Source of the DNA: Synechococcus sp. PROS-9-1
GTDB lineage: Bacteria > Cyanobacteriota > Cyanobacteriia > PCC-6307 > Cyanobiaceae
NCBI RefSeq assembly: GCF_014279775.1
Contig: NZ_CP047961.1
Coordinates: forward strand, 1,922,001 to 1,986,000
DNA length: 64,000 nt
Reading direction: 5' to 3'
Shown here: piece after piece, positions 1-64,000 of the stretch
Layout of the letters: each line of letters starts with the position of its first letter
Position numbering within the stretch: position 1 is the first letter of the stretch
Notes under the pieces: generated by a model
Database searches by the model: none
Told to the model about the DNA's origin: nothing
Seen by the model: only the letters and a program-made list of their open reading frames with translations
Translations under genes and position numbers: made by a program

Positions 1-1445
1 AACAACTTGTCGTGGTCACCAATATCAATGGTGAGATCTTCAATGACCGGAGTCTTTCCATTAGGAGGGTAGAGGTCGGCAGAACGAATCACGATGCTGT
101 TACTTCCAGGAACCACGCGGCTGTTGCTACTAGGAGCCTGCTTGCTCACCTGCTCAATCTTGGTTTGGAATCCCTCGAGACGACTAATCCCTGCAGCGAA
201 CTGAGCAAGTTGCTCAATTCGAGCCACAATAAAGAACAACGATCCCTCCACCATATTGAAAGCAAAGTTGGCCTGATTGAACACGCCAAAATCAATCTCA
301 CCGGCAAAACACACCGGAGCCATCACTAAAAAGGGCAGAAAAACTCCTGCGTAGGAGACCGATCGACGCATGACATCGATGATCACCTGCCAAATGATCA
401 GGAGGTTGAAGTTTTTAACAACCGAGCCAAGACGTCGGTACGACTCTTGCTTTTCTTGCCCCTCCCCCGAGTAAAAAGCGATCGATTCAGCGTTGTCCCT
501 GATATGAAACAAGCCATAGCGGAAATCAGCTTCATAGCGAAGCTGATCGTAATTAATTCTGACCAGGTTTCGTCCTGAAACAATCAGCAAAGTTGTGGCA
601 ACTGCTGAATAGCCAAACAAGGTGAAAGTAAGCCTTGAACTGATACTCCATAGCACTAAGATATTGAGCGAAAATGTTAGAAGCGCATCAAAGAGGCCCA
701 GAGCAAGGCTTAAGCTTTGTGCCGTGAAAGACTCCGTATCTTGAGTAATTCTCTGGTCAGGGTTATCAACATCAGTTTCGTCTTCACTATTAGGGTTGAG
801 AACATAATAAGCCTTATTTTTCATGTAATCGCCAATCAACGATTTAGACAGCCACTCTCTCCAAATAATCCCCAGCTTTGCGGTGATATAAACCTGAGTC
901 ACCCGAATCGGAAGGGCGATCACAAAACAGGCCCCATAAATTGCCAATCGTCCATAAAAGCCTCCTTGGTCCTTATCAACCAAGGCATTCGTAATGTCTC
1001 GGTAAATAAATCCAATCCCCGTATTAATTCCGTTAACAGCAAGCAACATGAATACGATCGTCGCTAGCAAGCCCCAATTGAGCCAACGCCGTTGGCGCAA
1101 TTGCTGACGGAAAGCCACGAAACTGGCCAAACCAACCAGAAAGAGCGCCACAAAAGCCACGCCCCACCAACTTGACCAAATCGTGGCGATCGTTCCTGAA
1201 ACACCAGAGAGATATTTCTCCGTTAAGTCCGGCTGAAACCGATCCAGGCTGCGGATCAATGCGGTAAGCACCGCAAGCACCAAACCGCCCACACAAAAGA
1301 GAAGGCACACCAACAGCCAAATGAACTGCCATCCGCTGGCCTGATCAAGCGGCAAAAAGAAGGGTTGGGCCAGGTGACGCAGCTTGGCCAGCTGATTACG
1401 CAGATTTTTAAATGGGCCGTTGCTGGCGAACGAAGACGCTGTCAT
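1..1445 (-). CDS. ABC transporter, fused permease/ATPase of SbmA/BacA (ABC_membrane_2) type, truncated by the window edge
   Basis: The minus frame is open from an ATG at 1445 to the window edge (about 481 codons). It starts MTASSFASNGPF and carries several hydrophobic segments in its first 300 residues. Signature stretches are INTGIGFIYRDITNAL, DNPDQRITQDTESF and RLEGFQTKIEQ. The visible end (VIEDLTIDIGDHDKLLV) leads into the nucleotide-binding domain, so Walker A and B lie outside the window. This matches the cyanobacterial half-transporters related to SbmA/BacA and mycobacterial Rv1819c, inner-membrane importers of peptides, cobalamin or very-long-chain fatty acids. The substrate here is unknown. 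The HIT-family gene lies 25 bp upstream on the same strand, so the two are probably co-transcribed. Confidence 0.85.
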   Translation of the reverse strand, partial: MTASSFASNGPFKNLRNQLAKLRHLAQPFFLPLDQASGWQFIWLLVCLLFCVGGLVLAVLTALIRSLDRFQPDLTEKYLSGVSGTIATIWSSWWGVAFVALFLVGLASFVAFRQQLRQRRWLNWGLLATIVFMLLAVNGINTGIGFIYRDITNALVDKDQGGFYGRLAIYGACFVIALPIRVTQVYITAKLGIIWREWLSKSLIGDYMKNKAYYVLNPNSEDETDVDNPDQRITQDTESFTAQSLSLALGLFDALLTFSLNILVLWSISSRLTFTLFGYSAVATTLLIVSGRNLVRINYDQLRYEADFRYGLFHIRDNAESIAFYSGEGQEKQESYRRLGSVVKNFNLLIIWQVIIDVMRRSVSYAGVFLPFLVMAPVCFAGEIDFGVFNQANFAFNMVEGSLFFIVARIEQLAQFAAGISRLEGFQTKIEQVSKQAPSSNSRVVPGSNSIVIRSADLYPPNGKTPVIEDLTIDIGDHDKL

Positions 1446-1470
1446 GACCCCATTCTCACAAGCCAAACCT

Positions 1471-1812
1471 TCATCCGGGAGGCCAATCCAGGGAACGCCC
1501 ACCAATCACATGGACGTGCAGGTGGAACACGGTCTGACCTGCACCCTCTCCGCTGTTAATCACCGTTCGCCAATCCCTTAATCCTTCTTGCTTAGCAACC
1601 TTCGCAGCCACCACCAACAGATGCCCAAGCAGCTCCTCATCCGCTATCTCCGCTTCGCGCAAGCTCTCTAGTGGTTTGCGTGGAATCACCAGCACATGGA
1701 CAGGAGCGGCCGGAGCAACGTCACGGAATGCCAAACAGCTGTCATCGCTGTACACCTCATCGCAGGGAATCTCTCCACGCAAGATGCGGGCAAAAATCGT
1801 GTCACCAGCCAT
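1471..1812 (-). CDS. HIT (histidine triad) family nucleotide-binding protein
   Basis: About 113 residues, the usual length for HINT-branch proteins. The start DTIFARILRGEIPCDEVYSD and the C-terminal triad HLHVHVIGG are diagnostic. HINT proteins are small cytosolic hydrolases of nucleoside phosphoramidates and acyl-AMPs. I place the start at the ATG at 1812 (MAGDTIF), because family members begin there and the six residues upstream are not conserved. It precedes the ABC transporter gene in the same direction with a short gap. The physiological substrate cannot be read from sequence. Confidence 0.93.
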   Translation of the reverse strand: MAGDTIFARILRGEIPCDEVYSDDSCLAFRDVAPAAPVHVLVIPRKPLESLREAEIADEELLGHLLVVAAKVAKQEGLRDWRTVINSGEGAGQTVFHLHVHVIGGRSLDWPPG

Positions 1813-1881
1813 GGTCACAACCCTGGGCAAAACAGTGGATGAGACGGGTGGGGCATCAGATGCTTACCCCGCAACCATCCA

Positions 1882-3453
1882 ATGCTGGCACGCTGCTCAA
1901 GTGCATCCATTCAAGGAATGGAGGCGCTTCCCGTCACGGTGGAAGTGGATCTAGCCCCAGGGCTACCCGGCTTGCAGCTTGTGGGACTTCCAGATGCTGC
2001 CATTCAAGAATCGCGCGAACGCGTTCGGGCAGCGCTGCGCAACAGCGGCTTTCGCGGGCCCCTCGTTCGGGTCATCGTCAATCTGGCACCAGCGGATCGA
2101 CGCAAGGAGGGGCCCGCCTTCGATCTCCCGATCGCGCTGGCCTTGCTCGTCGCCAGCGGGCAGCTTGATCCCCAAAAGCTAGAGGGGCTGTGCTGCGCCG
2201 GAGAACTGGGCCTGGATGGAAGCTTGAGGCCATGCCGCGGCATTCTGGCGATGGCCTGCCAAGCGAAGATCCAGCAAGCCAAGGCGTTTGTGGTGCCATC
2301 CGCCAATGCGGCAGAAGCGGCTCTGGTGGCCGGACTCCCCATCGTGAGCGCCCAAACGCTTGGGCAACTCGTTGAGCAGTTACGACATGGCATCGAGCAC
2401 AACTGTTTTGCTCCATCCAAAAGGGACGAACCTGCAAGGACAACTAGTCCTTGCAGCGCATCAGCCCCTCTATCGGCAGCACCCCTCAAGATTCAGCATT
2501 TCGCCCGAAAGGCACTGGCGATTGCTGCCGCAGGCGGGCATCACCTCCTGATGGTGGGGCCTCCTGGCTGTGGCAAAACGATGTTGGCGCGCCAGCTCCC
2601 CAAGATTCTTCCGCCATTGAGCGACTCAGAGGCTCTAGAGCTCACCCGGCTTCAATCCATTGCTGGCACGCTCGGCAGCGTGACAAGCCTGATTCAACAA
2701 CGACCGTTCCGTGCACCGCATCACAGCATCACGGCAGCGGGACTTCTCGGCGGAGGCATCAACCCTCGCCCCGGTGAATTGAGCCTGGCCCACGGAGGCG
2801 TGCTGTTTCTCGATGAGCTAACTGAGTTTCCGAGATCCATCCTCGATCAGTTGCGTCAGCCTCTTGAGGAGGGGGTTCTCTGGATCAGCCGAGCCCGTTT
2901 GCGCTGCTCATTCCCCTGCAGGGTGACCCTGGTGGCTGCCACCAATCCCTGCCCTTGCGGCTGGCATGGTGATCCTTCCAACCGCTGCCGTTGTTCGGAA
3001 CTTCAACGACAGCGCTACTGGAACCGTTTATCCGGTCCATTTTTAGATCGCCTCGATCTTCAATGCCGCCTCGAACCTGTGCCGACAGGCCAACTACGCC
3101 AGTGCTTCAAAACAACGGATCCTCCAACAGAGACTCAAACGGAAGCCAGCTTCTCCCCTGAAGCCATCCAGGCTGCGCGACTCCAAATGTGTCAACGCAA
3201 CCCTGGCGGCCAACTCAACAGCCAACTCAGCGCGCTGGAGCTCGGGCGCTACGGCCAGGTTGAAGAACGAGCCTTTCAATTCTGGGAGCAGGTGGTGGCG
3301 AAACGGCAGCTGAGCATGCGCAGCAGCTTGAGGCTTCTGCGCGTTGCCCGAACCATTGCCGACTTAGAAGCTGTACCCAAGGTGGGCGAACAACAGCTGG
3401 CAGAAGCGATCTGCTTCCGCAGCTATGACCACCCGCCCAGAGCGAATGCTTGA
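1882..3453 (+). CDS. comM: YifB/ComM-family Mg-chelatase-like AAA+ ATPase
   Basis: 523 residues. The N-terminal ChlI-like domain has the family start (VTVEVDLAPGLPGLQLVGLP, then RVRAALRNSGF). The AAA+ core has Walker A GPPGCGKT at about residue 226, an FRAPHHSITAAGLLGGG segment and Walker B VLFLDELTEF. A cysteine-rich stretch NPCPCGWHGDPSNRCRC follows, then the C-terminal Mg-chelatase domain. ComM is a hexameric branch-migration helicase that helps integrate foreign DNA during natural transformation. Other YifB members are less well studied. The gene diverges from the HIT gene. Its presence is consistent with transformability but does not prove it. Confidence 0.93.
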   Translation: MLARCSSASIQGMEALPVTVEVDLAPGLPGLQLVGLPDAAIQESRERVRAALRNSGFRGPLVRVIVNLAPADRRKEGPAFDLPIALALLVASGQLDPQKLEGLCCAGELGLDGSLRPCRGILAMACQAKIQQAKAFVVPSANAAEAALVAGLPIVSAQTLGQLVEQLRHGIEHNCFAPSKRDEPARTTSPCSASAPLSAAPLKIQHFARKALAIAAAGGHHLLMVGPPGCGKTMLARQLPKILPPLSDSEALELTRLQSIAGTLGSVTSLIQQRPFRAPHHSITAAGLLGGGINPRPGELSLAHGGVLFLDELTEFPRSILDQLRQPLEEGVLWISRARLRCSFPCRVTLVAATNPCPCGWHGDPSNRCRCSELQRQRYWNRLSGPFLDRLDLQCRLEPVPTGQLRQCFKTTDPPTETQTEASFSPEAIQAARLQMCQRNPGGQLNSQLSALELGRYGQVEERAFQFWEQVVAKRQLSMRSSLRLLRVARTIADLEAVPKVGEQQLAEAICFRSYDHPPRANA

Positions 3454-3465
3454 GCCGATCGCCGC

Positions 3466-3612
3466 TTAACGCGATCCATGCTGAGGAATATCTTTGTAGG
3501 GCTGGAATCCAATCGGAGGGGGAACAGTCCTCTTTTCCTCACTTGGATTACCAAAAGCATGAGACAGGGTTTCTGCAAACCATTCGCGAAGCGAATTAAA
3601 CATGAATGCCAT
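3466..3612 (-). CDS. small conserved hypothetical protein, 48 aa
   Basis: An ATG-started frame reading MAFMFNSLREWFAETLSHAF, then NPSEEKRTVPPPIGFQPYKDIPQHGSR and a TAA. The N-terminal half could form an amphipathic helix, and the C-terminal half is proline-rich and basic. There is no signal peptide or known motif. It lies between the end of comM (convergent) and rpsU on the same strand. The coding call rests on sensible amino acid usage and the fit to the gap. The function is unknown, and MFNSLREW at 3603 is an alternative start. Confidence 0.6.
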   Translation of the reverse strand: MAFMFNSLREWFAETLSHAFGNPSEEKRTVPPPIGFQPYKDIPQHGSR

Positions 3613-3653
3613 GGTGAGTCACATTCGAGATGCTTCTAGTCTCGTTAGGCACT

Positions 3654-3701
3654 CAAAAAAAAGAACCAGTCGAAATACCGATCCTTCGATATTTCGACTG
3701 G
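3654..3701 (-). terminator. rho-independent terminator of rpsU
   Basis: Perfect 12-bp inverted repeat (arms 3666-3677 and 3690-3701, CCAGTCGAAATA and its complement) around a 12-nt loop. On the minus strand it is followed by a run of eight T residues. It lies 33 bp past the rpsU stop, in the correct orientation. Confidence 0.9.
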
Positions 3702-3734
3702 ACACGGCGGTCTAAAGCTGAAAGTGCAGCCTGA

Positions 3735-3905
3735 TCAACGACGACGACGACGCTGCTGCGCTTTGCGCTTGTACTTCTCGATTGGAGTCTCGTGATGGCG
3801 GAGACGCTTGAGATCCGCAAAGATCCCGGCCTTGGAGACCTGACGCTTAAAGCGACGCAAGGCAGATTCGATGCCTTCGTTTTCTCCAACCGTGACCTGA
3901 GTCAT
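3735..3905 (-). CDS. rpsU: 30S ribosomal protein S21
   Basis: 56 residues, [20 protein letters not shown], then [17 protein letters not shown] and a basic tail ending QQRRRRR. This matches bacterial S21 in length and motif. S21 sits on the platform of the 30S subunit near the anti-Shine-Dalgarno region and aids initiation. The gene is monocistronic, with its own strong terminator downstream. Confidence 0.97.
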
Positions 3906-3958
3906 TCAACAAGCAAGGATTTCCAGCTAAGTAATGTAGCAAGCGATCGGCAAATCTC

Positions 3959-4537
3959 TCAAAGAGCGTCGGGCGATCCAGGCATGCCATCCCGATAGAC
4001 ATAAAGATGTCCCAGCGTGCGCTTGCCGTATTGACGCCTCATAAGCTTCCAGCCTGGTTCAAGATTCAGCTTGAGGAAACCGTTTCCAGGCCCTCCTGAG
4101 CGAGCCACCACCATGGTGGGGCGGTAGGCATCACGCGTCGGGACGGCCAAGAGCTCGATATCGGCACCACTTTTGACCACGGAGAGTCGATAATGCGTTC
4201 CAAGGTCATCGCCTCCAATGCGCAAGGAATAACCATTGCCATCGATGTAGCGGTTACAGATTCCGGTGAAGTCAAAACTGGCCAACAGGGGATCAACCAC
4301 TGCAGGGGAAGCTCCTGACACAGCAAAACAAGGTCGGGCACTGGTCCGCTGCTCATAAATGTTCAGCTGAGAGCGTGCACTCTTACCGATTGGGGCCGAC
4401 ACCATCACGAATTGGCTTTCGTCGACGTCTGCAGCAGTGAAGACAGAGCCTTGAGCTTTCGCTACTTGCGGCAGACCTGAGGCCACAGCGGCCGTAAACA
4501 CAGCAAAAGCAACAGCAGCGTTCCAAGGACGGCCCAT
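3959..4537 (-). CDS. secreted DUF3747-like cyanobacterial protein
   Basis: 192 residues from the ATG at 4537. An N-terminal signal peptide (MGRPWNAAVAFAVFTAAVASG, cleavage near AKAQG) indicates export. The mature part contains SARPCFAVSG, FDFTGICNRYIDGNGYSLRIGG and the end motif GHLYVYRDGMPG, which resembles the DUF3747 family of cyanobacteria as I remember it. Two cysteines in the mature part could form a disulfide. The function is unknown. It reads away from def and the small membrane gene on the same strand after a 60-bp gap. Confidence 0.8.
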   Translation of the reverse strand: MGRPWNAAVAFAVFTAAVASGLPQVAKAQGSVFTAADVDESQFVMVSAPIGKSARSQLNIYEQRTSARPCFAVSGASPAVVDPLLASFDFTGICNRYIDGNGYSLRIGGDDLGTHYRLSVVKSGADIELLAVPTRDAYRPTMVVARSGGPGNGFLKLNLEPGWKLMRRQYGKRTLGHLYVYRDGMPGSPDAL

Positions 4538-4596
4538 CAATCAAATCCGATCGTTAAAGGGATCGTATTAGTCCCTTTGGGTCCGAGCACGTTCCC

Positions 4597-4794
4597 TCAG
4601 GCCGGTTTGTTGAGACGAATCGCGACCAAAAGTGACCCAAGCGTCGCCGGAAGACTGAAACCAAGGATCCATCGCGTTGGATTAACGCCCAGATCAGGAT
4701 CTCCGTAGGCCAATTCGAAAACACAGCCTGTGGCAGCGATTCCGAGCACACAGGCGAGGGCCAGGAACAGTCCAGAAAGGGGTTTCATCGGCAT
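4597..4794 (-). CDS. small two-helix membrane protein, 65 aa
   Basis: MPMKPLSGLFLALACVLGIA, then a short loop (YGDPDLGVNPTRW) and a second hydrophobic segment (ILGFSLPATLGSLLVAI) ending RLNKPA. The pattern predicts two membrane helices with both ends on the positive-inside face. It starts only 4 bp after the def stop codon, so it is almost certainly translated from the def transcript. I do not recognise a family. Confidence 0.65.
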   Translation of the reverse strand: MPMKPLSGLFLALACVLGIAATGCVFELAYGDPDLGVNPTRWILGFSLPATLGSLLVAIRLNKPA

Positions 4795-4798
4795 CGGT

Positions 4799-5407
4799 TT
4801 AAGGCGTCATGGGGCGCACGTCCGCTGCAAGGAAGCCATGGTCCATGAGCTCCTTATTAAGGCCACTGGAATCGGTCACACGATCCACAAACAGCACCCC
4901 GCGGAGATGGTCCATCTCATGCTGAATGCAACGCGCCATCAGACCGTCAGCCTTCATGGTGCGGGGTCGCCCCATCTCATCCCTGAAACTCAATTGAATG
5001 GCCGTCGGACGGACCACATCGAGATAGACCCCTGGGATGCTTAGGCAGCCCTCCTCGTAAGTATCAACCGATGCGCTGCAGGTTGTGATTTCAGGATTAA
5101 TCAGCACAAGAGGTGGGGTGCTTGGTGTCTCAAGGTCGAGGTCGATCACCAGCAATTGCTGATGCACCCCAACCTGAGGTGCCGCTAAGCCGATGCCATG
5201 GGCGGTATACATGCTGCGCAACATGTCGCGAGCCAAGTCGCGCACGCGCTCGTCAACCTTGCCAATCCGGCGAGCATCACCCCGTAATGCGTCGTCGCCA
5301 AGGGTATGAATATTGAGAGGAGCACTCTCTAAAGGCTCCTTAGGCACGGCAATTGAGGAGCTGCTTTTCTCAGCCGATCGTGCCAACTGGGCGAAGCTCC
5401 TAGCCAC
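4799..5407 (-). CDS. def: peptide deformylase
   Basis: 202 residues with all three deformylase motifs: GIGLAAPQVG (about residue 71), EEGCLSIPG (about 118, with the metal-ligand Cys) and QHEMDHLRG (about 162, with the two His ligands and the catalytic Glu). The enzyme removes the N-formyl group from nascent proteins. It starts with GTG at 5407 (MARSFAQLAR). The roughly 30-residue N-terminal extension before the core is usual in marine picocyanobacteria. It is divergent from the S9 peptidase gene with a 65-bp gap. Confidence 0.96.
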   Translation of the reverse strand: MARSFAQLARSAEKSSSSIAVPKEPLESAPLNIHTLGDDALRGDARRIGKVDERVRDLARDMLRSMYTAHGIGLAAPQVGVHQQLLVIDLDLETPSTPPLVLINPEITTCSASVDTYEEGCLSIPGVYLDVVRPTAIQLSFRDEMGRPRTMKADGLMARCIQHEMDHLRGVLFVDRVTDSSGLNKELMDHGFLAADVRPMTP

Positions 5408-5472
5408 AACCCCTCCTACCTTGATGTTGTGCTGATCTTAGGCAGACCTGATCTCTGCTGGATCCGTTCGAC

Positions 5473-7386
5473 ATGCCTCTGCAACAGCCCCTGCCCGCCA
5501 CGACCGCCCTCGGACGCACTCCGGTGCTGCGAGCCCCGCAACTGCTTGGGGATTGGGTGCTCTGGCTCGAGCAGCGACCCCACGAGAAAGGCCGCACCAC
5601 AGCATTAATCCGCCGCTGGGGGGAAACAGACAGCACACCCCTGGAACTCACGCCAGCACCGATCAATTTGCGCAGCAGAGTGCACGACTACGGGGGAGCG
5701 CCGCTGACGGCGACCCTCACGGAAGGAACACTCCAGCTGGTTTGGGTCGATGACGATGACTGTTGCCTCTGGTTCCAAGCCTGGACAGGACTGAATGGGG
5801 CTAACGCCCAATCGCTGCAAGCCATAGCCAGCCCCCAGAGGCTCACCTCCCCCAGCGACAGCGCGCTGGGGGGCGGCGTGATCGACCATGCCCGCTCTCG
5901 ATGGTTGGGCGTCATCGAGGAAGCCGGTTGTGATCGCTTGGTGAGCGTGGCCCTCGATCAAGGCCATCAAACCCCTGTTGTTATGCATCAGCCGGCTGAT
6001 TTCGCGGGCTATCTCGCCCTCAGCTCAGATGGAGCCCAGCTTGCTTGGGTGGAATGGCAGCAACCCTCTATGCCCTGGGATTGCTCCCAGCTCGTTCTGG
6101 CGCGGCTTACGACCTCTGGAGCACTGGAGGATTGCCACGTGATCGCCGGCGGTGAACCATCACAGCCTCAGGGGATCTCAGTGTTTCAGCCCCAATGGCT
6201 GCCGGATGGAAGCCTCGTCGTGGCAGAGGACAGCAGCGGCTGGTGGAATCTGATGCGCCATCCCAGCGCAGAGAACTTAAGCAGCCACTGGCAACGTCTC
6301 TGGCCGATGGCCAAGGAGACGGCCATGCCCCAGTGGGTGTTTGGGATGAGTACCACTGCTTGGGATGGGGACAAGCTGTTAGCGGCCGTCTGCGATCAAG
6401 GGGAATGGCAGTTGCAACGGCTTGGGCTCGACGGCTCGGCAGAGAGGGTGGACCAACCCTTCAACGATCTCGCCGATTTGAACGCATCGAATGGCAGGGC
6501 TGTTGCGATCACGAGCAACAGCACCACAGGCCAAGGGCTTCTGGAGCTCAACTTGGGCTTAGGGACCTGGCAACACACTCCAGCCGCCGCCGCAGCCATG
6601 GAGGTCAACGAGATCAGCGTGGGGCAACCCTTGTGGTTCGACGGGTCTGGCGGGCAACGCACCCATGCCTGGTATTACCCCCCAATCGGGGGAGCAGATG
6701 CGTCATCCCCCCTGCTGGTGAAGAGTCACAGCGGCCCTTCGTCGATGGCCCGCCGCGGCCTCAGCCTCGCGATTCAGTTCTGGACCTCCCGGGGCTGGGG
6801 AGTGGTGGATGTGAATTACGGGGGGTCCACAGGATTTGGCCGGACCTACCGCGAGCGGCTGCAGGGGGGTTGGGGCGTGGTGGATGTCAACGATTGCGCA
6901 GCAGCAGCCAAAACGTTGATTGCTGCGAAGCATGCCGATCCGAACCGCATCGCCATCGAAGGGGGAAGCGCCGGTGGCTTCACCACGCTGGCCTGCCTCT
7001 GCTTCACCAATGTGTTCCGCGCTGGTGCCTGCCGCTATGCCGTGAGCGATCCCAGCGCTTTAGCCACAGAGACCCATCGTTTTGAAGCCCGCTATCTCGA
7101 TGGACTGATCGGCCCCTGGCCGCAGGAGCGGGATCTTTATGAGCAGCGATCGCCGCTGCGCCATGCACAACAGATCCGCTGTCCTGTGATCTTTTTCCAG
7201 GGCCTCAAAGACAAGGTCGTCCTGCCACAGCAAACCGAACGCATGGCCGATGCTTTACGCCGCAATGCCATCCCAGTGGAAGTGCACACGTTCCCTGAGG
7301 AAGGTCATGGCTTCCGAGATAGCAGCGTGCAGGTAGCCGTTCTGGAGGCAACAGAGCGCTTTTTCCGCCAACACCTCAATTGTTAG
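5473..7386 (+). CDS. S9 (prolyl oligopeptidase family) serine peptidase
   Basis: 637 residues. The N-terminal part is a probable beta-propeller with repeated WV/DG stretches. The C-terminal alpha/beta-hydrolase domain has a GWGVVDVNYGGSTGFGR strand-loop, the nucleophile elbow GGSAGGF (Ser at about residue 498), an acid in FFQGLKDKVVLPQQ and the catalytic His in EEGHGF. These enzymes are cytosolic aminopeptidases or oligopeptidases of the acylaminoacyl-peptidase type. No signal peptide is visible. Its 3' end overlaps the convergent aldolase gene by 11 bp. Confidence 0.92.
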   Translation: MPLQQPLPATTALGRTPVLRAPQLLGDWVLWLEQRPHEKGRTTALIRRWGETDSTPLELTPAPINLRSRVHDYGGAPLTATLTEGTLQLVWVDDDDCCLWFQAWTGLNGANAQSLQAIASPQRLTSPSDSALGGGVIDHARSRWLGVIEEAGCDRLVSVALDQGHQTPVVMHQPADFAGYLALSSDGAQLAWVEWQQPSMPWDCSQLVLARLTTSGALEDCHVIAGGEPSQPQGISVFQPQWLPDGSLVVAEDSSGWWNLMRHPSAENLSSHWQRLWPMAKETAMPQWVFGMSTTAWDGDKLLAAVCDQGEWQLQRLGLDGSAERVDQPFNDLADLNASNGRAVAITSNSTTGQGLLELNLGLGTWQHTPAAAAAMEVNEISVGQPLWFDGSGGQRTHAWYYPPIGGADASSPLLVKSHSGPSSMARRGLSLAIQFWTSRGWGVVDVNYGGSTGFGRTYRERLQGGWGVVDVNDCAAAAKTLIAAKHADPNRIAIEGGSAGGFTTLACLCFTNVFRAGACRYAVSDPSALATETHRFEARYLDGLIGPWPQERDLYEQRSPLRHAQQIRCPVIFFQGLKDKVVLPQQTERMADALRRNAIPVEVHTFPEEGHGFRDSSVQVAVLEATERFFRQHLNC

Positions 7387-8065
7387 AGGCTTGGCCATAT
7401 CCCAACCCACGGAACTGGCGATGCACCTCTTCCATTTGTGATGACGACAACAGCGGCGGCTCCCCAAGCTGCAGAGCTTGCAAATACATCTGTGCCAGCG
7501 TCTCCACCTCAATGGCAATCTTCAGCGCCTGATCCAGATCCCGTCCCAAACTGACCAATCCATGGTGAGCCAGCAAACAGGCCTGCCGCTCCTGCAATGC
7601 CTGCACCGTATGGGCCGACAGTTCAGCGGTGCCGAAGGTGGCATAGGGAGCACAGCGAATGTCGTCACCACCAGCCACCGCTGTCATGTAGTGGAACGGT
7701 GGAATCCCCCGGTCATGGCAGGCCAGAGCGGTTGCATGAATGGGATGGCAATGCAACACCGCCATGGCATCGGGCCGATCAGCGAAGACATCGGCATGCA
7801 ATCGCCACTCAGAAGAGGGTCTGCGGTCATGGCCAGGGAGCCCGCTTGGCAAAGGTTGGCCGCAAAAATCAATTGCTACCAGATCCTCCGGCTCCATCTG
7901 GTCGTAGGCCAAAGAGCTCGGGGTCACCAACAATCCCCCCTCAATCCGCAACGACAGGTTGCCGGATGTGCCCTGATTCAAGCCGCTGCTGTTCATGGCA
8001 CGGGCCACGCCCACGAGCTCACAGCGCAACGCCCGATCGTTCATCGCGATCCCGGAATCAGCCAC
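7376..8065 (-). CDS. class II aldolase/adducin-family protein, probable 5-(methylthio)ribulose/5-deoxyribulose 1-phosphate aldolase
   Basis: 229 residues. It shows the class II aldolase pattern: QGTSGNLSLR (phosphate-binding loop), SSEWRLH (catalytic Glu), HCHPIHATALA (two zinc His) and LLAHHGLVSLG (third zinc His). The segment AVAGGDDIRCAPYATFGTAE is closer to fuculose-phosphate aldolases than to MtnB dehydratase. The GTG start at 8065 has a GGAG box 10 nt upstream, and an ATG at 8044 is possible. It overlaps the end of mtnA, so the two are translationally linked. Known biology: in the DHAP shunt, MtnA plus a class II aldolase turn salvaged methylthioribose- or deoxyribose-1-phosphate into DHAP and an aldehyde. 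The substrate here is inferred from context only. Confidence 0.8.
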   Translation of the reverse strand: MADSGIAMNDRALRCELVGVARAMNSSGLNQGTSGNLSLRIEGGLLVTPSSLAYDQMEPEDLVAIDFCGQPLPSGLPGHDRRPSSEWRLHADVFADRPDAMAVLHCHPIHATALACHDRGIPPFHYMTAVAGGDDIRCAPYATFGTAELSAHTVQALQERQACLLAHHGLVSLGRDLDQALKIAIEVETLAQMYLQALQLGEPPLLSSSQMEEVHRQFRGLGYGQASNN

Positions 8066-9170
8066 GGTTGTAGAGCTCCTTCAGTCCAACTTCACTGGCA
8101 GTCGCCACACCACGGTCGGTGATCAGAGCGGTCACAAGCCGAGCTGGGGTGACGTCGAAGGCCGGATTAAACCCGGCACAACCATCAGGCGTGAGCTGCA
8201 CGCTCACGATTTCACCAGCAGACTCCCCAGCGATCACCCGCCCCTGAATGGCGGTCACTTCCTCAGCGGAACGCGCCTCAATCGGAATTTCTGCCACCCC
8301 ATCTGCAAGGCGCCAATCGATGGTGGACGTCGGCAGGGCGACATAAAAGGGCACGTTGTTGTCGTGAGCCGCCAGGGCCTTGAGGTAGGTGCCAACTTTG
8401 TTGCACACATCGCCGCAGCGCGTGGTGCGATCCGTCCCAACGATCACAGCATCCACTTGGCCATGCTGCATCAAGTGACCACCTGCGTTATCCACAATCA
8501 CGGTGTGCGGCACCCCCTCACGCGCCAACTCATAGGCCGTAAGCGATGCCCCTTGATTGCGCGGCCGGGTCTCATCCACCCAAACATGAATGCTCAACCC
8601 AGCGCGATGGGCCTTATAAATCGGTGCCAATGCCGTTCCCCAATCAACGGTCGCCAACCAACCCGCATTGCAGTGGGTGAGCACCTGAAAGGGCTCGTTC
8701 TGCCTTGCGCTGGGTCGCTGCTCGGCCAGCGACCGGAAGAGATCGAGGCCATGCTCCCCAATCGCCTCGCACATCGCCACATCTTGATCAGCAATCAGCG
8801 CCGCCTCCCGCCGAGCCGCAGCCGCTCGCTCCGCTTCCGGCAAAGGTTGCACCAAATCCCGCACCCGTTCCAAAGCCCAACGCAGGTTCACGGCTGTAGG
8901 TCGACTTGCATTGAGCTGATCAAAGGCTTGGGCCAAGCCCGCATCGCTGGCGTCGTCTTGAAGGGCGAGCATTAGGCCATAGGCGCCGGTCACACCGATT
9001 AATGGCGCACCACGCACCACCATGGTGCGGATCGCATCTGCCGCCTGATCACAACGCGTCAGCCTTCGGGTGATCAGGCGATGGGGCAACAGGGTTTGAT
9101 CGATCACACCTACGGAGCGCTGATCGGCTTCAAGCCAAATCGTCCGCCAGGCTTGGCCCTCAATGTTCAT
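8058..9170 (-). CDS. mtnA: S-methyl-5-thioribose-1-phosphate isomerase
   Basis: 370 residues from the ATG at 9170 (MNIEGQAWRTIWLE, the family's usual start). A GTG at 9215 would add 15 residues. Motifs are MVVRGAPLIGVTGAYG, THCNAGWLAT (catalytic Cys), HVWVDETRPRNQG, and VGTDRTTRCGDVCNKVGTY (catalytic Asp). MtnA isomerises the aldose phosphate to the ribulose form in methionine salvage and in 5'-deoxyadenosine disposal. It is followed directly by the aldolase. No mtnB, mtnC, mtnD or kinase/phosphorylase gene lies nearby. Confidence 0.96.
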   Translation of the reverse strand: MNIEGQAWRTIWLEADQRSVGVIDQTLLPHRLITRRLTRCDQAADAIRTMVVRGAPLIGVTGAYGLMLALQDDASDAGLAQAFDQLNASRPTAVNLRWALERVRDLVQPLPEAERAAAARREAALIADQDVAMCEAIGEHGLDLFRSLAEQRPSARQNEPFQVLTHCNAGWLATVDWGTALAPIYKAHRAGLSIHVWVDETRPRNQGASLTAYELAREGVPHTVIVDNAGGHLMQHGQVDAVIVGTDRTTRCGDVCNKVGTYLKALAAHDNNVPFYVALPTSTIDWRLADGVAEIPIEARSAEEVTAIQGRVIAGESAGEIVSVQLTPDGCAGFNPAFDVTPARLVTALITDRGVATASEVGLKELYNRG

Positions 9171-9224
9171 GGTCGAAACGCGCCAGTTCTCCGGAACAAT
9201 TGTTTTACCACTCACGTTTGCGAC

Positions 9225-9752
9225 TCAAATCGGTCGATATCCAAACCAGTCAGGCACCTGCTGCTGACTTTCACCATCGAGCTGGCGATGAAGATGCACG
9301 TAAATACTGTTGCTCCCTGTTAATGACAACTGTTCAATCGCCAAGCAATCATCCACAGCACTGAGATCGTCCTTGTGCTGCTGAAGCGCATCCAGCAACC
9401 AGCGCTTCTTCGCTGCTGCTTTGGCGGCTTGCAGCGACGGGGCCACCACAAGTCCAAAGCGATGCAATTCCGCAAGCGAATCGGGTTGATAACCCCCAAG
9501 GTTGACGAACCACAGGCGCTGCGTCTCTGAGGGAGGCTCCAGCTCAAGGGTGACGCGCCAACCGTCAATGCAATGCACGGCCATGTAGCTATCGAGATGC
9601 AACCCGCGACGGCGACCAAACCACTGACGCCGAAGTTCGGGATAGGTGTCCTCGATGCAGCGGCCCGCCACAAAGCGCACATCGTGAAGCTCGATCAAAC
9701 TGCGGTCGGTGCGACCACCCAGGACAACCAAAAACAAAGTGGACTGTTCCAA
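9225..9752 (-). CDS. DUF1543 domain protein
   Basis: 175 residues. The opening STLFLVVLGGRTDRSLIELHD, followed by FVAGRCIEDTYPELRRQWF, matches the DUF1543 family pattern (LGGR, IE-HD). A second, weaker copy of the pattern (LWFVNLGGYQPDSLAELHRFGLVVA) follows in the C-terminal half, which suggests an internal duplication. The apparent start is TTG at 9752, only 19 nt after the sufS stop, and no clear ribosome-binding site is visible. It is probably read through from the suf operon. The function is unknown, and it is predicted to be cytosolic. Confidence 0.82.
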   Translation of the reverse strand: MEQSTLFLVVLGGRTDRSLIELHDVRFVAGRCIEDTYPELRRQWFGRRRGLHLDSYMAVHCIDGWRVTLELEPPSETQRLWFVNLGGYQPDSLAELHRFGLVVAPSLQAAKAAAKKRWLLDALQQHKDDLSAVDDCLAIEQLSLTGSNSIYVHLHRQLDGESQQQVPDWFGYRPI

Positions 9753-9771
9753 GCGCTAACAGCGAACGGAC

Positions 9772-11040
9772 CTAGCCATGCTCACGAAAAAAGTCGATCA
9801 CACTGACGAGCTCATCAGCGAAACGATCAATCTCAGCGTGAGTTGTACAAAAACTGAGGCTCGCGCGAGCTGATCCGGTCACGCCATACAGCCGATGCAG
9901 CGGTTGGCAGCAATGGTGACCACTGCGAATACAAACACCGGAGAGATCAAGCATCGCCGCGATGTCATTGGCATGAACACCCTCCACCACAAATGTGGCA
10001 AGGGCTCCTCGATCAGGCTGCTGCTCAGGCGTGGGACCAAGAATGCGCAAACCGTTAATCGATTGAAGCCGGCCAAACAGATGGGTGGTGAGCTCCGCCT
10101 CCCAGGCCTGAATCGCATCGAGTCCAAGGGTTTGCAAATAAGTAATTGCAGCACCCATGCCGATCGCTTCACCAATGGCTGGTGTGCCCGCTTCAAACTT
10201 GTGGGGGAGTTCCGCCCAGGTGCTGTGATCCAAGAACACCTCTTGAATCATCTCGCCACCACCGAGGAAGGGTGGCATCGCCATCAAGGTTTCTTGCGAA
10301 GCCCATAGAAAACCCATTCCGGTGGGGCCACATAGCTTGTGAGATGAGCCCACAAGAAAATCAGCCCCGAGACTTTGCACGGCAATGGATTTGTGAGCCA
10401 GGCTTTGGCAAGCATCCACCAAAACCTTGGCCCCTACAGCATGGGCAAGGGCTGCAATCTCTTCGATCGGGTTGCAGCACCCCAGGGTGTTGCTGATATG
10501 GACCAAGCTCACCAAGCGCGTTTTCTCTGAGAGCTGATCGCGCAAGTCGGCGAGGTCGAGGGTGCCGTCAGGGGTCACACCCACATGCCTGAGTACGCAA
10601 CCGGTGCGCTCAGCGAGCAACTGCCAAGGCACCAAGTTGCTGTGGTGCTCCATCACGGTGAGCAGCACCTCATCACCCGCCTTCAGCTGGGCATCACCCC
10701 AACTGCGTGCCACCAGATTGATGGCTTCCGTGGCATTGCGCGTGAACACAATCTCTTTTGAACTCGATGCACCGATCAAGCCAGCGGTGGTGGCACGAGC
10801 CGCTTCAAACGACTCCGTGGCACGGGCGCTGAGCTGGTGGGCACCTCGATGCACATTGGCGTTGTCGCAGGCGTAGTAATGCTGAATCGCGTCGAGCACC
10901 ACATGAGGCTTCTGACTGGTGGCCGCATGATCCAAATAAATCAGGGGCTGACCAGAGCTCGAAACCTGATTAAGTATTGGGAAGTCAGCACGCACTCGTT
11001 CCGCAAGAGTTACGGCAGCGTTACGAGGAAGTGTTGTCAT
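9772..11040 (-). CDS. sufS: cysteine desulfurase SufS
   Basis: About 422 residues from the ATG at 11040 (MTTLPRNAAVTLAERVRADF). That ATG overlaps the sufD stop by four bases (ATGA). The open frame extends 64 codons further upstream but lies inside sufD. Group II desulfurase features are YLDHAATSQKP, NVHRGAHQLS, the PLP lysine in GSSHKLCGPTG and the active-site Cys in IRSGHHCCQPLH. SufS takes sulfur from cysteine and passes it to the SufBCD scaffold. No SufE-type partner lies in the window. Confidence 0.97.
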   Translation of the reverse strand: MTTLPRNAAVTLAERVRADFPILNQVSSSGQPLIYLDHAATSQKPHVVLDAIQHYYACDNANVHRGAHQLSARATESFEAARATTAGLIGASSSKEIVFTRNATEAINLVARSWGDAQLKAGDEVLLTVMEHHSNLVPWQLLAERTGCVLRHVGVTPDGTLDLADLRDQLSEKTRLVSLVHISNTLGCCNPIEEIAALAHAVGAKVLVDACQSLAHKSIAVQSLGADFLVGSSHKLCGPTGMGFLWASQETLMAMPPFLGGGEMIQEVFLDHSTWAELPHKFEAGTPAIGEAIGMGAAITYLQTLGLDAIQAWEAELTTHLFGRLQSINGLRILGPTPEQQPDRGALATFVVEGVHANDIAAMLDLSGVCIRSGHHCCQPLHRLYGVTGSARASLSFCTTHAEIDRFADELVSVIDFFREHG

Positions 11041-12269
11041 GACGTCATCCCTCCCACTTGCAAGCTGCCGCCCAACCAGCGCTGCGAGGCATCGAGAGGC
11101 AAGCGATCCAGCACTTCCTTGCAGTACCCACGCAGCAGCAAGGCTGCTGCCGAGGACTGCGTAATGCCACGGCTGCGCAGATAAAACAGCTGATCCTCCT
11201 GGAGCTGACTCACAGTGGCCCCGTGGGTGCAACGAACGTCATCGGCCACGATCTCTAACTCGGGCTTGGCATCAACACGGGCGCGTCCCGAGAGCAACAA
11301 GCTCCTGCTGAGCTGGGAGGCGTTGGTGCGCTGCGCCGGCCTCGGCACTTGAATCGCTCCATTAAAAATACTGTGAGAGCGATCAGCTGCAATCGTTTTT
11401 TGCACTTGATCCAGCGTGCCTTCAGGGCCCTCAAAACGCACAGCGGTATGGACCGCAAACTGCTGATCAACAGCAGTGACGGAAAGGCCATGAATCGAAG
11501 TGGAAGCTTGGCCATCCACCTGCACAACCCTCGGCTCCAGTCGCCCAAACGACCAGCCCTGAGACACCGAAACCAGGGAGTAGTGACTTCGCGATTCTTG
11601 CTCCACAGCCAGGTTGGCGAGCAGTGCCTCTTGGCCGTCGCCTAAGGCAAGCAAGCCGTGGTTCACCTTGGATTCCTGGCCAAGATGAATTTCGAGGAGA
11701 TGACTATGGGCAGCCTGGCCCTGAGCACTCACAACCTGGAGAAACTCGAGCTCTGCTTTTTCCTCAACCAGCAACAAAACCCTGGTTGGGACCAACATGG
11801 CGTCGGCCGCAAGCATGACCAACTCAATCGGTGGAACGTTGCCACGGATGCGTAACGCCAGAATCTGCTGACTCACTCCGTGGTTGAGCTCCACCGACCA
11901 ATCCGACGCGCAACGACAACGGGACAAGGTATGGCCGAGGGCTTGCTGCAACTCAGCGCCCTCAAGCAGCGAAATCCCTGCCGGCAAGGTCACACCCTGC
12001 AAGGGATCCTGACTGCCATCAATCACAAGTCTGAGGGCCTGCTCAGGAGCGCTCGGCCAGCTGTCAGCACTCGAGCGATGACTTCTTTGATCCGCTAACG
12101 ACAGCTGAAACAGCGCCTCTAGGCGAGTGAGATCAGTAAGCCTCCACGACTCCTGCTTCCTACTGGGAAAGCCCTGCTCTGACAGAGCCAAGCGTCCGCG
12201 GCGCTGAACCGGCTCCAGTGTCCCTGCTGGTGCAGGAAGCTGTATCAACCAACCCTCAGGCATCGCCAT
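11037..12269 (-). CDS. sufD: Fe-S cluster assembly protein SufD
   Basis: 410 residues. The C-terminal beta-helix end shows the SufB/SufD signature EDQLFYLRSRGI and the conserved His in DDVRCTHGATV. The N-terminal half is divergent, as usual for cyanobacterial SufD. It forms the SufBC2D scaffold with SufB and the ATPase SufC. The ATG at 12269 follows the sufC stop by 2 bp, and a second in-frame ATG at 12263 is also possible. Confidence 0.96.
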   Translation of the reverse strand: MAMPEGWLIQLPAPAGTLEPVQRRGRLALSEQGFPSRKQESWRLTDLTRLEALFQLSLADQRSHRSSADSWPSAPEQALRLVIDGSQDPLQGVTLPAGISLLEGAELQQALGHTLSRCRCASDWSVELNHGVSQQILALRIRGNVPPIELVMLAADAMLVPTRVLLLVEEKAELEFLQVVSAQGQAAHSHLLEIHLGQESKVNHGLLALGDGQEALLANLAVEQESRSHYSLVSVSQGWSFGRLEPRVVQVDGQASTSIHGLSVTAVDQQFAVHTAVRFEGPEGTLDQVQKTIAADRSHSIFNGAIQVPRPAQRTNASQLSRSLLLSGRARVDAKPELEIVADDVRCTHGATVSQLQEDQLFYLRSRGITQSSAAALLLRGYCKEVLDRLPLDASQRWLGGSLQVGGMTS

Positions 12270-12271
12270 CG

Positions 12272-13060
12272 TTAGGCCACCCCCTCGGCCGCGAGCTGCT
12301 GATCCACCCAGTCGTAACCAATTTTTTCCAACTCAACAGCCAATTCACTCCCCCCGGTTCGCAAGATGCGACCAGCCCCCATCACGTGGACGTAATCCGG
12401 AGTGATCTCATCTAAAAGCCTTTGATAGTGGGTGATCAGCAACGTGCAGTTGTCTGGACTCGCCAACTGATTCACACCTCCAGCAACGATGCGCAAGGCA
12501 TCAATATCAAGGCCAGAGTCGGTTTCGTCGAGGATCGCGACCACGGGATCCAGGAGGGCCATCTGAAGAATCTCGTTGCGCTTTTTCTCGCCACCAGAGA
12601 AACCCTCATTCACGCTGCGTTCAAGAAAGGCAGGGTCCATTTGCACCACTTGCAAGCGGTCACGCACGTGATCGTCGAAATCAAACGTGTCGAATTCTTC
12701 CTTACCTTGCTTCTCGCGCCGGGCATTCGTAGAGACCCGCAGAAACTCGAGATTGCTCACTCCAGGGATCTCAATCGGGTACTGGAATCCCAAGAACACT
12801 CCAAGTCGAGAGCGCTCTTCGGGCTCCAACTCAAGAAGGTCACGGCCTAGATAGCGCACAGACCCAGACGTCACGCGATAGGCAGGGTGACCAGCCAAAA
12901 CCTTGGACAACGTGCTCTTCCCGCTTCCATTACGACCCATCACGGCATGAATCTCGCCGGCTTTCACCTGCAGGTTCACCCCATTCAGGATCGGCTTGTC
13001 CTCAACGGACGCATGCAGATCATTGATTTCGAGAAGCGGCTCGGCGTCGGGACGGATCAC
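12272..13060 (-). CDS. sufC: Fe-S cluster assembly ATPase SufC
   Basis: 262 residues, an ABC-type ATPase without membrane segments. Walker A is [12 protein letters not shown], the signature is [14 protein letters not shown], and Walker B is [19 protein letters not shown]. The SufC-specific H-loop is [10 protein letters not shown]. The start is GTG at 13060. ATP hydrolysis drives remodelling of the SufBCD complex. It lies between sufB (50-bp gap) and sufD (2-bp gap). Confidence 0.97.
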
Positions 13061-13110
13061 GTCAGAAGAAAACGAAGAGAAAAACGAGTTTTAGAAGTTT
13101 GGAGCTGGGA

Positions 13111-14550
13111 TTAACCCACCGAACCCTCAAGCTTGAGAGCAAGAAGTTTGTCGGCCTCAGCCGCAAACTCCATGGGGAGTTGATTAAACACATCCCGACA
13201 GAAACCGCTCACCATCATCGACACGGCTTCTTCGAAGCCGATGCCACGGCTTTGGAGATAAAACAATTGGTCTTCCGACATGCGACATGTACTGGCCTCA
13301 TGTTCGATCGCAGCTTGAGGCTGCTGAGAACGGATGTATGGGTAGGTGTTCGCTGCAGCTTGATCTCCAATCAGCATCGAATCGCATTGGCTGTAATTCC
13401 GAGCACCCTTCGCATTCGGACCAACTTGAACCAGACCTCGATAACTATTGCTTGAGTGACCAGCGCTGATTCCTTTGCTCACAATTGTGGAGCGGGTGCG
13501 TGGACCTACGTGCACCATTTTCGTTCCGGTATCAGCTTGCTGGCGATTATTCGTGAGAGCCACTGAATAAAACTCACCAACTGAATCGGCACCCTGCAAC
13601 ACACAGCTTGGATATTTCCAAGTAATGGCTGAACCCGTTTCGACCTGCGTCCAACTAATCCGACTGCGTGCGCCTCGGCACTGGCCGCGCTTGGTCACAA
13701 AATTATAAATACCTCCAACACCATTTTCATCACCAGCGTACCAATTTTGGACCGTAGAATATTTAATCGAAGCATCATCTAAAACAACCAACTCCACGAC
13801 AGCAGCATGAAGCTGATTTGTATCAAACATCGGCGCGGTACAACCTTCCAAGTAACTCACCGATGCTCCTTCTTCAGCAACAATCAACGTGCGCTCGAAT
13901 TGTCCGGTATCTCCGGAATTAATTCTAAAATACGTGGAAAGCTCCATCGGGCATTCCACACCTTTGGGGATGAACACAAATGATCCATCACTAAAAACAG
14001 CAGAGTTTAAAGCCGCAAAATAATTATCATTACTAGGAACAACCGAGCCGAGATACTTCTCGATCAACTCTGGATGCTCAACTACAGCCTCACTAAAGGA
14101 GCAAAACACCACTCCATGTTCTGCCAACTTTTCTTTGTAAGTGGTTGCGATCGAGACACTGTCAAAAACAGCATCCACAGCGACATTGCTTAGCCTTTTT
14201 TGCTCGCTAAGAGGAATTCCCAGCTTTTCAAATGTCTCAAGAAGCTTGGGATCAACTTCATCGAGACTTTGCTTTTTCTCTTGCTGCTTTGGTGCAGCAT
14301 AATAAACAATATCTTGATAATCAATTGCTTTATAGCCCAGTGAAGCCCAATCAGGTTCTTGCAACTTAAGCCAATGGCGATAAGCCTTAAGCCGAAAATC
14401 AAGGAGAAATTCCGGCTCATTCTTTTTAGAAGAAATCAGTCGCACTACCTCCTCACTAAGACCTTTTGCGATCTTCTCGGTTTCGATGTCAGTAACAAAT
14501 CCGTACTTGTACGGCTGACTAACTAGATCGCGTGTGGAGGTGCTGGTCAT
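13111..14550 (-). CDS. sufB: Fe-S cluster assembly scaffold SufB
   Basis: About 479 residues from the ATG at 14550 ([18 protein letters not shown]). An upstream TTG at 14559 overlaps the ftrC stop and is less likely. Diagnostic stretches are [25 protein letters not shown] and [12 protein letters not shown]. SufB is the core scaffold on which the new cluster forms. The gene follows ftrC by 5 bp in one operon. Codon use in its first half is more AT-rich than in its neighbours (TTTTTAGAAG-type runs near 14400), but nothing suggests transfer. Confidence 0.97.
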
Positions 14551-14555
14551 GGACT

Positions 14556-14915
14556 TCAACCTGCCGTGGCGTGAATCGTTTCAGTGCTGATCGTCTGGTC
14601 CTCACCGCGGAAGGGATTGTCCTCGGTGAGAAACAACATGCAATGGCAATCATTGCGCTCTCGCATTGGCACGCAAGGACAGTTCCAAAACGCCTGAGAA
14701 ACCTCAGCTTGCTTGTCTTCGTAGTGACGACAGGGGCAAAGCGCGCCACCTAAATCGTCTTTGTGTTTAGCAAGACCCTTTAAGACAACAGCCGTCACGC
14801 CAGGGTCGCTACAAAAGTAGGTCCCGGTTCGTTGGGCGTACGTTTCGGCAAATTTGCGAATGACCTCAAGGCTTTCAGCTGTCGGCTCTGTGCTGCCAGC
14901 GGACGCATCGGACAT
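14556..14915 (-). CDS. ftrC: ferredoxin:thioredoxin reductase catalytic beta chain
   Basis: 119 residues from the ATG at 14915. The six conserved cysteines appear as CPC (60, 62), CPC (79, 81) and CHC (90, 92), with CPCRHYEDK diagnostic. They hold the [4Fe-4S] cluster and the redox disulfide that passes electrons from photoreduced ferredoxin to thioredoxin. An extra Cys at 35 is present. It is the first gene of the suf operon, 5 bp before sufB. A light-dependent redox enzyme needing an Fe-S cluster is therefore produced with the machinery that makes clusters. Confidence 0.96.
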
Positions 14916-14942
14916 TGGGCTCAAGGGGGGAAAGGAGAGGAC

Positions 14943-14967
14943 GTAATCAGAACGAAAGTCTGATTAC
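14943..14967. promoter_or_regulatory. 25-bp palindrome upstream of ftrC-suf, candidate operator
   Basis: Perfect 9-bp inverted repeat (GTAATCAGA, 7-nt spacer, TCTGATTAC), 27 bp upstream of the ftrC ATG in the sufR-ftrC intergenic region. Its length, symmetry and position fit a dimeric regulator site, SufR being the obvious candidate. It does not match the CAAC-N6-GTTG site described for SufR in freshwater cyanobacteria, so assignment to SufR is inference. It could also be part of the mRNA leader. Confidence 0.5.
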
Positions 14968-14999
14968 ACTCCGGCCAAAGGACAGACCGAGACCGAGAT

Positions 15000-15019
15000 A
15001 CGAAACAAAAAGGTTTCGT
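15000..15019. promoter_or_regulatory. second palindrome in the sufR-ftrC intergenic region, candidate operator
   Basis: Inverted repeat ACGAAAC, 6-nt spacer, GTTTCGT. The AAAC-N6-GTTT core has the same geometry as the published SufR box (CAAC-N6-GTTG), with one base changed in each half. That makes it the better SufR-site candidate of the two. It lies 85 bp from the ftrC start and 175 bp from sufR, so it could control both directions. Confidence 0.5.
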
Positions 15020-15193
15020 TTCTACGAGACTAAGGCACAGATCCATCGTCCGGAGACCCCACCATTCTGAAGGGGCGAACACCCGCTGAGCAGACTTCCT
15101 TCCAATAATTCGTGAACCGAGGCGAAGGCCTTGGGGAACTCACACGACGGTTGCGGCCTTCCCGTGGCATCGTGAGTTCAATAGCTTCAACCC

Positions 15194-15835
15194 ATGGGAG
15201 CTCAAGCGCAGGCCCCTACCCGCGAAACCACGCTCACCTTGCTTCTCAGGCAGGGAGAAACCAGTGCGGCCTCATTGGCAGAGACGTTGGGAATTTCTGT
15301 GCAAGCGATGCGCAGGCATCTGCGCAGCCTCGAAGACGATGAACTCGTCGAGGCCAGTCCCACAACAGCGGGCCCAGGACGTCCATCCAACCTGTGGAGA
15401 CTCACCTCGAAAGGGCACCAACACTTCCCCGACGGCATCGAGAACTTTGCATTAGGTCTGCTTGAGTCCATGGCAGCGACCTTGTCGCCTGAGGTCATGG
15501 CCGATCTCCTCCGTCAGCAAGCCCTAGAGAAAGCCACTCTGTACCGCAAAGAGCTGGGGAACGCACCGCTCGAGGAGCGAGTCCGGGCGCTTGTGAATCT
15601 GCGCTTAAAAGAGGGTTACGTCAGCGACATGCAACCAGCCCCAAGTGGTTCGGGTTGGTGCGTCAGTGAATTTCACTGCTCAGTGCAGAGAATTGCTGAG
15701 GAATATCCAGCGGTCTGTGATCAAGAGCTACAGCTGATCAGGCACACCTTTCCGGACTGTCTTGTGGAGCGGGTGCATTGGCGCCTGGAATCAGGACATT
15801 CCTGTGGTTTCAGCATCGCCCCTAAGCAGGACTGA
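15194..15835 (+). CDS. sufR: Fe-S biogenesis transcriptional repressor SufR
   Basis: 213 residues. An N-terminal winged-helix/DeoR-like HTH (TLLLRQGETSAASLAETLGI, then SVQAMRRHLRSLEDDELVEA) is followed by an effector domain with cysteines in GWCVSEFHC, AVCDQEL, PDCLVERV and GHSCGFSI. SufR dimers bind a [4Fe-4S] cluster through C-terminal cysteines and repress the suf operon when clusters are plentiful. Its position divergent from ftrC-sufBCDS is the classic arrangement. The next gene starts 3 bp after the stop. Confidence 0.95.
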   Translation: MGAQAQAPTRETTLTLLLRQGETSAASLAETLGISVQAMRRHLRSLEDDELVEASPTTAGPGRPSNLWRLTSKGHQHFPDGIENFALGLLESMAATLSPEVMADLLRQQALEKATLYRKELGNAPLEERVRALVNLRLKEGYVSDMQPAPSGSGWCVSEFHCSVQRIAEEYPAVCDQELQLIRHTFPDCLVERVHWRLESGHSCGFSIAPKQD

Positions 15836-15838
15836 TTC

Positions 15839-16270
15839 ATGGCTGAACGGCCGCTCTTCGGTTCAGGCCCCCTATCTCGCGCTGATGCCGAGCAGATTGA
15901 AGCCACGTTGCTTCCCAACCTCGATCGTCACCACCTTCGCCTCCTAGCCCACTGTCTACGCAGCTTTCAAGTGATCGCAGATCCGCGACACTCAGGTCCA
16001 CTTCCCGGCCGAAGCGAGCTCGAGCAATGGCTCTTGGAGCAGCCGCAATTGGTTGACGAGCCTCAATTCCGCGACTTACTGCTCCACCAATTTCTTGCCG
16101 CCGCGCAGCAGCTAGAAAACCTCGCCAGACAACAAGACCTCTCTCCTTTGGAACTCAACCTGGGAGAACTCATTGAAGCCAGCACTAAGGCGTCCAAAGC
16201 CAGGATCGAGGGACCGCACAACCATCCCTCGGACTGCGATCATCCAATACAAGAGTCATCCCCCTCATGA
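15839..16270 (+). CDS. conserved hypothetical protein, 143 aa
   Basis: Soluble, mostly helical-looking protein (MAERPLFGSGPLSRADAEQI, then LLPNLDRHHLRLLAHCLRSF). The C-terminal tail is His- and Ser-rich and disordered-looking (GPHNHPSDCDHPIQESSPS). There is no signal peptide, membrane segment or motif that I recognise. It sits 3 bp after sufR and overlaps cpcS by four bases (ATGA), so it is translationally coupled to both. A role in iron-dependent control or phycobilisome assembly would only be guilt by association. Confidence 0.75.
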   Translation: MAERPLFGSGPLSRADAEQIEATLLPNLDRHHLRLLAHCLRSFQVIADPRHSGPLPGRSELEQWLLEQPQLVDEPQFRDLLLHQFLAAAQQLENLARQQDLSPLELNLGELIEASTKASKARIEGPHNHPSDCDHPIQESSPS

Positions 16271-16878
16271 CCTCGGCCATTGCCAACGCTGTCCATTTCT
16301 TTCAACAGAGTTGCGGTCGCTGGCGATCACAACGCAGCGTTCATCACCTCTTGCACCGACGAGCAGAAGCGGGTGGATCTCTCATCGTTGTGGAAGATCT
16401 CGATCCGAATGACCCACGGCTGCAAACACTGGCTGAGCAACACGGCCAATCCCCGGGGAGCATTGCAGGAGGCAGCTTTGTGCGCTGGAGCGCCTCGATG
16501 GCATGGGATCAGAACGGCGATGCCCATGACGGCGAAACAGTGTTTGGCCTGATCCCAGATGGCGATGACGGACGCAGCGGCACCCTGCTTCGCGATTTGG
16601 GCTACGCCGAAAAAGCACCGGCCACCTCGACCTTCCAAATGGATCAGCAGGACGGTCTCATCCTCTGCACCAGCTACGAAACCATGACCGTCTGGGAACG
16701 CTTCTGGTTCACCAGCCCAAATGTGAGGTTGCGCTCCAGCACGGTGGAAGGCCTTTCGAACAACGCATCCTTTTGCATGGAAACGCGTTTGAGCGAAGAA
16801 ACCGAGGACATCACAGAGGCGCCAGCAGGGTCAAAGGATGAGTCATTGGAACCACTTTCGGCCCCATTCGGCTGGTGA
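16267..16878 (+). CDS. cpcS: phycobiliprotein chromophore lyase, CpcS/CpeS family
   Basis: 203 residues. It has the lipocalin-like S-type lyase pattern: FFQQSCGRWRSQRSVHHL near the start, WDQNGDAHDGETVFGLIPD mid-protein, DGLILCTSYETMTVWERFW and LRSSTVEGLSNNASFCMETR near the end. S-type lyases attach phycocyanobilin to the Cys-82/84 site of several phycobiliprotein subunits in the cytosol. The acidic C-terminal tail is not part of the fold. It overlaps the upstream hypothetical gene and lies 104 bp before cpcG. Confidence 0.88.
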   Translation: MTSAIANAVHFFQQSCGRWRSQRSVHHLLHRRAEAGGSLIVVEDLDPNDPRLQTLAEQHGQSPGSIAGGSFVRWSASMAWDQNGDAHDGETVFGLIPDGDDGRSGTLLRDLGYAEKAPATSTFQMDQQDGLILCTSYETMTVWERFWFTSPNVRLRSSTVEGLSNNASFCMETRLSEETEDITEAPAGSKDESLEPLSAPFGW

Positions 16879-16982
16879 GATCGCACGGCAGCAACTATTA
16901 CGGACTGTGAGTGCTGACCTGCGAAGAAGAGGTGCACCGGACTCTTCTTCTACGATCGCTGGCGAAGGATGATGAAGATTGC

Positions 16983-17747
16983 GTGGCCATTCCTCTACTG
17001 CAGTACGCACCGATCACCCAAAATTCAAGGGTGGCGGCGCTGCGGGTCGCATCCGACGAGGTGCCACGGGCGTATTCCATGGACATCGCCATGGATGCCG
17101 ACAATCTGAAAACCGTGATTGAAGGTGCCTACAGGCAGATTTATTTCCACGCCTTCCAGTCAGATCGGGACGTGAATCTGGAATCCCAGCTGCGAGACGG
17201 TCAGATCACTGTCCGCGATTTTGTTCGTGGGCTTTGCCTCTCCGACACCTTCCAGAGAAGCTTTTATGGCATGAACAGCAACTACAAGGTGGTCCGCCAT
17301 CTCGTAGAGAAGCTTCTGGGTCGCAAAACAAGCGGGCAATCAGAGGAGATCGCCTGGTCCATCCTGATTGCGACGAAAGGCGTCACCGGGATGGTGGATG
17401 CGCTGCTCGACAGTGAGGAATACCTCGACGCCTTTGGCTACGACTCTGTTCCCTACCAACGCAACAGGGTTCTTCCTGGAAGGGATCTGGGAGATACACC
17501 TTTCAACATCACAAGCCCTCGTTACGACGAGTACTACCGCGGAATCCTTGGGTTCCCTCGGTTTGTCTACACAAACGCTGTCAAAGCGAAGTCCATTCCA
17601 GAGAGAGCAAAAGTCAAGCGTGGCGGTTTCCCAGAGGACTACCTTCCTTGGGTCCGTGGTCTGGCCAACACGAGTGGTGTCGCTCCCAGTGGCACTGCAG
17701 ACATGGATTACCTCTCCAAGGTTCCCTATCGCAGCATCGGTCGCTGA
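16983..17747 (+). CDS. cpcG: phycobilisome rod-core linker polypeptide CpcG
   Basis: 254 residues from a GTG at 16983 (VAIPLLQYAPITQNSRV). The CpcG N-terminus LLQY-P-TQNSRV fixes the start, although the frame is open 24 codons upstream. The pfam00427 linker domain follows (IEGAYRQIYFHAFQSDRDVNLESQL, RDFVRGLCLSDTFQRSFY, NYKVVRHLVEKLLGR, LDSEEYLDAFG). CpcG joins phycocyanin rods to the allophycocyanin core. The strong terminator just downstream suits an abundant structural protein. Confidence 0.95.
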   Translation: MAIPLLQYAPITQNSRVAALRVASDEVPRAYSMDIAMDADNLKTVIEGAYRQIYFHAFQSDRDVNLESQLRDGQITVRDFVRGLCLSDTFQRSFYGMNSNYKVVRHLVEKLLGRKTSGQSEEIAWSILIATKGVTGMVDALLDSEEYLDAFGYDSVPYQRNRVLPGRDLGDTPFNITSPRYDEYYRGILGFPRFVYTNAVKAKSIPERAKVKRGGFPEDYLPWVRGLANTSGVAPSGTADMDYLSKVPYRSIGR

Positions 17748-17774
17748 ACCGCGAGAAAATACGCCAAAAGTCGA

Positions 17775-17799
17775 GGGGGCCAACAGGCCCCCTTTTTTT
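17775..17799 (+). terminator. rho-independent terminator of cpcG
   Basis: Perfect GC-only 7-bp stem (GGGGGCC and GGCCCCC) with a 4-nt loop, followed by seven T residues, 28 bp after the cpcG stop. It also argues against the long upstream extension of the next open frame. Confidence 0.95.
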
Positions 17800-17862
17800 G
17801 TGTGTCCAGCTCGTGGGAGCAGCCAACTGAAGCCTTCAAGCCCCCTGGTCTGGAGTCAGAAG

Positions 17863-19029
17863 ATGCTGACCACAGCAGTGGAAGATGTCAGAAAAATGGA
17901 AGTTGGCTGCAAACTGATCCCGAAGAAACTCGGTTGGTTGTCCGTGACGCAAGCCCTCTCATCTCTAGCCCGCCTGACCCTGCGTCAGCTTCGCCAAATG
18001 GCGAGTGATTTGGGGGTAACCCTCTACAGCCGGAAGAGCAAGGAGGCCCTTGTAAGCGCTATCGCTGAGCGCCAAGATCGTCGCGATGGCGATCTCAAGG
18101 CAATGGAGGCAGAGCTCCATGCGCCCTCCATGGGCGAGGCATCGACCCGCGTGGTCTTCCTGCCGAGAGACCCACAGTGGGCATACGTTTTTTGGGAAAT
18201 ATCCGATAGCGATCGAAGGCAAGCTCAATCAGAAGGAGCATCCTTCCTATGCCTGCGCCTCGCCGATGTGACCGGGCTCGCAAACGGCTCATCCCACCCT
18301 CACACCCTTCAGGAAGTGCCTGTTGATAGCCACAGCACTGAGTGGTATTTGCCTGTTCCTCTTTGCGACCGCGATTACCGGGTTGAACTTGGCTACAAGT
18401 CAGAGAACAAATGGATCTCGCTGGCGTTCTCCTCTGTGGCAAGGGTCCCGGCTCTCCACCCAAGCGATCAAATCCTTGATCAGTTTGTCCCTTTCAGCCT
18501 GGAAGCCACACCCACTGCTGCTCCCATGCAGCCGATGACCAAGCAGGGAGCTGATCCAGAACCAACCGACAGCAAGCTGCACGAACGTCTTTACCAAAGC
18601 GCGACGACCCACTTCCGCAGTCGCCGCGTTGGCTCGGAGATCCTTCATGAAAGCGATTCGATGGGTTCTGACCAGCGTGGACTCAATGATTCAGGAGTTG
18701 GCCTATGGGCCAGCGGGCGTAATGAATCTGGCCTCGGTGGAGTAGCTCCACGTCAGCGCTCGTTCTGGCTCGTTGCCGATGCTGAGCTGATTGTTTACGG
18801 CGCAACAGATCCATCTGCACGCCTCACCATCGGCAAAGAAGATGTACCTCTTTCAAGCGATGGCACCTTCCGCATCCAAGTTCCATTCCGCGATGGTGAG
18901 CAGGTGTACGCCATCGAAGCCACAGCGGCAGACGGAGAACAAAAGCGCAACATCACCCTCAACTTTGAGCGTGTAACTCCGGAAGACAACAGCAATCCCG
19001 CCAGCGAAGCTCGCGCTGAGTGGTTCTGA
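17863..19029 (+). CDS. DUF4912 domain protein with an N-terminal SAP/Rho-N-like helix-extended-helix motif
   Basis: About 388 residues. The ATG at 17863 has a GGAG box 7 nt upstream and lies after the cpcG terminator. The ATG at 17896 and GTG at 17944 are alternatives. The N-terminal LTLRQLRQMASDLGVTLYSR, then KEALVSAI, is a SAP/Rho-N-like nucleic-acid-binding motif. VVFLPRDPQWAYVFWEISDS begins the DUF4912 domain (about residues 95-210). A low-complexity middle follows, then a second beta-rich segment (SFWLVADAELIVYGATDP, LPLSSDGTFRIQVPFRDG). DUF4912 proteins are common in cyanobacteria and have no assigned function. No membrane segment is seen. Confidence 0.82.
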   Translation: MLTTAVEDVRKMEVGCKLIPKKLGWLSVTQALSSLARLTLRQLRQMASDLGVTLYSRKSKEALVSAIAERQDRRDGDLKAMEAELHAPSMGEASTRVVFLPRDPQWAYVFWEISDSDRRQAQSEGASFLCLRLADVTGLANGSSHPHTLQEVPVDSHSTEWYLPVPLCDRDYRVELGYKSENKWISLAFSSVARVPALHPSDQILDQFVPFSLEATPTAAPMQPMTKQGADPEPTDSKLHERLYQSATTHFRSRRVGSEILHESDSMGSDQRGLNDSGVGLWASGRNESGLGGVAPRQRSFWLVADAELIVYGATDPSARLTIGKEDVPLSSDGTFRIQVPFRDGEQVYAIEATAADGEQKRNITLNFERVTPEDNSNPASEARAEWF

Positions 19030-19043
19030 TTCTGAACTCCTCA

Positions 19044-19214
19044 ATGTTGCGTTGGTTTGTTGCGATCACTCCCCTGGCAGGCGCCATAGCCTTCCCAATC
19101 CTGGTGCCGATCACCATGGCAAAAGTGAGTATCGGCGCTGGTGTGGGCGTTGCTCTTGTTCTGAGTACTCTTTGGTTTGTCGCCATGTTGCGGACCTCTG
19201 AGATGCCGCACTGA
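19044..19214 (+). CDS. small membrane protein, 56 aa
   Basis: Starting at the ATG at 19044: MLRWFVAITPLAGAIAFPIL, then VPITMAKVSIGAGVGVALVLS and TLWFVAMLRTSEMPH. Two membrane helices separated by a short loop are predicted. The start lies 14 bp after the DUF4912 stop, so it is likely co-transcribed. I do not recognise a named family. Confidence 0.7.
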   Translation: MLRWFVAITPLAGAIAFPILVPITMAKVSIGAGVGVALVLSTLWFVAMLRTSEMPH

Positions 19215-19230
19215 GGGTGGAATCCTCAGG

Positions 19231-20676
19231 GTGAGGAGCGCTTATTTCCCTGTGAATCGAACACAACCAAGGCTTCCTTTGCGGGGCTGGATTGTGACCG
19301 CGCTGGTTGGCCTATTCGCGAGCAGTTGCAGCCAAGCAGGAGTTGTGCTCGGTCAGATGCCAGTTGATCTGGCCGAGCCAAAGGGAATCGAAGTGGGTTT
19401 CAACCACCGCACAGCCAGTCGCTATCGCAGTCCTCTAAGTGGCGCATGGAGGAATGGAGACAATCTCGAACAGATGCTGATCAATGCGATCCAGTCTGCC
19501 GAGACAGAGATCTTGGTCGCGGTGCAAGAACTTTCTCTGCCTCGCATCGCCGAGAGTCTTGTTGCCGCCTCACGCCAAGGCGTGAACGTGAAAGTGATTT
19601 TAGAAAACAACTACAGCACTCCCTGGAGCAAGCAGCATGAGCTCGATCTCAGCAGTCATGGACGCCAGCGACTCCAGCGCCTGAGCGCTCTAGCCGATCA
19701 AGATCAAAACGGTGTTGTGAGTCCAGAAGAAGCAAGGAATCACGATGCGCTACTCATCCTTCAGCAAGGACAGATTGCTTGGATTGATGACACAGAAGAC
19801 GGCAGCAAGGGCAGCGGCCTGATGCATCACAAGTTTGTTGTCATCGATGGTGAACGCGTGATCACTGGCAGCGCCAACTTCACCAATTCCGGCATGCATG
19901 GTGATGCTGGAGCCACACAAACTCGCGGCAATGTGAATCATCTGATCAGCATTCAAAGTCCAACTCTGGCCACTGTTTTCAAAGAAGAGTTTGCTCAGAT
20001 GTGGGGAGATGGACCTGGCGGCTCCAACAACAGTCGCTTTGGACGCAATAAAACTGCCCAGCGTCTGCGGACCGTCAAGGTGGGCTCCATGAATGTCAGC
20101 GTGATGTTTCCGCCCCATGCAAAAACATATTCAAGCCATGGAATTGATGTGATTGAGGATCAGCTAGGAGGGGCAAAAAAGACCATTGACCTCGCCTTAT
20201 TTGTCTTCTCTGCACAGCAACTCACCAACAAACTTGCAGAGCGGATATCCGCTGGAGTGAAGCTGAGGCTGCTTGCCGATCCTGGATTTGCCAGCCGGTC
20301 CTTTTCAGAAGTGCTTGATCTTCTCGGCGTTGCCCTGCCCGATCGCTTCTGCAAATTAGAGGCTGGCAATCAACCCTTACCCAAACCACTCAAGGGCATC
20401 GGCACCCCACGCCTCGCCCGCGGCGACAAACTGCATCACAAGTTCGCCGTAATCGACAACAAAACAGTGATCACAGGATCATTCAACTGGTCACCCTCAG
20501 CCGCTCACACCAACGACGAAACCCTGATGGTCATTGAGTCACCACAACTAGCAGCACACTTCACTCGTGAGATGGATCGAATGTGGCGCGGTGCTGAGCT
20601 AGGGATCACCGCTCGAATGCGCCGAAAGCTCAAAAGGCAGACAAGAAAATGCGGGAGCGGCACTGAGCGGAAGTAA
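19231..20676 (+). CDS. phospholipase D-like (two HKD motifs) lipoprotein with an EF-hand loop
   Basis: About 481 residues from GTG 19231 (GTG 19252 also possible). The N-terminus has a hydrophobic stretch ending GLFASSCSQAG, a plausible lipobox. The HKD motifs HHKFVVIDGERVITGSANF and HHKFAVIDNKTVITGSFNW mark the two half-sites of the PLD superfamily (phospholipases, nucleases, transferases). Between the start of lobe 1 and its HKD lies DQDQNGVVSPEE (19696-19731), a textbook 12-residue EF-hand loop with ligands at positions 1, 3, 5, 9 and 12. It is probably an envelope protein. The substrate (lipid or DNA) cannot be decided from sequence. Confidence 0.85.
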   Translation: MRSAYFPVNRTQPRLPLRGWIVTALVGLFASSCSQAGVVLGQMPVDLAEPKGIEVGFNHRTASRYRSPLSGAWRNGDNLEQMLINAIQSAETEILVAVQELSLPRIAESLVAASRQGVNVKVILENNYSTPWSKQHELDLSSHGRQRLQRLSALADQDQNGVVSPEEARNHDALLILQQGQIAWIDDTEDGSKGSGLMHHKFVVIDGERVITGSANFTNSGMHGDAGATQTRGNVNHLISIQSPTLATVFKEEFAQMWGDGPGGSNNSRFGRNKTAQRLRTVKVGSMNVSVMFPPHAKTYSSHGIDVIEDQLGGAKKTIDLALFVFSAQQLTNKLAERISAGVKLRLLADPGFASRSFSEVLDLLGVALPDRFCKLEAGNQPLPKPLKGIGTPRLARGDKLHHKFAVIDNKTVITGSFNWSPSAAHTNDETLMVIESPQLAAHFTREMDRMWRGAELGITARMRRKLKRQTRKCGSGTERK

Positions 20677-20754
20677 ACGAACAAGACAAATGATGCACAA
20701 AAGTCGACGTGCCAACGTGCGCCCACTGACTAATTCTGGGGCCAGAATGGCTAC

Positions 20755-21165
20755 ATGACGTCCCTTCTGCCCGTGCGACTTTCGCCACTCCTTCTTGGGT
20801 TAGCGATCCTGGCGCCTTGTGCTGTCCGCGCACAATTGAAATACGTTCCCTTTCCCACCAAGAGTGAATTGAGGTCCCTGCAGCTGCTGGCCTACACCTG
20901 CTCACGGGAAAACACGGCGGACATTTGTACGCGCACGCGTGAGATTGCCAATCCACTCATGGATCATCCTCGCCTCCCAACAGCCTGCAAGGACGCAGTT
21001 TGGGAGCTACTGCAAGAGGCAAAACCAGTCACCACCAACAGCTATCAACGCCGCGACAGCATTGATAGCCCCGCACGCCGGCTCACCGTGGTCTGTGCTG
21101 ATCCGGCAAAGCCCAGCAAACCCAATAATTCGCCTTCAGCAGGATCTCCACCGGGTCAAACCTGA
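20755..21165 (+). CDS. secreted hypothetical protein, 136 aa
   Basis: The signal peptide MTSLLPVRLSPLLLGLAILA, with cleavage near CAVRAQ, is clear. The mature part has four cysteines (TCSRENTADICTRT, TACKDAVW, VVCADPAK), consistent with two periplasmic disulfides. The tail is Pro/Ser-rich (KPSKPNNSPSAGSPPGQT). I do not recognise the family. It stands alone between the PLD-like gene and pgm, reading the same way. Confidence 0.72.
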   Translation: MTSLLPVRLSPLLLGLAILAPCAVRAQLKYVPFPTKSELRSLQLLAYTCSRENTADICTRTREIANPLMDHPRLPTACKDAVWELLQEAKPVTTNSYQRRDSIDSPARRLTVVCADPAKPSKPNNSPSAGSPPGQT

Positions 21166-21201
21166 AGCTCATCAACAGCTGTGATAACTGGCCTGATCTA
21201 G

Positions 21202-22914
<1,713 letters not shown>

Positions 22915-22921
22915 TTGGGTT

Positions 22922-22956
22922 CAGGCGTGGGTTATTTCTGTTGCGACCCACGCCTG
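22922..22956. terminator. inverted repeat between convergent pgm and RND operon
   Basis: Perfect 10-bp inverted repeat (CAGGCGTGGG and CCCACGCCTG) with a 15-nt loop, just past the pgm stop and overlapping the last codons of the small membrane gene on the other strand. Neither side has a T-run, so it may stop or stabilise both convergent messages rather than act as a classic intrinsic terminator. Confidence 0.5.
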
Positions 22957-23213
22957 CCTCGATGGGCATTGGGATGGCGATACACAGGATCAACAGCTTC
23001 TTCCTGGAGTTGACGGGTGGTTTCAATCGCAAAACCAGCGAGTCCAGAGGATGTAATCACCATTAAGTAGAACAAGCGCATCCTGCGGAGATCAATCTCA
23101 GCTGGGGTGTTCTCAATTAAAACCTTCAAGAAATAGGCAATTGCACTGCCGATTGCGAGTCCAACGGCAATTGCTACCAACACTCTTGAGCCACTGAATG
23201 TCTTTTTTGTCAT
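22932..23213 (-). CDS. small two-helix membrane protein coupled to the RND pump gene
   Basis: 93 residues. TM1 is VLVAIAVGLAIGSAIAYFL, TM2 is LFYLMVITSSGLAGFAIE, and a basic C-terminal tail ends HRGRRGSQQK. Its ATG overlaps the pump's stop codon by four bases (ATGA), which indicates translational coupling. Small membrane partners of RND pumps exist (AcrZ of E. coli has one helix), but no similarity to AcrZ is visible here. The function is inferred only from position. Confidence 0.7.
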   Translation of the reverse strand: MTKKTFSGSRVLVAIAVGLAIGSAIAYFLKVLIENTPAEIDLRRMRLFYLMVITSSGLAGFAIETTRQLQEEAVDPVYRHPNAHRGRRGSQQK

Positions 23214-26200
23214 GAGCTCAGCAGAGGATCAGAAGACGGCTTGGCATCGGCCTGGCCTAGAAGCGTCTTCATCACCACGTAAAACACAGGAACCACAAGC
23301 GTGGAGAGGAACGTGGCAACCAAGAGGCCACCAAACACAACCAAACCAAGAGAAGACTGACTTTGAGCACCAGCTCCACTCGCCAGCATCAAGGGCAAAA
23401 ATCCTGTTAAAGACGAAATCGCTGTCATCAGAATCGGCCGTAAGCGAGATTGGGCAGAAAATCGAGCAGCTTCAAGGGCTGAAATGCCCTCGCCCATTTT
23501 TTGGTTGGCAAGATCCACAATCAAAATCGCGTTACCACCGGCCAAGCCGATAAGCATCACAAGACCCACCTGGGCATAAATATTGAGAACCTGACCGGCA
23601 GCACCAAGAAAGACCAAGGCGCCAAGCAAAGCAGTTGGGACCGTCAGCAAAATGATGATGGGATCTGAGTAGCTTTCATATTGCGCTGAAAGCACCAAGA
23701 ACACCGCCAAAATGCCAAGAGCAAAAATCACAACGGCCAAGGATCCGGCCTTCACTTCTTCTCTTGAAATACCAGTCCAATCAAAGCCCAAGCCTTGCAA
23801 GTTGGCATCTTTAAAGATCGTCTTCATCGCTGTAATCGCCTGACCTGAGCTTTTACCAACAGCAGGTGTTCCATCAATCTTGATTGAACGATAGAGATTG
23901 AAGTGAGGAATCACGCTGGGGCCATTGGTGGACTTCACCGTGAAAAACTCAGACAAGGGGATCTGTTCCCCTTTCATGCTGTTCACATAAACCGCTGAAA
24001 GCTGCTCAGGAGTAGCCCGGTTGACATCATCAGCCTGCACATAGACACGTCGAACCTTGCCCTCCTGGAACGTGTCATTCACATAGGCCCCACCAAAATT
24101 AACGCTAAAGGATTGCATCGCGGCGCCAAAATCAACTCCTAAAGAGGCCATCTTTTCGCGATTCACCTTGATCTCAATCTGAGGTGACTCTGGTGAGAAC
24201 AAGGTATAGACACGGTTCAGCAATGGATTGGCGTTGGCCGCCTGCATGATCTGACCAGCAGAACCAAAGAATTGGTTCAATCCATAGGCTCCACTGCTTT
24301 GATCCAACAACTGGAATTCAAAGCCACCACCAGCGCCATAACCAGGAATCGAGGGAGGCTCCACCACAAACACTCGAGCACCATCAATCGACATCAACAG
24401 TTTTTTGTTCAAGCGTTCAACAATCGCCGCTACAGAGTGATCGCTTCCTTTGCGCTCATCCCAATGCTTGGTTCCAAAGAAGAACAATCCTTTGTTTGGA
24501 GCATTTCCGTCCAAACTGGCTCCACTAAACAAGGCAGCAGCGGAAATATCATCCTCAGATCGCAACACCTCAGCCACCTTGCGGTTAATCGCAAGGGTCG
24601 TCTCGTTCGAAACACCATCAGGAGCCTGCACGAAACCAATGGCATAACCCTGGTCTTCGATCGGAACAAATCCACCGGGGATGCGTGTGAACGCAAAACC
24701 AGTGAGCAGGATTCCAGCAGCAAGGGCCGCCATCACGATCGGGCGAGCTTTAAGCACCTGATCAAGAACTTTCGAATAGCGCTTTTCAAAGCCTGAATAA
24801 AAACGATTGAAGTGAATGAAGATCTGAGGAACAAACCAGCCCACAACAAGACCGATTCCCGTGAACAAGATCACAGGGATGAGATTGGTCACACCAACAA
24901 GAATCAAACCCACAACGGCTCCACCCACAGCTCCTGGCATCCGCAAAGGAATCGATGTGAGCTTCATCGCAACAAAGCCAACCAAGGCGCCAACAACAAC
25001 TGGAATCAGAACCAATGCGGCGCCATCGCCCGCACTGAGAAGGCCGTAGGCAAAACCAAGAAAAACACCCGCTGTGGCGTATTGCTGTTTGCTCAGCTGC
25101 TGTGTGTCCTTCGACAGCAAGAGGGCCGCCAGCATTGGCGAGAACGTGAGTGCGTTGAAGGTTGAGATCCCGATCGAGAACAGGATGGTGGCAGCAAACT
25201 GCTTATAAATCGTTCCTGTTGCTCCGGGGAAAAACAACACCGGAAGAAAAACGGCCATCTTCACCAGCGACGTCGCAATCACAGCGCTGAAGAGTTCGTC
25301 CATGGTGGCGATGGCCGCCTGAACCGATGTCATTCCTTCTGCTTTTTTGGCCGACGTGTCTTCGACCACCGTGATCGCATCATCAACAACCAAACCTGTT
25401 GCCAGAACAAGGCCAAACAAGGTGAGCTGATTAAGGGAGAAGCCGAAGGCGAGCACGAGAGCGAACGTACCGATCAAGGCCACAGGAATGGCGATGGCAG
25501 GAACAAGCGTTGCTTTCCAGTTCTGAAGGAATAAGAACAGGATCAAGACCACCAGAATCACTGCGTCCCGCAGAGAATTGGTCACGCCCTTGATTGATTG
25601 GTTGATGAAATCAGTCGTGTCGTAAATCACCTGGGTATCAAGACCAACAGGAAGCGTCTGCTCAAATTTCTCGATCACCTCCTTCACGCCGTTAGACACT
25701 TGAATGGCGTTACTACCTGACAGCTGATAAACAGCAACACCAACAGAAGGTGTGCCCTTGAGATCCATTGCGTCGACCCCATAGGCCTCTCCACCCAGAC
25801 TCACGCGACCAACGTTTTTTAGCTTGATCAAACCACCCGAATCGGTCGTTTTTAAAATAATATTTTCAAACTCAGATTCCGTGGTTAAACGACCTTGCAA
25901 TTGCACAGTAAATGTATATTGCTGACCTTCAGGAGCAGGAGCACCTCCGATCTTGCCCGCAGGGACTAGGCGGTTTTGACTCTGAAGTTGCTGAACAACA
26001 TCAGTTGAGGTAAGACCATTTGCCGCGAGCTTTTCCGGATCGAGCCATAACCTGAAAGCAACCTTACGGTTGCCAAAATAGGTAACTTCTCCAACTCCAG
26101 GGACGCGCTTAATATTATCAGTTAGATTTTTATCTAAATAGCCACTAATCGTTTCAACGCTGTATTCAGTTTTAGAAGGATCACTGTTAACAATATTATA

Positions 26201-26623
26201 AACAAGCAGGGTAGAGTTTGAGGCTTTATTAACTGTGACGCCCGCCTTGCGAACCTCCTCAGGAAGCTGAGGTTCGGCCAAAGAGACCCTATTTTGAACA
26301 TTAACCTGGTTAATATTACCGTCAGTTCCACTGTCAAAGGAGACAGAAATAGAACTCACACCATCAGACGAGCTGTTGGAGGTAATGAAATCCATATTCT
26401 CCACACCATTAATCTGCTGTTCAAGAACAGTGGTCACACCCTGCTCAACCGAAACAGCATCAGCTCCTACATACGTGGCCTGTACTTTGACCGTTGGAGG
26501 GGCAATGTCGGGAAGATTCTCAATCGGGAGGATTGGAATTGCAATCAATCCCACGATCACAATCAAAAGGCTGCAAACGGTACTAAGAACCGGTCGCGTG
26601 ATGAAATTATTCGATGCTGACAT
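23210..26623 (-). CDS. RND-family (HAE1/AcrB-like) efflux transporter, atypical
   Basis: 1137 residues, about 90 more than AcrB. TM1 is near residues 11-30, the porter domain follows, and TM4 has the proton-relay pair LVVDDAITVVED (Asp414/415). TM11 keeps RLRPILMT. Two oddities are visible. Residues about 504-603, after TM6, form an extra, largely hydrophobic stretch that looks like several added membrane helices. The TM10 motif reads GLAGGNAILIVD, so the essential Lys of AcrB (K940, motif AKN) is Gly1030. It is co-transcribed after the adaptor gene, 9 bp apart. It probably exports drugs or metabolites through a TolC-type channel. Confidence 0.92.
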   Translation of the reverse strand: MSASNNFITRPVLSTVCSLLIVIVGLIAIPILPIENLPDIAPPTVKVQATYVGADAVSVEQGVTTVLEQQINGVENMDFITSNSSSDGVSSISVSFDSGTDGNINQVNVQNRVSLAEPQLPEEVRKAGVTVNKASNSTLLVYNIVNSDPSKTEYSVETISGYLDKNLTDNIKRVPGVGEVTYFGNRKVAFRLWLDPEKLAANGLTSTDVVQQLQSQNRLVPAGKIGGAPAPEGQQYTFTVQLQGRLTTESEFENIILKTTDSGGLIKLKNVGRVSLGGEAYGVDAMDLKGTPSVGVAVYQLSGSNAIQVSNGVKEVIEKFEQTLPVGLDTQVIYDTTDFINQSIKGVTNSLRDAVILVVLILFLFLQNWKATLVPAIAIPVALIGTFALVLAFGFSLNQLTLFGLVLATGLVVDDAITVVEDTSAKKAEGMTSVQAAIATMDELFSAVIATSLVKMAVFLPVLFFPGATGTIYKQFAATILFSIGISTFNALTFSPMLAALLLSKDTQQLSKQQYATAGVFLGFAYGLLSAGDGAALVLIPVVVGALVGFVAMKLTSIPLRMPGAVGGAVVGLILVGVTNLIPVILFTGIGLVVGWFVPQIFIHFNRFYSGFEKRYSKVLDQVLKARPIVMAALAAGILLTGFAFTRIPGGFVPIEDQGYAIGFVQAPDGVSNETTLAINRKVAEVLRSEDDISAAALFSGASLDGNAPNKGLFFFGTKHWDERKGSDHSVAAIVERLNKKLLMSIDGARVFVVEPPSIPGYGAGGGFEFQLLDQSSGAYGLNQFFGSAGQIMQAANANPLLNRVYTLFSPESPQIEIKVNREKMASLGVDFGAAMQSFSVNFGGAYVNDTFQEGKVRRVYVQADDVNRATPEQLSAVYVNSMKGEQIPLSEFFTVKSTNGPSVIPHFNLYRSIKIDGTPAVGKSSGQAITAMKTIFKDANLQGLGFDWTGISREEVKAGSLAVVIFALGILAVFLVLSAQYESYSDPIIILLTVPTALLGALVFLGAAGQVLNIYAQVGLVMLIGLAGGNAILIVDLANQKMGEGISALEAARFSAQSRLRPILMTAISSLTGFLPLMLASGAGAQSQSSLGLVVFGGLLVATFLSTLVVPVFYVVMKTLLGQADAKPSSDPLLSS

Positions 26624-26632
26624 GAATCAACC

Positions 26633-27772
26633 TCAGTTCTTAGCTGCAGCAGGTTGTGACCCCGCGCGCTGTGTTTTTACCTGAATCGGCATTCCATGCT
26701 TGAGATTGAGGAGATTACTTGTAATCACCTTCTCATTGAGTTTCAGACCTTTTGTAATTGGATAACGGTTGTTCTGAATCTCACCAATCTTGACTGGTGT
26801 TTGAAGCGCAAACAGGGCATTTTCTGGCAATTTCCCCCTTTCGATGCCTTTACTAATCCGCTCAATGTCAGCCTTGCCTGGATTTGCCTTTAAGTCGGTG
26901 AAATTACCAATACGAAAGACAAAGCTTTGCCCTGAAGTTTGCGTCACAGCCGCAAATGGAACTGAGATCTGTTGACCCGATTTCAATTGAACCCTGGTCC
27001 GCAGTCGCTGACCACTACGTAGCCTGCCATCATCGTTATTAAATAAGGCCTTCACCAAGAGACCCTGAGTTTGAGGGTTGACTTGAGGATCAATCGACTC
27101 AATCTGACTCGTCGCTAGAGGCTTAACCGTGCCAGGCACACTCAAAATGACGGGTTGACCGATGGCGAGACGATCGCCATAGACCGCCGGAACTTCAACC
27201 TTCGCCTCGAGAATATTATTTTGAACCACACTGGTGAAGGGCTGGTTTTGTTGCACCACATCCCCAACATTCACCTGAATGTCTGCCACGGTCCCTGCGG
27301 TTGGTGAACGCAAATTGCTGTAGGTGAGCTCTGCTTCTAAAGCTTTAACTTTTTCAATAGCTGCAATGTATTTCAGGCGGTAAGAGTCCCGCTGCCGCAG
27401 CGAAGCAGCCCCCTCTTTTGCGAGAAATTCTTCGCGCTCCCAGTCAACTTTGGCTGTTGCCGCTCTCGCCCGTTGTTCTGCCAACGCCGCCCTTGCCTGA
27501 ACCTGGTCCAACACGACGAGCAACTGACCCGCATCAATACGATCGCCCTGAGACACTTTGAGCTCAGTGACACGACCTGATGTTTGCGCAGCTAGCTCAA
27601 CCAACGTATTGGCCTCGAGCGTGCTCACCGTATCGATATCGTCAGTGAAGGGAGCTTCAAGAACCGATGCTTGCTGGACCGGTAGCGCGGGCCTCTTTTC
27701 ATCAGAGCCTCCACAAGCACTAACGGAAATTGCGGTTAGGAGCACAGGCAGCAGTGGACGAAAACGCAGCAC
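26633..27772 (-). CDS. RND efflux periplasmic adaptor (membrane fusion) lipoprotein
   Basis: 379 residues from GTG 27772. The lipoprotein signal peptide ends at the lipobox VSAC, followed by GGSDEKRP. The order is lipoyl half-motif (SGRVTELKVSQGDRIDAGQL), a helical hairpin of about 55 residues (RAALAEQRARAATAKVDWER), the second lipoyl half (LRSPTAGTVADIQVNVGDVV), a beta-barrel and a membrane-proximal domain (GLKLNEKVITSNLLNLKHG). It bridges the inner-membrane pump and an outer-membrane channel. It is the first gene of the operon and diverges from the RarA fusion gene. Confidence 0.94.
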   Translation of the reverse strand: MLRFRPLLPVLLTAISVSACGGSDEKRPALPVQQASVLEAPFTDDIDTVSTLEANTLVELAAQTSGRVTELKVSQGDRIDAGQLLVVLDQVQARAALAEQRARAATAKVDWEREEFLAKEGAASLRQRDSYRLKYIAAIEKVKALEAELTYSNLRSPTAGTVADIQVNVGDVVQQNQPFTSVVQNNILEAKVEVPAVYGDRLAIGQPVILSVPGTVKPLATSQIESIDPQVNPQTQGLLVKALFNNDDGRLRSGQRLRTRVQLKSGQQISVPFAAVTQTSGQSFVFRIGNFTDLKANPGKADIERISKGIERGKLPENALFALQTPVKIGEIQNNRYPITKGLKLNEKVITSNLLNLKHGMPIQVKTQRAGSQPAAAKN

Positions 27773-27876
27773 AAATCCTGTGACGAACGTGCGGATTATG
27801 GTCGAACTTGAACCCAGTTTCGGTCCTGATCAGGCAAGAATCCATACACGAAGACCATTCAAGGGAGATTGGTCGG

Positions 27877-30072
27877 TTGGTTGAAGATCTATTCAGCCAC
27901 CACGGCAACCAGCGAAGGAGGCGTCAAGCGCCCTTAGCTGACCGTTTAAGGCCCACATCACTCGACGAATTTGAGGGCCAAAACGCGATCCTCGCCGAAG
28001 GCCGTTTGCTGCGCAGGGCGATCACCGCAGACCGGGTGGGCAATCTGATCCTGCACGGACCGCCTGGTGTAGGGAAGACAACTCTGGCCAGGATCATTGC
28101 CACCCATACCCGTGCGCAGTTCAGCAGCCTGAACGCTGTTCTGGCCGGCGTTAAGGACCTGCGTGAGCAAGTAGACGCCGCCAAGGAGCGCTTGGAGAAA
28201 CATGGCTTGCGAACCATCCTGTTTATTGATGAAGTCCATCGCTTCAACAGTGCTCAACAGGATGCGCTGCTCCCTTGGGTAGAAAACGGCACTCTCACCC
28301 TGATCGGTGCCACCACTGAGAACCCTTACTTCGAAGTCAACAAAGCGCTCGTAAGTCGATCACGCCTGTTTCGACTGCAAAGCCTCGAAGCCAACGATCT
28401 GCGTCAATTGCTCCATCGAGCCCTTCAAGACAAAGAGCGGGGCTATGGCAATCGTTCGATCAAGATCACTGCCGATGCCGAAGCCCACATGGTGGATGTG
28501 GCTAACGGAGACGCGCGCAGCCTTCTCAATGCCCTCGAGCTGGCGGTGGAAAGCACAACACCTTCCGATCCAGAGGCCACGATTGAGATTGATTTGACCA
28601 TCGCCGAGGAGTCGATTCAAGAGCGAGCTGTGCTCTACGACAAACAGGGAGATGCCCACTTCGACACCATTAGCGCTTTCATCAAATCCCTTCGCGGCTC
28701 CGATGCGGACGCAGCCCTGTTTTGGCTGGCGCGAATGTTGGAAGCAGGGGAAAACCCAAGGTTCATCTTTCGACGGATGTTGATTTCAGCGGGAGAGGAC
28801 ATCGGGCTAGCCGACCCCCAAGCTGTGGTCGTCGTGGAGGCCTGCGCAGCCGCCTTCGAACGCATCGGCCTGCCAGAAGGGCTCTACCCGCTTGCCCAGG
28901 CAGCGCTTTACCTGGCCTGCGCCGAAAAAAGCAACAGCACTATGGGACTGTTCGAGGCCATCCGCCTTGTCCGCAGTACACAGAACCAGACGGTGCCAAG
29001 CCACCTCCGCGATGCCCATCGCGATGGGGAAGCCTTTGGCGATGGAAAGGGTTATCGCTACCCACACGCCTACAAAGAGCATTGGATTGCACAGAATTAC
29101 CTTCCCGATGCGCTGCAGGGAGAGGTCTTCTGGACACCGAGCAAGCAGGGGTGGGAGGGAGAACGGCGAGGAAGGATGCTCGAACGTCGTGCTGCTCAGC
29201 TCGCCGTCGCAGCAGAGGCGGCCCAAACCCATCCCCTCCTCCTCAGCAGTGGTCCAGACCTACCTGAAATGGAGCGCTGGCTGCATCGACAGCTCGCCCA
29301 AAATGATGAGCGTTTGCAAGATCTACAGCAGCGACTCTGGACCCCAGTGACCTTTCAACGCACCGACAGAGTGCTGGTGCTCGGGGGTCGATCCCTGCTT
29401 TGGGCCCTGGGTCCACTGAATGCTGTGCAGGAGGGGAGCGTCACCATCCTGTGCAGCAGCGCTGAAGAACGCGCCCGACTTGAAGCACAGGTGGATCTAT
29501 TGGATCCACTGCATCGTCCCAAACTCCTTACAGGAGGGTTCAAGGCGTTGCAAGCGCTTCCTCAAGACTGGCAATTCGAAGTCGTGGGGGGTCGATTCAG
29601 CAGTGATGATCGCGATTGGATCGAATCTCCAACGTTTTGGCAGCAACTCCAATTGAAGCTCTCACCAGGGGCTCAGCTCCACGTCCTTCTCAGCCAAACA
29701 GCCATCGGTCCAGCGGCAGCACTCGCAGAGCAATGCCCTGGGTCCAGCAAAGTGCTGTCGGAACTCATCGAGAAGGAACAACAGTGGCTTCTAACCCAGC
29801 AGCTTGATCAGCTCGTCCGACAGCAGCTCGAAAACCTCTCAACCGCTGTCATCACAGAGCAGTGGCAGGAATCTCTGTCACTCCCTATTGACGAACGTCT
29901 GTTGAAACGCTGGCTGGGAGAGGACCGTCCCTATCGATCTCTGATCAATCGCTGCAGACAGCCAGAAACAGTGCTCACCACACTGCAGCAGCTCCTGCAA
30001 ACAAAACGGGGAAGCCAACTGCCACAACCCCTGATCCATCAACGACTTGTCTGCACGATGTTGTCGTACTAG
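27877..30072 (+). CDS. rarA: RarA/MgsA replication-repair AAA+ ATPase fused to a C-terminal domain of unknown function
   Basis: About 731 residues. No ATG fits the start. TTG 27877 has an AAGGGAG box 9 nt upstream and begins VEDLFSHHGNQRRRRQAPLA. The first 430 residues are RarA: LADRLRPTSLDEFEGQ, Walker A GPPGVGKTT, Walker B ILFIDEVHRFN, sensor GATTENPYFEVN, SRSRLF, and a tetramerisation region ending YPHAYKEHWIAQNYLP. The remaining roughly 300 residues open with DRVLVLGGRSLLWALGPL, a Rossmann-like strand-loop reminiscent of methyltransferases without a clear catalytic motif. The fusion is a known cyanobacterial architecture. RarA acts at stalled replication forks. Confidence 0.93.
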   Translation: MVEDLFSHHGNQRRRRQAPLADRLRPTSLDEFEGQNAILAEGRLLRRAITADRVGNLILHGPPGVGKTTLARIIATHTRAQFSSLNAVLAGVKDLREQVDAAKERLEKHGLRTILFIDEVHRFNSAQQDALLPWVENGTLTLIGATTENPYFEVNKALVSRSRLFRLQSLEANDLRQLLHRALQDKERGYGNRSIKITADAEAHMVDVANGDARSLLNALELAVESTTPSDPEATIEIDLTIAEESIQERAVLYDKQGDAHFDTISAFIKSLRGSDADAALFWLARMLEAGENPRFIFRRMLISAGEDIGLADPQAVVVVEACAAAFERIGLPEGLYPLAQAALYLACAEKSNSTMGLFEAIRLVRSTQNQTVPSHLRDAHRDGEAFGDGKGYRYPHAYKEHWIAQNYLPDALQGEVFWTPSKQGWEGERRGRMLERRAAQLAVAAEAAQTHPLLLSSGPDLPEMERWLHRQLAQNDERLQDLQQRLWTPVTFQRTDRVLVLGGRSLLWALGPLNAVQEGSVTILCSSAEERARLEAQVDLLDPLHRPKLLTGGFKALQALPQDWQFEVVGGRFSSDDRDWIESPTFWQQLQLKLSPGAQLHVLLSQTAIGPAAALAEQCPGSSKVLSELIEKEQQWLLTQQLDQLVRQQLENLSTAVITEQWQESLSLPIDERLLKRWLGEDRPYRSLINRCRQPETVLTTLQQLLQTKRGSQLPQPLIHQRLVCTMLSY

Positions 30073-30087
30073 CGGCAAGCCATTCGA

Positions 30088-30663
30088 TCACCAGAGGCCG
30101 CGATCGGAAGCGTTACGGGTAGCGCTAGGAGCGGTAGCAGCAGGAAGAATCTGCTTGGCTTGCACACAAGCGGGCAGGAAGACGTACCAAGACCTAAGGG
30201 ATGTTGCCTGAGCGCCATTAAAACCGTACTTACAGACATTCTGAGAACCATCGAAAACACCGTTGTCATTCAGACGGAATGCAACCGGAAGCTGTTTCAT
30301 GATGCCGGCAGCAGATATCTCGCCGTCAGTGGCGTCAAGAATGATGGCGGAACGCAAAGCGACAACGGCAGTCTTCTGCTTCTTCCAGAAGGGAGAGTAG
30401 CTCTTGGTCTGATCCTCCAAGAAAGCAACGCCATCGCTGGAATACAGGAAGCGAGAAACTCCAATGAGATCAACCCCATAGGACTTGGTCATGGCTGCCT
30501 GGATTTCTTTAACAGTCCAACCGGAATTATTAATACCAGCCTGAGAGGCAAGAGCCAAAGTGGAGAGCGAGGCAGCGGCAAAAACGCCAGCTAGGAGACG
30601 GGTGAGCAAAGACGGGAAATAAACACTTCGACTAAAAGCTAGACAGAGGAAAAGGAAATGCAA
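30088..30663 (-). CDS. secreted protein, possibly related to DUF1400 (stand-alone)
   Basis: 191 residues. The N-terminus (LLTRLLAGVFAAASLSTLALA) is a signal peptide. The mature part contains VDLIGVSRFLYSSDGVAFLE, KKQKTAVVALRSAIILDATD and EISAAGIMKQLPVAFRLND. That layout resembles the DUF1400 segment found before alpha/beta hydrolase domains in cyanobacteria, but no hydrolase domain or GxSxG follows. There are two cysteines in the C-terminal half. It converges on the rarA fusion gene with a 15-bp gap. The family assignment is tentative. Confidence 0.6.
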   Translation of the reverse strand: MHFLFLCLAFSRSVYFPSLLTRLLAGVFAAASLSTLALASQAGINNSGWTVKEIQAAMTKSYGVDLIGVSRFLYSSDGVAFLEDQTKSYSPFWKKQKTAVVALRSAIILDATDGEISAAGIMKQLPVAFRLNDNGVFDGSQNVCKYGFNGAQATSLRSWYVFLPACVQAKQILPAATAPSATRNASDRGLW

Positions 30664-30817
30664 AAAAGCCGTGGGTCAAGGAGAAACTATCCAAATCCGC
30701 ACGAATAAAACCAACAAACTATTGGGCATTTACTCAAACCTATGGAATCTCAAACGCCCTCCATCCTTCGGGACAAACCGCAGCTAGCTGCTCAGTTGAA
30801 ACAGGCGTTAGGCCTCG

Positions 30818-31216
30818 TCACTGAACGCATACAAGCTTGGAGCCATTGAAATGCACGATTGCTACGTAGCGTTCACTTCCACGTTTGGGGGTCAGCCATA
30901 GGCGCGTACTGCTGGCATTCGTTTCAACGCGAACGTCCACGCTTTCATCGCTGCTCAAACCAAGATCAATCAGTGATGACGCAAATTGTCCCCAGTAAAA
31001 GCTGGCGAGCTGGCCGCGAACAAACACCCGAAGCAATGATTCGGCTTGCAGACGTTGATTCAAGGTTGCCTCTTGATCATCGAGCTACTCAATAAGACGC
31101 GCATCCGTTGGCAGGCTCGCAGCCCCTGGAGAGGCCACCTGCGTTTGGCTGGTCGCGATCAGGCCAAGGCCCCCAAAAAGAAGGGCGGCCACCATGAGGG
31201 AAACGATCGCATCCAA
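30818..31216 (-). pseudogene. type IV pilin-like protein gene interrupted by an in-frame TAG
   Basis: One minus-strand frame reads SLDAIVSLMVAALLFGGLGL with a pilin-like hydrophobic helix, then PTDARLIE, a TAG at 31085-31087, and continues without a shift as LDDQEATLNQRLQAESLLRV and LASFYWGQFASSLIDLGLSS to a normal stop. The downstream part looks like cyanobacterial minor pilin-like (GspH/G-type) proteins, with RLWLTPKRGSERYVAIVHF near the end. No ATG precedes the hydrophobic segment. TTG 31216 and ATG 31195 are the only candidates after the preceding gene's stop in the same frame. It is likely a recent pseudogene, though a sequencing error or TAG readthrough is possible. Confidence 0.6.
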
Positions 31217-31258
31217 GCTTGAGTCACGCCAACGAGGATCTCGATCCCGATTGAAATT

Positions 31259-31876
31259 TCAACCTAAGCAGACCGTTGCTCCAATCAAGTTCCTTTCGCA
31301 AGCTGACACGATCGCTATGCCCCAGGGCCCTAGTTGGCGACAGTGCGCTGACACCTGAAGACCGCTGGCCTGGTGGCTCGCACTCAGCCCATCGGCTGCC
31401 ACAACCCAGTGCGATAGATCCTGAGCCAAAGATCCCTGTTGCCACTTAATCGCGGCTTCCTTAATCAGCCAATGCTCCAAAACAGCCTGATGAAACGATT
31501 GCTTGGGAAGGCTTGTAAGACGACGCTGCTCGCTCGATTCGTAGTAACGACTCATCAGCGCTTCGGAAGCGAACCGACGATCCAATCGCTCTAAATCAAC
31601 CCCGACGGGGGCGGAAGACCAGGCCATCAACGCAGATCCCTTGCTATGGCTGAGGCTGACAAATCCCCAACCTGAGGGGAGAGCTGGAGGCGTGCCAGGG
31701 GGCGCATGCAAAGGAATCTGCTGCGCAGGCACTCCCCACAAATCACTCAGGCAGGAACGCATCCAGGCACGGGAGCCAAGGAAACGCCGCTGACCGGTCT
31801 GGCCCAAGTTGCAAGCCCAGGCTTGTTCCTGATCCGACACGTAAGGATCTGTTGATGAGGCCGGTCCAAGCCACAT
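31259..31876 (-). CDS. 4'-phosphopantetheinyl transferase, HetI/Sfp type
   Basis: About 205 residues from ATG 31876. The two Sfp-type signatures are present: GVDLERLDRRF (Mg-binding acid) and LEHWLIKEAAIKWQQG (KEA-K motif). The substrate-binding SLSHSKGSALMAW stretch precedes them. The enzyme moves phosphopantetheine from CoA to acyl carrier protein. Cyanobacteria normally have one such enzyme serving fatty acid synthesis. The frame is open upstream into the divergent bcp gene, so the ATG is preferred. The broken pilin-like frame follows directly. Confidence 0.9.
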   Translation of the reverse strand: MWLGPASSTDPYVSDQEQAWACNLGQTGQRRFLGSRAWMRSCLSDLWGVPAQQIPLHAPPGTPPALPSGWGFVSLSHSKGSALMAWSSAPVGVDLERLDRRFASEALMSRYYESSEQRRLTSLPKQSFHQAVLEHWLIKEAAIKWQQGSLAQDLSHWVVAADGLSASHQASGLQVSAHCRQLGPWGIAIVSACERNLIGATVCLG

Positions 31877-31913
31877 CACGGTTACGCTTCCGCTCCGGTT
31901 GAAGCCTTCCTTC

Positions 31914-32381
31914 ATGACTTTGCAGATCGGCGATCTCGCGCCTGATTTCACACTTCCTGACCAAAACGGAGAGCCCGTGCAGCTGGCCTCCTTGCGGGGA
32001 CAGCGCGTGGTGATCTATTTCTATCCCAAAGACGCCACCCCTGGTTGCACGAAAGAGGCCTGCAACTTCCGAGATCGCTGGTCATCCTTTAAAGACCATG
32101 GAATTCAGGTCTTAGGGATCAGCAAGGACAACGCCTCATCCCATACGCGCTTCATCGCCAAGCAGGAATTGCCCTTCACGCTGTTGAGTGATGAGGATCC
32201 TTGCCCCGTTGCAAGCAGCTTTGAGAGTTATGGCCTGAAAAAGTTCATGGGTCGCGAATCCATGGGAATGATGCGTCACACCTTCGTCGTAGACGCAGAA
32301 GGACGCTTGGAATTGATTTACCGAAAAGTGAAATCTGATTCCATGGCCGATCAAATCCTCAGTGACCTAGGCATCAGCTGA
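31914..32381 (+). CDS. bcp: peroxiredoxin Q / bacterioferritin comigratory protein
   Basis: 155 residues starting MTLQIGDLAPDFTLPDQNGE. The peroxidatic Cys sits in DATPGCTKEACNFRD, with the resolving Cys five residues on, as in atypical two-Cys PrxQ enzymes. The end MRHTFVVDAEGRLELIYRKV is typical. It reduces peroxides using thioredoxin and is cytosolic. It diverges from the phosphopantetheinyl transferase, and its 3' end overlaps convergent coaX by 8 bp. Confidence 0.96.
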   Translation: MTLQIGDLAPDFTLPDQNGEPVQLASLRGQRVVIYFYPKDATPGCTKEACNFRDRWSSFKDHGIQVLGISKDNASSHTRFIAKQELPFTLLSDEDPCPVASSFESYGLKKFMGRESMGMMRHTFVVDAEGRLELIYRKVKSDSMADQILSDLGIS

Positions 32382-33072
32382 TCAGCTCGACCATCGCCTC
32401 CATCACCAAGTTCGGTGAATGAAGCACCTCAACCCCCAACTGCTCCTGAAGTTTCGGGAGCAGTTGGGGGGCATCTCCTCCACAGAGCCAAATCGGCCAA
32501 GGGCTTTGGGCATGCGCTTGACGGATAAGGCCCACCAAACTTTGCTGTGCTCCAGAGCGCATGGCTGCCTGCGTCTCGAAAGGGAAAGGCTCCACCTCTT
32601 CGCGTTCTAGAACCCAAGGTGAGGTCATGTTGAGACCTGTGGTGGCATCAGCCATCGCGCGCAATTGCAGGCCATAGCCAGCCGCCAACAACCCACCAGA
32701 GAACGATCCATTCGCAGAGATCCTGGTGAGGCTGAGAACCGTGCCTGCATCAACCACCAGGACGCCCACGCGATTTTCATTGGCACTCCAAGCTCCCCAT
32801 CCAGCGAGCGCTCGATCGATCCCTAACCAAGGGGGAATCCCCTGAAGAGGGATTTCACTCAGGTTCAAGCGTCGACTGGACTGCAAACAAGAATGGCTTG
32901 GGATCGGCCCCACAGCCGCCCAGGCGAGGAGATCACTGGGTGCATCCAACGCCTCAAGAGACGAGGCCTCATGCTGATAGGTCCACTGAGAAGACCCCCT
33001 CTGCTCTGCCCAGTGCCAGCGGCTGTTCCCAATCAGCAAGCAACGGGATGGAAGGTCCTCGCTAGATGCCAT
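32374..33072 (-). CDS. coaX: type III pantothenate kinase
   Basis: About 232 residues from ATG 33072 (MASSEDLPSRCLLIGNSRWH). ASKHA-fold motifs are the phosphate-1 region LLIGNSRWHWA, GIDRALAGWGA, the DAGTVLSLTRI phosphate-2 region, and LCGGDAPQLLP near the end. It catalyses the first step of CoA synthesis, ATP-dependent phosphorylation of pantothenate. The N-terminal aspartate usually found as DxGN(S/T)R is replaced by LxGNSR here, which is odd for the family. The start overlaps the cysH end by 11 bp. Confidence 0.88.
   Translation of the reverse strand: MASSEDLPSRCLLIGNSRWHWAEQRGSSQWTYQHEASSLEALDAPSDLLAWAAVGPIPSHSCLQSSRRLNLSEIPLQGIPPWLGIDRALAGWGAWSANENRVGVLVVDAGTVLSLTRISANGSFSGGLLAAGYGLQLRAMADATTGLNMTSPWVLEREEVEPFPFETQAAMRSGAQQSLVGLIRQAHAQSPWPIWLCGGDAPQLLPKLQEQLGVEVLHSPNLVMEAMVELIS
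32433..32470. repeat. perfect 14-bp GC-rich inverted repeat inside coaX
   Basis: Arms 32433-32446 (CCCCCAACTGCTCC) and 32457-32470 are exact complements with a 10-nt loop. It lies in the C-terminal coding part of coaX and 52 bp past the bcp stop on the other strand. It would make a very stable hairpin in either transcript. There is no T-run, so it is not a standard terminator. Confidence 0.85.
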
Positions 33073-33835
33073 CACCCATAACACCCGGCACGTGGATGCC
33101 ACATTCCTGCTTAAGGCCCGCAAAGCGAGTGTCTCGTCCCGTCGCCTCTAGCCCATCAGGGCCACTGGAATGCCAATCCCCAACGGTGGAATACCCCTTC
33201 TCAAACAAGGGATGCTGGGGAAGATCGTTTTCCTGCATGTAATAGAAGACATCTCGTGATGTCCACTCCAACAGCGGCCTCAGGGACCAGCGACCGCGAA
33301 TGGGATCGAGCGCAGTCATGCTTCGGCGTGTATCCGTCTGTGCACGACGCACACCACTCGCCCAACACGACACCTGCAAACGATGCATCGCTTCTTCGAG
33401 TGGCTCCACCTTGCGGATTTTGAGGTAGAGCTCCATGTCCTCAACAACGCCTGATTCCCAGAGGCGGCCATGGAGCGCCTCCATCCGCGCTGCAGACGAA
33501 GAGGACTGGGCGATATGGAGATTCAGATCGAAGCGCTGGGAAAGATCCTCGGCGTAGCGATAGGTCTCGGGGGGGAGGTAGCCGGTATCCACCCAGATCA
33601 CTGGAATGTCTCGGCCTTGATCCATCCCGCTCAACAAGTGGAGCAAGACAGAGGATTGAATTCCGAAGCTCGTGGTCAGGGCAAAACCCGGCCCAAATTG
33701 CTCATGAGCCCACAGCAACCTGGCGCGCGCATCCAACGGCTCAAGCTGATGACGCGCCTCATGGAGTTCTCCCGCATCAGCCTTGAGGCCAGCGGCAACG
33801 ACAGGCTGATTCTTGGAGGTGGAGACATCCCTCAT
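33062..33835 (-). CDS. cysH: phosphoadenylyl-sulfate (PAPS) reductase
   Basis: About 257 residues from ATG 33835, chosen for a GGAAG box 8 nt upstream. ATG 33871 would add 12 residues. Motifs are the PP-loop-like TTSFGIQSSVLLHLLS, IPVIWVDTGYLPPETY, RPLLEWTSRDVFYYMQEN, and the C-terminal catalytic Cys in KQECGIHV. The CC and CxxC cysteines that hold the [4Fe-4S] cluster of APS reductases are absent, since the site reads LKIRKVEPL. The thioredoxin-dependent PAPS form is therefore more likely. It makes sulfite for cysteine synthesis and is divergent from the NDH-2 gene. Confidence 0.92.
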   Translation of the reverse strand: MRDVSTSKNQPVVAAGLKADAGELHEARHQLEPLDARARLLWAHEQFGPGFALTTSFGIQSSVLLHLLSGMDQGRDIPVIWVDTGYLPPETYRYAEDLSQRFDLNLHIAQSSSSAARMEALHGRLWESGVVEDMELYLKIRKVEPLEEAMHRLQVSCWASGVRRAQTDTRRSMTALDPIRGRWSLRPLLEWTSRDVFYYMQENDLPQHPLFEKGYSTVGDWHSSGPDGLEATGRDTRFAGLKQECGIHVPGVMGDGI

Positions 33836-33920
33836 CTCTCCATCTTCCAACGCCGAGGGGCATGGTGTCATGTCTATGGTTTCAAAAACCACCTTTGAAG
33901 TTCTGACTTCTGACACCACC

Positions 33921-35069
33921 ATGCACAACGATCCAATCATTGTTGTGGGCGGTGGCTTTGCAGGTCTAACAACAGCTCTAGCGCTCAGTAATCAAAGGCC
34001 CCGTCCACCGTTATTGCTGATTGAACCGCGACATCAATTTCTCTTCTTACCCCTTCTCTACGAGCTTCTCAGCGGCGAAATGAAGAGCTGGGAGGTTGCT
34101 CCCAGCTACGACAGCCTTCTGCAAGGGCGACGCATTCCCCACCTGGATGACCGGGTGACATCGATTAACACGGAGCAAAAATCTCTACAAACCAGCCGCG
34201 GCCAAGTCCTGAAATACAGCCAGCTGGTGCTCGCCACTGGCTCTGAGCCCGATGACTTTGGGATCACAGGAGTCAAGGAGCATGCCTTGACCTTCCATTC
34301 CTTGACAGATCTACCTCTCCTCAAAGATCGCCTTCAAAGTCTTCGCAATCGTGCATCAAAAGACGGGGCACTGGTCATCGTTGGAGCGGGAGCCACAGGC
34401 GTTGAATTGGCTTGCAAACTCAGCGACATGCTGGATGGATCCGCCACCATTCACCTCGTTGAATTGGGGGACAGCGTTCTCTCACGATCCCGAGCCTTCA
34501 ATCGCGAACAAGCACAAAAGGCACTGGATCAAAGGGGGGTGCGTCGTCACCTCAACACCCGCGTGACCTCTGTATCAGCCCATGCCGTAGAGCTGCTTGA
34601 AAACGACGTACCGCAATCTCTCAACCATGACGGTTTGATCTGGACGGCAGGGACCAAACCGGTGCTGCCCAACCTGACTCCCATCCCGCCCCGTGAGCGC
34701 GGGCTGCTCTGTGTTGATGAAGGGTTGCAATTAACGACAGACCCGAATGTGGTTGTGCTTGGGGATGTCGCCTGTCATAACGATGCAGAGATCCCATGGC
34801 CCCGCTCTGCGCAATCGGCGCTCCAGCAAGGAACGGCGGCAGCTCGAACGCTTCAAGCCATTCGCATGGGTAAGGCAGTTCCCAGTTTTCACTTTCAAGA
34901 TCTTGGCGAGATGCTCAGTCTTGGCATGGGAGATGCATCGATTACTGGCATGGGACTAACCCTCGCCGGCCCTCTCGCCTATCAGATGCGGCGACTCACG
35001 TACCTGGCCCGAATGCCAGGGCTCTCCTTGGGCTTGAGGTCTGCAGGCGCCTGGCTGGTTCCTTCTTGA
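33921..35069 (+). CDS. ndh: type II NADH dehydrogenase (NDH-2)
   Basis: About 382 residues from ATG 33921 (MHNDPIIVVGGGFAGL). Earlier in-frame starts lie inside divergent cysH. The FAD Rossmann motif is IIVVGGGFAGLTTALAL, and the NADH motif is ALVIVGAGATGVELACKL. FLPLLYELLSGE and VVVLGDVACH are also typical. It is a peripheral membrane, non-proton-pumping quinone reductase. In cyanobacteria NDH-2 is thought to sense redox balance more than carry bulk flux. The hflX start codon overlaps its stop (TTGA). Confidence 0.92.
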   Translation: MHNDPIIVVGGGFAGLTTALALSNQRPRPPLLLIEPRHQFLFLPLLYELLSGEMKSWEVAPSYDSLLQGRRIPHLDDRVTSINTEQKSLQTSRGQVLKYSQLVLATGSEPDDFGITGVKEHALTFHSLTDLPLLKDRLQSLRNRASKDGALVIVGAGATGVELACKLSDMLDGSATIHLVELGDSVLSRSRAFNREQAQKALDQRGVRRHLNTRVTSVSAHAVELLENDVPQSLNHDGLIWTAGTKPVLPNLTPIPPRERGLLCVDEGLQLTTDPNVVVLGDVACHNDAEIPWPRSAQSALQQGTAAARTLQAIRMGKAVPSFHFQDLGEMLSLGMGDASITGMGLTLAGPLAYQMRRLTYLARMPGLSLGLRSAGAWLVPS

Positions 35070-36766
35070 AGCAGGCTCACCTAGCAGGCCGAACCAATGG
35101 CCTACGCCCATCACTGCACCGTCAGCTCGAGCGTCTCAGCCAGAGGAGGCACCCAGGCCTAAGCGGCGCCGATCCGCTCACCTTGGAGCGACTGTCTGAG
35201 CTGGTGCTCGATCTAGGTCAGCCGTTGCATTTGATCGTCGATGAACGGGGACTCTGCCGACTGCTCTGGGTTGGCCCCCTGAGCGAATCGGAACAACTAC
35301 GCAGCCATCTCCCTGGAGGACCACGACGGATCAAGCGACGCTGGAGGTTGATCAGCAGCTTGCAAGGCAAGGCTGGGACCGACCTGAAGCCCGATGGCAG
35401 AGATGCCGTCGTCGCCCTCGACCTCAAGCCCGACAGCTGGCTTCGCTTTCAGGCATCGCCTTCCACAGGGGGTGGGCATGTGGCTTCGCTTTGGCAACCA
35501 GATCCAGGACATCCTTCCGGCTGGCATCAAGCTGAACTTGGCACTCTCAAGGAACTTTGCGACCGTCCTGCCCCAGAAACCTCAAAGGATCTTGATTCCA
35601 CCCAAACTGCAACGGCTCCCTCTGACGTGCAAGAACGCGTCTTGCTGCTCATCCTCACTGGTGCTGACACAAAGAGGAGCGAAAGGGATCTGGCTGAATT
35701 GGAGGGGCTCGTTCGTAGCGCAGGTGCACTGCCCGTTGCTGTCTGCCGGCAGCGGCAGGGACAACCCAACCCTCAGACCCTCTGGGGCACTGGAAAATTA
35801 CAAGAGGCGGCGCTCGAAGCGAGACGCCATCAAGCCACCCTCGTGATCACAGATCGGGAACTTTCTCCCGTTCAAGCCAGGAATCTGGAGTCACTCATTG
35901 ACTGCCCAGTGATGGATCGCAGTGAATTGATCCTGGATATTTTTGCCCAACGAGCGGCGAGCGCAGCTGGACGTCTTCAAGTTGAGCTCGCTCAATTGCG
36001 CTACCGACTTCCGAGGTTGAAGGGCCGCGGCCTCAGCCTCTCGCGTCAAGGGGGAGGGATTGGCACGCGCGGACCAGGTGAAACCCAATTGGAAAAGGAT
36101 CGCCGTGCGATCAGCCGTCGCATTGAACATCTCGGGAGATCAGTACTCCAGCTAGGCGCCCATCGCGCCCGCTTGCGCGACCGCAGAGACGGCCTACCTC
36201 GCGTCGCCCTTGTTGGTTATACGAATGCTGGCAAATCGTCTCTTTTGAATGCGCTGTGCTGCCGAAATCCAGGGCTTGAGGTTTTAGCGGAGAACAAGTT
36301 ATTCGCCACGCTTGATCCCACCACGCGAAGACTCAGCCTTCCCCAAACATCAGCGGCACCGAAAGAACTGCTCATCACGGACACCGTGGGATTCATTCGT
36401 GAACTTCCCAAACCACTGCTGGAAGCTTTCAGAGCCACATTGGAGGAAACACGCGAGGCCGATCTGTTGCTGGTGGTGGTGGATCTCGCAGACCCCGATT
36501 GGCAATCACAATTGGAGGCGGTTCATCAACTCTTGGATGGCCTCAGCTGTGACCAACTGCGCAAAGTGGTGGCCAATCAAATCGACCGTTGCGAGGCTTC
36601 GGCGATCGATGCGATTCGCACTCTCGAACCTGATGTGATCTACCTATCAGCCACGGAGGGTACGGGATTGAAAGGTCTGCGAAACTGGCTTGAAAAGCAG
36701 TTCTGGGTCGGCGCAACACCCCCTGTATCCATCACCCAAAAGACGTCATTTCCCGACCATGGCTGA
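35066..36766 (+). CDS. hflX: GTPase HflX
   Basis: 566 residues, starting with TTG at 35066 that overlaps the ndh stop. Cyanobacterial HflX carries a long N-terminal extension, here about 190 residues of basic, poorly conserved sequence. The HflX domain begins near VLLILTGADTKRSERDLAEL and includes LSRQGGGIGTRGPGETQLEK. The G domain has G1 GYTNAGKSSLLN, G3 DTVGFIRELP and G4 NQID. HflX binds the 50S subunit and splits stalled ribosomes under stress. Confidence 0.95.
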   Translation: MKQAHLAGRTNGLRPSLHRQLERLSQRRHPGLSGADPLTLERLSELVLDLGQPLHLIVDERGLCRLLWVGPLSESEQLRSHLPGGPRRIKRRWRLISSLQGKAGTDLKPDGRDAVVALDLKPDSWLRFQASPSTGGGHVASLWQPDPGHPSGWHQAELGTLKELCDRPAPETSKDLDSTQTATAPSDVQERVLLLILTGADTKRSERDLAELEGLVRSAGALPVAVCRQRQGQPNPQTLWGTGKLQEAALEARRHQATLVITDRELSPVQARNLESLIDCPVMDRSELILDIFAQRAASAAGRLQVELAQLRYRLPRLKGRGLSLSRQGGGIGTRGPGETQLEKDRRAISRRIEHLGRSVLQLGAHRARLRDRRDGLPRVALVGYTNAGKSSLLNALCCRNPGLEVLAENKLFATLDPTTRRLSLPQTSAAPKELLITDTVGFIRELPKPLLEAFRATLEETREADLLLVVVDLADPDWQSQLEAVHQLLDGLSCDQLRKVVANQIDRCEASAIDAIRTLEPDVIYLSATEGTGLKGLRNWLEKQFWVGATPPVSITQKTSFPDHG

Positions 36767-36774
36767 GCTAAACC

Positions 36775-36915
36775 ATGGCTGAGCTCATCGCTAATGATCA
36801 CCAGGTCAACCCCCTCGTCACCTTGGCCCTAGCCCCCCTAGCCCTAGGCCACCCTGGCCTAATCCTGGCGCTCAGGCGTCCTGCAAGGATCGTCTTGCCA
36901 CCGGGAGGCAGGTAA
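36775..36915 (+). CDS. possible small protein, 46 aa, before ktrB
   Basis: ATG-started frame MAELIANDHQVNPLVTLALA, then PLALGHPGLILALRRPARIV and a TAA 5 bp before the ktrB ATG. It is hydrophobic with a basic end. Its spacing fits a leader peptide coupled to ktrB. Against it, the DNA is low complexity with several CTAG repeats. A duplicated 13-bp block (CCATGGCTGAGCT at 36757 and 36773) brings the start codon and may have created it by accident. Confidence 0.4.
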   Translation: MAELIANDHQVNPLVTLALAPLALGHPGLILALRRPARIVLPPGGR

Positions 36916-36920
36916 GCGCG

Positions 36921-38324
36921 ATGCCGATCCCCTACGCCATTCACCGCACTCAGGCCTGGTACCGCCGCCTCACGATTCCTCAGTTCACCGTTGTGACGGG
37001 GCTGCTTGTCATCGCAGCAGGCACAGTGCTGCTCGCCACCCCACTGTGCTCAAGCTCCAGAGTGGGCCTATGGGAAGCCTTCTTCACAGCAACATCAGCA
37101 GTCACTGTGACAGGGCTTTCGATCATCGACATCCGCGAAGATCTAACCCGCCCCGGGCAAATCGTGCTGGCCATGATGATCATGCTCGGCGGCCTGGGAT
37201 TGATGGCGGTCACGACGTTTCTGCAGGGATTTGTGGTTCGAGGAACCGCTCTTCGGCGTCGTCTCGATCGTGGTCAAACCCTCGATGAGTTTGGGGTTGG
37301 GGGCGTAGGAACCACCTTTCGCGGCATTGCACTAACCGCCGTGGTGCTGATCTTGATTGGGGCGTTCCTGCTCTATGTCTTTGGGTTCACAGACATTGCT
37401 CCTGGAGGAGAACGCCTATGGGCGGCCCTCTTTCACAGCATTTCTGCTTACAACAACGCCGGCTTTGGGCTCTGGAACGACAGTCTTGAGACGTACCGCA
37501 CCAACAGCACGGTGAACGCAGTGATCATGGTGTTGGTGGTCCTGGGAGGACTGGGATGGCGTGTCACCAATGACCTATGGATCAATCGCCATCGGCTTAG
37601 ACGGCGGCATCTCAGCCTGCACACTCGCCTCGTTCTGCGCACCTCTGGTCTTCTCATCCTGATCGGGACCTTCGGATTAATGCTGACGGAATCACTTTCG
37701 AGGGGCCATGTGCTCACAGGGATGGGTTGGGGTGAACGGTTGATGAGCGCCCTTTTTGAATCGGTGAGTTCAAGAACCGCTGGTTTCACCACGGTGCCCC
37801 TCTCTCTAAACAGCATTTCCGATTCAGGCCTGTTGTTGGTGATGACCCTGATGTTCATCGGTGCGAGTCCAGGCGGAACAGGTGGCGGGATCAAAACCAC
37901 AACGGTGGCAGCCCTCATGGCCGCTACACGCTCAACACTGCGAGGTAATAACGATGTGGTGATTCGCCATCGACAAATCTCAGACAAAGTTGTGCTGCGC
38001 GCTTTGAGCATCACGGTGGCCTCCCTGCTGTTTGTGCTCGGGATGGCTCTGTTACTGGCATTAAGTAGCAATCTCAGCGGAGAAGAACCTTTCACTTTCC
38101 TGGAGCTGGTTTTTACGTGTATTTCCGCCTTTGCCACCGTTGGATTAGATCTAGGTGTTACGCGCCAACTGGCTCCTTTTGGTCAGTTTGTACTTGTGAT
38201 GGGAATGTTTGTGGGACGACTGGGCATCCTTTTACTTTTAAGCGCCATTTGGGAGAGTTTTAACCGCGGCCATCTGCAGCGCGAGAATCGTGTTGGTTAT
38301 CCCCGTGAGGATCTCTATGTCTGA
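36921..38324 (+). CDS. ktrB: potassium uptake membrane subunit, KtrB/TrkH family
   Basis: 467 residues with the four pore-loop repeats of the family: SAVTVTGLSIID, SISAYNNAGFG, SVSSRTAGFTT and CISAFATVGLDLG. Each carries the filter glycine. A long TM segment pattern surrounds them. The GASPGGTGGGIKTTT stretch after the third repeat matches the KtrB gating loop. It works with the cytosolic ring protein encoded 24 bp downstream. In cyanobacteria Ktr is Na+-dependent and important in osmotic shock. The third component, KtrE, is not here. Confidence 0.93.
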   Translation: MPIPYAIHRTQAWYRRLTIPQFTVVTGLLVIAAGTVLLATPLCSSSRVGLWEAFFTATSAVTVTGLSIIDIREDLTRPGQIVLAMMIMLGGLGLMAVTTFLQGFVVRGTALRRRLDRGQTLDEFGVGGVGTTFRGIALTAVVLILIGAFLLYVFGFTDIAPGGERLWAALFHSISAYNNAGFGLWNDSLETYRTNSTVNAVIMVLVVLGGLGWRVTNDLWINRHRLRRRHLSLHTRLVLRTSGLLILIGTFGLMLTESLSRGHVLTGMGWGERLMSALFESVSSRTAGFTTVPLSLNSISDSGLLLVMTLMFIGASPGGTGGGIKTTTVAALMAATRSTLRGNNDVVIRHRQISDKVVLRALSITVASLLFVLGMALLLALSSNLSGEEPFTFLELVFTCISAFATVGLDLGVTRQLAPFGQFVLVMGMFVGRLGILLLLSAIWESFNRGHLQRENRVGYPREDLYV

Positions 38325-38348
38325 TCACCGATTCATGGGAGCAGGGCA

Positions 38349-39053
38349 GTGAAGGAGTGGTGGCATTGGTCCCAATCCAACCAGGCAGAACCTTCAAGCT
38401 TTGGGATTGTGGGCTTGGGTCGTTTCGGAAGTGCTGTCTGCAAGGAACTGATGCAAAACGGTGCTGAAGTTCTTGCTGTCGACCGTTCTTCAAAGGCCAT
38501 CGAGGAACTCCGCCAACTCGAACCGTCGATCGAAGCGCGCATTGTGGACTGCACCGATGAGGAAGCGCTTCGTGAAGCGGGGATCCTCGATATGGAAACC
38601 GTGGTTGTCGCTATCAGCGAACCGATCGAAGCCAGCATTACGGCCACCCTGATTGCCAAAGACAGTGCAGGCAGCAAAGTTCGTCGCGTGATTGCAAGAG
38701 CCACTAGCGATTTGCACGAAAAAATGCTCAAGCGAGTGGGTGCCGATCGGGTCGTCTTTCCCTCCCGAATGCAGGGAGAACGCTTGGGTGTGGAATTGGT
38801 GCGCCCCAACCTGATGGAGAGACTTGAACTCGATAAGCATCATTCAATTGAAGAAATCAAGGTGCCAGGCCGGTTCGTGGGCCGCTCGCTTCGAGACCTA
38901 AACCTGCGCAAGAATTTCCGAGTGAATGTTCTTGCGGCAGGTCCCGCAAAAGAACTCATGGTCAACCCACCGGCGTCCCATGTCCTTCAAGACGGGCACG
39001 TCCTCGTGGTGATGGGTTTAACCGACGATCTCCAAGAGCTGCCAAAAACCTGA
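38349..39053 (+). CDS. ktrA: potassium uptake regulatory subunit, KtrA/TrkA (RCK) family
   Basis: 234 residues from GTG 38349. The RCK_N Rossmann domain (FGIVGLGRFGSAVCKELMQN, acidic end of beta-2 in VLAVDRSSKAI) binds NAD or ATP/ADP. An RCK_C domain follows (SIEEIKVPGRFVGRSLRDLN, ending VLVVMGLTDDLQELPK). An octamer of KtrA gates the KtrB pore. anmK starts 3 bp after its stop. Confidence 0.94.
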   Translation: MKEWWHWSQSNQAEPSSFGIVGLGRFGSAVCKELMQNGAEVLAVDRSSKAIEELRQLEPSIEARIVDCTDEEALREAGILDMETVVVAISEPIEASITATLIAKDSAGSKVRRVIARATSDLHEKMLKRVGADRVVFPSRMQGERLGVELVRPNLMERLELDKHHSIEEIKVPGRFVGRSLRDLNLRKNFRVNVLAAGPAKELMVNPPASHVLQDGHVLVVMGLTDDLQELPKT

Positions 39054-39056
39054 GCC

Positions 39057-40211
39057 ATGCGCGTTCTCGGTCTGATGAGCGGCACAAGCGCCGATGGCGT
39101 GGATGCTGTCCTTGTCGAGCTCTCGGGGTCCGCCGAACATCCCCATTGGACACTGCTGCGGTCAGCGTCGCTGGACTATCCAGCTTCGACACGGCAACTG
39201 ATCTTGGCCGTAGGGCAAGGCGAAGCCAAAACCGCGTCCTCGCTCCTCAATCTCTCCGAGACAATCACCAAGATTCAGGCCGCAGCCGCTTGTCAGTGCG
39301 ACCCGGAAGGACAAGCGCAGCTGGTGGGATGTCATGGCCAAACCCTTTGGCATCGCCCACCCGAAAACGCTGAAACTGGCGAACTTCAGCACGGAGCAAG
39401 CTGGCAGATGTTGCAAGCACCCCTGCTGGCACAACTGCTGAAAAGCCCAGTGATCTTTGACTTTCGGGCTGCTGATCTCGCCCTTGGAGGCCAAGGAGCA
39501 CCACTTGTTCCCAAAGCTGATGCGGCCCTTTTGGGACGAACTAAAGGCTGGAGAGTGTTGCTCAATTTGGGTGGCATCGCCAACCTCACCCTCATTCCAC
39601 CCGACGCAGGTCCTGATCGGCTCCTTCCCGTCAGGGGCTGGGATTGCGGGCCTGCGAATAGCTTGATCGACCTAGCGATGGAGCAGTTCAGCGAAGGGAA
39701 GGAAAGCTACGACGAGGGTGGCCGCCTTGCGGCGTCAGGTCACTGCGATGAAGCACTGATTCTTCGCTGGCTCACTGAGCCTTACTTCCAGCTCAGCCCT
39801 CCCAAGTCCACAGGTCGTGAAGCATTCGGGCGAGCTGACCTAACAAGACGCCTGCAGGAGATGCAAGGACAAGCGATTGCCGATCAAATCGCAACGCTCA
39901 CAGCCTTCTCAGCAGCTGCCGTAGCGAAGGATCTACAACAGCTCTCCAACCAGAACCATCCCCTCCCCATCGAGCTCGTAGTCGCAGGCGGTGGCAGCCA
40001 GAACCTCACGTTGATGAGAGAACTCAACAGACGCTGCCGAGGCCTCAGGGTTCGTGATAGCGACGAGCTACAACTTCCCAGTCAAAGCCGCGAAGCCATG
40101 GTGTTTGCTCTTTTGGCGTGGTGGCATCACTTGGGATATCCAGGAAATGCACCAGCAATTACGGGTGCAAAGCATGAGGCCGTCCTCGGAGTACGCGTCA
40201 ATCCGGCTTGA
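39057..40211 (+). CDS. anmK: anhydro-N-acetylmuramic acid kinase
   Basis: 384 residues opening MRVLGLMSGTSADGVDAVLV, the AnmK signature. GCHGQTLWHRP, DFRAADLALGGQGAPLVP, LNLGGIANLT and GWDCGPANSLIDLAM follow, and GAKHEAVLGV is near the end. It phosphorylates and opens 1,6-anhydro-MurNAc recovered from peptidoglycan, producing MurNAc-6-P. It lies immediately after ktrA. No other recycling gene (murQ, nagZ, ampG) is in the window. Confidence 0.96.
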   Translation: MRVLGLMSGTSADGVDAVLVELSGSAEHPHWTLLRSASLDYPASTRQLILAVGQGEAKTASSLLNLSETITKIQAAAACQCDPEGQAQLVGCHGQTLWHRPPENAETGELQHGASWQMLQAPLLAQLLKSPVIFDFRAADLALGGQGAPLVPKADAALLGRTKGWRVLLNLGGIANLTLIPPDAGPDRLLPVRGWDCGPANSLIDLAMEQFSEGKESYDEGGRLAASGHCDEALILRWLTEPYFQLSPPKSTGREAFGRADLTRRLQEMQGQAIADQIATLTAFSAAAVAKDLQQLSNQNHPLPIELVVAGGGSQNLTLMRELNRRCRGLRVRDSDELQLPSQSREAMVFALLAWWHHLGYPGNAPAITGAKHEAVLGVRVNPA

Positions 40212-40218
40212 TCTCGGA

Positions 40219-40530
40219 TTAATTCGGGCGGTAAAGCCTGACCCGACGCGGTGCACCCCGTAGCCGACCGGTTTGCTTCGACTCCAGAGCGTTGCGCAAT
40301 TGCTCTGTTGACGACTGATTTGCGTCCGCAACTGGAGCTGCCTCCTGCCTGTCGCCTCCCTGTTCGTACCGCTGAACCCCTTGTTGAATCAACACCTTGG
40401 CCATGTTGCTGACCGTGCGCGATTCATCCTCAGCCAATGCAGTCAAGCGGAGGCAAAGATCTTCGGGGAGCACCACCTGAATACGAGGTGACTTTGGCTT
40501 CCCACTGGATGAATTTTGGCGAGTGGGCAC
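40219..40530 (-). CDS. ribbon-helix-helix (CopG-like) protein
   Basis: About 103 residues from GTG 40530. The frame is open 21 codons further upstream. PRIQVVLPEDLCLRLTALAE, then ESRTVSNMAKVLIQQGVQRY, has the beta-strand plus two-helix pattern of Arc/CopG DNA-binding dimers. The tail is polar and basic (GAPRRVRLYRPN). No toxin or other partner gene is adjacent, so an antitoxin role is not supported. It is convergent with anmK. Confidence 0.7.
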   Translation of the reverse strand: MPTRQNSSSGKPKSPRIQVVLPEDLCLRLTALAEDESRTVSNMAKVLIQQGVQRYEQGGDRQEAAPVADANQSSTEQLRNALESKQTGRLRGAPRRVRLYRPN

Positions 40531-40667
40531 GACCCAGAAAGAGGCAGAGCTACTTAAAAGTGTACAGAGATGTGCAAGGGTAGTATCCAGCACTATGCTG
40601 CTGTCATTGATCAGATCTCTGATCCATCAGCAGGCCAGGCCCTCGGCCGACCCATTCCAGGAGTGCC

Positions 40668-41015
40668 ATGCCCCATTCGCAAAGCCCGGACATCAGCTCC
40701 CCCCAGCTACCAAGTCGCAGCAAACCTGTCGCCCGTAAAAGCAATCCCCAAAGCAACGTCCCTCGAAAGAGTCGACGCCCGAGCCGCACCCCTGAGAACA
40801 GCGAGGTGCTCGTCTCGGGCGTCATCAGCACCTATTTGCTCACCCACCTTCATCACGTGCTCCAACGCGCTGAATACAGCGCCGTCCAAGACGGACGCCG
40901 ATCACAAGCAGCGAATTACGCCCAGCTGCGCAAAGTGCTTTGCATGGATGCCCGCAGCATGGAAGACGCCTCAGCCTCTGGGCTCAAGGCAACGGAGCTC
41001 GACCAAGCTGCATAG
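40668..41015 (+). CDS. conserved hypothetical protein, 115 aa
   Basis: The ATG at 40668 has a strong CAGGAG box just upstream. The N-terminal 45 residues are Ser/Pro/Arg-rich and probably disordered. The C-terminal half (STYLLTHLHHVLQRAEYSAV, then QAANYAQLRKVLCMDARSME) is helical with two neighbouring His. A second plus-strand frame across the same DNA has poorer composition. I do not recognise the family. Confidence 0.72.
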   Translation: MPHSQSPDISSPQLPSRSKPVARKSNPQSNVPRKSRRPSRTPENSEVLVSGVISTYLLTHLHHVLQRAEYSAVQDGRRSQAANYAQLRKVLCMDARSMEDASASGLKATELDQAA

Positions 41016-41072
41016 AGAAGGGATGGCAGTTCGTGATGGCGTGAATAAGGTTTCGTCAGAAGCATCACGATG

Positions 41073-41300
41073 ATGTCCAACGCAGCTGCGCTGTACGCAC
41101 GCATTGAGAATGATCAAGAGCTCAGCAAGGGGTTATTCAGGCAGGCACTTCAAAATCCTTCAGGAGCTCTCGATTCCATCTGTGAAATCGGCAATCAACT
41201 CAACTTGCCTGTCACGCTCCAAGAGGTGAAGGATCACCTCAATAGCCTCGACGACGAGATCACCAAGCAATGGCTGATCAAGGCGAGGGGAGGGCTTTAA
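41073..41300 (+). CDS. Nif11-like (nitrile-hydratase-leader type) small protein
   Basis: 75 residues from ATG 41073 (ATG 41070 also possible, GAAG box upstream). MSNAAALYARIENDQELSKG, then LFRQALQNPSGALDSICEIG and LNLPVTLQEVKDHLNSLDDE, follows the Nif11 pattern of a short helical leader. It ends KARGGL, a double-glycine followed by one residue. The Nif11 family includes leader peptides of lanthipeptides (prochlorosins) and free-standing proteins of unknown role. No core peptide follows in frame, and no LanM or peptidase-ABC gene is near. Its end overlaps a convergent gene by 23 bp. Confidence 0.7.
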   Translation: MSNAAALYARIENDQELSKGLFRQALQNPSGALDSICEIGNQLNLPVTLQEVKDHLNSLDDEITKQWLIKARGGL

Positions 41301-41496
41301 TCTCAGCTGCTTCTATCGAGTCTTTGGACTCCCTGGATTGATCAGAGATCGATTGATCAGAGGGCGCTAAGAGTGGTTTGGGTGCCGAACGTTCTCGCAC
41401 GCCTTCTCCTCCAGCCCAACTAAAAAACAACCAATAACTAATCACGGCAAGACCGGCTGCCACCACAAGGGCCGTGACCTGCTCCAGTCTTCGCAT
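41278..41496 (-). CDS. single-pass membrane protein, 72 aa
   Basis: From ATG 41496: MRRLEQVTALVVAAGLAVIS, then YWLFFSWAGGEGVRERSAPK and a polar Ser/Asp-rich tail. One N-terminal membrane helix with the tail on the outside is predicted. The frame extends 24 codons further upstream into the divergent ABC-F start, which is less likely. The family and function are not recognised. Confidence 0.6.
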   Translation of the reverse strand: MRRLEQVTALVVAAGLAVISYWLFFSWAGGEGVRERSAPKPLLAPSDQSISDQSRESKDSIEAAEIKALPSP

Positions 41497-41571
41497 TGAG
41501 CCTGCTCCCAGCTCCAGCAGTCTGCCTGGAAACCCCGGCACGGGATGATGGGTTTCCCCTGCCTCCACTCC

Positions 41572-43296
41572 GTGCTGCGACTTGAGCGAGTCGGCAAGAT
41601 TTATCCCACCGGAGAAGTTCTGCGGGATGTGACCTGGGAGGTCAAACCCGGAGACCGGATCGGCCTCGTTGGCGTGAATGGGGCGGGGAAGTCAACTCAG
41701 CTACGGCTGATTGCTGGCATGGAAGAAGCCAGCAGTGGGCAAGTCGTGAAACAAGGCGAGCCAAGAATCGCTTACCTCCAGCAGGAATTCGATGTCGACC
41801 CCAGCCGCACGGTGCGAGAAGAGCTGTTTCAAGCCTTTGGGGAGGCCGCCATTGTTCTGGACAAACAAAAAAAAGTTGAATTGGAGATGGGGTCAGAACG
41901 TGCAGCGGCAGACCCCGATCATCTCGATGAGCTCATTCACGAACTAGGGCGGCTGCAGACCCGATTTGAAGGACTGCATGGCTACGAGCTCGATGCACGC
42001 ATCGACAAATTGCTCCCAACCATCGGGTTCAAGCTCGATGAGGCAGACCGCCTGGTTTCGGACTACTCCGGTGGCTGGCAAATGCGCCTTGCACTGGGAA
42101 AAATTCTCTTACAAGACCCTGATCTTCTTCTGTTAGACGAGCCAACCAACCATCTCGATGTCGAAACGATTCAGTGGCTCGAGGGATATCTCATCGAACA
42201 AAAAGCTGCACTGGTCGTGATCAGTCATGACCGCACGTTTCTGGATCGTGTCTGCAATCAAATTGTGAGCACGGAGCGAGGCGTATCGAGGGCCTACTTG
42301 GGCAATTACACCTCGCACCTCGAGCAAAAAGCTCTCGAGCAAGAAGCCTCACAAGCAGCTTTTGAACGGCAGCAGAAAGAGATCGCAACCCAACAGGCCT
42401 ACATCGATCGATTCCGTGCCAGTGCAACGCGCAGCACCCAGGCAAAAAGCCGAGAGAAACAGCTCGACAAAGTGGCGAGGGTTGATGCCCCGGTTGAGTC
42501 AGTGAGTGGGCCCAGTTTCCGCTTCCCCCCCGCACCACGATCTGGAGCTCAGGTGGCTTTGATCGAAAACATGACCCATTGCTATGGGGACAACATCCTT
42601 TTCATGGAAACTGATCTCGAAATCGAGAGAGGTGATCGGATCGCCTTTGTCGGTCCCAACGGAGCCGGAAAGTCCACCCTGCTCCGATTGATCATGGGGG
42701 TCGAAACTCCCGATGAAGGTTCAGCAAGGCTCGGGGAACACAACGTCATTGCCAGCTATTTCGAACAAAACCAGGCCGAAGCCCTCGATCTCACCAAGAC
42801 GGTGATCGAAACCATGTTCGAAGCCGTTCCTGATTGGACGCAAACTCAAGTGCGCTCATTACTGGGGAGTTTCTGTTTCAGTAATGACAGTGTTTTCAAA
42901 GACGTCGGCAAACTTAGTGGCGGAGAGAAAGCACGCCTTGCTCTTGCTCTGATGTTGCTCAGTCCCTGCAATTTGCTGGTTCTCGATGAACCCACAAACC
43001 ATCTCGACATTCCTGCCAAACAGATGCTTGAAGATGCGCTATGCGCCTATGAGGGAGCAGCTTTATTGGTATCGCATGACCGTTATTTCATTTCACGTGT
43101 AGCAAACCGGATCGTAGAAATTCGCGATGGAGAACTCGTGATCTATCGAGGAAATTACGACTATTACCAAGAGAAGAAGGTGGAGGAAAAGGCCGAAGCG
43201 GAGGCAAACCGGCTGATTGCCGAGAAAGAAGCCAAACGCAAGGCGAACAACGCAAAGCAAAAACAGCGAGCCTCTCGCAAAAAGAACGCTGCGTAG
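41572..43296 (+). CDS. ABC-F family ATPase (ribosome-associated)
   Basis: About 574 residues from GTG 41572 (VLRLERVGKIYPTGEVLRDV). ATG 41545/41548 are possible. There are two ABC domains without membrane segments: Walker A GVNGAGKSTQ and GPNGAGKSTL, signatures SGGWQMRLALG and LSGGEKARLALA, both with LDEPTNHLD. The linker between them is basic and helical (RFRASATRSTQAKSREKQ). The C-terminal coiled coil is Lys/Glu-rich (VEEKAEAEANRLIAEKEAKR). ABC-F proteins enter the ribosomal E site and help stalled translation. Confidence 0.94.
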   Translation: MLRLERVGKIYPTGEVLRDVTWEVKPGDRIGLVGVNGAGKSTQLRLIAGMEEASSGQVVKQGEPRIAYLQQEFDVDPSRTVREELFQAFGEAAIVLDKQKKVELEMGSERAAADPDHLDELIHELGRLQTRFEGLHGYELDARIDKLLPTIGFKLDEADRLVSDYSGGWQMRLALGKILLQDPDLLLLDEPTNHLDVETIQWLEGYLIEQKAALVVISHDRTFLDRVCNQIVSTERGVSRAYLGNYTSHLEQKALEQEASQAAFERQQKEIATQQAYIDRFRASATRSTQAKSREKQLDKVARVDAPVESVSGPSFRFPPAPRSGAQVALIENMTHCYGDNILFMETDLEIERGDRIAFVGPNGAGKSTLLRLIMGVETPDEGSARLGEHNVIASYFEQNQAEALDLTKTVIETMFEAVPDWTQTQVRSLLGSFCFSNDSVFKDVGKLSGGEKARLALALMLLSPCNLLVLDEPTNHLDIPAKQMLEDALCAYEGAALLVSHDRYFISRVANRIVEIRDGELVIYRGNYDYYQEKKVEEKAEAEANRLIAEKEAKRKANNAKQKQRASRKKNAA

Positions 43297-43413
43297 CAAA
43301 GCTTCTCGGCGATCGCAAGACGAAACTTCACACTTGGTTAGGCAGGAAGACTCATTTCCCTTTACCAGTTCAGTTGGTGTGGATAGGCTGACATCATTGA
43401 TCCCCGGTCGGCC

Positions 43414-43599
43414 ATGAACAACACGCAATCACGTCATGTCACTACCGCTGGAACACCTGCGTCCATGACTGAAAGCGCTGAGCATGCAGAGACCTGGGAC
43501 GCGGTTGAGACCTACTTCGAGTGCATCACAACATGCTCCCTCGATGATGGTGAATGCATCACACAGTGCGTAGAACAACTCAAAGACACAGACAGCTAA
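43414..43599 (+). CDS. small twin-CX3C protein, 61 aa
   Basis: The C-terminal half reads ETWDAVETYFECITTCSLDD, then GECITQCVEQLKD. Two CX3C motifs 10 residues apart lie on what look like two short helices, a disulfide-linked hairpin or metal-binding layout. The N-terminal part is Thr/Ser-rich, and ATG 43465 would remove it. No export signal is visible. It stands alone 117 bp after the ABC-F gene, convergent with the protease gene. I do not recognise the family. Confidence 0.65.
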   Translation: MNNTQSRHVTTAGTPASMTESAEHAETWDAVETYFECITTCSLDDGECITQCVEQLKDTDS

Positions 43600-43617
43600 T
43601 TAACAACTATGAGATGG

Positions 43618-44739
43618 CTATCGACGTAAAGATCTCATCTCAACTGGTGTGATTGACAGAGTAATATGTTGACCAGATCGCAGCACATCAAGATTCAAGG
43701 GGCGATCTACTCCATGCCGATCAATCGCCGAAACAACTTCAGCAGGATTGCTAATCGATTGTCCATCGATCGACACGATCACATCGTCGACTCGCAAGTT
43801 TCCACGATCTGCAGGTCCACCCGGCACAACTGATCGAATCACTGCTCCAGGAGGAGCACTCGATCCAGGTGTGGGTGCAGGAACCGTTGAAAGGCCTATA
43901 CCCACCATGGGGTGACTCGCCCTTCCCTGCTTGACGAGCTGACTGGCGATCGACCTTGCCCTGTTGATGGGGATCGCGAAACCGAGGCCTGCTCCTGGTC
44001 CTGAGCGCACGAGGGTATTGATTCCAATGACATCACCACGGGCGTTCAACAACGGGCCACCCGAATTACCAGGATTAATCGCAGCGTCTGTCTGGATGAG
44101 ATCCAGACGCTTTCCTGAAATCCCCAGTTGAGACATGTTGCGATTGAGGTTGCTGACAATCCCCATCGTCACTGTGTTTTCAAGGCCAAAAGGATTTCCT
44201 ACAGCGATCGCCCAATCCCCCACTTGAAGACGATCTGAGTTGCCCAAGGGAGCCGTAGGCCATGGCCCCCTGGTTTCCAACTGCACAACTGCCAAGTCGG
44301 TCAGGGAGTCTTGTCCAATCACCCGACCAGCAACTCGTCTGCCATCAGGCAGTCCCACCATCACTCGATCCGCATTCTCCACAACATGAGCATTGGTCAG
44401 GACCAACCCTTGTTCATCAAAAATCACGCCGCTGCCCTGCCCGCGCTCTACCCGTGAACGCGGGGCCGTTTGAGCTTGCATCCCAAAAAAACGGCGCAGG
44501 AATGGATCCGCCATCAAGCTCCGAGGGAGCCCATTTCCACCAGCCGTCCGGACAGTTCGCTGCGTTTCAAGCGTGACAACAGCCGGTCCACTGCGAGCGA
44601 CTGCTTTCGCAACGAACGACGTTGGGGCGACAGCCTGTGAGGCAGCCGAAGCGAAGGCTCGCGGCGGTTGCATCAGCATCCCTGGAAACGTCAACGCACC
44701 AGCGCAAACCAATGGGAGCAAAGGGTTAGACACCGCCAT
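43618..44739 (-). CDS. HtrA/Deg-type trypsin-like serine protease with PDZ domain
   Basis: About 373 residues from ATG 44739. GTG 44769 would add 10. A signal peptide ([18 protein letters not shown], then PPRAFASA) sends it to the periplasm. The catalytic triad is visible: His in [13 protein letters not shown], Asp in [10 protein letters not shown] and Ser in [12 protein letters not shown]. One PDZ domain follows ([20 protein letters not shown]). It matches the cyanobacterial HhoA/HhoB/HtrA group, which handles misfolded envelope proteins, but cannot be assigned to one paralog. Confidence 0.93.
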
Positions 44740-44927
44740 GGCCGCGATTTCATCAATGATGTGAGTCACCGTGACCGTAGGCAGTGAATGCCTACAAGAA
44801 CAGACCCATTTCCAGCGATTTCATGACTGGATGCGACCAGGGTCAGCAAAATCAGCACCCCTTTTTTTAAAAAGAGCGATGATGGGTGAGATGGTTCGGC
44901 CCATCTCCGAGTTCAGCGGTGATTGCC

Positions 44928-45185
44928 ATGCTCAGCAGCCTGTTTCCTCTCATCTATGGACTGATCTTCATCGTCCTCTTGTGGCAAGCCTTTCGCGTGA
45001 TGGGACGCGGCTTCAGCGCTGCTGGCAAACCGCTTGTCGCGGAAAAAGTCGACCGGACAGGTCGCCTGACGATTCATCCAGAGCTGCTTGATGGCGAAGG
45101 ACGCCTCACCGAAGAGGATCTTTTGACGGTGCGTTTTGGTGGCGATGGTGAGCCGCCAAATCCAACTTCGAAGGCCGGTGAATAG
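44928..45185 (+). CDS. DUF2973-like membrane protein, 85 aa
   Basis: Starting at ATG 44928: MLSSLFPLIYGLIFIVLLWQ, then AFRVMGRGFSAAGKPLVAEK and DRTGRLTIHPELLDGEGRLT. One N-terminal membrane helix is followed by a soluble tail with the cyanobacterial DUF2973 pattern (DRTGR-TIHPELLD-EG). The function is unknown. It is followed 57 bp later by another cyanobacterial hypothetical on the same strand. Confidence 0.78.
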   Translation: MLSSLFPLIYGLIFIVLLWQAFRVMGRGFSAAGKPLVAEKVDRTGRLTIHPELLDGEGRLTEEDLLTVRFGGDGEPPNPTSKAGE

Positions 45186-45242
45186 GTTGGGTTAATGGCA
45201 ACTGCTTGAGTTGCACGATTGACTCGTAGAGGGGACTCCTAG

Positions 45243-45626
45243 GTGGACCAACGAACACGGATTGTGGCGGCGGTAATCAAATCCGTGAAACTGCCCCCCC
45301 GCTTCCGCTTAAGGCTGTTGAAAGAAGATCCTGTTCGGCTTGAGCTCAGCCTGACTCCTGCCTACGGGAAAGACCCCATTCAGGTGGGGCTGGTCGAATC
45401 GTTGGATTTAGTGGCGCGTCGAGATCGGGAAGGCCGCATTCCACGAGACCTACAAGGCACCTGGGACTGGACCGTACGTCATGGAGATGTCAGCACAGGC
45501 GGCTGGAACCCCTATCTCAAGGAAGCGCTGCAAACAATCTTCGAAACAGGGCTCCCCGCCATTGTTTACGAGGAGCTCACGGGGGAGGAATACCACCCGG
45601 TTGACGGCGCACGTCACATTCGCTGA
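45243..45626 (+). CDS. conserved cyanobacterial hypothetical protein, 127 aa
   Basis: From GTG 45243: MDQRTRIVAAVIKSVKLPPR, then FRLRLLKEDPVRLELSLTPA and GTWDWTVRHGDVSTGGWNPY. Soluble and mixed alpha/beta, with a tryptophan-rich centre and an acidic end (YEELTGEEYHPVDG). No motif known to me. It probably shares a transcript with the DUF2973 gene upstream. Confidence 0.72.
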   Translation: MDQRTRIVAAVIKSVKLPPRFRLRLLKEDPVRLELSLTPAYGKDPIQVGLVESLDLVARRDREGRIPRDLQGTWDWTVRHGDVSTGGWNPYLKEALQTIFETGLPAIVYEELTGEEYHPVDGARHIR

Positions 45627-45726
45627 CACCTGATTCAGAGAAGTTGTAAAGCACTGCAACCAGGGAGTGAGAATCCTCCCTGAGCTCAGCTAAAAATGAA
45701 TCAAATCCGGCCTTAAGGATTTCTTC

Positions 45727-45831
45727 ATGGCCTCCATTCCTGTTCGCTTTGGTCCACTGGTGCGCCTCTTGGCAGCCTTCGGAGCCCTCAGCAGCATTCT
45801 GCTCGTTGGGATGATCAACTTTTTCAGCTAA
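45727..45831 (+). CDS. 34-residue single-helix membrane protein
   Basis: ATG 45727 to TAA 45831: MASIPVRFGPLVRLLAAFGA, then LSSILLVGMINFFS. A short basic N-terminus is followed by one membrane helix reaching the C-terminus. The size and form resemble the small subunits of photosynthetic complexes, but I cannot match it to any named Psb, Psa or Pet protein. It lies 12 bp before hrpB. The coding call rests on composition and a clean start and stop. Confidence 0.55.
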   Translation: MASIPVRFGPLVRLLAAFGALSSILLVGMINFFS

Positions 45832-45843
45832 GGGCGAGAGGCA

Positions 45844-48402
45844 TTGGGCGAATACCCGATTGATCCCTTACTGCCAAGGCTGCGAGCCAGCCTTGTTCCA
45901 GGTGCCACGGTCTTACTGCAGTCACCGCCGGGTGCCGGTAAAACAACCCGGGTGCCCTTGGCACTTCTTGGAGAAATTGCAGGGACCGAGCCTCTGCCAG
46001 GTCGCTCCCTGATGCTTGAGCCCAGGCGACTTGCCGCAAGGGCTGCCGCAACCAGGCTCGCGGTCAGCCTGAACGAACCGCTTGGGGAGCGCGTTGGCTA
46101 CTCCGTGAGGCACGAGCAAAAGCGCTCCTCTCGCACGCGGATCGAAGCGATGACGGACGGGCTCTTCCTCCGTCGACTCCAAAACGATCCAGAGCTCACA
46201 GGGATTAACTGCGTGATCTTTGATGAATTCCATGAGCGCAGTCGAAACAGTGAATTAGCGCTTGCCTTGGTTCGGGAAGCGCAGGAACTACTCAGGCCAG
46301 ACCTTTGCCTGCTGCTGATGTCGGCCACGCTGGATCTCACCAACCTGCGCGCCCAATTGCCTCATGCGCAGGTCCTCACGAGCGAAGGGAAGGCCTTCCC
46401 TGTTGAGACGCAACACCTTTCTCCCCGGCCAAATGAACCTCTCGAGGGGCGCGTTTTACGAGCAATTGAGCAGGAGCTGGACCACCTGCTATCCGCAGAA
46501 GAAAGTCGCGATCATCCGCCAACCGTCTTGGTTTTTTTGCCTGGATTACGGGAGATCGAACGTTGCCGGCAACGTTTACTCAAGTCAGGGCTGCTGAGCC
46601 AATGGGAGGTCATCTCTCTGCATGGAAGGCAATCCCTCGCTGAGCAGGGGCGAGCCCTGAAGCCTTGCACCCACGAGAAGGACGGACGCGTGATTTTGGC
46701 AACCTCCATCGCCGAAAGTTCCCTCACCCTGGATGGTGTTCGCCTTGTGATCGATTGCGGACTCACTCGGCACACCCAATTTGATCCTGGAACCGGAATG
46801 GAGGGACTGATCACCGTGCCGGCAAGTCAGGCCAGTGCTGATCAGCGGCGAGGCCGTGCTGGACGCCAAAACACCGGTCGTTGCATCAGGCTTTGGTCTC
46901 CTGCCGAACAGCAACGAAGGCCTGCCCACGACATTCCAGAGTTGCAGCGAGCTGACCCTCAACCCACCGTTCTTGATCTCGCACTCTGGGGTGCTGGCTT
47001 AGGCGAATCCTTGCCTTGGCTCGAGCCCCCTCCGAGGGCCGCACTTCAGGAAGGCCGCCGGCAATTGCTTGAGCTAGGAGCACTGAATTCAGAGGGACAT
47101 CCCACGGACACCGGGCAGAAATTGGCGCGGTTTGGCGCCCATCCGCGACTGGGATTGCTCCTTCTACAAGCTCGTGCCTTAGGGCGACCACAAGTAGGAG
47201 CCGATCTCGCCTCCATCCTCAATGAGCGCGATCTTTTAAGCCAGAACAACCACGGCAGTGACCTTTGGGCTCGCATGCTCTTGCTCCGCGACCACCGGAG
47301 CTCAGCGCGAATTCCAGGGGATCGGGCAGCAGCCGATCGCCTCAGAACAGTCCTCGATCAGAGCCGTCGATGGCTCCAACAACTAGGTCAATTCGAACAG
47401 GATCAAGAGCCCCAAGGCATTGAGGCCACAGACGAGCAACTCGCAGCGGAGCTGATTGCGACAGCTTTTCCAGAATGGGTTGCAGTGGCCCGTCCAGGAC
47501 AACGCGGACAATTTCTGCTGCGCCAAGGCCGCGGTGCGGCTATACAGGTCAGCGATCCGCTTGATGGAGCTGAGGCACTTGCGATTGCACAGCTTGACCT
47601 CGGTGACACGAGAGCCAAGATCCGACTGGCACTACCCCTGACACACCAATGGGTTAGAGACTTTGCAGATCAGAACGGTCACTGGCAAGAGCGTGTGCTT
47701 TGGGACGAGCAAACCAAGCGGGTCAGAGCTGAACGGGTCTTGCAGCTTGGTGCTCTGGAACTCGAGCGGCAGCCACAACAACAGGCGTCTTGCGAACAAA
47801 GCCGGGACGTCTTGGTCAAGCAACTCAGCAAAGACGGACTGTCGGCACTCCCCTGGAGCCAGCGCACGGAGCAGCTTCGCAGTCGTCTCGCTCTAGCCCA
47901 CCATCAGCTAGGAGACCCGTGGCCGCTTCGCACTCTCCAACACCTGGAAAAGCATCCCAACAGCTGGATTGGAGACACTTTGATGGGTTGCCGAGGCTGG
48001 GAGGACGTCAAGGAAGAGCACCTGATGGAAGCCCTTTGGGGTGATCTCGCCTGGTCGAACCGGCAGCAACTCGATCTGCTCTTGCCAACGCAGATCAAAA
48101 TCCCATCAGGGCGCAAGGCAGCACTGGATTATCAGAATGACGACATTGTGCTGTCGGTCAAGCTGCAAGAAATGTTTGGCTGCCTCGAGGGACCTGCTGT
48201 TTTAAAAGGCCAAATCCACGTGACCATTGAATTGTTATCTCCAGCAGGACGCCCGCTCCAACGCACCCGCGACCTCGCTGGGTTTTGGCATGGCAGCTAC
48301 CAACAAGTGAGAAAGGAGATGCGCGGTCGCTACCCGAAGCATCCATGGCCAGAGGATCCGGCCATGGCCGAACCCACTGCCAAAAGGAAGGCCCGAGCCT
48401 GA
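45844..48402 (+). CDS. hrpB: ATP-dependent helicase HrpB
   Basis: 852 residues from TTG 45844. The DEAH-family helicase core has Walker A QSPPGAGKTTRVPLALL, motif II DEFHERS, motif III SATLD, motif V ATSIAESSLTLDGV and motif VI QRRGRAGRQNTGRCIRLW. The HrpB-specific C-terminal domain includes LAHHQLGDPWPLRTLQHLEK, LPTQIKIPSGRKAALDYQ and a KHPWPEDP ending. HrpB is a bacterial relative of spliceosomal helicases with poorly known RNA substrates. Motif II departs from DEAH (DEFH), as is usual in HrpB. Confidence 0.94.
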   Translation: MGEYPIDPLLPRLRASLVPGATVLLQSPPGAGKTTRVPLALLGEIAGTEPLPGRSLMLEPRRLAARAAATRLAVSLNEPLGERVGYSVRHEQKRSSRTRIEAMTDGLFLRRLQNDPELTGINCVIFDEFHERSRNSELALALVREAQELLRPDLCLLLMSATLDLTNLRAQLPHAQVLTSEGKAFPVETQHLSPRPNEPLEGRVLRAIEQELDHLLSAEESRDHPPTVLVFLPGLREIERCRQRLLKSGLLSQWEVISLHGRQSLAEQGRALKPCTHEKDGRVILATSIAESSLTLDGVRLVIDCGLTRHTQFDPGTGMEGLITVPASQASADQRRGRAGRQNTGRCIRLWSPAEQQRRPAHDIPELQRADPQPTVLDLALWGAGLGESLPWLEPPPRAALQEGRRQLLELGALNSEGHPTDTGQKLARFGAHPRLGLLLLQARALGRPQVGADLASILNERDLLSQNNHGSDLWARMLLLRDHRSSARIPGDRAAADRLRTVLDQSRRWLQQLGQFEQDQEPQGIEATDEQLAAELIATAFPEWVAVARPGQRGQFLLRQGRGAAIQVSDPLDGAEALAIAQLDLGDTRAKIRLALPLTHQWVRDFADQNGHWQERVLWDEQTKRVRAERVLQLGALELERQPQQQASCEQSRDVLVKQLSKDGLSALPWSQRTEQLRSRLALAHHQLGDPWPLRTLQHLEKHPNSWIGDTLMGCRGWEDVKEEHLMEALWGDLAWSNRQQLDLLLPTQIKIPSGRKAALDYQNDDIVLSVKLQEMFGCLEGPAVLKGQIHVTIELLSPAGRPLQRTRDLAGFWHGSYQQVRKEMRGRYPKHPWPEDPAMAEPTAKRKARA

Positions 48403-48491
48403 ACCGCTTCACCGATCCCCTTAAACGTATCCAAAGCAACAGTCAAGAGATCGCTACGGTTTGTTACGATGCAATGGTCTTGGAGTTTCAC

Positions 48492-48635
48492 ATGTCTGAC
48501 AACACATCACGCTTCGGCTTCGTAAATTTCGCAGAAACCTGGAATGGCCGTCTCGCCATGCTCGGTTTCGTGATTGGTTTGGGCACAGAGCTTTTGACCG
48601 GTCAAGGCATCCTGACCCAGGTCGGCCTCGGTTGA
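48492..48635 (+). CDS. hli: high-light-inducible protein (HLIP/SCP)
   Basis: 47 residues: MSDNTSRFGFVNFAETWNGR, then LAMLGFVIGLGTELLTGQGI and LTQVGLG. The chlorophyll-binding motif ExxNGRLAMLGF lies in its single membrane helix. HLIPs bind chlorophyll and carotenoid and protect photosystem assembly under high light. It sits 89 bp after hrpB and has its own terminator, so it is probably transcribed alone under stress. Confidence 0.96.
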   Translation: MSDNTSRFGFVNFAETWNGRLAMLGFVIGLGTELLTGQGILTQVGLG

Positions 48636-48668
48636 TTCACTGAAGGCTGGGGCTAACTCCCAGCGATT

Positions 48669-48700
48669 AGTCCCGCCAGCCATCTGGTGGGACTTTTTTT
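48669..48700 (+). terminator. rho-independent terminator of hli
   Basis: Eleven-pair stem (AGTCCCGCCAG and CTGGTGGGACT, one G-T mismatch that pairs in RNA) with a 4-nt loop, followed by a run of seven T residues, 34 bp after the hli stop. Confidence 0.93.
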
Positions 48701-48748
48701 ATGGGAACCACCCGCTAGGCCAAACTGGATAGATTCGCGTCGTTAGCA

Positions 48749-48925
48749 ATGCTTCCCTTCTTTGCTAGCTCTCGCCGTGAAGGAGCCAGGCTGCTGAGCA
48801 GCATGCTGGTATTCCTCGCTATCGGCTTGACACAGGTTCACCAGACGTGGGGACTCACCCTGAGCATCGTCTCAGGAATCGTCTGCATTTATTGGGGCTT
48901 GGCATACCAACGTCTTGAGCGCTGA
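48749..48925 (+). CDS. small membrane protein, 58 aa, before xseA
   Basis: ATG 48749 to TGA 48925: MLPFFASSRREGARLLSSML, then VFLAIGLTQVHQTWGLTLSI and VSGIVCIYWGLAYQRLER. Two membrane helices with a basic N-terminal segment are predicted. Its last 11 bases overlap the xseA TTG start, so the two are probably translationally coupled. The family is not recognised. Confidence 0.65.
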   Translation: MLPFFASSRREGARLLSSMLVFLAIGLTQVHQTWGLTLSIVSGIVCIYWGLAYQRLER

Positions 48926-50087
48926 ATCCCTTCCCACCTACTCAGTCCGCGAACTCAACAACGCGATCGGGGTCTTATTGGAACGGGGGTTTGCACCTCG
49001 GTTTGTGATCCAAGCAACAGCCTCTAGACCTCAAGTCAAAAAGGGGCATCTTTGGCTCACCTTGAGCGATGGAGAGGCGAGCATCACTGCTGTGGCCTGG
49101 GCCTCGAAATTAAAACAATTGGACTTTGTCCCTGCCGACGGTGACGGAGTCACCGTGATTGGCAAGCTCAATTTCTGGTCAGCACGCGCGAGCCTTGCCG
49201 TGCAGGTGCTCGATATCAGGCCCAGCCTGACCACCGTGTTGAGACGGTTTGAAACGGTCAAAGCACAATTGCTTGAGGAAGGCGTCATTGATCCAAGCCG
49301 GCGACGAAAGTTACCGGCCTACCCCAAACGGCTGGCCGTACTCACAAGCGTTCCAAGCTCAGCACTCGCAGACATGCTGCGTACAGCACAAGAGCGCTGG
49401 CCTTTAAGCGAGCTCCTTGTGGTGCCGATCCCCGTACAAGGGGAGGTAGCGCCGATCATTTGCGGAGTTCTTAGTCGCCTTGCGGAACACCATGAGCAGC
49501 TCGGATTGGATGCAATCGTGATCGCCCGAGGGGGAGGGAGCCGAGAAGATTTGATGGTGTTTGATGATGGGGACGTTTGCCGAAAGTTGGCCAACTTCCC
49601 ACTTCCAGTCGTGACTGGACTCGGGCATGAAGATGATCTCACCGTTGCTGATCTCGTGGCAGACCATCGAGCTGCAACGCCGACAGCAGCGATGGTCACT
49701 CTGATGCCGAGCAAAGAGTCAGCACAACAAACAATGATTCAAAGGCGCACACGCCTTAGCGAATACAAACGCTGGCGACTTGAGCAAGCCAGTTCAAAAC
49801 TGAAAGAGCGACATCTCCTCCTCCATGCACTTCGGCCTGCTGTGGCGCTGCAACGTCGTCGAGATCAGTGGCAACAGCGGCAACAATTGTTGCGTGCTCT
49901 TTCACCCCAACGATGGCTCAATCGGGGCTTTGCGATGCTCCACACAACGAACGGCCAACCCCTGCAAAGCATTGATGACATCAGCCTCAATGAACAGCTG
50001 CAAATCCGGCTCAAGGATGGTGTGATTCAGGCCGTCACCAAAACCATTCAAGCGAATGAAACATCTGACTCACAAGCATCTGCATAA
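48915..50087 (+). CDS. xseA: exodeoxyribonuclease VII large subunit
   Basis: 390 residues from TTG 48915 (MSAESLPTYSVRELNNAIGV). The N-terminal OB-fold (about residues 25-110) binds single-stranded DNA. The nuclease domain carries AVLTSVPSSALADMLRTAQE, VIARGGGSREDLMVFDD and the hallmark GLGHEDDLTVADLVADHRAA, then TPTAA. The C-terminal half is a coiled coil that docks the small subunits. It degrades ssDNA into acid-soluble oligomers. xseB follows 5 bp downstream. Confidence 0.95.
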   Translation: MSAESLPTYSVRELNNAIGVLLERGFAPRFVIQATASRPQVKKGHLWLTLSDGEASITAVAWASKLKQLDFVPADGDGVTVIGKLNFWSARASLAVQVLDIRPSLTTVLRRFETVKAQLLEEGVIDPSRRRKLPAYPKRLAVLTSVPSSALADMLRTAQERWPLSELLVVPIPVQGEVAPIICGVLSRLAEHHEQLGLDAIVIARGGGSREDLMVFDDGDVCRKLANFPLPVVTGLGHEDDLTVADLVADHRAATPTAAMVTLMPSKESAQQTMIQRRTRLSEYKRWRLEQASSKLKERHLLLHALRPAVALQRRRDQWQQRQQLLRALSPQRWLNRGFAMLHTTNGQPLQSIDDISLNEQLQIRLKDGVIQAVTKTIQANETSDSQASA

Positions 50088-50092
50088 CTGAT

Positions 50093-50377
50093 ATGCCACG
50101 CAAAAAACCCGAACTATCAAAGACATCCGAACAAGACACTTGGAGAGAAGATGCATCGCAGCTCAGCTATGAAGAGGCCTTACAAGCTCTCGATGTACTG
50201 CTAAGCCAATTGCAGGACGATTCCGTCCCATTAGCGGATCTACAGAGAAATCATGCTCGTGCGTCGATCTACCTCGATCGCTGTGACTTACTTCTCAACC
50301 AAGTAGAGCAATCAGTACGGCAACTCGATCCGAATACAATGGAAGAGCGAAATCTTGACACAAGCAACAATGAATAA
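50093..50377 (+). CDS. xseB: exodeoxyribonuclease VII small subunit
   Basis: 94 residues. LSYEEALQALDVLLSQLQDD, then SVPLADLQRNHARASIYLDR and CDLLLNQVEQSV, is the XseB helical-hairpin pattern. Several small subunits wrap the XseA coiled coil. It follows xseA directly and overlaps the next gene by 8 bp. Confidence 0.95.
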   Translation: MPRKKPELSKTSEQDTWREDASQLSYEEALQALDVLLSQLQDDSVPLADLQRNHARASIYLDRCDLLLNQVEQSVRQLDPNTMEERNLDTSNNE

Positions 50378-50726
50378 ATCTCTCCCCTGGATTTACCTCT
50401 TGCTTGCCATCCTTGGTGCCATCCTCCCTTGGCAAGCCAATCTCGAATTCATGCAAATGAATCCTGGTGGTGGATTTAATCTCCAAACCTTTATCCAAGA
50501 TGCCAATATCAATGCAGCCTCCCGCTCTTTAAACAGAGATCTTTTAATTGCTGCAACAGCATTCAGCATCTGGATCGTTAGCGAAGGAAGAAAGCTTCAG
50601 ATCAAGGGTTGGTGGATCGCTTTAATCGTGAGCTTCAGCATTTCCTTCGCTTGCGGAGGCCCACTCTTTCTCTATTTGCGAGAACGCAAATTAATTGCGG
50701 TCAATTCAGAACAAGAAACAAATTAA
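50370..50726 (+). CDS. DUF2834 membrane protein
   Basis: 118 residues from ATG 50370 (MNKSLPWIYLLLAILGAILP). Three membrane helices are predicted: residues 6-20, about 53-70 (LLIAATAFSIWIVSEGRK) and about 79-98 (WWIALIVSFSISFACGGPLF). The motif LPW-ANLEFM-MNPGGGFNLQTFI and FLYLRERKL ending match DUF2834. The function is unknown. The start overlaps xseB by 8 bp, so it is co-translated with exonuclease VII. Confidence 0.8.
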   Translation: MNKSLPWIYLLLAILGAILPWQANLEFMQMNPGGGFNLQTFIQDANINAASRSLNRDLLIAATAFSIWIVSEGRKLQIKGWWIALIVSFSISFACGGPLFLYLRERKLIAVNSEQETN

Positions 50727-50731
50727 AAAGG

Positions 50732-51082
50732 CTAAGAATCGACGTCCTCAGCCTTGATATCAATGGTGACGTCACTCGCTGGCAGAGAGTCATCAACAGC
50801 TTTCGTGGTTGAGCCTCCAGATTTTTTTGGCGGAAGAGGAGATCCGCAGGCAGGACATTGGGCGTCGGTTGTCATGGTGCTTAAGCCACAGGCTTCACAC
50901 GTTCTTACCCTGAACTGCAACACCTTCCAACCAATCCAACCCAAACCGCCGAGGACAACAGGTAACGCAAGCAGTGTGACGAGGAGTCCGCCTGCCAAAT
51001 CCAGCAAGACTCGGCCTGCGGCTGTGGGCAGCAGCAACAGCCCTAACAGAAGCAACCAAAGGAGTGGAGGGAAACGCCCCAT
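50732..51082 (-). CDS. membrane protein with C-terminal zinc ribbon
   Basis: 116 residues from ATG 51082. Two N-terminal membrane helices (FPPLLWLLLLGLLLLPTAA and LLVTLLALPVVLGGLGWIGW) are followed by a cytosolic zinc ribbon CEACGLSTMTTDAQCPACGS, with CxxC pairs 12 residues apart, and an acidic tail. Such membrane-anchored zinc ribbons are common and uncharacterised in cyanobacteria. It converges on the DUF2834 gene with a 5-bp gap. Confidence 0.75.
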   Translation of the reverse strand: MGRFPPLLWLLLLGLLLLPTAAGRVLLDLAGGLLVTLLALPVVLGGLGWIGWKVLQFRVRTCEACGLSTMTTDAQCPACGSPLPPKKSGGSTTKAVDDSLPASDVTIDIKAEDVDS

Positions 51083-51133
51083 CAATCAACACTCCAAACG
51101 AACGGTGCTTTCATAATCGCTGCTTTTTTGGGT

Positions 51134-52066
51134 TCAGACATGGCTGGATTTGTTCGGATCCCTGCCATATCTGGCAGATTCTTTCGCTAGCTCAACACTC
51201 CAACATTGACCGAAATAAATCACTACACCCACCATCCAAACCCACAAGGTGAGAACGAGAACACTCCCAATCACTCCGTAAGCCTGGAAACGAGACCCCA
51301 GAGAGAGGATGCTTCGACTAACAGCAAGATTAAGAACAGTAAGAGCAAAGCCAATCAATAACGAACCTGGTATTAACGGTTTAAACGGAACTCGGCGACT
51401 TGGCAGCAAAAATTGAAGGGATAGAGCTGTAACCGAAAACCCAAAGAATGGAACCATCAACCGGCCAAATTGCAAGACAGGAATATAAGAAAGAAATCCA
51501 CCCAGCCAAGGGATTGCCTGCGATAAATCGTTTAAAGCGTCAGCAGGAATCATGCGCAAATTGGCACTGAGTTGATCAAGAACAACCAAGAGTCCTATCA
51601 AGATCACCACAAAAAAAGCTTCGAGCCTGATCCGAATAAACTGAACAGCTTGACGCTTGAACGGCAGGTCTCGTTGCTGTGGAGCAATGACGCCATCCCA
51701 AAGCCGTTCCGATCCACGTTGCAACGTCAGATAAACATTCCCCGCAGTGAGTAACAACACACCAGCTCCTAACAATCCAGCCCCAAATCCCTGACGAACT
51801 AACTGCATCAGCGTATTTTGCACAATCACTACCGCCGATGGTGGCAAGATGCCGCTTGCATAGGCAATAATCTTGCTCTCCAGTGCATCTTGCCGACCAA
51901 GAAACCACGAGGCAATTGACAACGAAATCAGAAGGATAGGGAAGATCGACTGCAGCGTGTAATACGCAAAAGCAGCACTCAAATCCACGCAATCGCACTT
52001 CGCCCAACGCAAACAGGCGCGCCAAAGACTACGAATCAAGCGTCTCAGCAACCTCTGTCTAACCAT
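51134..52066 (-). CDS. YihY/virulence-factor BrkB family membrane protein
   Basis: About 310 residues from ATG 52066. Upstream TTG 52084 and GTG 52081 also fit. AAFAYYTLQSIFPILLISLS is the family's first helix (AAxAYYxxxSLxPLL pattern). GNVYLTLQRGSERLWDG and QFGRLMVPFFGFSVTALSLQ follow, with six predicted membrane helices. VIGSVLVLTLWVWMVGVVIY is typical near the end. The family was once called ribonuclease BN in error, and its transport role is still unknown. It lies just downstream of the rRNA operon terminator. Confidence 0.9.
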   Translation of the reverse strand: MVRQRLLRRLIRSLWRACLRWAKCDCVDLSAAFAYYTLQSIFPILLISLSIASWFLGRQDALESKIIAYASGILPPSAVVIVQNTLMQLVRQGFGAGLLGAGVLLLTAGNVYLTLQRGSERLWDGVIAPQQRDLPFKRQAVQFIRIRLEAFFVVILIGLLVVLDQLSANLRMIPADALNDLSQAIPWLGGFLSYIPVLQFGRLMVPFFGFSVTALSLQFLLPSRRVPFKPLIPGSLLIGFALTVLNLAVSRSILSLGSRFQAYGVIGSVLVLTLWVWMVGVVIYFGQCWSVELAKESARYGRDPNKSSHV

Positions 52067-52113
52067 CTCAGGTGCTGGCACCAATCAAAACCAAACTAAC
52101 AAGAAAAAGATCA

Positions 52114-52144
52114 CAAAAAAAGCCACCCCTTCAAGGGATGGCTT
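52114..52144 (-). terminator. rho-independent terminator of the rRNA operon
   Basis: On the minus strand: GCCATCCC, short loop, GGGGTGGC (one G-T pair), then a run of seven T residues (52115-52121). It lies 22 bp past the 5S 3' end and before the YihY gene. Confidence 0.92.
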
Positions 52145-52165
52145 TCTTCGTTTGGAATGTTTTTA

Positions 52166-52281
52166 CCTGGCATCGAGCTATTTTCTCAGGGGGCTACCCC
52201 CCAAATATCGTCGCCGCTGCTGCGTTTCACAACCGAGTTCGAGATGGATCGGAGTGGTTCCACAGCGCTATGGACACCAGG
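52166..52281 (-). rRNA. rrf: 5S ribosomal RNA
   Basis: On the minus strand it runs from CCTGGTGTCCATAGCGCTGT to TAGCTCGATGCCAGG, about 116 nt. The two ends pair (CCTGG/CCAGG) and the loop CCGATCCATCTCGAACTCGG is the conserved 5S core. It follows the 23S gene by about 118 bp. Confidence 0.96.
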
Positions 52282-52399
52282 ATAGAAAAATTCCCAAGGT
52301 TTGACCCCTGAGAACTGCATAGCTACATCACCTCAACTTTCGTCTTGATGATGCAATCTGGATTGAATAAAGTCTTTTAAAGGCAAGAACCAAGTGTTG

Positions 52400-55262
<2,863 letters not shown>

Positions 55263-55680
55263 AATGTATCTCCAACACGCTTGCTGTCGTTGAAACAGAT
55301 TCTTCTAACTTCTACAAGTAGAAATTAAAATCAAACTCTCAAATGCTCGACACATTTGAAAGAACATGCTGGAGTCTCGGCTCTTGCTTTAGAATTAACA
55401 CCATCCCATCGTGAATTAACACTCAAGAATGATGCATCCATAAAGATGCTTTATTCTTTCCAGACTTACTATGCAGTTGTCAAGGTTCGGCCAGACATCA
55501 AAACAATGCATTGATCTCTCAATACATTGCATCGAGCCCAGCATCCTATCAATCAAATCATGGAATAATTTCCACGCCTTAAAATGACAAGAAGCTAGGG
55601 TCATCTAGCGGACACATCTAAATCACAATCCATACGAGTTCATACTCCAGGTTTTGGAGATGGGGATTCTTTGCAGTCAG
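55263..55680 (-). other. 23S-tRNA-Ala spacer (ITS-2 part)
   Basis: 418 bp of AT-rich transcribed spacer with no supportable gene. It holds the usual cyanobacterial GAACCTTGACAACTGCATAG block (minus strand, near 55470-55490). A GTTCTTTCAAATG stretch near 55350-55365 resembles a boxA antitermination signal. A small hairpin (TTTCTAC-TT-GTAGAA) lies near 55313-55330. Confidence 0.7.
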
Positions 55681-55753
55681 TGGAGGTTAGGAGACTCGAA
55701 CTCCTGACATCCTGCTTGCAAAGCAGGCGCTCTACCAACTGAGCTAAACCCCC
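55681..55753 (-). tRNA. tRNA-Ala (TGC)
   Basis: 73 nt on the minus strand from GGGGGTTTAGCTCAGTTGGT to AACCTCCA. The cloverleaf is clear, with anticodon stem-loop CTGCTTTGCAAGCAG (anticodon TGC) and T-loop GTTCGAGTC. CCA is not encoded. It lies in the 16S-23S spacer, as in most cyanobacteria. Confidence 0.97.
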
Positions 55754-55762
55754 TACACCGAA

Positions 55763-55836
<74 letters not shown>

Positions 55837-56020
55837 AGGAGTCTCATCCCTAATGGGTTGTGAACTAGACAAAGTTTAGGAACTAAAAATCTCCACTAAG
55901 CAGAAATCCATTGCTGGAACTCTTAGCTTCAAAGTTGAGGTACCGATCGACCTAAGGTGACAGGATTTCGGCCTAAGAATAAATAACTCAGACATCAAAA
56001 TCGTTGTTTGTCTCCCTGTT

Positions 56021-57503
<1,483 letters not shown>

Positions 57504-58107
57504 AGATCAATCCCTTTTGGTTCTCACCTCAGATTGACTTGCTTCACCCACTTCACAGCACTGGCGTACTGCTCGCAGTTGTCGCCCCCTTCCTCTGACA
57601 GAAGGATTCACAAGAGTGCAAATTTAGAATCTCTTCCTCCTTTGACTTTCCAGGATCTCAGATCCGGTCGTTGCTCCACATTGCGCACACCGACAACTCA
57701 ACGGTTCGTGAAAACCTTCAAGTTGTAAGCACAATGCTTCTCTGCAACTAAAATTTTGTTGACGGGACCTCACACCTTTATCGCAATATCATTTAGTCCT
57801 CATTAAAACCTTCCGGCCTTAACTCAAACTAAACGCGATAAAAGCGTCAGTTCCTAAACTTTTCAATTGTCCAGGTTCTGGCTTTGCGTCCCCTTTCAGA
57901 GACGGTCGGCCTGCGGTCTCGCGACCGCCTTTGAAACTTACAACATCGTGGGATTGCTCCCTCAACCTCGTAAGAACCCTCAGTGCACTCCAAGCTTTCG
58001 CTCTTTACGCCCTAAGACTGCGCGTCGGAGCATTGCTCCCCTGCGCAGTCCAAAACCATAACCCAATAACCTCCCCTTTTGCAAGCTTTTCTTGAGATAG
58101 AACGAGC
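57504..58107 (-). other. rRNA operon upstream/leader region, no gene
   Basis: About 600 bp between the inositol monophosphatase stop and 16S, the longest gene-free stretch in the window. It must hold the rrn promoter and leader, but I could not choose a -35/-10 pair with confidence. Two strong hairpins lie at its far end: 57913-57928 (GCGGTC, GCGA tetraloop on the minus strand, GACCGC) and 58016-58050. GGGAGCAAT occurs twice. A 64-codon open frame here (57867-58061, plus) has no ribosome-binding site or protein-like composition. Confidence 0.6.
58016..58050. other. strong hairpin upstream of the rRNA operon
   Basis: Inverted repeat GACTGCGC / GCGCAGTC enclosing a second perfect pair GGAGC-ATT-GCTCC, so a long two-tier stem-loop forms. 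It is 58 bp after the inositol monophosphatase gene on that strand and about 510 bp before 16S. No T-run follows. It could be the 3' end of the upstream operon's mRNA or part of a structured small RNA. Confidence 0.5.
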
Positions 58108-58908
58108 TCAACCCTTCAGCAGAGACTCCCCCCAAGGCGCCAAGCGTTCGAGCTGCTTCTGAGAGCCAGCAGCCACCACAGGAAAGCCCATCTCTGAAAG
58201 ATCACGACCTGGCTGTAAATGAGCCGGGTGAGGGCCCAGCCAGATCAGTGGGCAGTCCAATTCAGTGAGCACGAGCCAAGCTGCGGCCAAGTCCCAAATT
58301 TTCGGAGTGGCCTCGAGTGCACCGGCTGTTTGCCCCATCGCCACACTGACCAAATTGAGGCTTGCAACTCCCAAGAGACGAATTTTTCCAGGAAAAGACT
58401 GGTCGGGCCTTTTCTGCAGAACACGAATGGATCGACTGCATAGCGATACGCAAGAGCTTCCAGCAGCAGCCCGGCTCTCAGGGGTCAAACGTTTTTGATT
58501 CCGCCAAGCCCCTTGTCCTCGAATCGCAACGATCCTCTGACGCAAGGAAGGGATGTCGAGGAACGCCTCCGATGGCTCACCATTCACGAATCTCGCGATT
58601 GAAATGGCCCAGTAGGGAATTCCAGCAGCAAAATTGGTGGTGCCATCCAATGGATCCACAACCCAGTACGCCTGGGTCGACGGACACTCTTGAATTCCCT
58701 CCTCGCTAAGCACCCCCTCGCCAGGGGCAATCTCGGCTAGTCCCTCAACAAAGGCAGCATCGCTCCACCGATCGCAGGCTGTGATCAGGCTTCCATCAGG
58801 TTTGACATCGGACACGATGTGGCCAAAATCATTGCGCTGACGTTCAGCAACATGATCCAGCAAGCGATGCACTCGCTGCAGCTGTCGAGCAGTAAGCGGA
58901 TCAGGCAC
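58108..58908 (-). CDS. inositol monophosphatase family protein
   Basis: 266 residues from GTG 58908. The IMPase motifs are GEGVLSEEG (metal-binding Glu), YWVVDPLDGTTNFA (the DPLDGT signature) and KIWDLAAAWLVLTE (final metal Asp). The family removes phosphate from inositol-1-P and related sugars, and some members act as histidinol-phosphatase or fructose-1,6-bisphosphatase. Which substrate applies is open. It is the last gene of the uppP-tolC operon, 5 bp after the TolC-like gene. Confidence 0.92.
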   Translation of the reverse strand: MPDPLTARQLQRVHRLLDHVAERQRNDFGHIVSDVKPDGSLITACDRWSDAAFVEGLAEIAPGEGVLSEEGIQECPSTQAYWVVDPLDGTTNFAAGIPYWAISIARFVNGEPSEAFLDIPSLRQRIVAIRGQGAWRNQKRLTPESRAAAGSSCVSLCSRSIRVLQKRPDQSFPGKIRLLGVASLNLVSVAMGQTAGALEATPKIWDLAAAWLVLTELDCPLIWLGPHPAHLQPGRDLSEMGFPVVAAGSQKQLERLAPWGESLLKG

Positions 58909-58913
58909 CCTGA

Positions 58914-60605
58914 TCAGCCCTGAACGAAAGGAACTGCAGCTTCACAAGCAGGACGATTGGGATGTGGATCTATAGGGATATCAATATCTGACTGATTTGA
59001 CTTTGTAGAAGGCAAATTAAGGGCTGGGCATGGCGCGACTTGATCAAGCCCCGTACGCCTTCTCAATTCAGCAAGGCTGATGTTGTATTTGGTAATTGCA
59101 TCTGCATAGCGAACCTCTGCTGTAGTCAGGTCACGCTGCGTGTTAACAACCTCTCTCTGGGTCGTAACTCCCGCTTGAAAGCGAAGACGTGCTAAGCGGA
59201 GAGATTCAAGCGTTGATAAAACCTCTATAGAAGTGGTGTGGATGTTTTGAGTAGATTCGAGAAGATTGAAAAAACTATCTTCAACTTCACGACGAATACT
59301 ATCTCTCTCGGACGCGAAATTAAATGCACCTTGCTTTGCTCGCTGCTTGTTTTGACGGTACTGAGCACGAGCACGGCCTCCATCAAAAATGGCCCAAGTA
59401 GCACTTAAACCGACGGTGTTGCTGACATTCCAAAAGTAATCATCCATGTCGATGGTACCGATTTGATTGGATTGCCCCTGACTCTTGCTCGTATTGAAAT
59501 CATTAAAAATGCTCAGTACTGGCTGGACCGCGGCAAGGGCCGCATTCGCATTGCTGTTGTTGATCGAAATATCAAGAATGAACTGATCAAGTTCTTCACG
59601 AAAGGCATAGGCAGCGATGATACTTTCTTGAAGTGAAGGCTGCCAAACCCCCAAAACACGTGCAGGTGAAGCAGCCGTGGGAGTGACATCTTGTGGGAGA
59701 TCAAGAACTTCAGCCAAAGATCTGCGGGCACGGGATTGAGCGCCTAAACCATTGGTCAGGACTTGGCGATCTCTCGAAAGCTGAGTTTGAGCCTCTAGCA
59801 CTTCCAGCTTTGTTGCGACTCCAGCTTGAAAACGAGCACGGGCATCGCGGAGACTGACCAACGAAGCACGAACAGACTGTTGTCCAATGCGCACCTGCTC
59901 ATCTTGACGTTGGAGCTGGAAGTAACTGGTTGCCGCTTGAAGCCTCACTTCCCTTAAAGCGATCAGATAAGTATCGCTTGCCTTCTCGAAGTTATCCCGA
60001 GCAGCTGAAATTTGGGGGACGCGCGAAGGATCAATCAGATTCCAACGAACTTGAGCCGAAAAATTGGCAGACCATTGTGTTGTGGAGGTATTGGGCGAGG
60101 AAGCGAAGTCAGGATTTTGATATTTCTCACCATCTAAATACTGAGGCAACCCATTCGCTGTGAGATTAACTGTGGGATACCAGGCCGAAATCGCAGCAAG
60201 AACTCCTGATTTGGCCTGTTCAACCTGACTAGCTGCCGCCTTAAGGCTGGGATTGTTGACTTCAACTAAGCGCTCTACCTCTTGAAGCGTTAAGGGGCGA
60301 AGTTCGCGGATCGTGACTTGAGAGGGGAGCTCAGGCAAGGCAAGGCTGTCCGGTGAATTCAGCGCATCCAAATCCTCAGGAAGCCTTGTTGCCGCGGACG
60401 GCATGACGGATGGATCAGCCTTCGGACGTGATCCTTTGAGGTCGAGTGCACTTGGAAGCTTCGACTGGTCCATCAGTGACGACTCAGCCAGTGACGGTTC
60501 AGAGGAGGGGGACTCACCATCAACAACCTGAGCAAGGGCAGTCGAAGCTGCAAACACTGGAAGACAACCTGCGACCAGAAAAATATGAGCAGCTGTCCGG
60601 AGCAC
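58914..60605 (-). CDS. TolC-family outer-membrane efflux channel
   Basis: 563 residues from GTG 60605. A signal peptide (HIFLVAGCLPVFAASTAL, cleavage after AQ) is followed by about 70 acidic, disordered-looking residues. The two OEP repeats follow (ITIRELRPLTLQEVERLVEV, NPSLKAAASQVEQAKSG; later YQLQRQDEQVRIGQ and LRFQAGVTTQREVVNTQRDL). The second repeat ends YNISLAELRRRTGLDQV. A trimer would span the outer membrane and periplasm. It is the likely partner of the RND pump and adaptor encoded at 23-28 kb, though other pumps or type I exporters could share it. Confidence 0.92.
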   Translation of the reverse strand: MLRTAAHIFLVAGCLPVFAASTALAQVVDGESPSSEPSLAESSLMDQSKLPSALDLKGSRPKADPSVMPSAATRLPEDLDALNSPDSLALPELPSQVTIRELRPLTLQEVERLVEVNNPSLKAAASQVEQAKSGVLAAISAWYPTVNLTANGLPQYLDGEKYQNPDFASSPNTSTTQWSANFSAQVRWNLIDPSRVPQISAARDNFEKASDTYLIALREVRLQAATSYFQLQRQDEQVRIGQQSVRASLVSLRDARARFQAGVATKLEVLEAQTQLSRDRQVLTNGLGAQSRARRSLAEVLDLPQDVTPTAASPARVLGVWQPSLQESIIAAYAFREELDQFILDISINNSNANAALAAVQPVLSIFNDFNTSKSQGQSNQIGTIDMDDYFWNVSNTVGLSATWAIFDGGRARAQYRQNKQRAKQGAFNFASERDSIRREVEDSFFNLLESTQNIHTTSIEVLSTLESLRLARLRFQAGVTTQREVVNTQRDLTTAEVRYADAITKYNISLAELRRRTGLDQVAPCPALNLPSTKSNQSDIDIPIDPHPNRPACEAAVPFVQG

Positions 60606-60629
60606 GTTAAAAATTGAACTTTGCGGAGC

Positions 60630-62042
60630 TTAAGTGCTTTTTTCAATAGAACCGAGTGCAGAGGCCACGATCTCAGCTGCTCCATGCACGATTCGGATCG
60701 GAACCGGCAAAGTTGCCCTTAAGTGATCCAAGGTCATGTCGTCCAAAAACACCGGATCGCCTTGGCGGAGCATCACGGAAGGCAGCAAAAGTTGATCACC
60801 AAGGTCTTGATCCATCAAGCCACTAAGCAGATCTTGTCCGGTTAGCAAGCCCGTAACAACTTGATCTTGCCCCCAGTAAGGACTTGTCAGGCCATGCAAG
60901 GTCAGCTCAACTCCCTCCACCGCATTAAGCCTCTTCAGTACAGGTTTCAGGGCGGTTTCAACCAAACGTCCAACCACCCAGCTGCTCTTCACTGGTTTCT
61001 CAACAGACTGGGGAAGATTGGTGGTGGCTTCATCCAATGCAGCCAGGAACGCCCGGATACTGCCAACCCCATTTTCCTGCTGAGGAAAGTCTTCGTAGCT
61101 CGCGCGCGAAGGCAACGACAAGCCAGCAATCAGGTACCACTCATCTGAGAGCCAAGCAAAATTGCTCTCAAATCTGGTCTGAAACTCCTTCTGAAGAGGT
61201 TCCACCGCGGCAATCACTTTTTTGGCATCCGCTGGATTGACCGCACGTAAGCCATCAGATGCTGGCCGGAACCGGGTCAGGCCAACAGGAACAACTGCGA
61301 CAGAGAGCACTGCTGGCCACTCACCGCCAGCAAATTGAGCCAAATCCTGAAGGGTGCGCTGCAAAGCCTCTCCATCATTTTGATCTGGGCATATCACCAC
61401 CTGCGCGTGGATCTGCAGGTCGCGTTCGGCGAACCAGGCCAGTTGCTGCAAGAGCTGACCGGCTCGTGGATTCTGCAAAAGGCTCGAGCGCAGATCGGGA
61501 TCAGTGGCATGAACAGAAACGAATAAGGGCGAAAGACGCTGTTGTTCGATCCTGTGCCAATCGGAATCACTGAGATTCGTAAGCGTGAGATAGGAGCCGT
61601 AAAGAAAACTCAAGCGATAGTCGTCGTCCTTGAGATACAGGCTGCTGCGATGGCCGGGTGGTTGCTGATCGATGAAGCAGAACGCACAGGCATTGCTGCA
61701 CTGCCGCAATCCATCGAACAAGGCTTCTGTGAAGGCCAAGCCAAGGCCGTCGTCCTCATCCTTTTCAAGATCAACCTGATGTAGCTCCCCTGCTGCATCG
61801 CGAATCTCTAAGTGCAACTCCTCCTCAACGATCAAATAGCGGTAATCGATCAGATCTCGGGGACGAACACCATTAATGCTCAACAACTGATCGCCAGGCT
61901 CAAAGCCAAGGTCCTCTCCGATCGATCCAGGCTCGACCGATGCCACCACAGCCGGTGCGGGCTGGCGGGACCCACGATCTGGATCAAGCGCCGCAACAGC
62001 CACGCCAGCAGAAGGTTCATTCCACACGGAGCTGACGGTCAA
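60630..62042 (-). CDS. cyanobacterial PDZ-radical SAM FeS protein (TIGR03279/DUF512 type)
   Basis: 470 residues. The start is uncertain (TTG 62042 or GTG 62027). A PDZ-like domain (VVASVEPGSIGEDLGFEPGD, then QLLSINGVRPRDLIDYRY) precedes a radical-SAM-like domain with the cluster motif CSNACAFCFIDQQPPGHRSS and LYLKDDDYRLSFLYGSYLTL. The motif is CxxxCxFC as in the family. The C-terminal DUF512 part has LHGLTSPYWGQDQVVTGLLT and DQLLLPSVMLRQGDPVFLDD. It is conserved in cyanobacteria and plastid-related lineages, and its reaction is unknown. It sits in a tight operon between uppP and the TolC-like gene. Confidence 0.93.
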   Translation of the reverse strand: MTVSSVWNEPSAGVAVAALDPDRGSRQPAPAVVASVEPGSIGEDLGFEPGDQLLSINGVRPRDLIDYRYLIVEEELHLEIRDAAGELHQVDLEKDEDDGLGLAFTEALFDGLRQCSNACAFCFIDQQPPGHRSSLYLKDDDYRLSFLYGSYLTLTNLSDSDWHRIEQQRLSPLFVSVHATDPDLRSSLLQNPRAGQLLQQLAWFAERDLQIHAQVVICPDQNDGEALQRTLQDLAQFAGGEWPAVLSVAVVPVGLTRFRPASDGLRAVNPADAKKVIAAVEPLQKEFQTRFESNFAWLSDEWYLIAGLSLPSRASYEDFPQQENGVGSIRAFLAALDEATTNLPQSVEKPVKSSWVVGRLVETALKPVLKRLNAVEGVELTLHGLTSPYWGQDQVVTGLLTGQDLLSGLMDQDLGDQLLLPSVMLRQGDPVFLDDMTLDHLRATLPVPIRIVHGAAEIVASALGSIEKST

Positions 62043-62048
62043 CTGCGC

Positions 62049-62900
62049 TCAGTTTGATGCCGAACCAGACCACCAGACCAGAAGAAGCACACCAAAGAGC
62101 AACCTGTACACCACAAAAATCCAGGTGCTGTGGCTTTGGAGATATTTGATGAGCCAGTCGATGGCCAGCCAGGACACCACTGCGGCGGAACAGATTCCTA
62201 CCAAAACAGGCAAGACCCCTCCCGCGCTTGGCTCTGAGAAGGCGTCCTTCAATTCCACCAATCCTGCGATCGTGATGGCAGGAATCCCTAACAAAAACGA
62301 GAAGCGAGCGGCATCGGCCCGCTTCCATCCATCAAACAGTGATGCCGTCAGCGTGCTTCCGGAACGAGAAACACCTGGGATCAAGGCTAGGACCTGAGCT
62401 AGACCCACCACCAGACCATCGCGGCCTTCCACCTGAGTGAGTTGCTTCAATCGCGGCCCTAGCCGTTCAGCAAAACCCAAGAGAAGCGCCATCACAATCG
62501 AGACCACAGCAATGGCCGGGACACTTCTTAATTGGGAGGTTGAGTAGCCAGGCCAAAACAACTTGATGCACAAACCGGCAATCAAAATGGGCACGGTGCC
62601 GATCGCCATCGCAATCCCAAGCCGCGCCTCAGGCTCACGCCATTGACCGCGCCGGAACACACCGCTGATGCCTTTGAGCACTCCAGTCAAATCAACACGG
62701 AAATAGGCAATGACAGCCACGATGCTGCCTAGTTGAATCACGGCGGTTACCGAGACGCCAGGGTCGCCCCATCCGGCAAGAACAGGAACAACTTTGAGGT
62801 GGGCAGTGCTGCTAATCGGCAAAAACTCCGTTAGCCCCTGCACTACACCAAGCACAAAATCACGCCAGCAAGCTTCAAGCAGTCCGGGATCTGTCGTCAA
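62049..62900 (-). CDS. uppP: undecaprenyl-diphosphatase UppP/BacA
   Basis: 283 residues from TTG 62900. The two catalytic repeats are VLGVVQGLTEFLPISSTAHL near the N-terminus and ALIPGVSRSGSTLTASLFDG mid-protein. About seven to eight membrane helices are predicted. It recycles undecaprenyl pyrophosphate to the monophosphate lipid carrier used for peptidoglycan and polysaccharide synthesis, and gives bacitracin resistance. It is the first gene of the four-gene minus-strand operon. Confidence 0.96.
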   Translation of the reverse strand: MTTDPGLLEACWRDFVLGVVQGLTEFLPISSTAHLKVVPVLAGWGDPGVSVTAVIQLGSIVAVIAYFRVDLTGVLKGISGVFRRGQWREPEARLGIAMAIGTVPILIAGLCIKLFWPGYSTSQLRSVPAIAVVSIVMALLLGFAERLGPRLKQLTQVEGRDGLVVGLAQVLALIPGVSRSGSTLTASLFDGWKRADAARFSFLLGIPAITIAGLVELKDAFSEPSAGGVLPVLVGICSAAVVSWLAIDWLIKYLQSHSTWIFVVYRLLFGVLLLVWWSGSASN

Positions 62901-63063
62901 AGCGCTCTTTTAAATGAGGGCAATACGACTATGAGCCACTGGGCTTGTGATCCAGATCCCAACAATGGCTTCAAATCTTCTAATCTTCGAGTCCTTTCGT
63001 TGCCTCATCCGGGGAAGCCCTTTTGCTGAGTGGTCTGATTCAGACGCCAACAACGGAGACGAA

Positions 63064-63086
63064 GACCCTGGTGTCATACCAGGGTC
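63064..63086 (+). promoter_or_regulatory. hairpin overlapping the likely start of the DUF3120 gene
   Basis: Perfect 9-bp inverted repeat GACCCTGGT-GTCAT-ACCAGGGTC. The GTG at 63071-63073 is a candidate start codon and lies within the first arm and loop. In RNA this hairpin would hide that start codon. No T-run follows, so a terminator is unlikely. Confidence 0.5.
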
Positions 63087-63769
63087 CAGCGTTTTCGTTT
63101 CCTCGCTCGCTGTCCTTATGGGCATCGGCGATGGTTGTTCTGCCAGTCTTTCTTCAGGCGCCCTGGGTACGCTTTCACCCCTTTAGTTCTTGTCTGTTCA
63201 CAGCAGTTCTCCTGACAGGAGGGATCGTGGCTGTACAGATTGGCAATACTTTTTGGAAAAAATCCGGATCCCTGCTGGTGGGATTCAGTGGGAGTTGGCT
63301 AGCGGGCACCCTGTTTTGGGGGTGGCTGCGCATGCATCCGATGTTGCATTTACCCGTGGAGGCCATTGCCCTACCACTAGCCATTGGCGGCCTAAACAGT
63401 CGCTGGAAGCTGAGCTGTTCCTTTTACCTAGCTTCACTGCTGGGCACAGCAATCACTGATATCACAATGGCTCTGACCGGGGTGATGTCGTTTTGGCCAG
63501 AGGTTGTGAAAGCCAACTCAAACGAAGCGTCCCATCTTCTCAACGAGGCGGCAAAACTGGTTTTGCAACCGACTCCTCTCTTGATCCTGTTTTCAGTAGC
63601 AGGGCTGGTCATCTTGTTGGCAAAGCAATTTTGGGCGCAAGCAGCAAGACCTTCAGAGCATCAAGAAGCTTGGCGGGTTGCAGCGGCTGTCCTCTCCACC
63701 ACCCTCTTGATTGATGCTTTGTTTCTGCTGATTTCCCTAACAGTCCCAAGCCTGAGCGGTCTGATCTGA
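63071..63769 (+). CDS. DUF3120 cyanobacterial membrane protein
   Basis: About 232 residues if GTG 63071 is used. TTG 63023 and ATG 63131 are in frame, so the start is unsure. LWASAMVVLPVFLQAPWVRF, LAGTLFWGWLRMHPMLHLPV, EAIALPLAIGGLNSRWKLSC and ASLLGTAITDITMALTGVMS give the DUF3120 pattern, with about five to six membrane helices. The function is unknown. It diverges from uppP and is followed by psbU on the same strand. Confidence 0.8.
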   Translation: MSYQGPAFSFPRSLSLWASAMVVLPVFLQAPWVRFHPFSSCLFTAVLLTGGIVAVQIGNTFWKKSGSLLVGFSGSWLAGTLFWGWLRMHPMLHLPVEAIALPLAIGGLNSRWKLSCSFYLASLLGTAITDITMALTGVMSFWPEVVKANSNEASHLLNEAAKLVLQPTPLLILFSVAGLVILLAKQFWAQAARPSEHQEAWRVAAAVLSTTLLIDALFLLISLTVPSLSGLI

Positions 63770-63813
63770 AACGAACTGCGAACGCCTGACAGTGCTGAGG
63801 CAGCAAAAGGGTT

Positions 63814-63856
63814 CTGCACTTGTAAGGTTTCCCTACCGGCACTGCCGGAAGTGCAG
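63814..63856 (+). promoter_or_regulatory. stem-loop in the psbU upstream region
   Basis: Inverted repeat CTGCACTT / AAGTGCAG with an inner CCGG-CACTG-CCGG pair, ending 25 bp before the psbU ATG. It may belong to the psbU 5' leader and affect message stability, or be a terminator-like element for DUF3120 (no T-run). Confidence 0.45.
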
Positions 63857-63881
63857 TTCCGATTCCCGACGGAGAGTTCAG

Positions 63882-64000
63882 ATGAAGCGCCTGTTGTCCT
63901 GGCTAACGGGCTTGGTAGTGATCGGTGGCCTATTGATAGGCCTACTCGTTCCCCCCAGTGTTTCTGCCGCTGAGATCAGAAATGTCGCAGACGACAAACT
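63882..64000 (+). CDS. psbU: photosystem II extrinsic protein PsbU, N-terminal part only
   Basis: ATG 63882, with GGAG 7 nt upstream, runs to the window edge (39 full codons). A signal peptide (MKRLLSWLTGLVVIGGLLIG, cleavage after VSAA) is followed by EIRNVADDKL, the conserved start of mature PsbU. The 12-kDa protein caps the lumenal side of cyanobacterial photosystem II and stabilises the oxygen-evolving cluster. Confidence 0.9.
   Translation, partial: MKRLLSWLTGLVVIGGLLIGLLVPPSVSAAEIRNVADDK

Follow-up and report, generated by a model that had tools for sequence, protein, structure and literature searches.

In AcrB of Escherichia coli, the lysine of the proton relay (Lys940) lies in repeat R2 of the pump and the Asp pair in repeat R1, TM5 being part of R1 and TM10 part of R2, and the bond between Lys940 and the Asp pair belongs to the inter-repeat lock (PMC4359379). 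Lys940 is regarded as essential and near-universal in the relay. The K940A mutant is inactive in proton translocation and in efflux (PMC4359379), and Arg is the only replacement encountered in a survey of 135 pumps, where it occurs in three of them (PMC8300642). The same survey found L449 of TM5 to be highly conserved and the flanking V452 and P455 to be invariant (PMC8300642), which makes the latter two residues anchors for the alignment of TM5. Crystal structures of AcrB with pyridylpiperazines place the charged piperazine between TM4, TM5 and TM10 (PMC8749003). This inhibitor cation is salt-bridged to D408 and ringed by D407, K940 and L449 (PMC8749003, PMC13139501, PMC10897476). It takes the place normally held by the K940 amine; the pocket in which that amine meets Asp407/408 is lined by Leu449 (PMC8749003).

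We analysed a 64,000-nucleotide stretch of the Synechococcus sp. PROS-9-1 chromosome (the window), in which an RND pump of 1137 aa was read and translated (Table 1). The pump matched the NCBIfam model TIGR00915 with 1059.8 bits, above the curated threshold of 940.35, and the Pfam family ACR_tran (PF00873) with 994.5 bits for a cut-off of 28; both matches are broken at an inserted segment. It is encoded with a periplasmic adaptor, which scored 184.2 bits against TIGR01730 (cut-off 94.9). An AlphaFold2 model built from a 34-row alignment reached a mean pLDDT of 75 and a pTM of 0.70. This model aligned with AcrD over 981 residues (VIA-align Z 58.8, rmsd 2.1) and with AcrB at Foldseek TM scores of 0.83 and 0.91, and the predicted fold is AcrB-like over nearly the whole chain. 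The 2.27 Mb PROS-9-1 genome encodes two further full-length HAE1-like pumps, both with the canonical Lys at 940. Where named, close relatives of the pump belong to Synechococcus; that of WH7803 is about 75% identical. We considered whether sync_2766, an RND pump cloned from Synechococcus CC9311 (PMC3744912), is the same protein; it looks different and sporadically distributed, and is apparently another pump because its amplification primer implies a different protein start.

Table 1. Features of the pump locus, in window coordinates.
Feature	Position	Strand	Evidence
Two-helix protein, 93 aa, conserved partner, overlaps the pump gene by ATGA	22932..23213	-	ORF and downstream profile comparison
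HAE1-type RND permease, 1137 aa	23210..26623	-	ORF, Pfam, NCBIfam and structure matches
Leu1094 codon, TM12 (AcrB T1005)	23342..23344	-	Third column separating the K940 and G940 sets
TM11 RLRPILMT with Arg1060 (R971) and Thr1067 (T978), conserved	23423..23446	-	Alignment
Gly1030 codon, TM10 (AcrB K940 site)	23534..23536	-	Alignment, orthologue comparison
Inserted membrane segment, about residues 512-604, four predicted helices	24812..25090	-	Alignment, AlphaFold2
Lys455 codon, TM5 (AcrB L449), proposed relocated relay lysine	25259..25261	-	53/53 G940 pumps have Lys here, 29/29 K940 pumps Leu
Codons of Asp414-Asp415 (AcrB D407/D408, TM4), invariant	25379..25384	-	Alignment, orthologue comparison
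RND periplasmic adaptor (membrane fusion protein)	26633..27772	-	TIGR01730; upstream of the pump, same cluster

The pump was aligned to E. coli K-12 AcrB, which serves as the reference for residue numbering. Asp414/415 correspond to D407/408, Gly1030 to K940, Arg1060 to R971 and Thr1067 to T978. An earlier note on this DNA had reported the open reading frame, its overlap with a small downstream gene, the TM4 Asp pair, the TM11 RLRPILMT motif and a glycine at the Lys940 site. All of these hold, coordinates included, and the alignment places no Lys of the protein at position 940. Orthologues were then gathered from the same family, from the phylum and from named genomes, the contrast between Gly940 and Lys940 pumps being drawn within the pumps that carry the long insert described below. 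At position 449, Lys occurs in 53 of 53 distinct Gly940 orthologues and Leu in 29 of 29 distinct Lys940 orthologues, an association that rests on one or two events, however many sequences are counted. The note had proposed looking for a glycine fixed in a clade with another basic residue nearby; the 53 orthologues and Lys455 in TM5, a residue absent from the note and found in the present follow-up, answer to that description.

Only three of 1130 alignment columns (449, 940 and 1005) share no residue between the two sets, and the change of L449 to K is the only case of a TM helix gaining a charged residue as K940 is lost. Asp414/415, Arg1060, Thr1067 and the Ser481 equivalent are invariant in the 82 orthologues. 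No intermediate, with Lys at both 449 and 940 or at neither, was found among these 82 distinct sequences, for which four genera were searched. The Gly set uses AAG/AAA at Lys455 and GGN at Gly1030 and the Lys940 set CTN/TTG at 449 and AAG/AAA at 940, one or two Gly-set rows that were out of register after masked letters had been dropped being disregarded. At least two base changes are therefore needed at each site. No Lys was found at 449 in AcrB, AcrD, MdtB, MdtC, MdtF and CusA of E. coli or in any other RND pump of the alignment, the comparison beyond cyanobacteria covering some twenty pumps, including those of E. coli K-12 and of plasmids, and one published survey. Since the residue at 940 is Gly in all 53 members of the group, we do not file the pump as a canonical AcrB-type relay: TM10 has neither Lys nor Arg at 940, whereas the Asp pair of TM4 and the Arg and Thr of TM11 are present. 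As for the third column, K940 pumps have Thr at position 1005, where Leu, Ala or Ser stands in the G940 set, so that the TM12 Thr (Leu1094 here) disappears together with the lysine change.

The position of Lys455 beside Asp414/415 is read off AcrB through the TM5 alignment, which is gap-free around 449 (SLVKMAVFLP in the pump, AMVLSAVFVP in AcrB). L449 lines the site of the Lys940 amine in AcrB, and a Lys at 449 would therefore set its amine in or beside that site. Our main reading, to which we give a probability of roughly 0.7, is a functional exporter driven by the proton motive force in which the relay lysine would have been relocated from TM10 to TM5, as suggested by sequence comparison and by analogy with AcrB. 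K940G would have removed the Lys of TM10 and L449K supplied one on TM5, the present Lys455, whose amine would reach Asp414/Asp415 from the pocket's other wall. The charge compensation provided by Lys455 would keep the pump active, with H+ as the presumed coupling ion and the Asp414/415 pair retained as the acids. The Lys-Asp contact would now lie within R1. With the lysine on TM5, the Lys-Asp bond between R1 and R2 would thus be gone, and locking would rest on the contacts of Thr1067 and Arg1060. The relay would appear not to have been lost but rewired. In the open-access literature we found no precedent for a relay lysine placed on a different helix, which is not proof of absence. The covariation could also be read otherwise, with Lys455 making no contact with the Asp pair and the association reflecting shared ancestry and an unrelated change, for example at 1005. 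The small number of events, one or two, and the covariation of 1005 speak for such a coincidence. We consider it improbable, as one of the two columns covarying with 940, out of 1130, is precisely a site that lines the K940 pocket, and the change there is from Leu to Lys inside a membrane helix.

The named G940 sequences come mostly from marine Synechococcus, and in a main tree built without the insert and without columns 449, 940 and 1005 the Gly940 pumps fall in marine Synechococcus lineages. In the best tree the Lys940 pumps of a small genus are placed next to the WH7803-like group (93/88), which requires 449 and 940 each to have changed twice in parallel. A single Gly940 clade is not rejected (p-AU 0.097), and a simpler first tree of 81 rows left one and two origins undivided. 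One G940 group has Ala or Ser at position 1005 and the other has Leu, a pattern which fits two origins without proving them. On our main reading, the lysine would have moved from TM10 to TM5 once or twice in marine Synechococcus. It is possible, and we put it forward tentatively, that the transfer took place twice in parallel in this lineage, yielding pumps with acids and lysine in R1 and coupling without a Lys-Asp inter-repeat lock.

The pump is under strong purifying selection, its dN/dS ratio being about 0.03-0.05 in most G940 comparisons, with one outlier pair at 0.20, and all 24 near-complete genomes of the genus contain its gene; the pump is therefore not decaying. The small genomes (1.5-1.8 Mb) of one other group of the same family gave no pump match. 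A protein that had become uncoupled or had lost transport, kept for another role and with Lys455 acquired by drift, would agree with the inactivity of AcrB K940A in proton translocation and efflux (PMC4359379). It is very hard to reconcile with purifying selection on the whole protein, with the presence of the gene in all these genomes and with the invariance of Lys455 and of every other relay residue, and we regard it as highly unlikely. A switch of the coupling ion, for instance to Na+, with the lysine shift tuning the Asp pair accordingly, deserves somewhat more attention. It is conceivable in the Na+-rich sea inhabited by most of the named G940 strains, and binding of either H+ or Na+ has been described for the transmembrane domains of RND proteins (PMC8277102). 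Nevertheless, both Asp residues, the equivalents of Arg971 and Thr978 and one Lys are retained, and K940 is kept in the two further pumps that PROS-9-1 encodes. We judge such a switch unlikely.

The earlier note had also pointed to a largely hydrophobic stretch after TM6 (about residues 504-603) that AcrB lacks. This insert is real: about 85 extra, hydrophobic residues lie between TM6 and helix I-alpha, and the linker between AcrB positions 498 and 540 measures 124-126 aa in the long-insert family. The same linker has 43 aa in AcrB, and 36-47 in nearly all the cyanobacterial pumps examined that do not belong to this family. The AlphaFold2 model contains four extra helices in the insert (512-530, 535-556, 561-576 and 582-625, the last continuing into I-alpha), at a modest pLDDT of about 54-78, which would bring the pump to a predicted total of 16 membrane helices. 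No conserved charge was found within the insert helices across the aligned orthologues, and most comparisons show weaker constraint on the insert (dN/dS about 0.05-0.19) than on the pump (about 0.03-0.05). The long insert also occurs in 29 distinct orthologues that keep Lys940, and is common in Cyanobium-like genomes. Other Cyanobiaceae pumps carry a shorter two-helix insert, all with Lys940 where the region is present. The insert thus comes in two forms, with linkers of about 76-82 aa (two helices) and 124-126 aa (four helices). The two halves of the long insert are each other's best non-overlapping match within the pump (hhalign probability 49%), which is suggestive of a duplicated hairpin. 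HAE1 pumps from Bacteroidales metagenome-assembled genomes also have a hydrophobic insert in this position between TM6 and TM7 (linker 113 aa), dissimilar in sequence and with two apparent helices, so that membrane insertions at this point arose more than once.

The small gene that overlaps the pump stop codon (ATGA), as the note had described, encodes a two-helix protein without a match in Pfam or NCBIfam. By profile comparison, this protein is found downstream of 77 of the 79 long-insert pumps with enough downstream sequence, and downstream of short-insert pumps in seven of seven cases in one group and six of ten in the other. It was found after none of 24 insert-less Lys940 pumps by the same profile, some of which are followed by other two-helix-like small ORFs. 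Its conserved positions, in the numbering of the aligned stretch, are G12, P27, E54, R57-Q58-L59-Q60 and Y68. The suggestion that it is an accessory subunit of the pump is possible. It is a poor candidate as the source of the insert, the profile comparison giving probabilities of only 5-8%. A tie to the lysine change was rejected, the protein following both kinds of pump.

One might have expected the four-helix insert or the two-helix partner to supply a new proton path or charge that makes Lys940 dispensable, as both adjoin the membrane domain and are present in essentially all G940 pumps. However, both are equally present in the K940 orthologues. The same insert in 29 such orthologues, and a partner that accompanies K940 and G940 pumps alike, mean that neither feature explains the missing lysine, and the insert cannot be taken as a replacement of the relay. 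The insert helices moreover lack a conserved charge, and constraint on the insert is mostly weaker than on the pump itself. There is very little to be said for this explanation. Insert and partner are separate, older features that predate the lysine change, and are probably structural elements involved in packing, or regulatory ones. The earlier note had joined the three features in a single module, which does not survive the finding of insert and partner next to a canonical K940. Its further suggestion of a different proton pathway is better replaced by the same Asp pair served by a lysine from another helix.

A lineage with its lysine on another helix would represent a natural charge-swap experiment. 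It makes testable whether the lysine must bridge the two repeats, as in the engaged/disengaged model (PMC4359379), or whether any charge beside the Asp pair suffices. It also bears on the pyridylpiperazine inhibitor pocket, where the cation lies next to position 449. The predicted 16 membrane helices compare with the 12 to 14 usually described for RND pumps (PMC8277102).

The Synechococcus pump shares with AcrB, AcrD, MexB and AdeB a common fold, the 12 core TM helices, the TM4 Asp pair, the TM11 Arg and Thr and an adjacent adaptor gene. In contrast to them, it has a Lys on TM5 instead of TM10, and adds about 85 residues (four predicted helices) and the gene of a two-helix partner. The Bacteroidales HAE1 pumps likewise show two apparent extra helices between TM6 and TM7, but are distant in the tree, differ in insert sequence, keep K940 and have no such partner gene. 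The shorter-linker Cyanobiaceae pumps, such as the paralogue G000:C1:96191-99424, have a hydrophobic two-helix insert in the same place, but their linker is about 76-82 aa rather than 124-126 and K940 is kept. The nearest counterparts are the K940 orthologues of Cyanobium and Synechococcus (for example WH 5701), which have the same four-helix insert and the partner gene at about 64-72% identity, and which differ in having kept K940, L449 and Thr1005.
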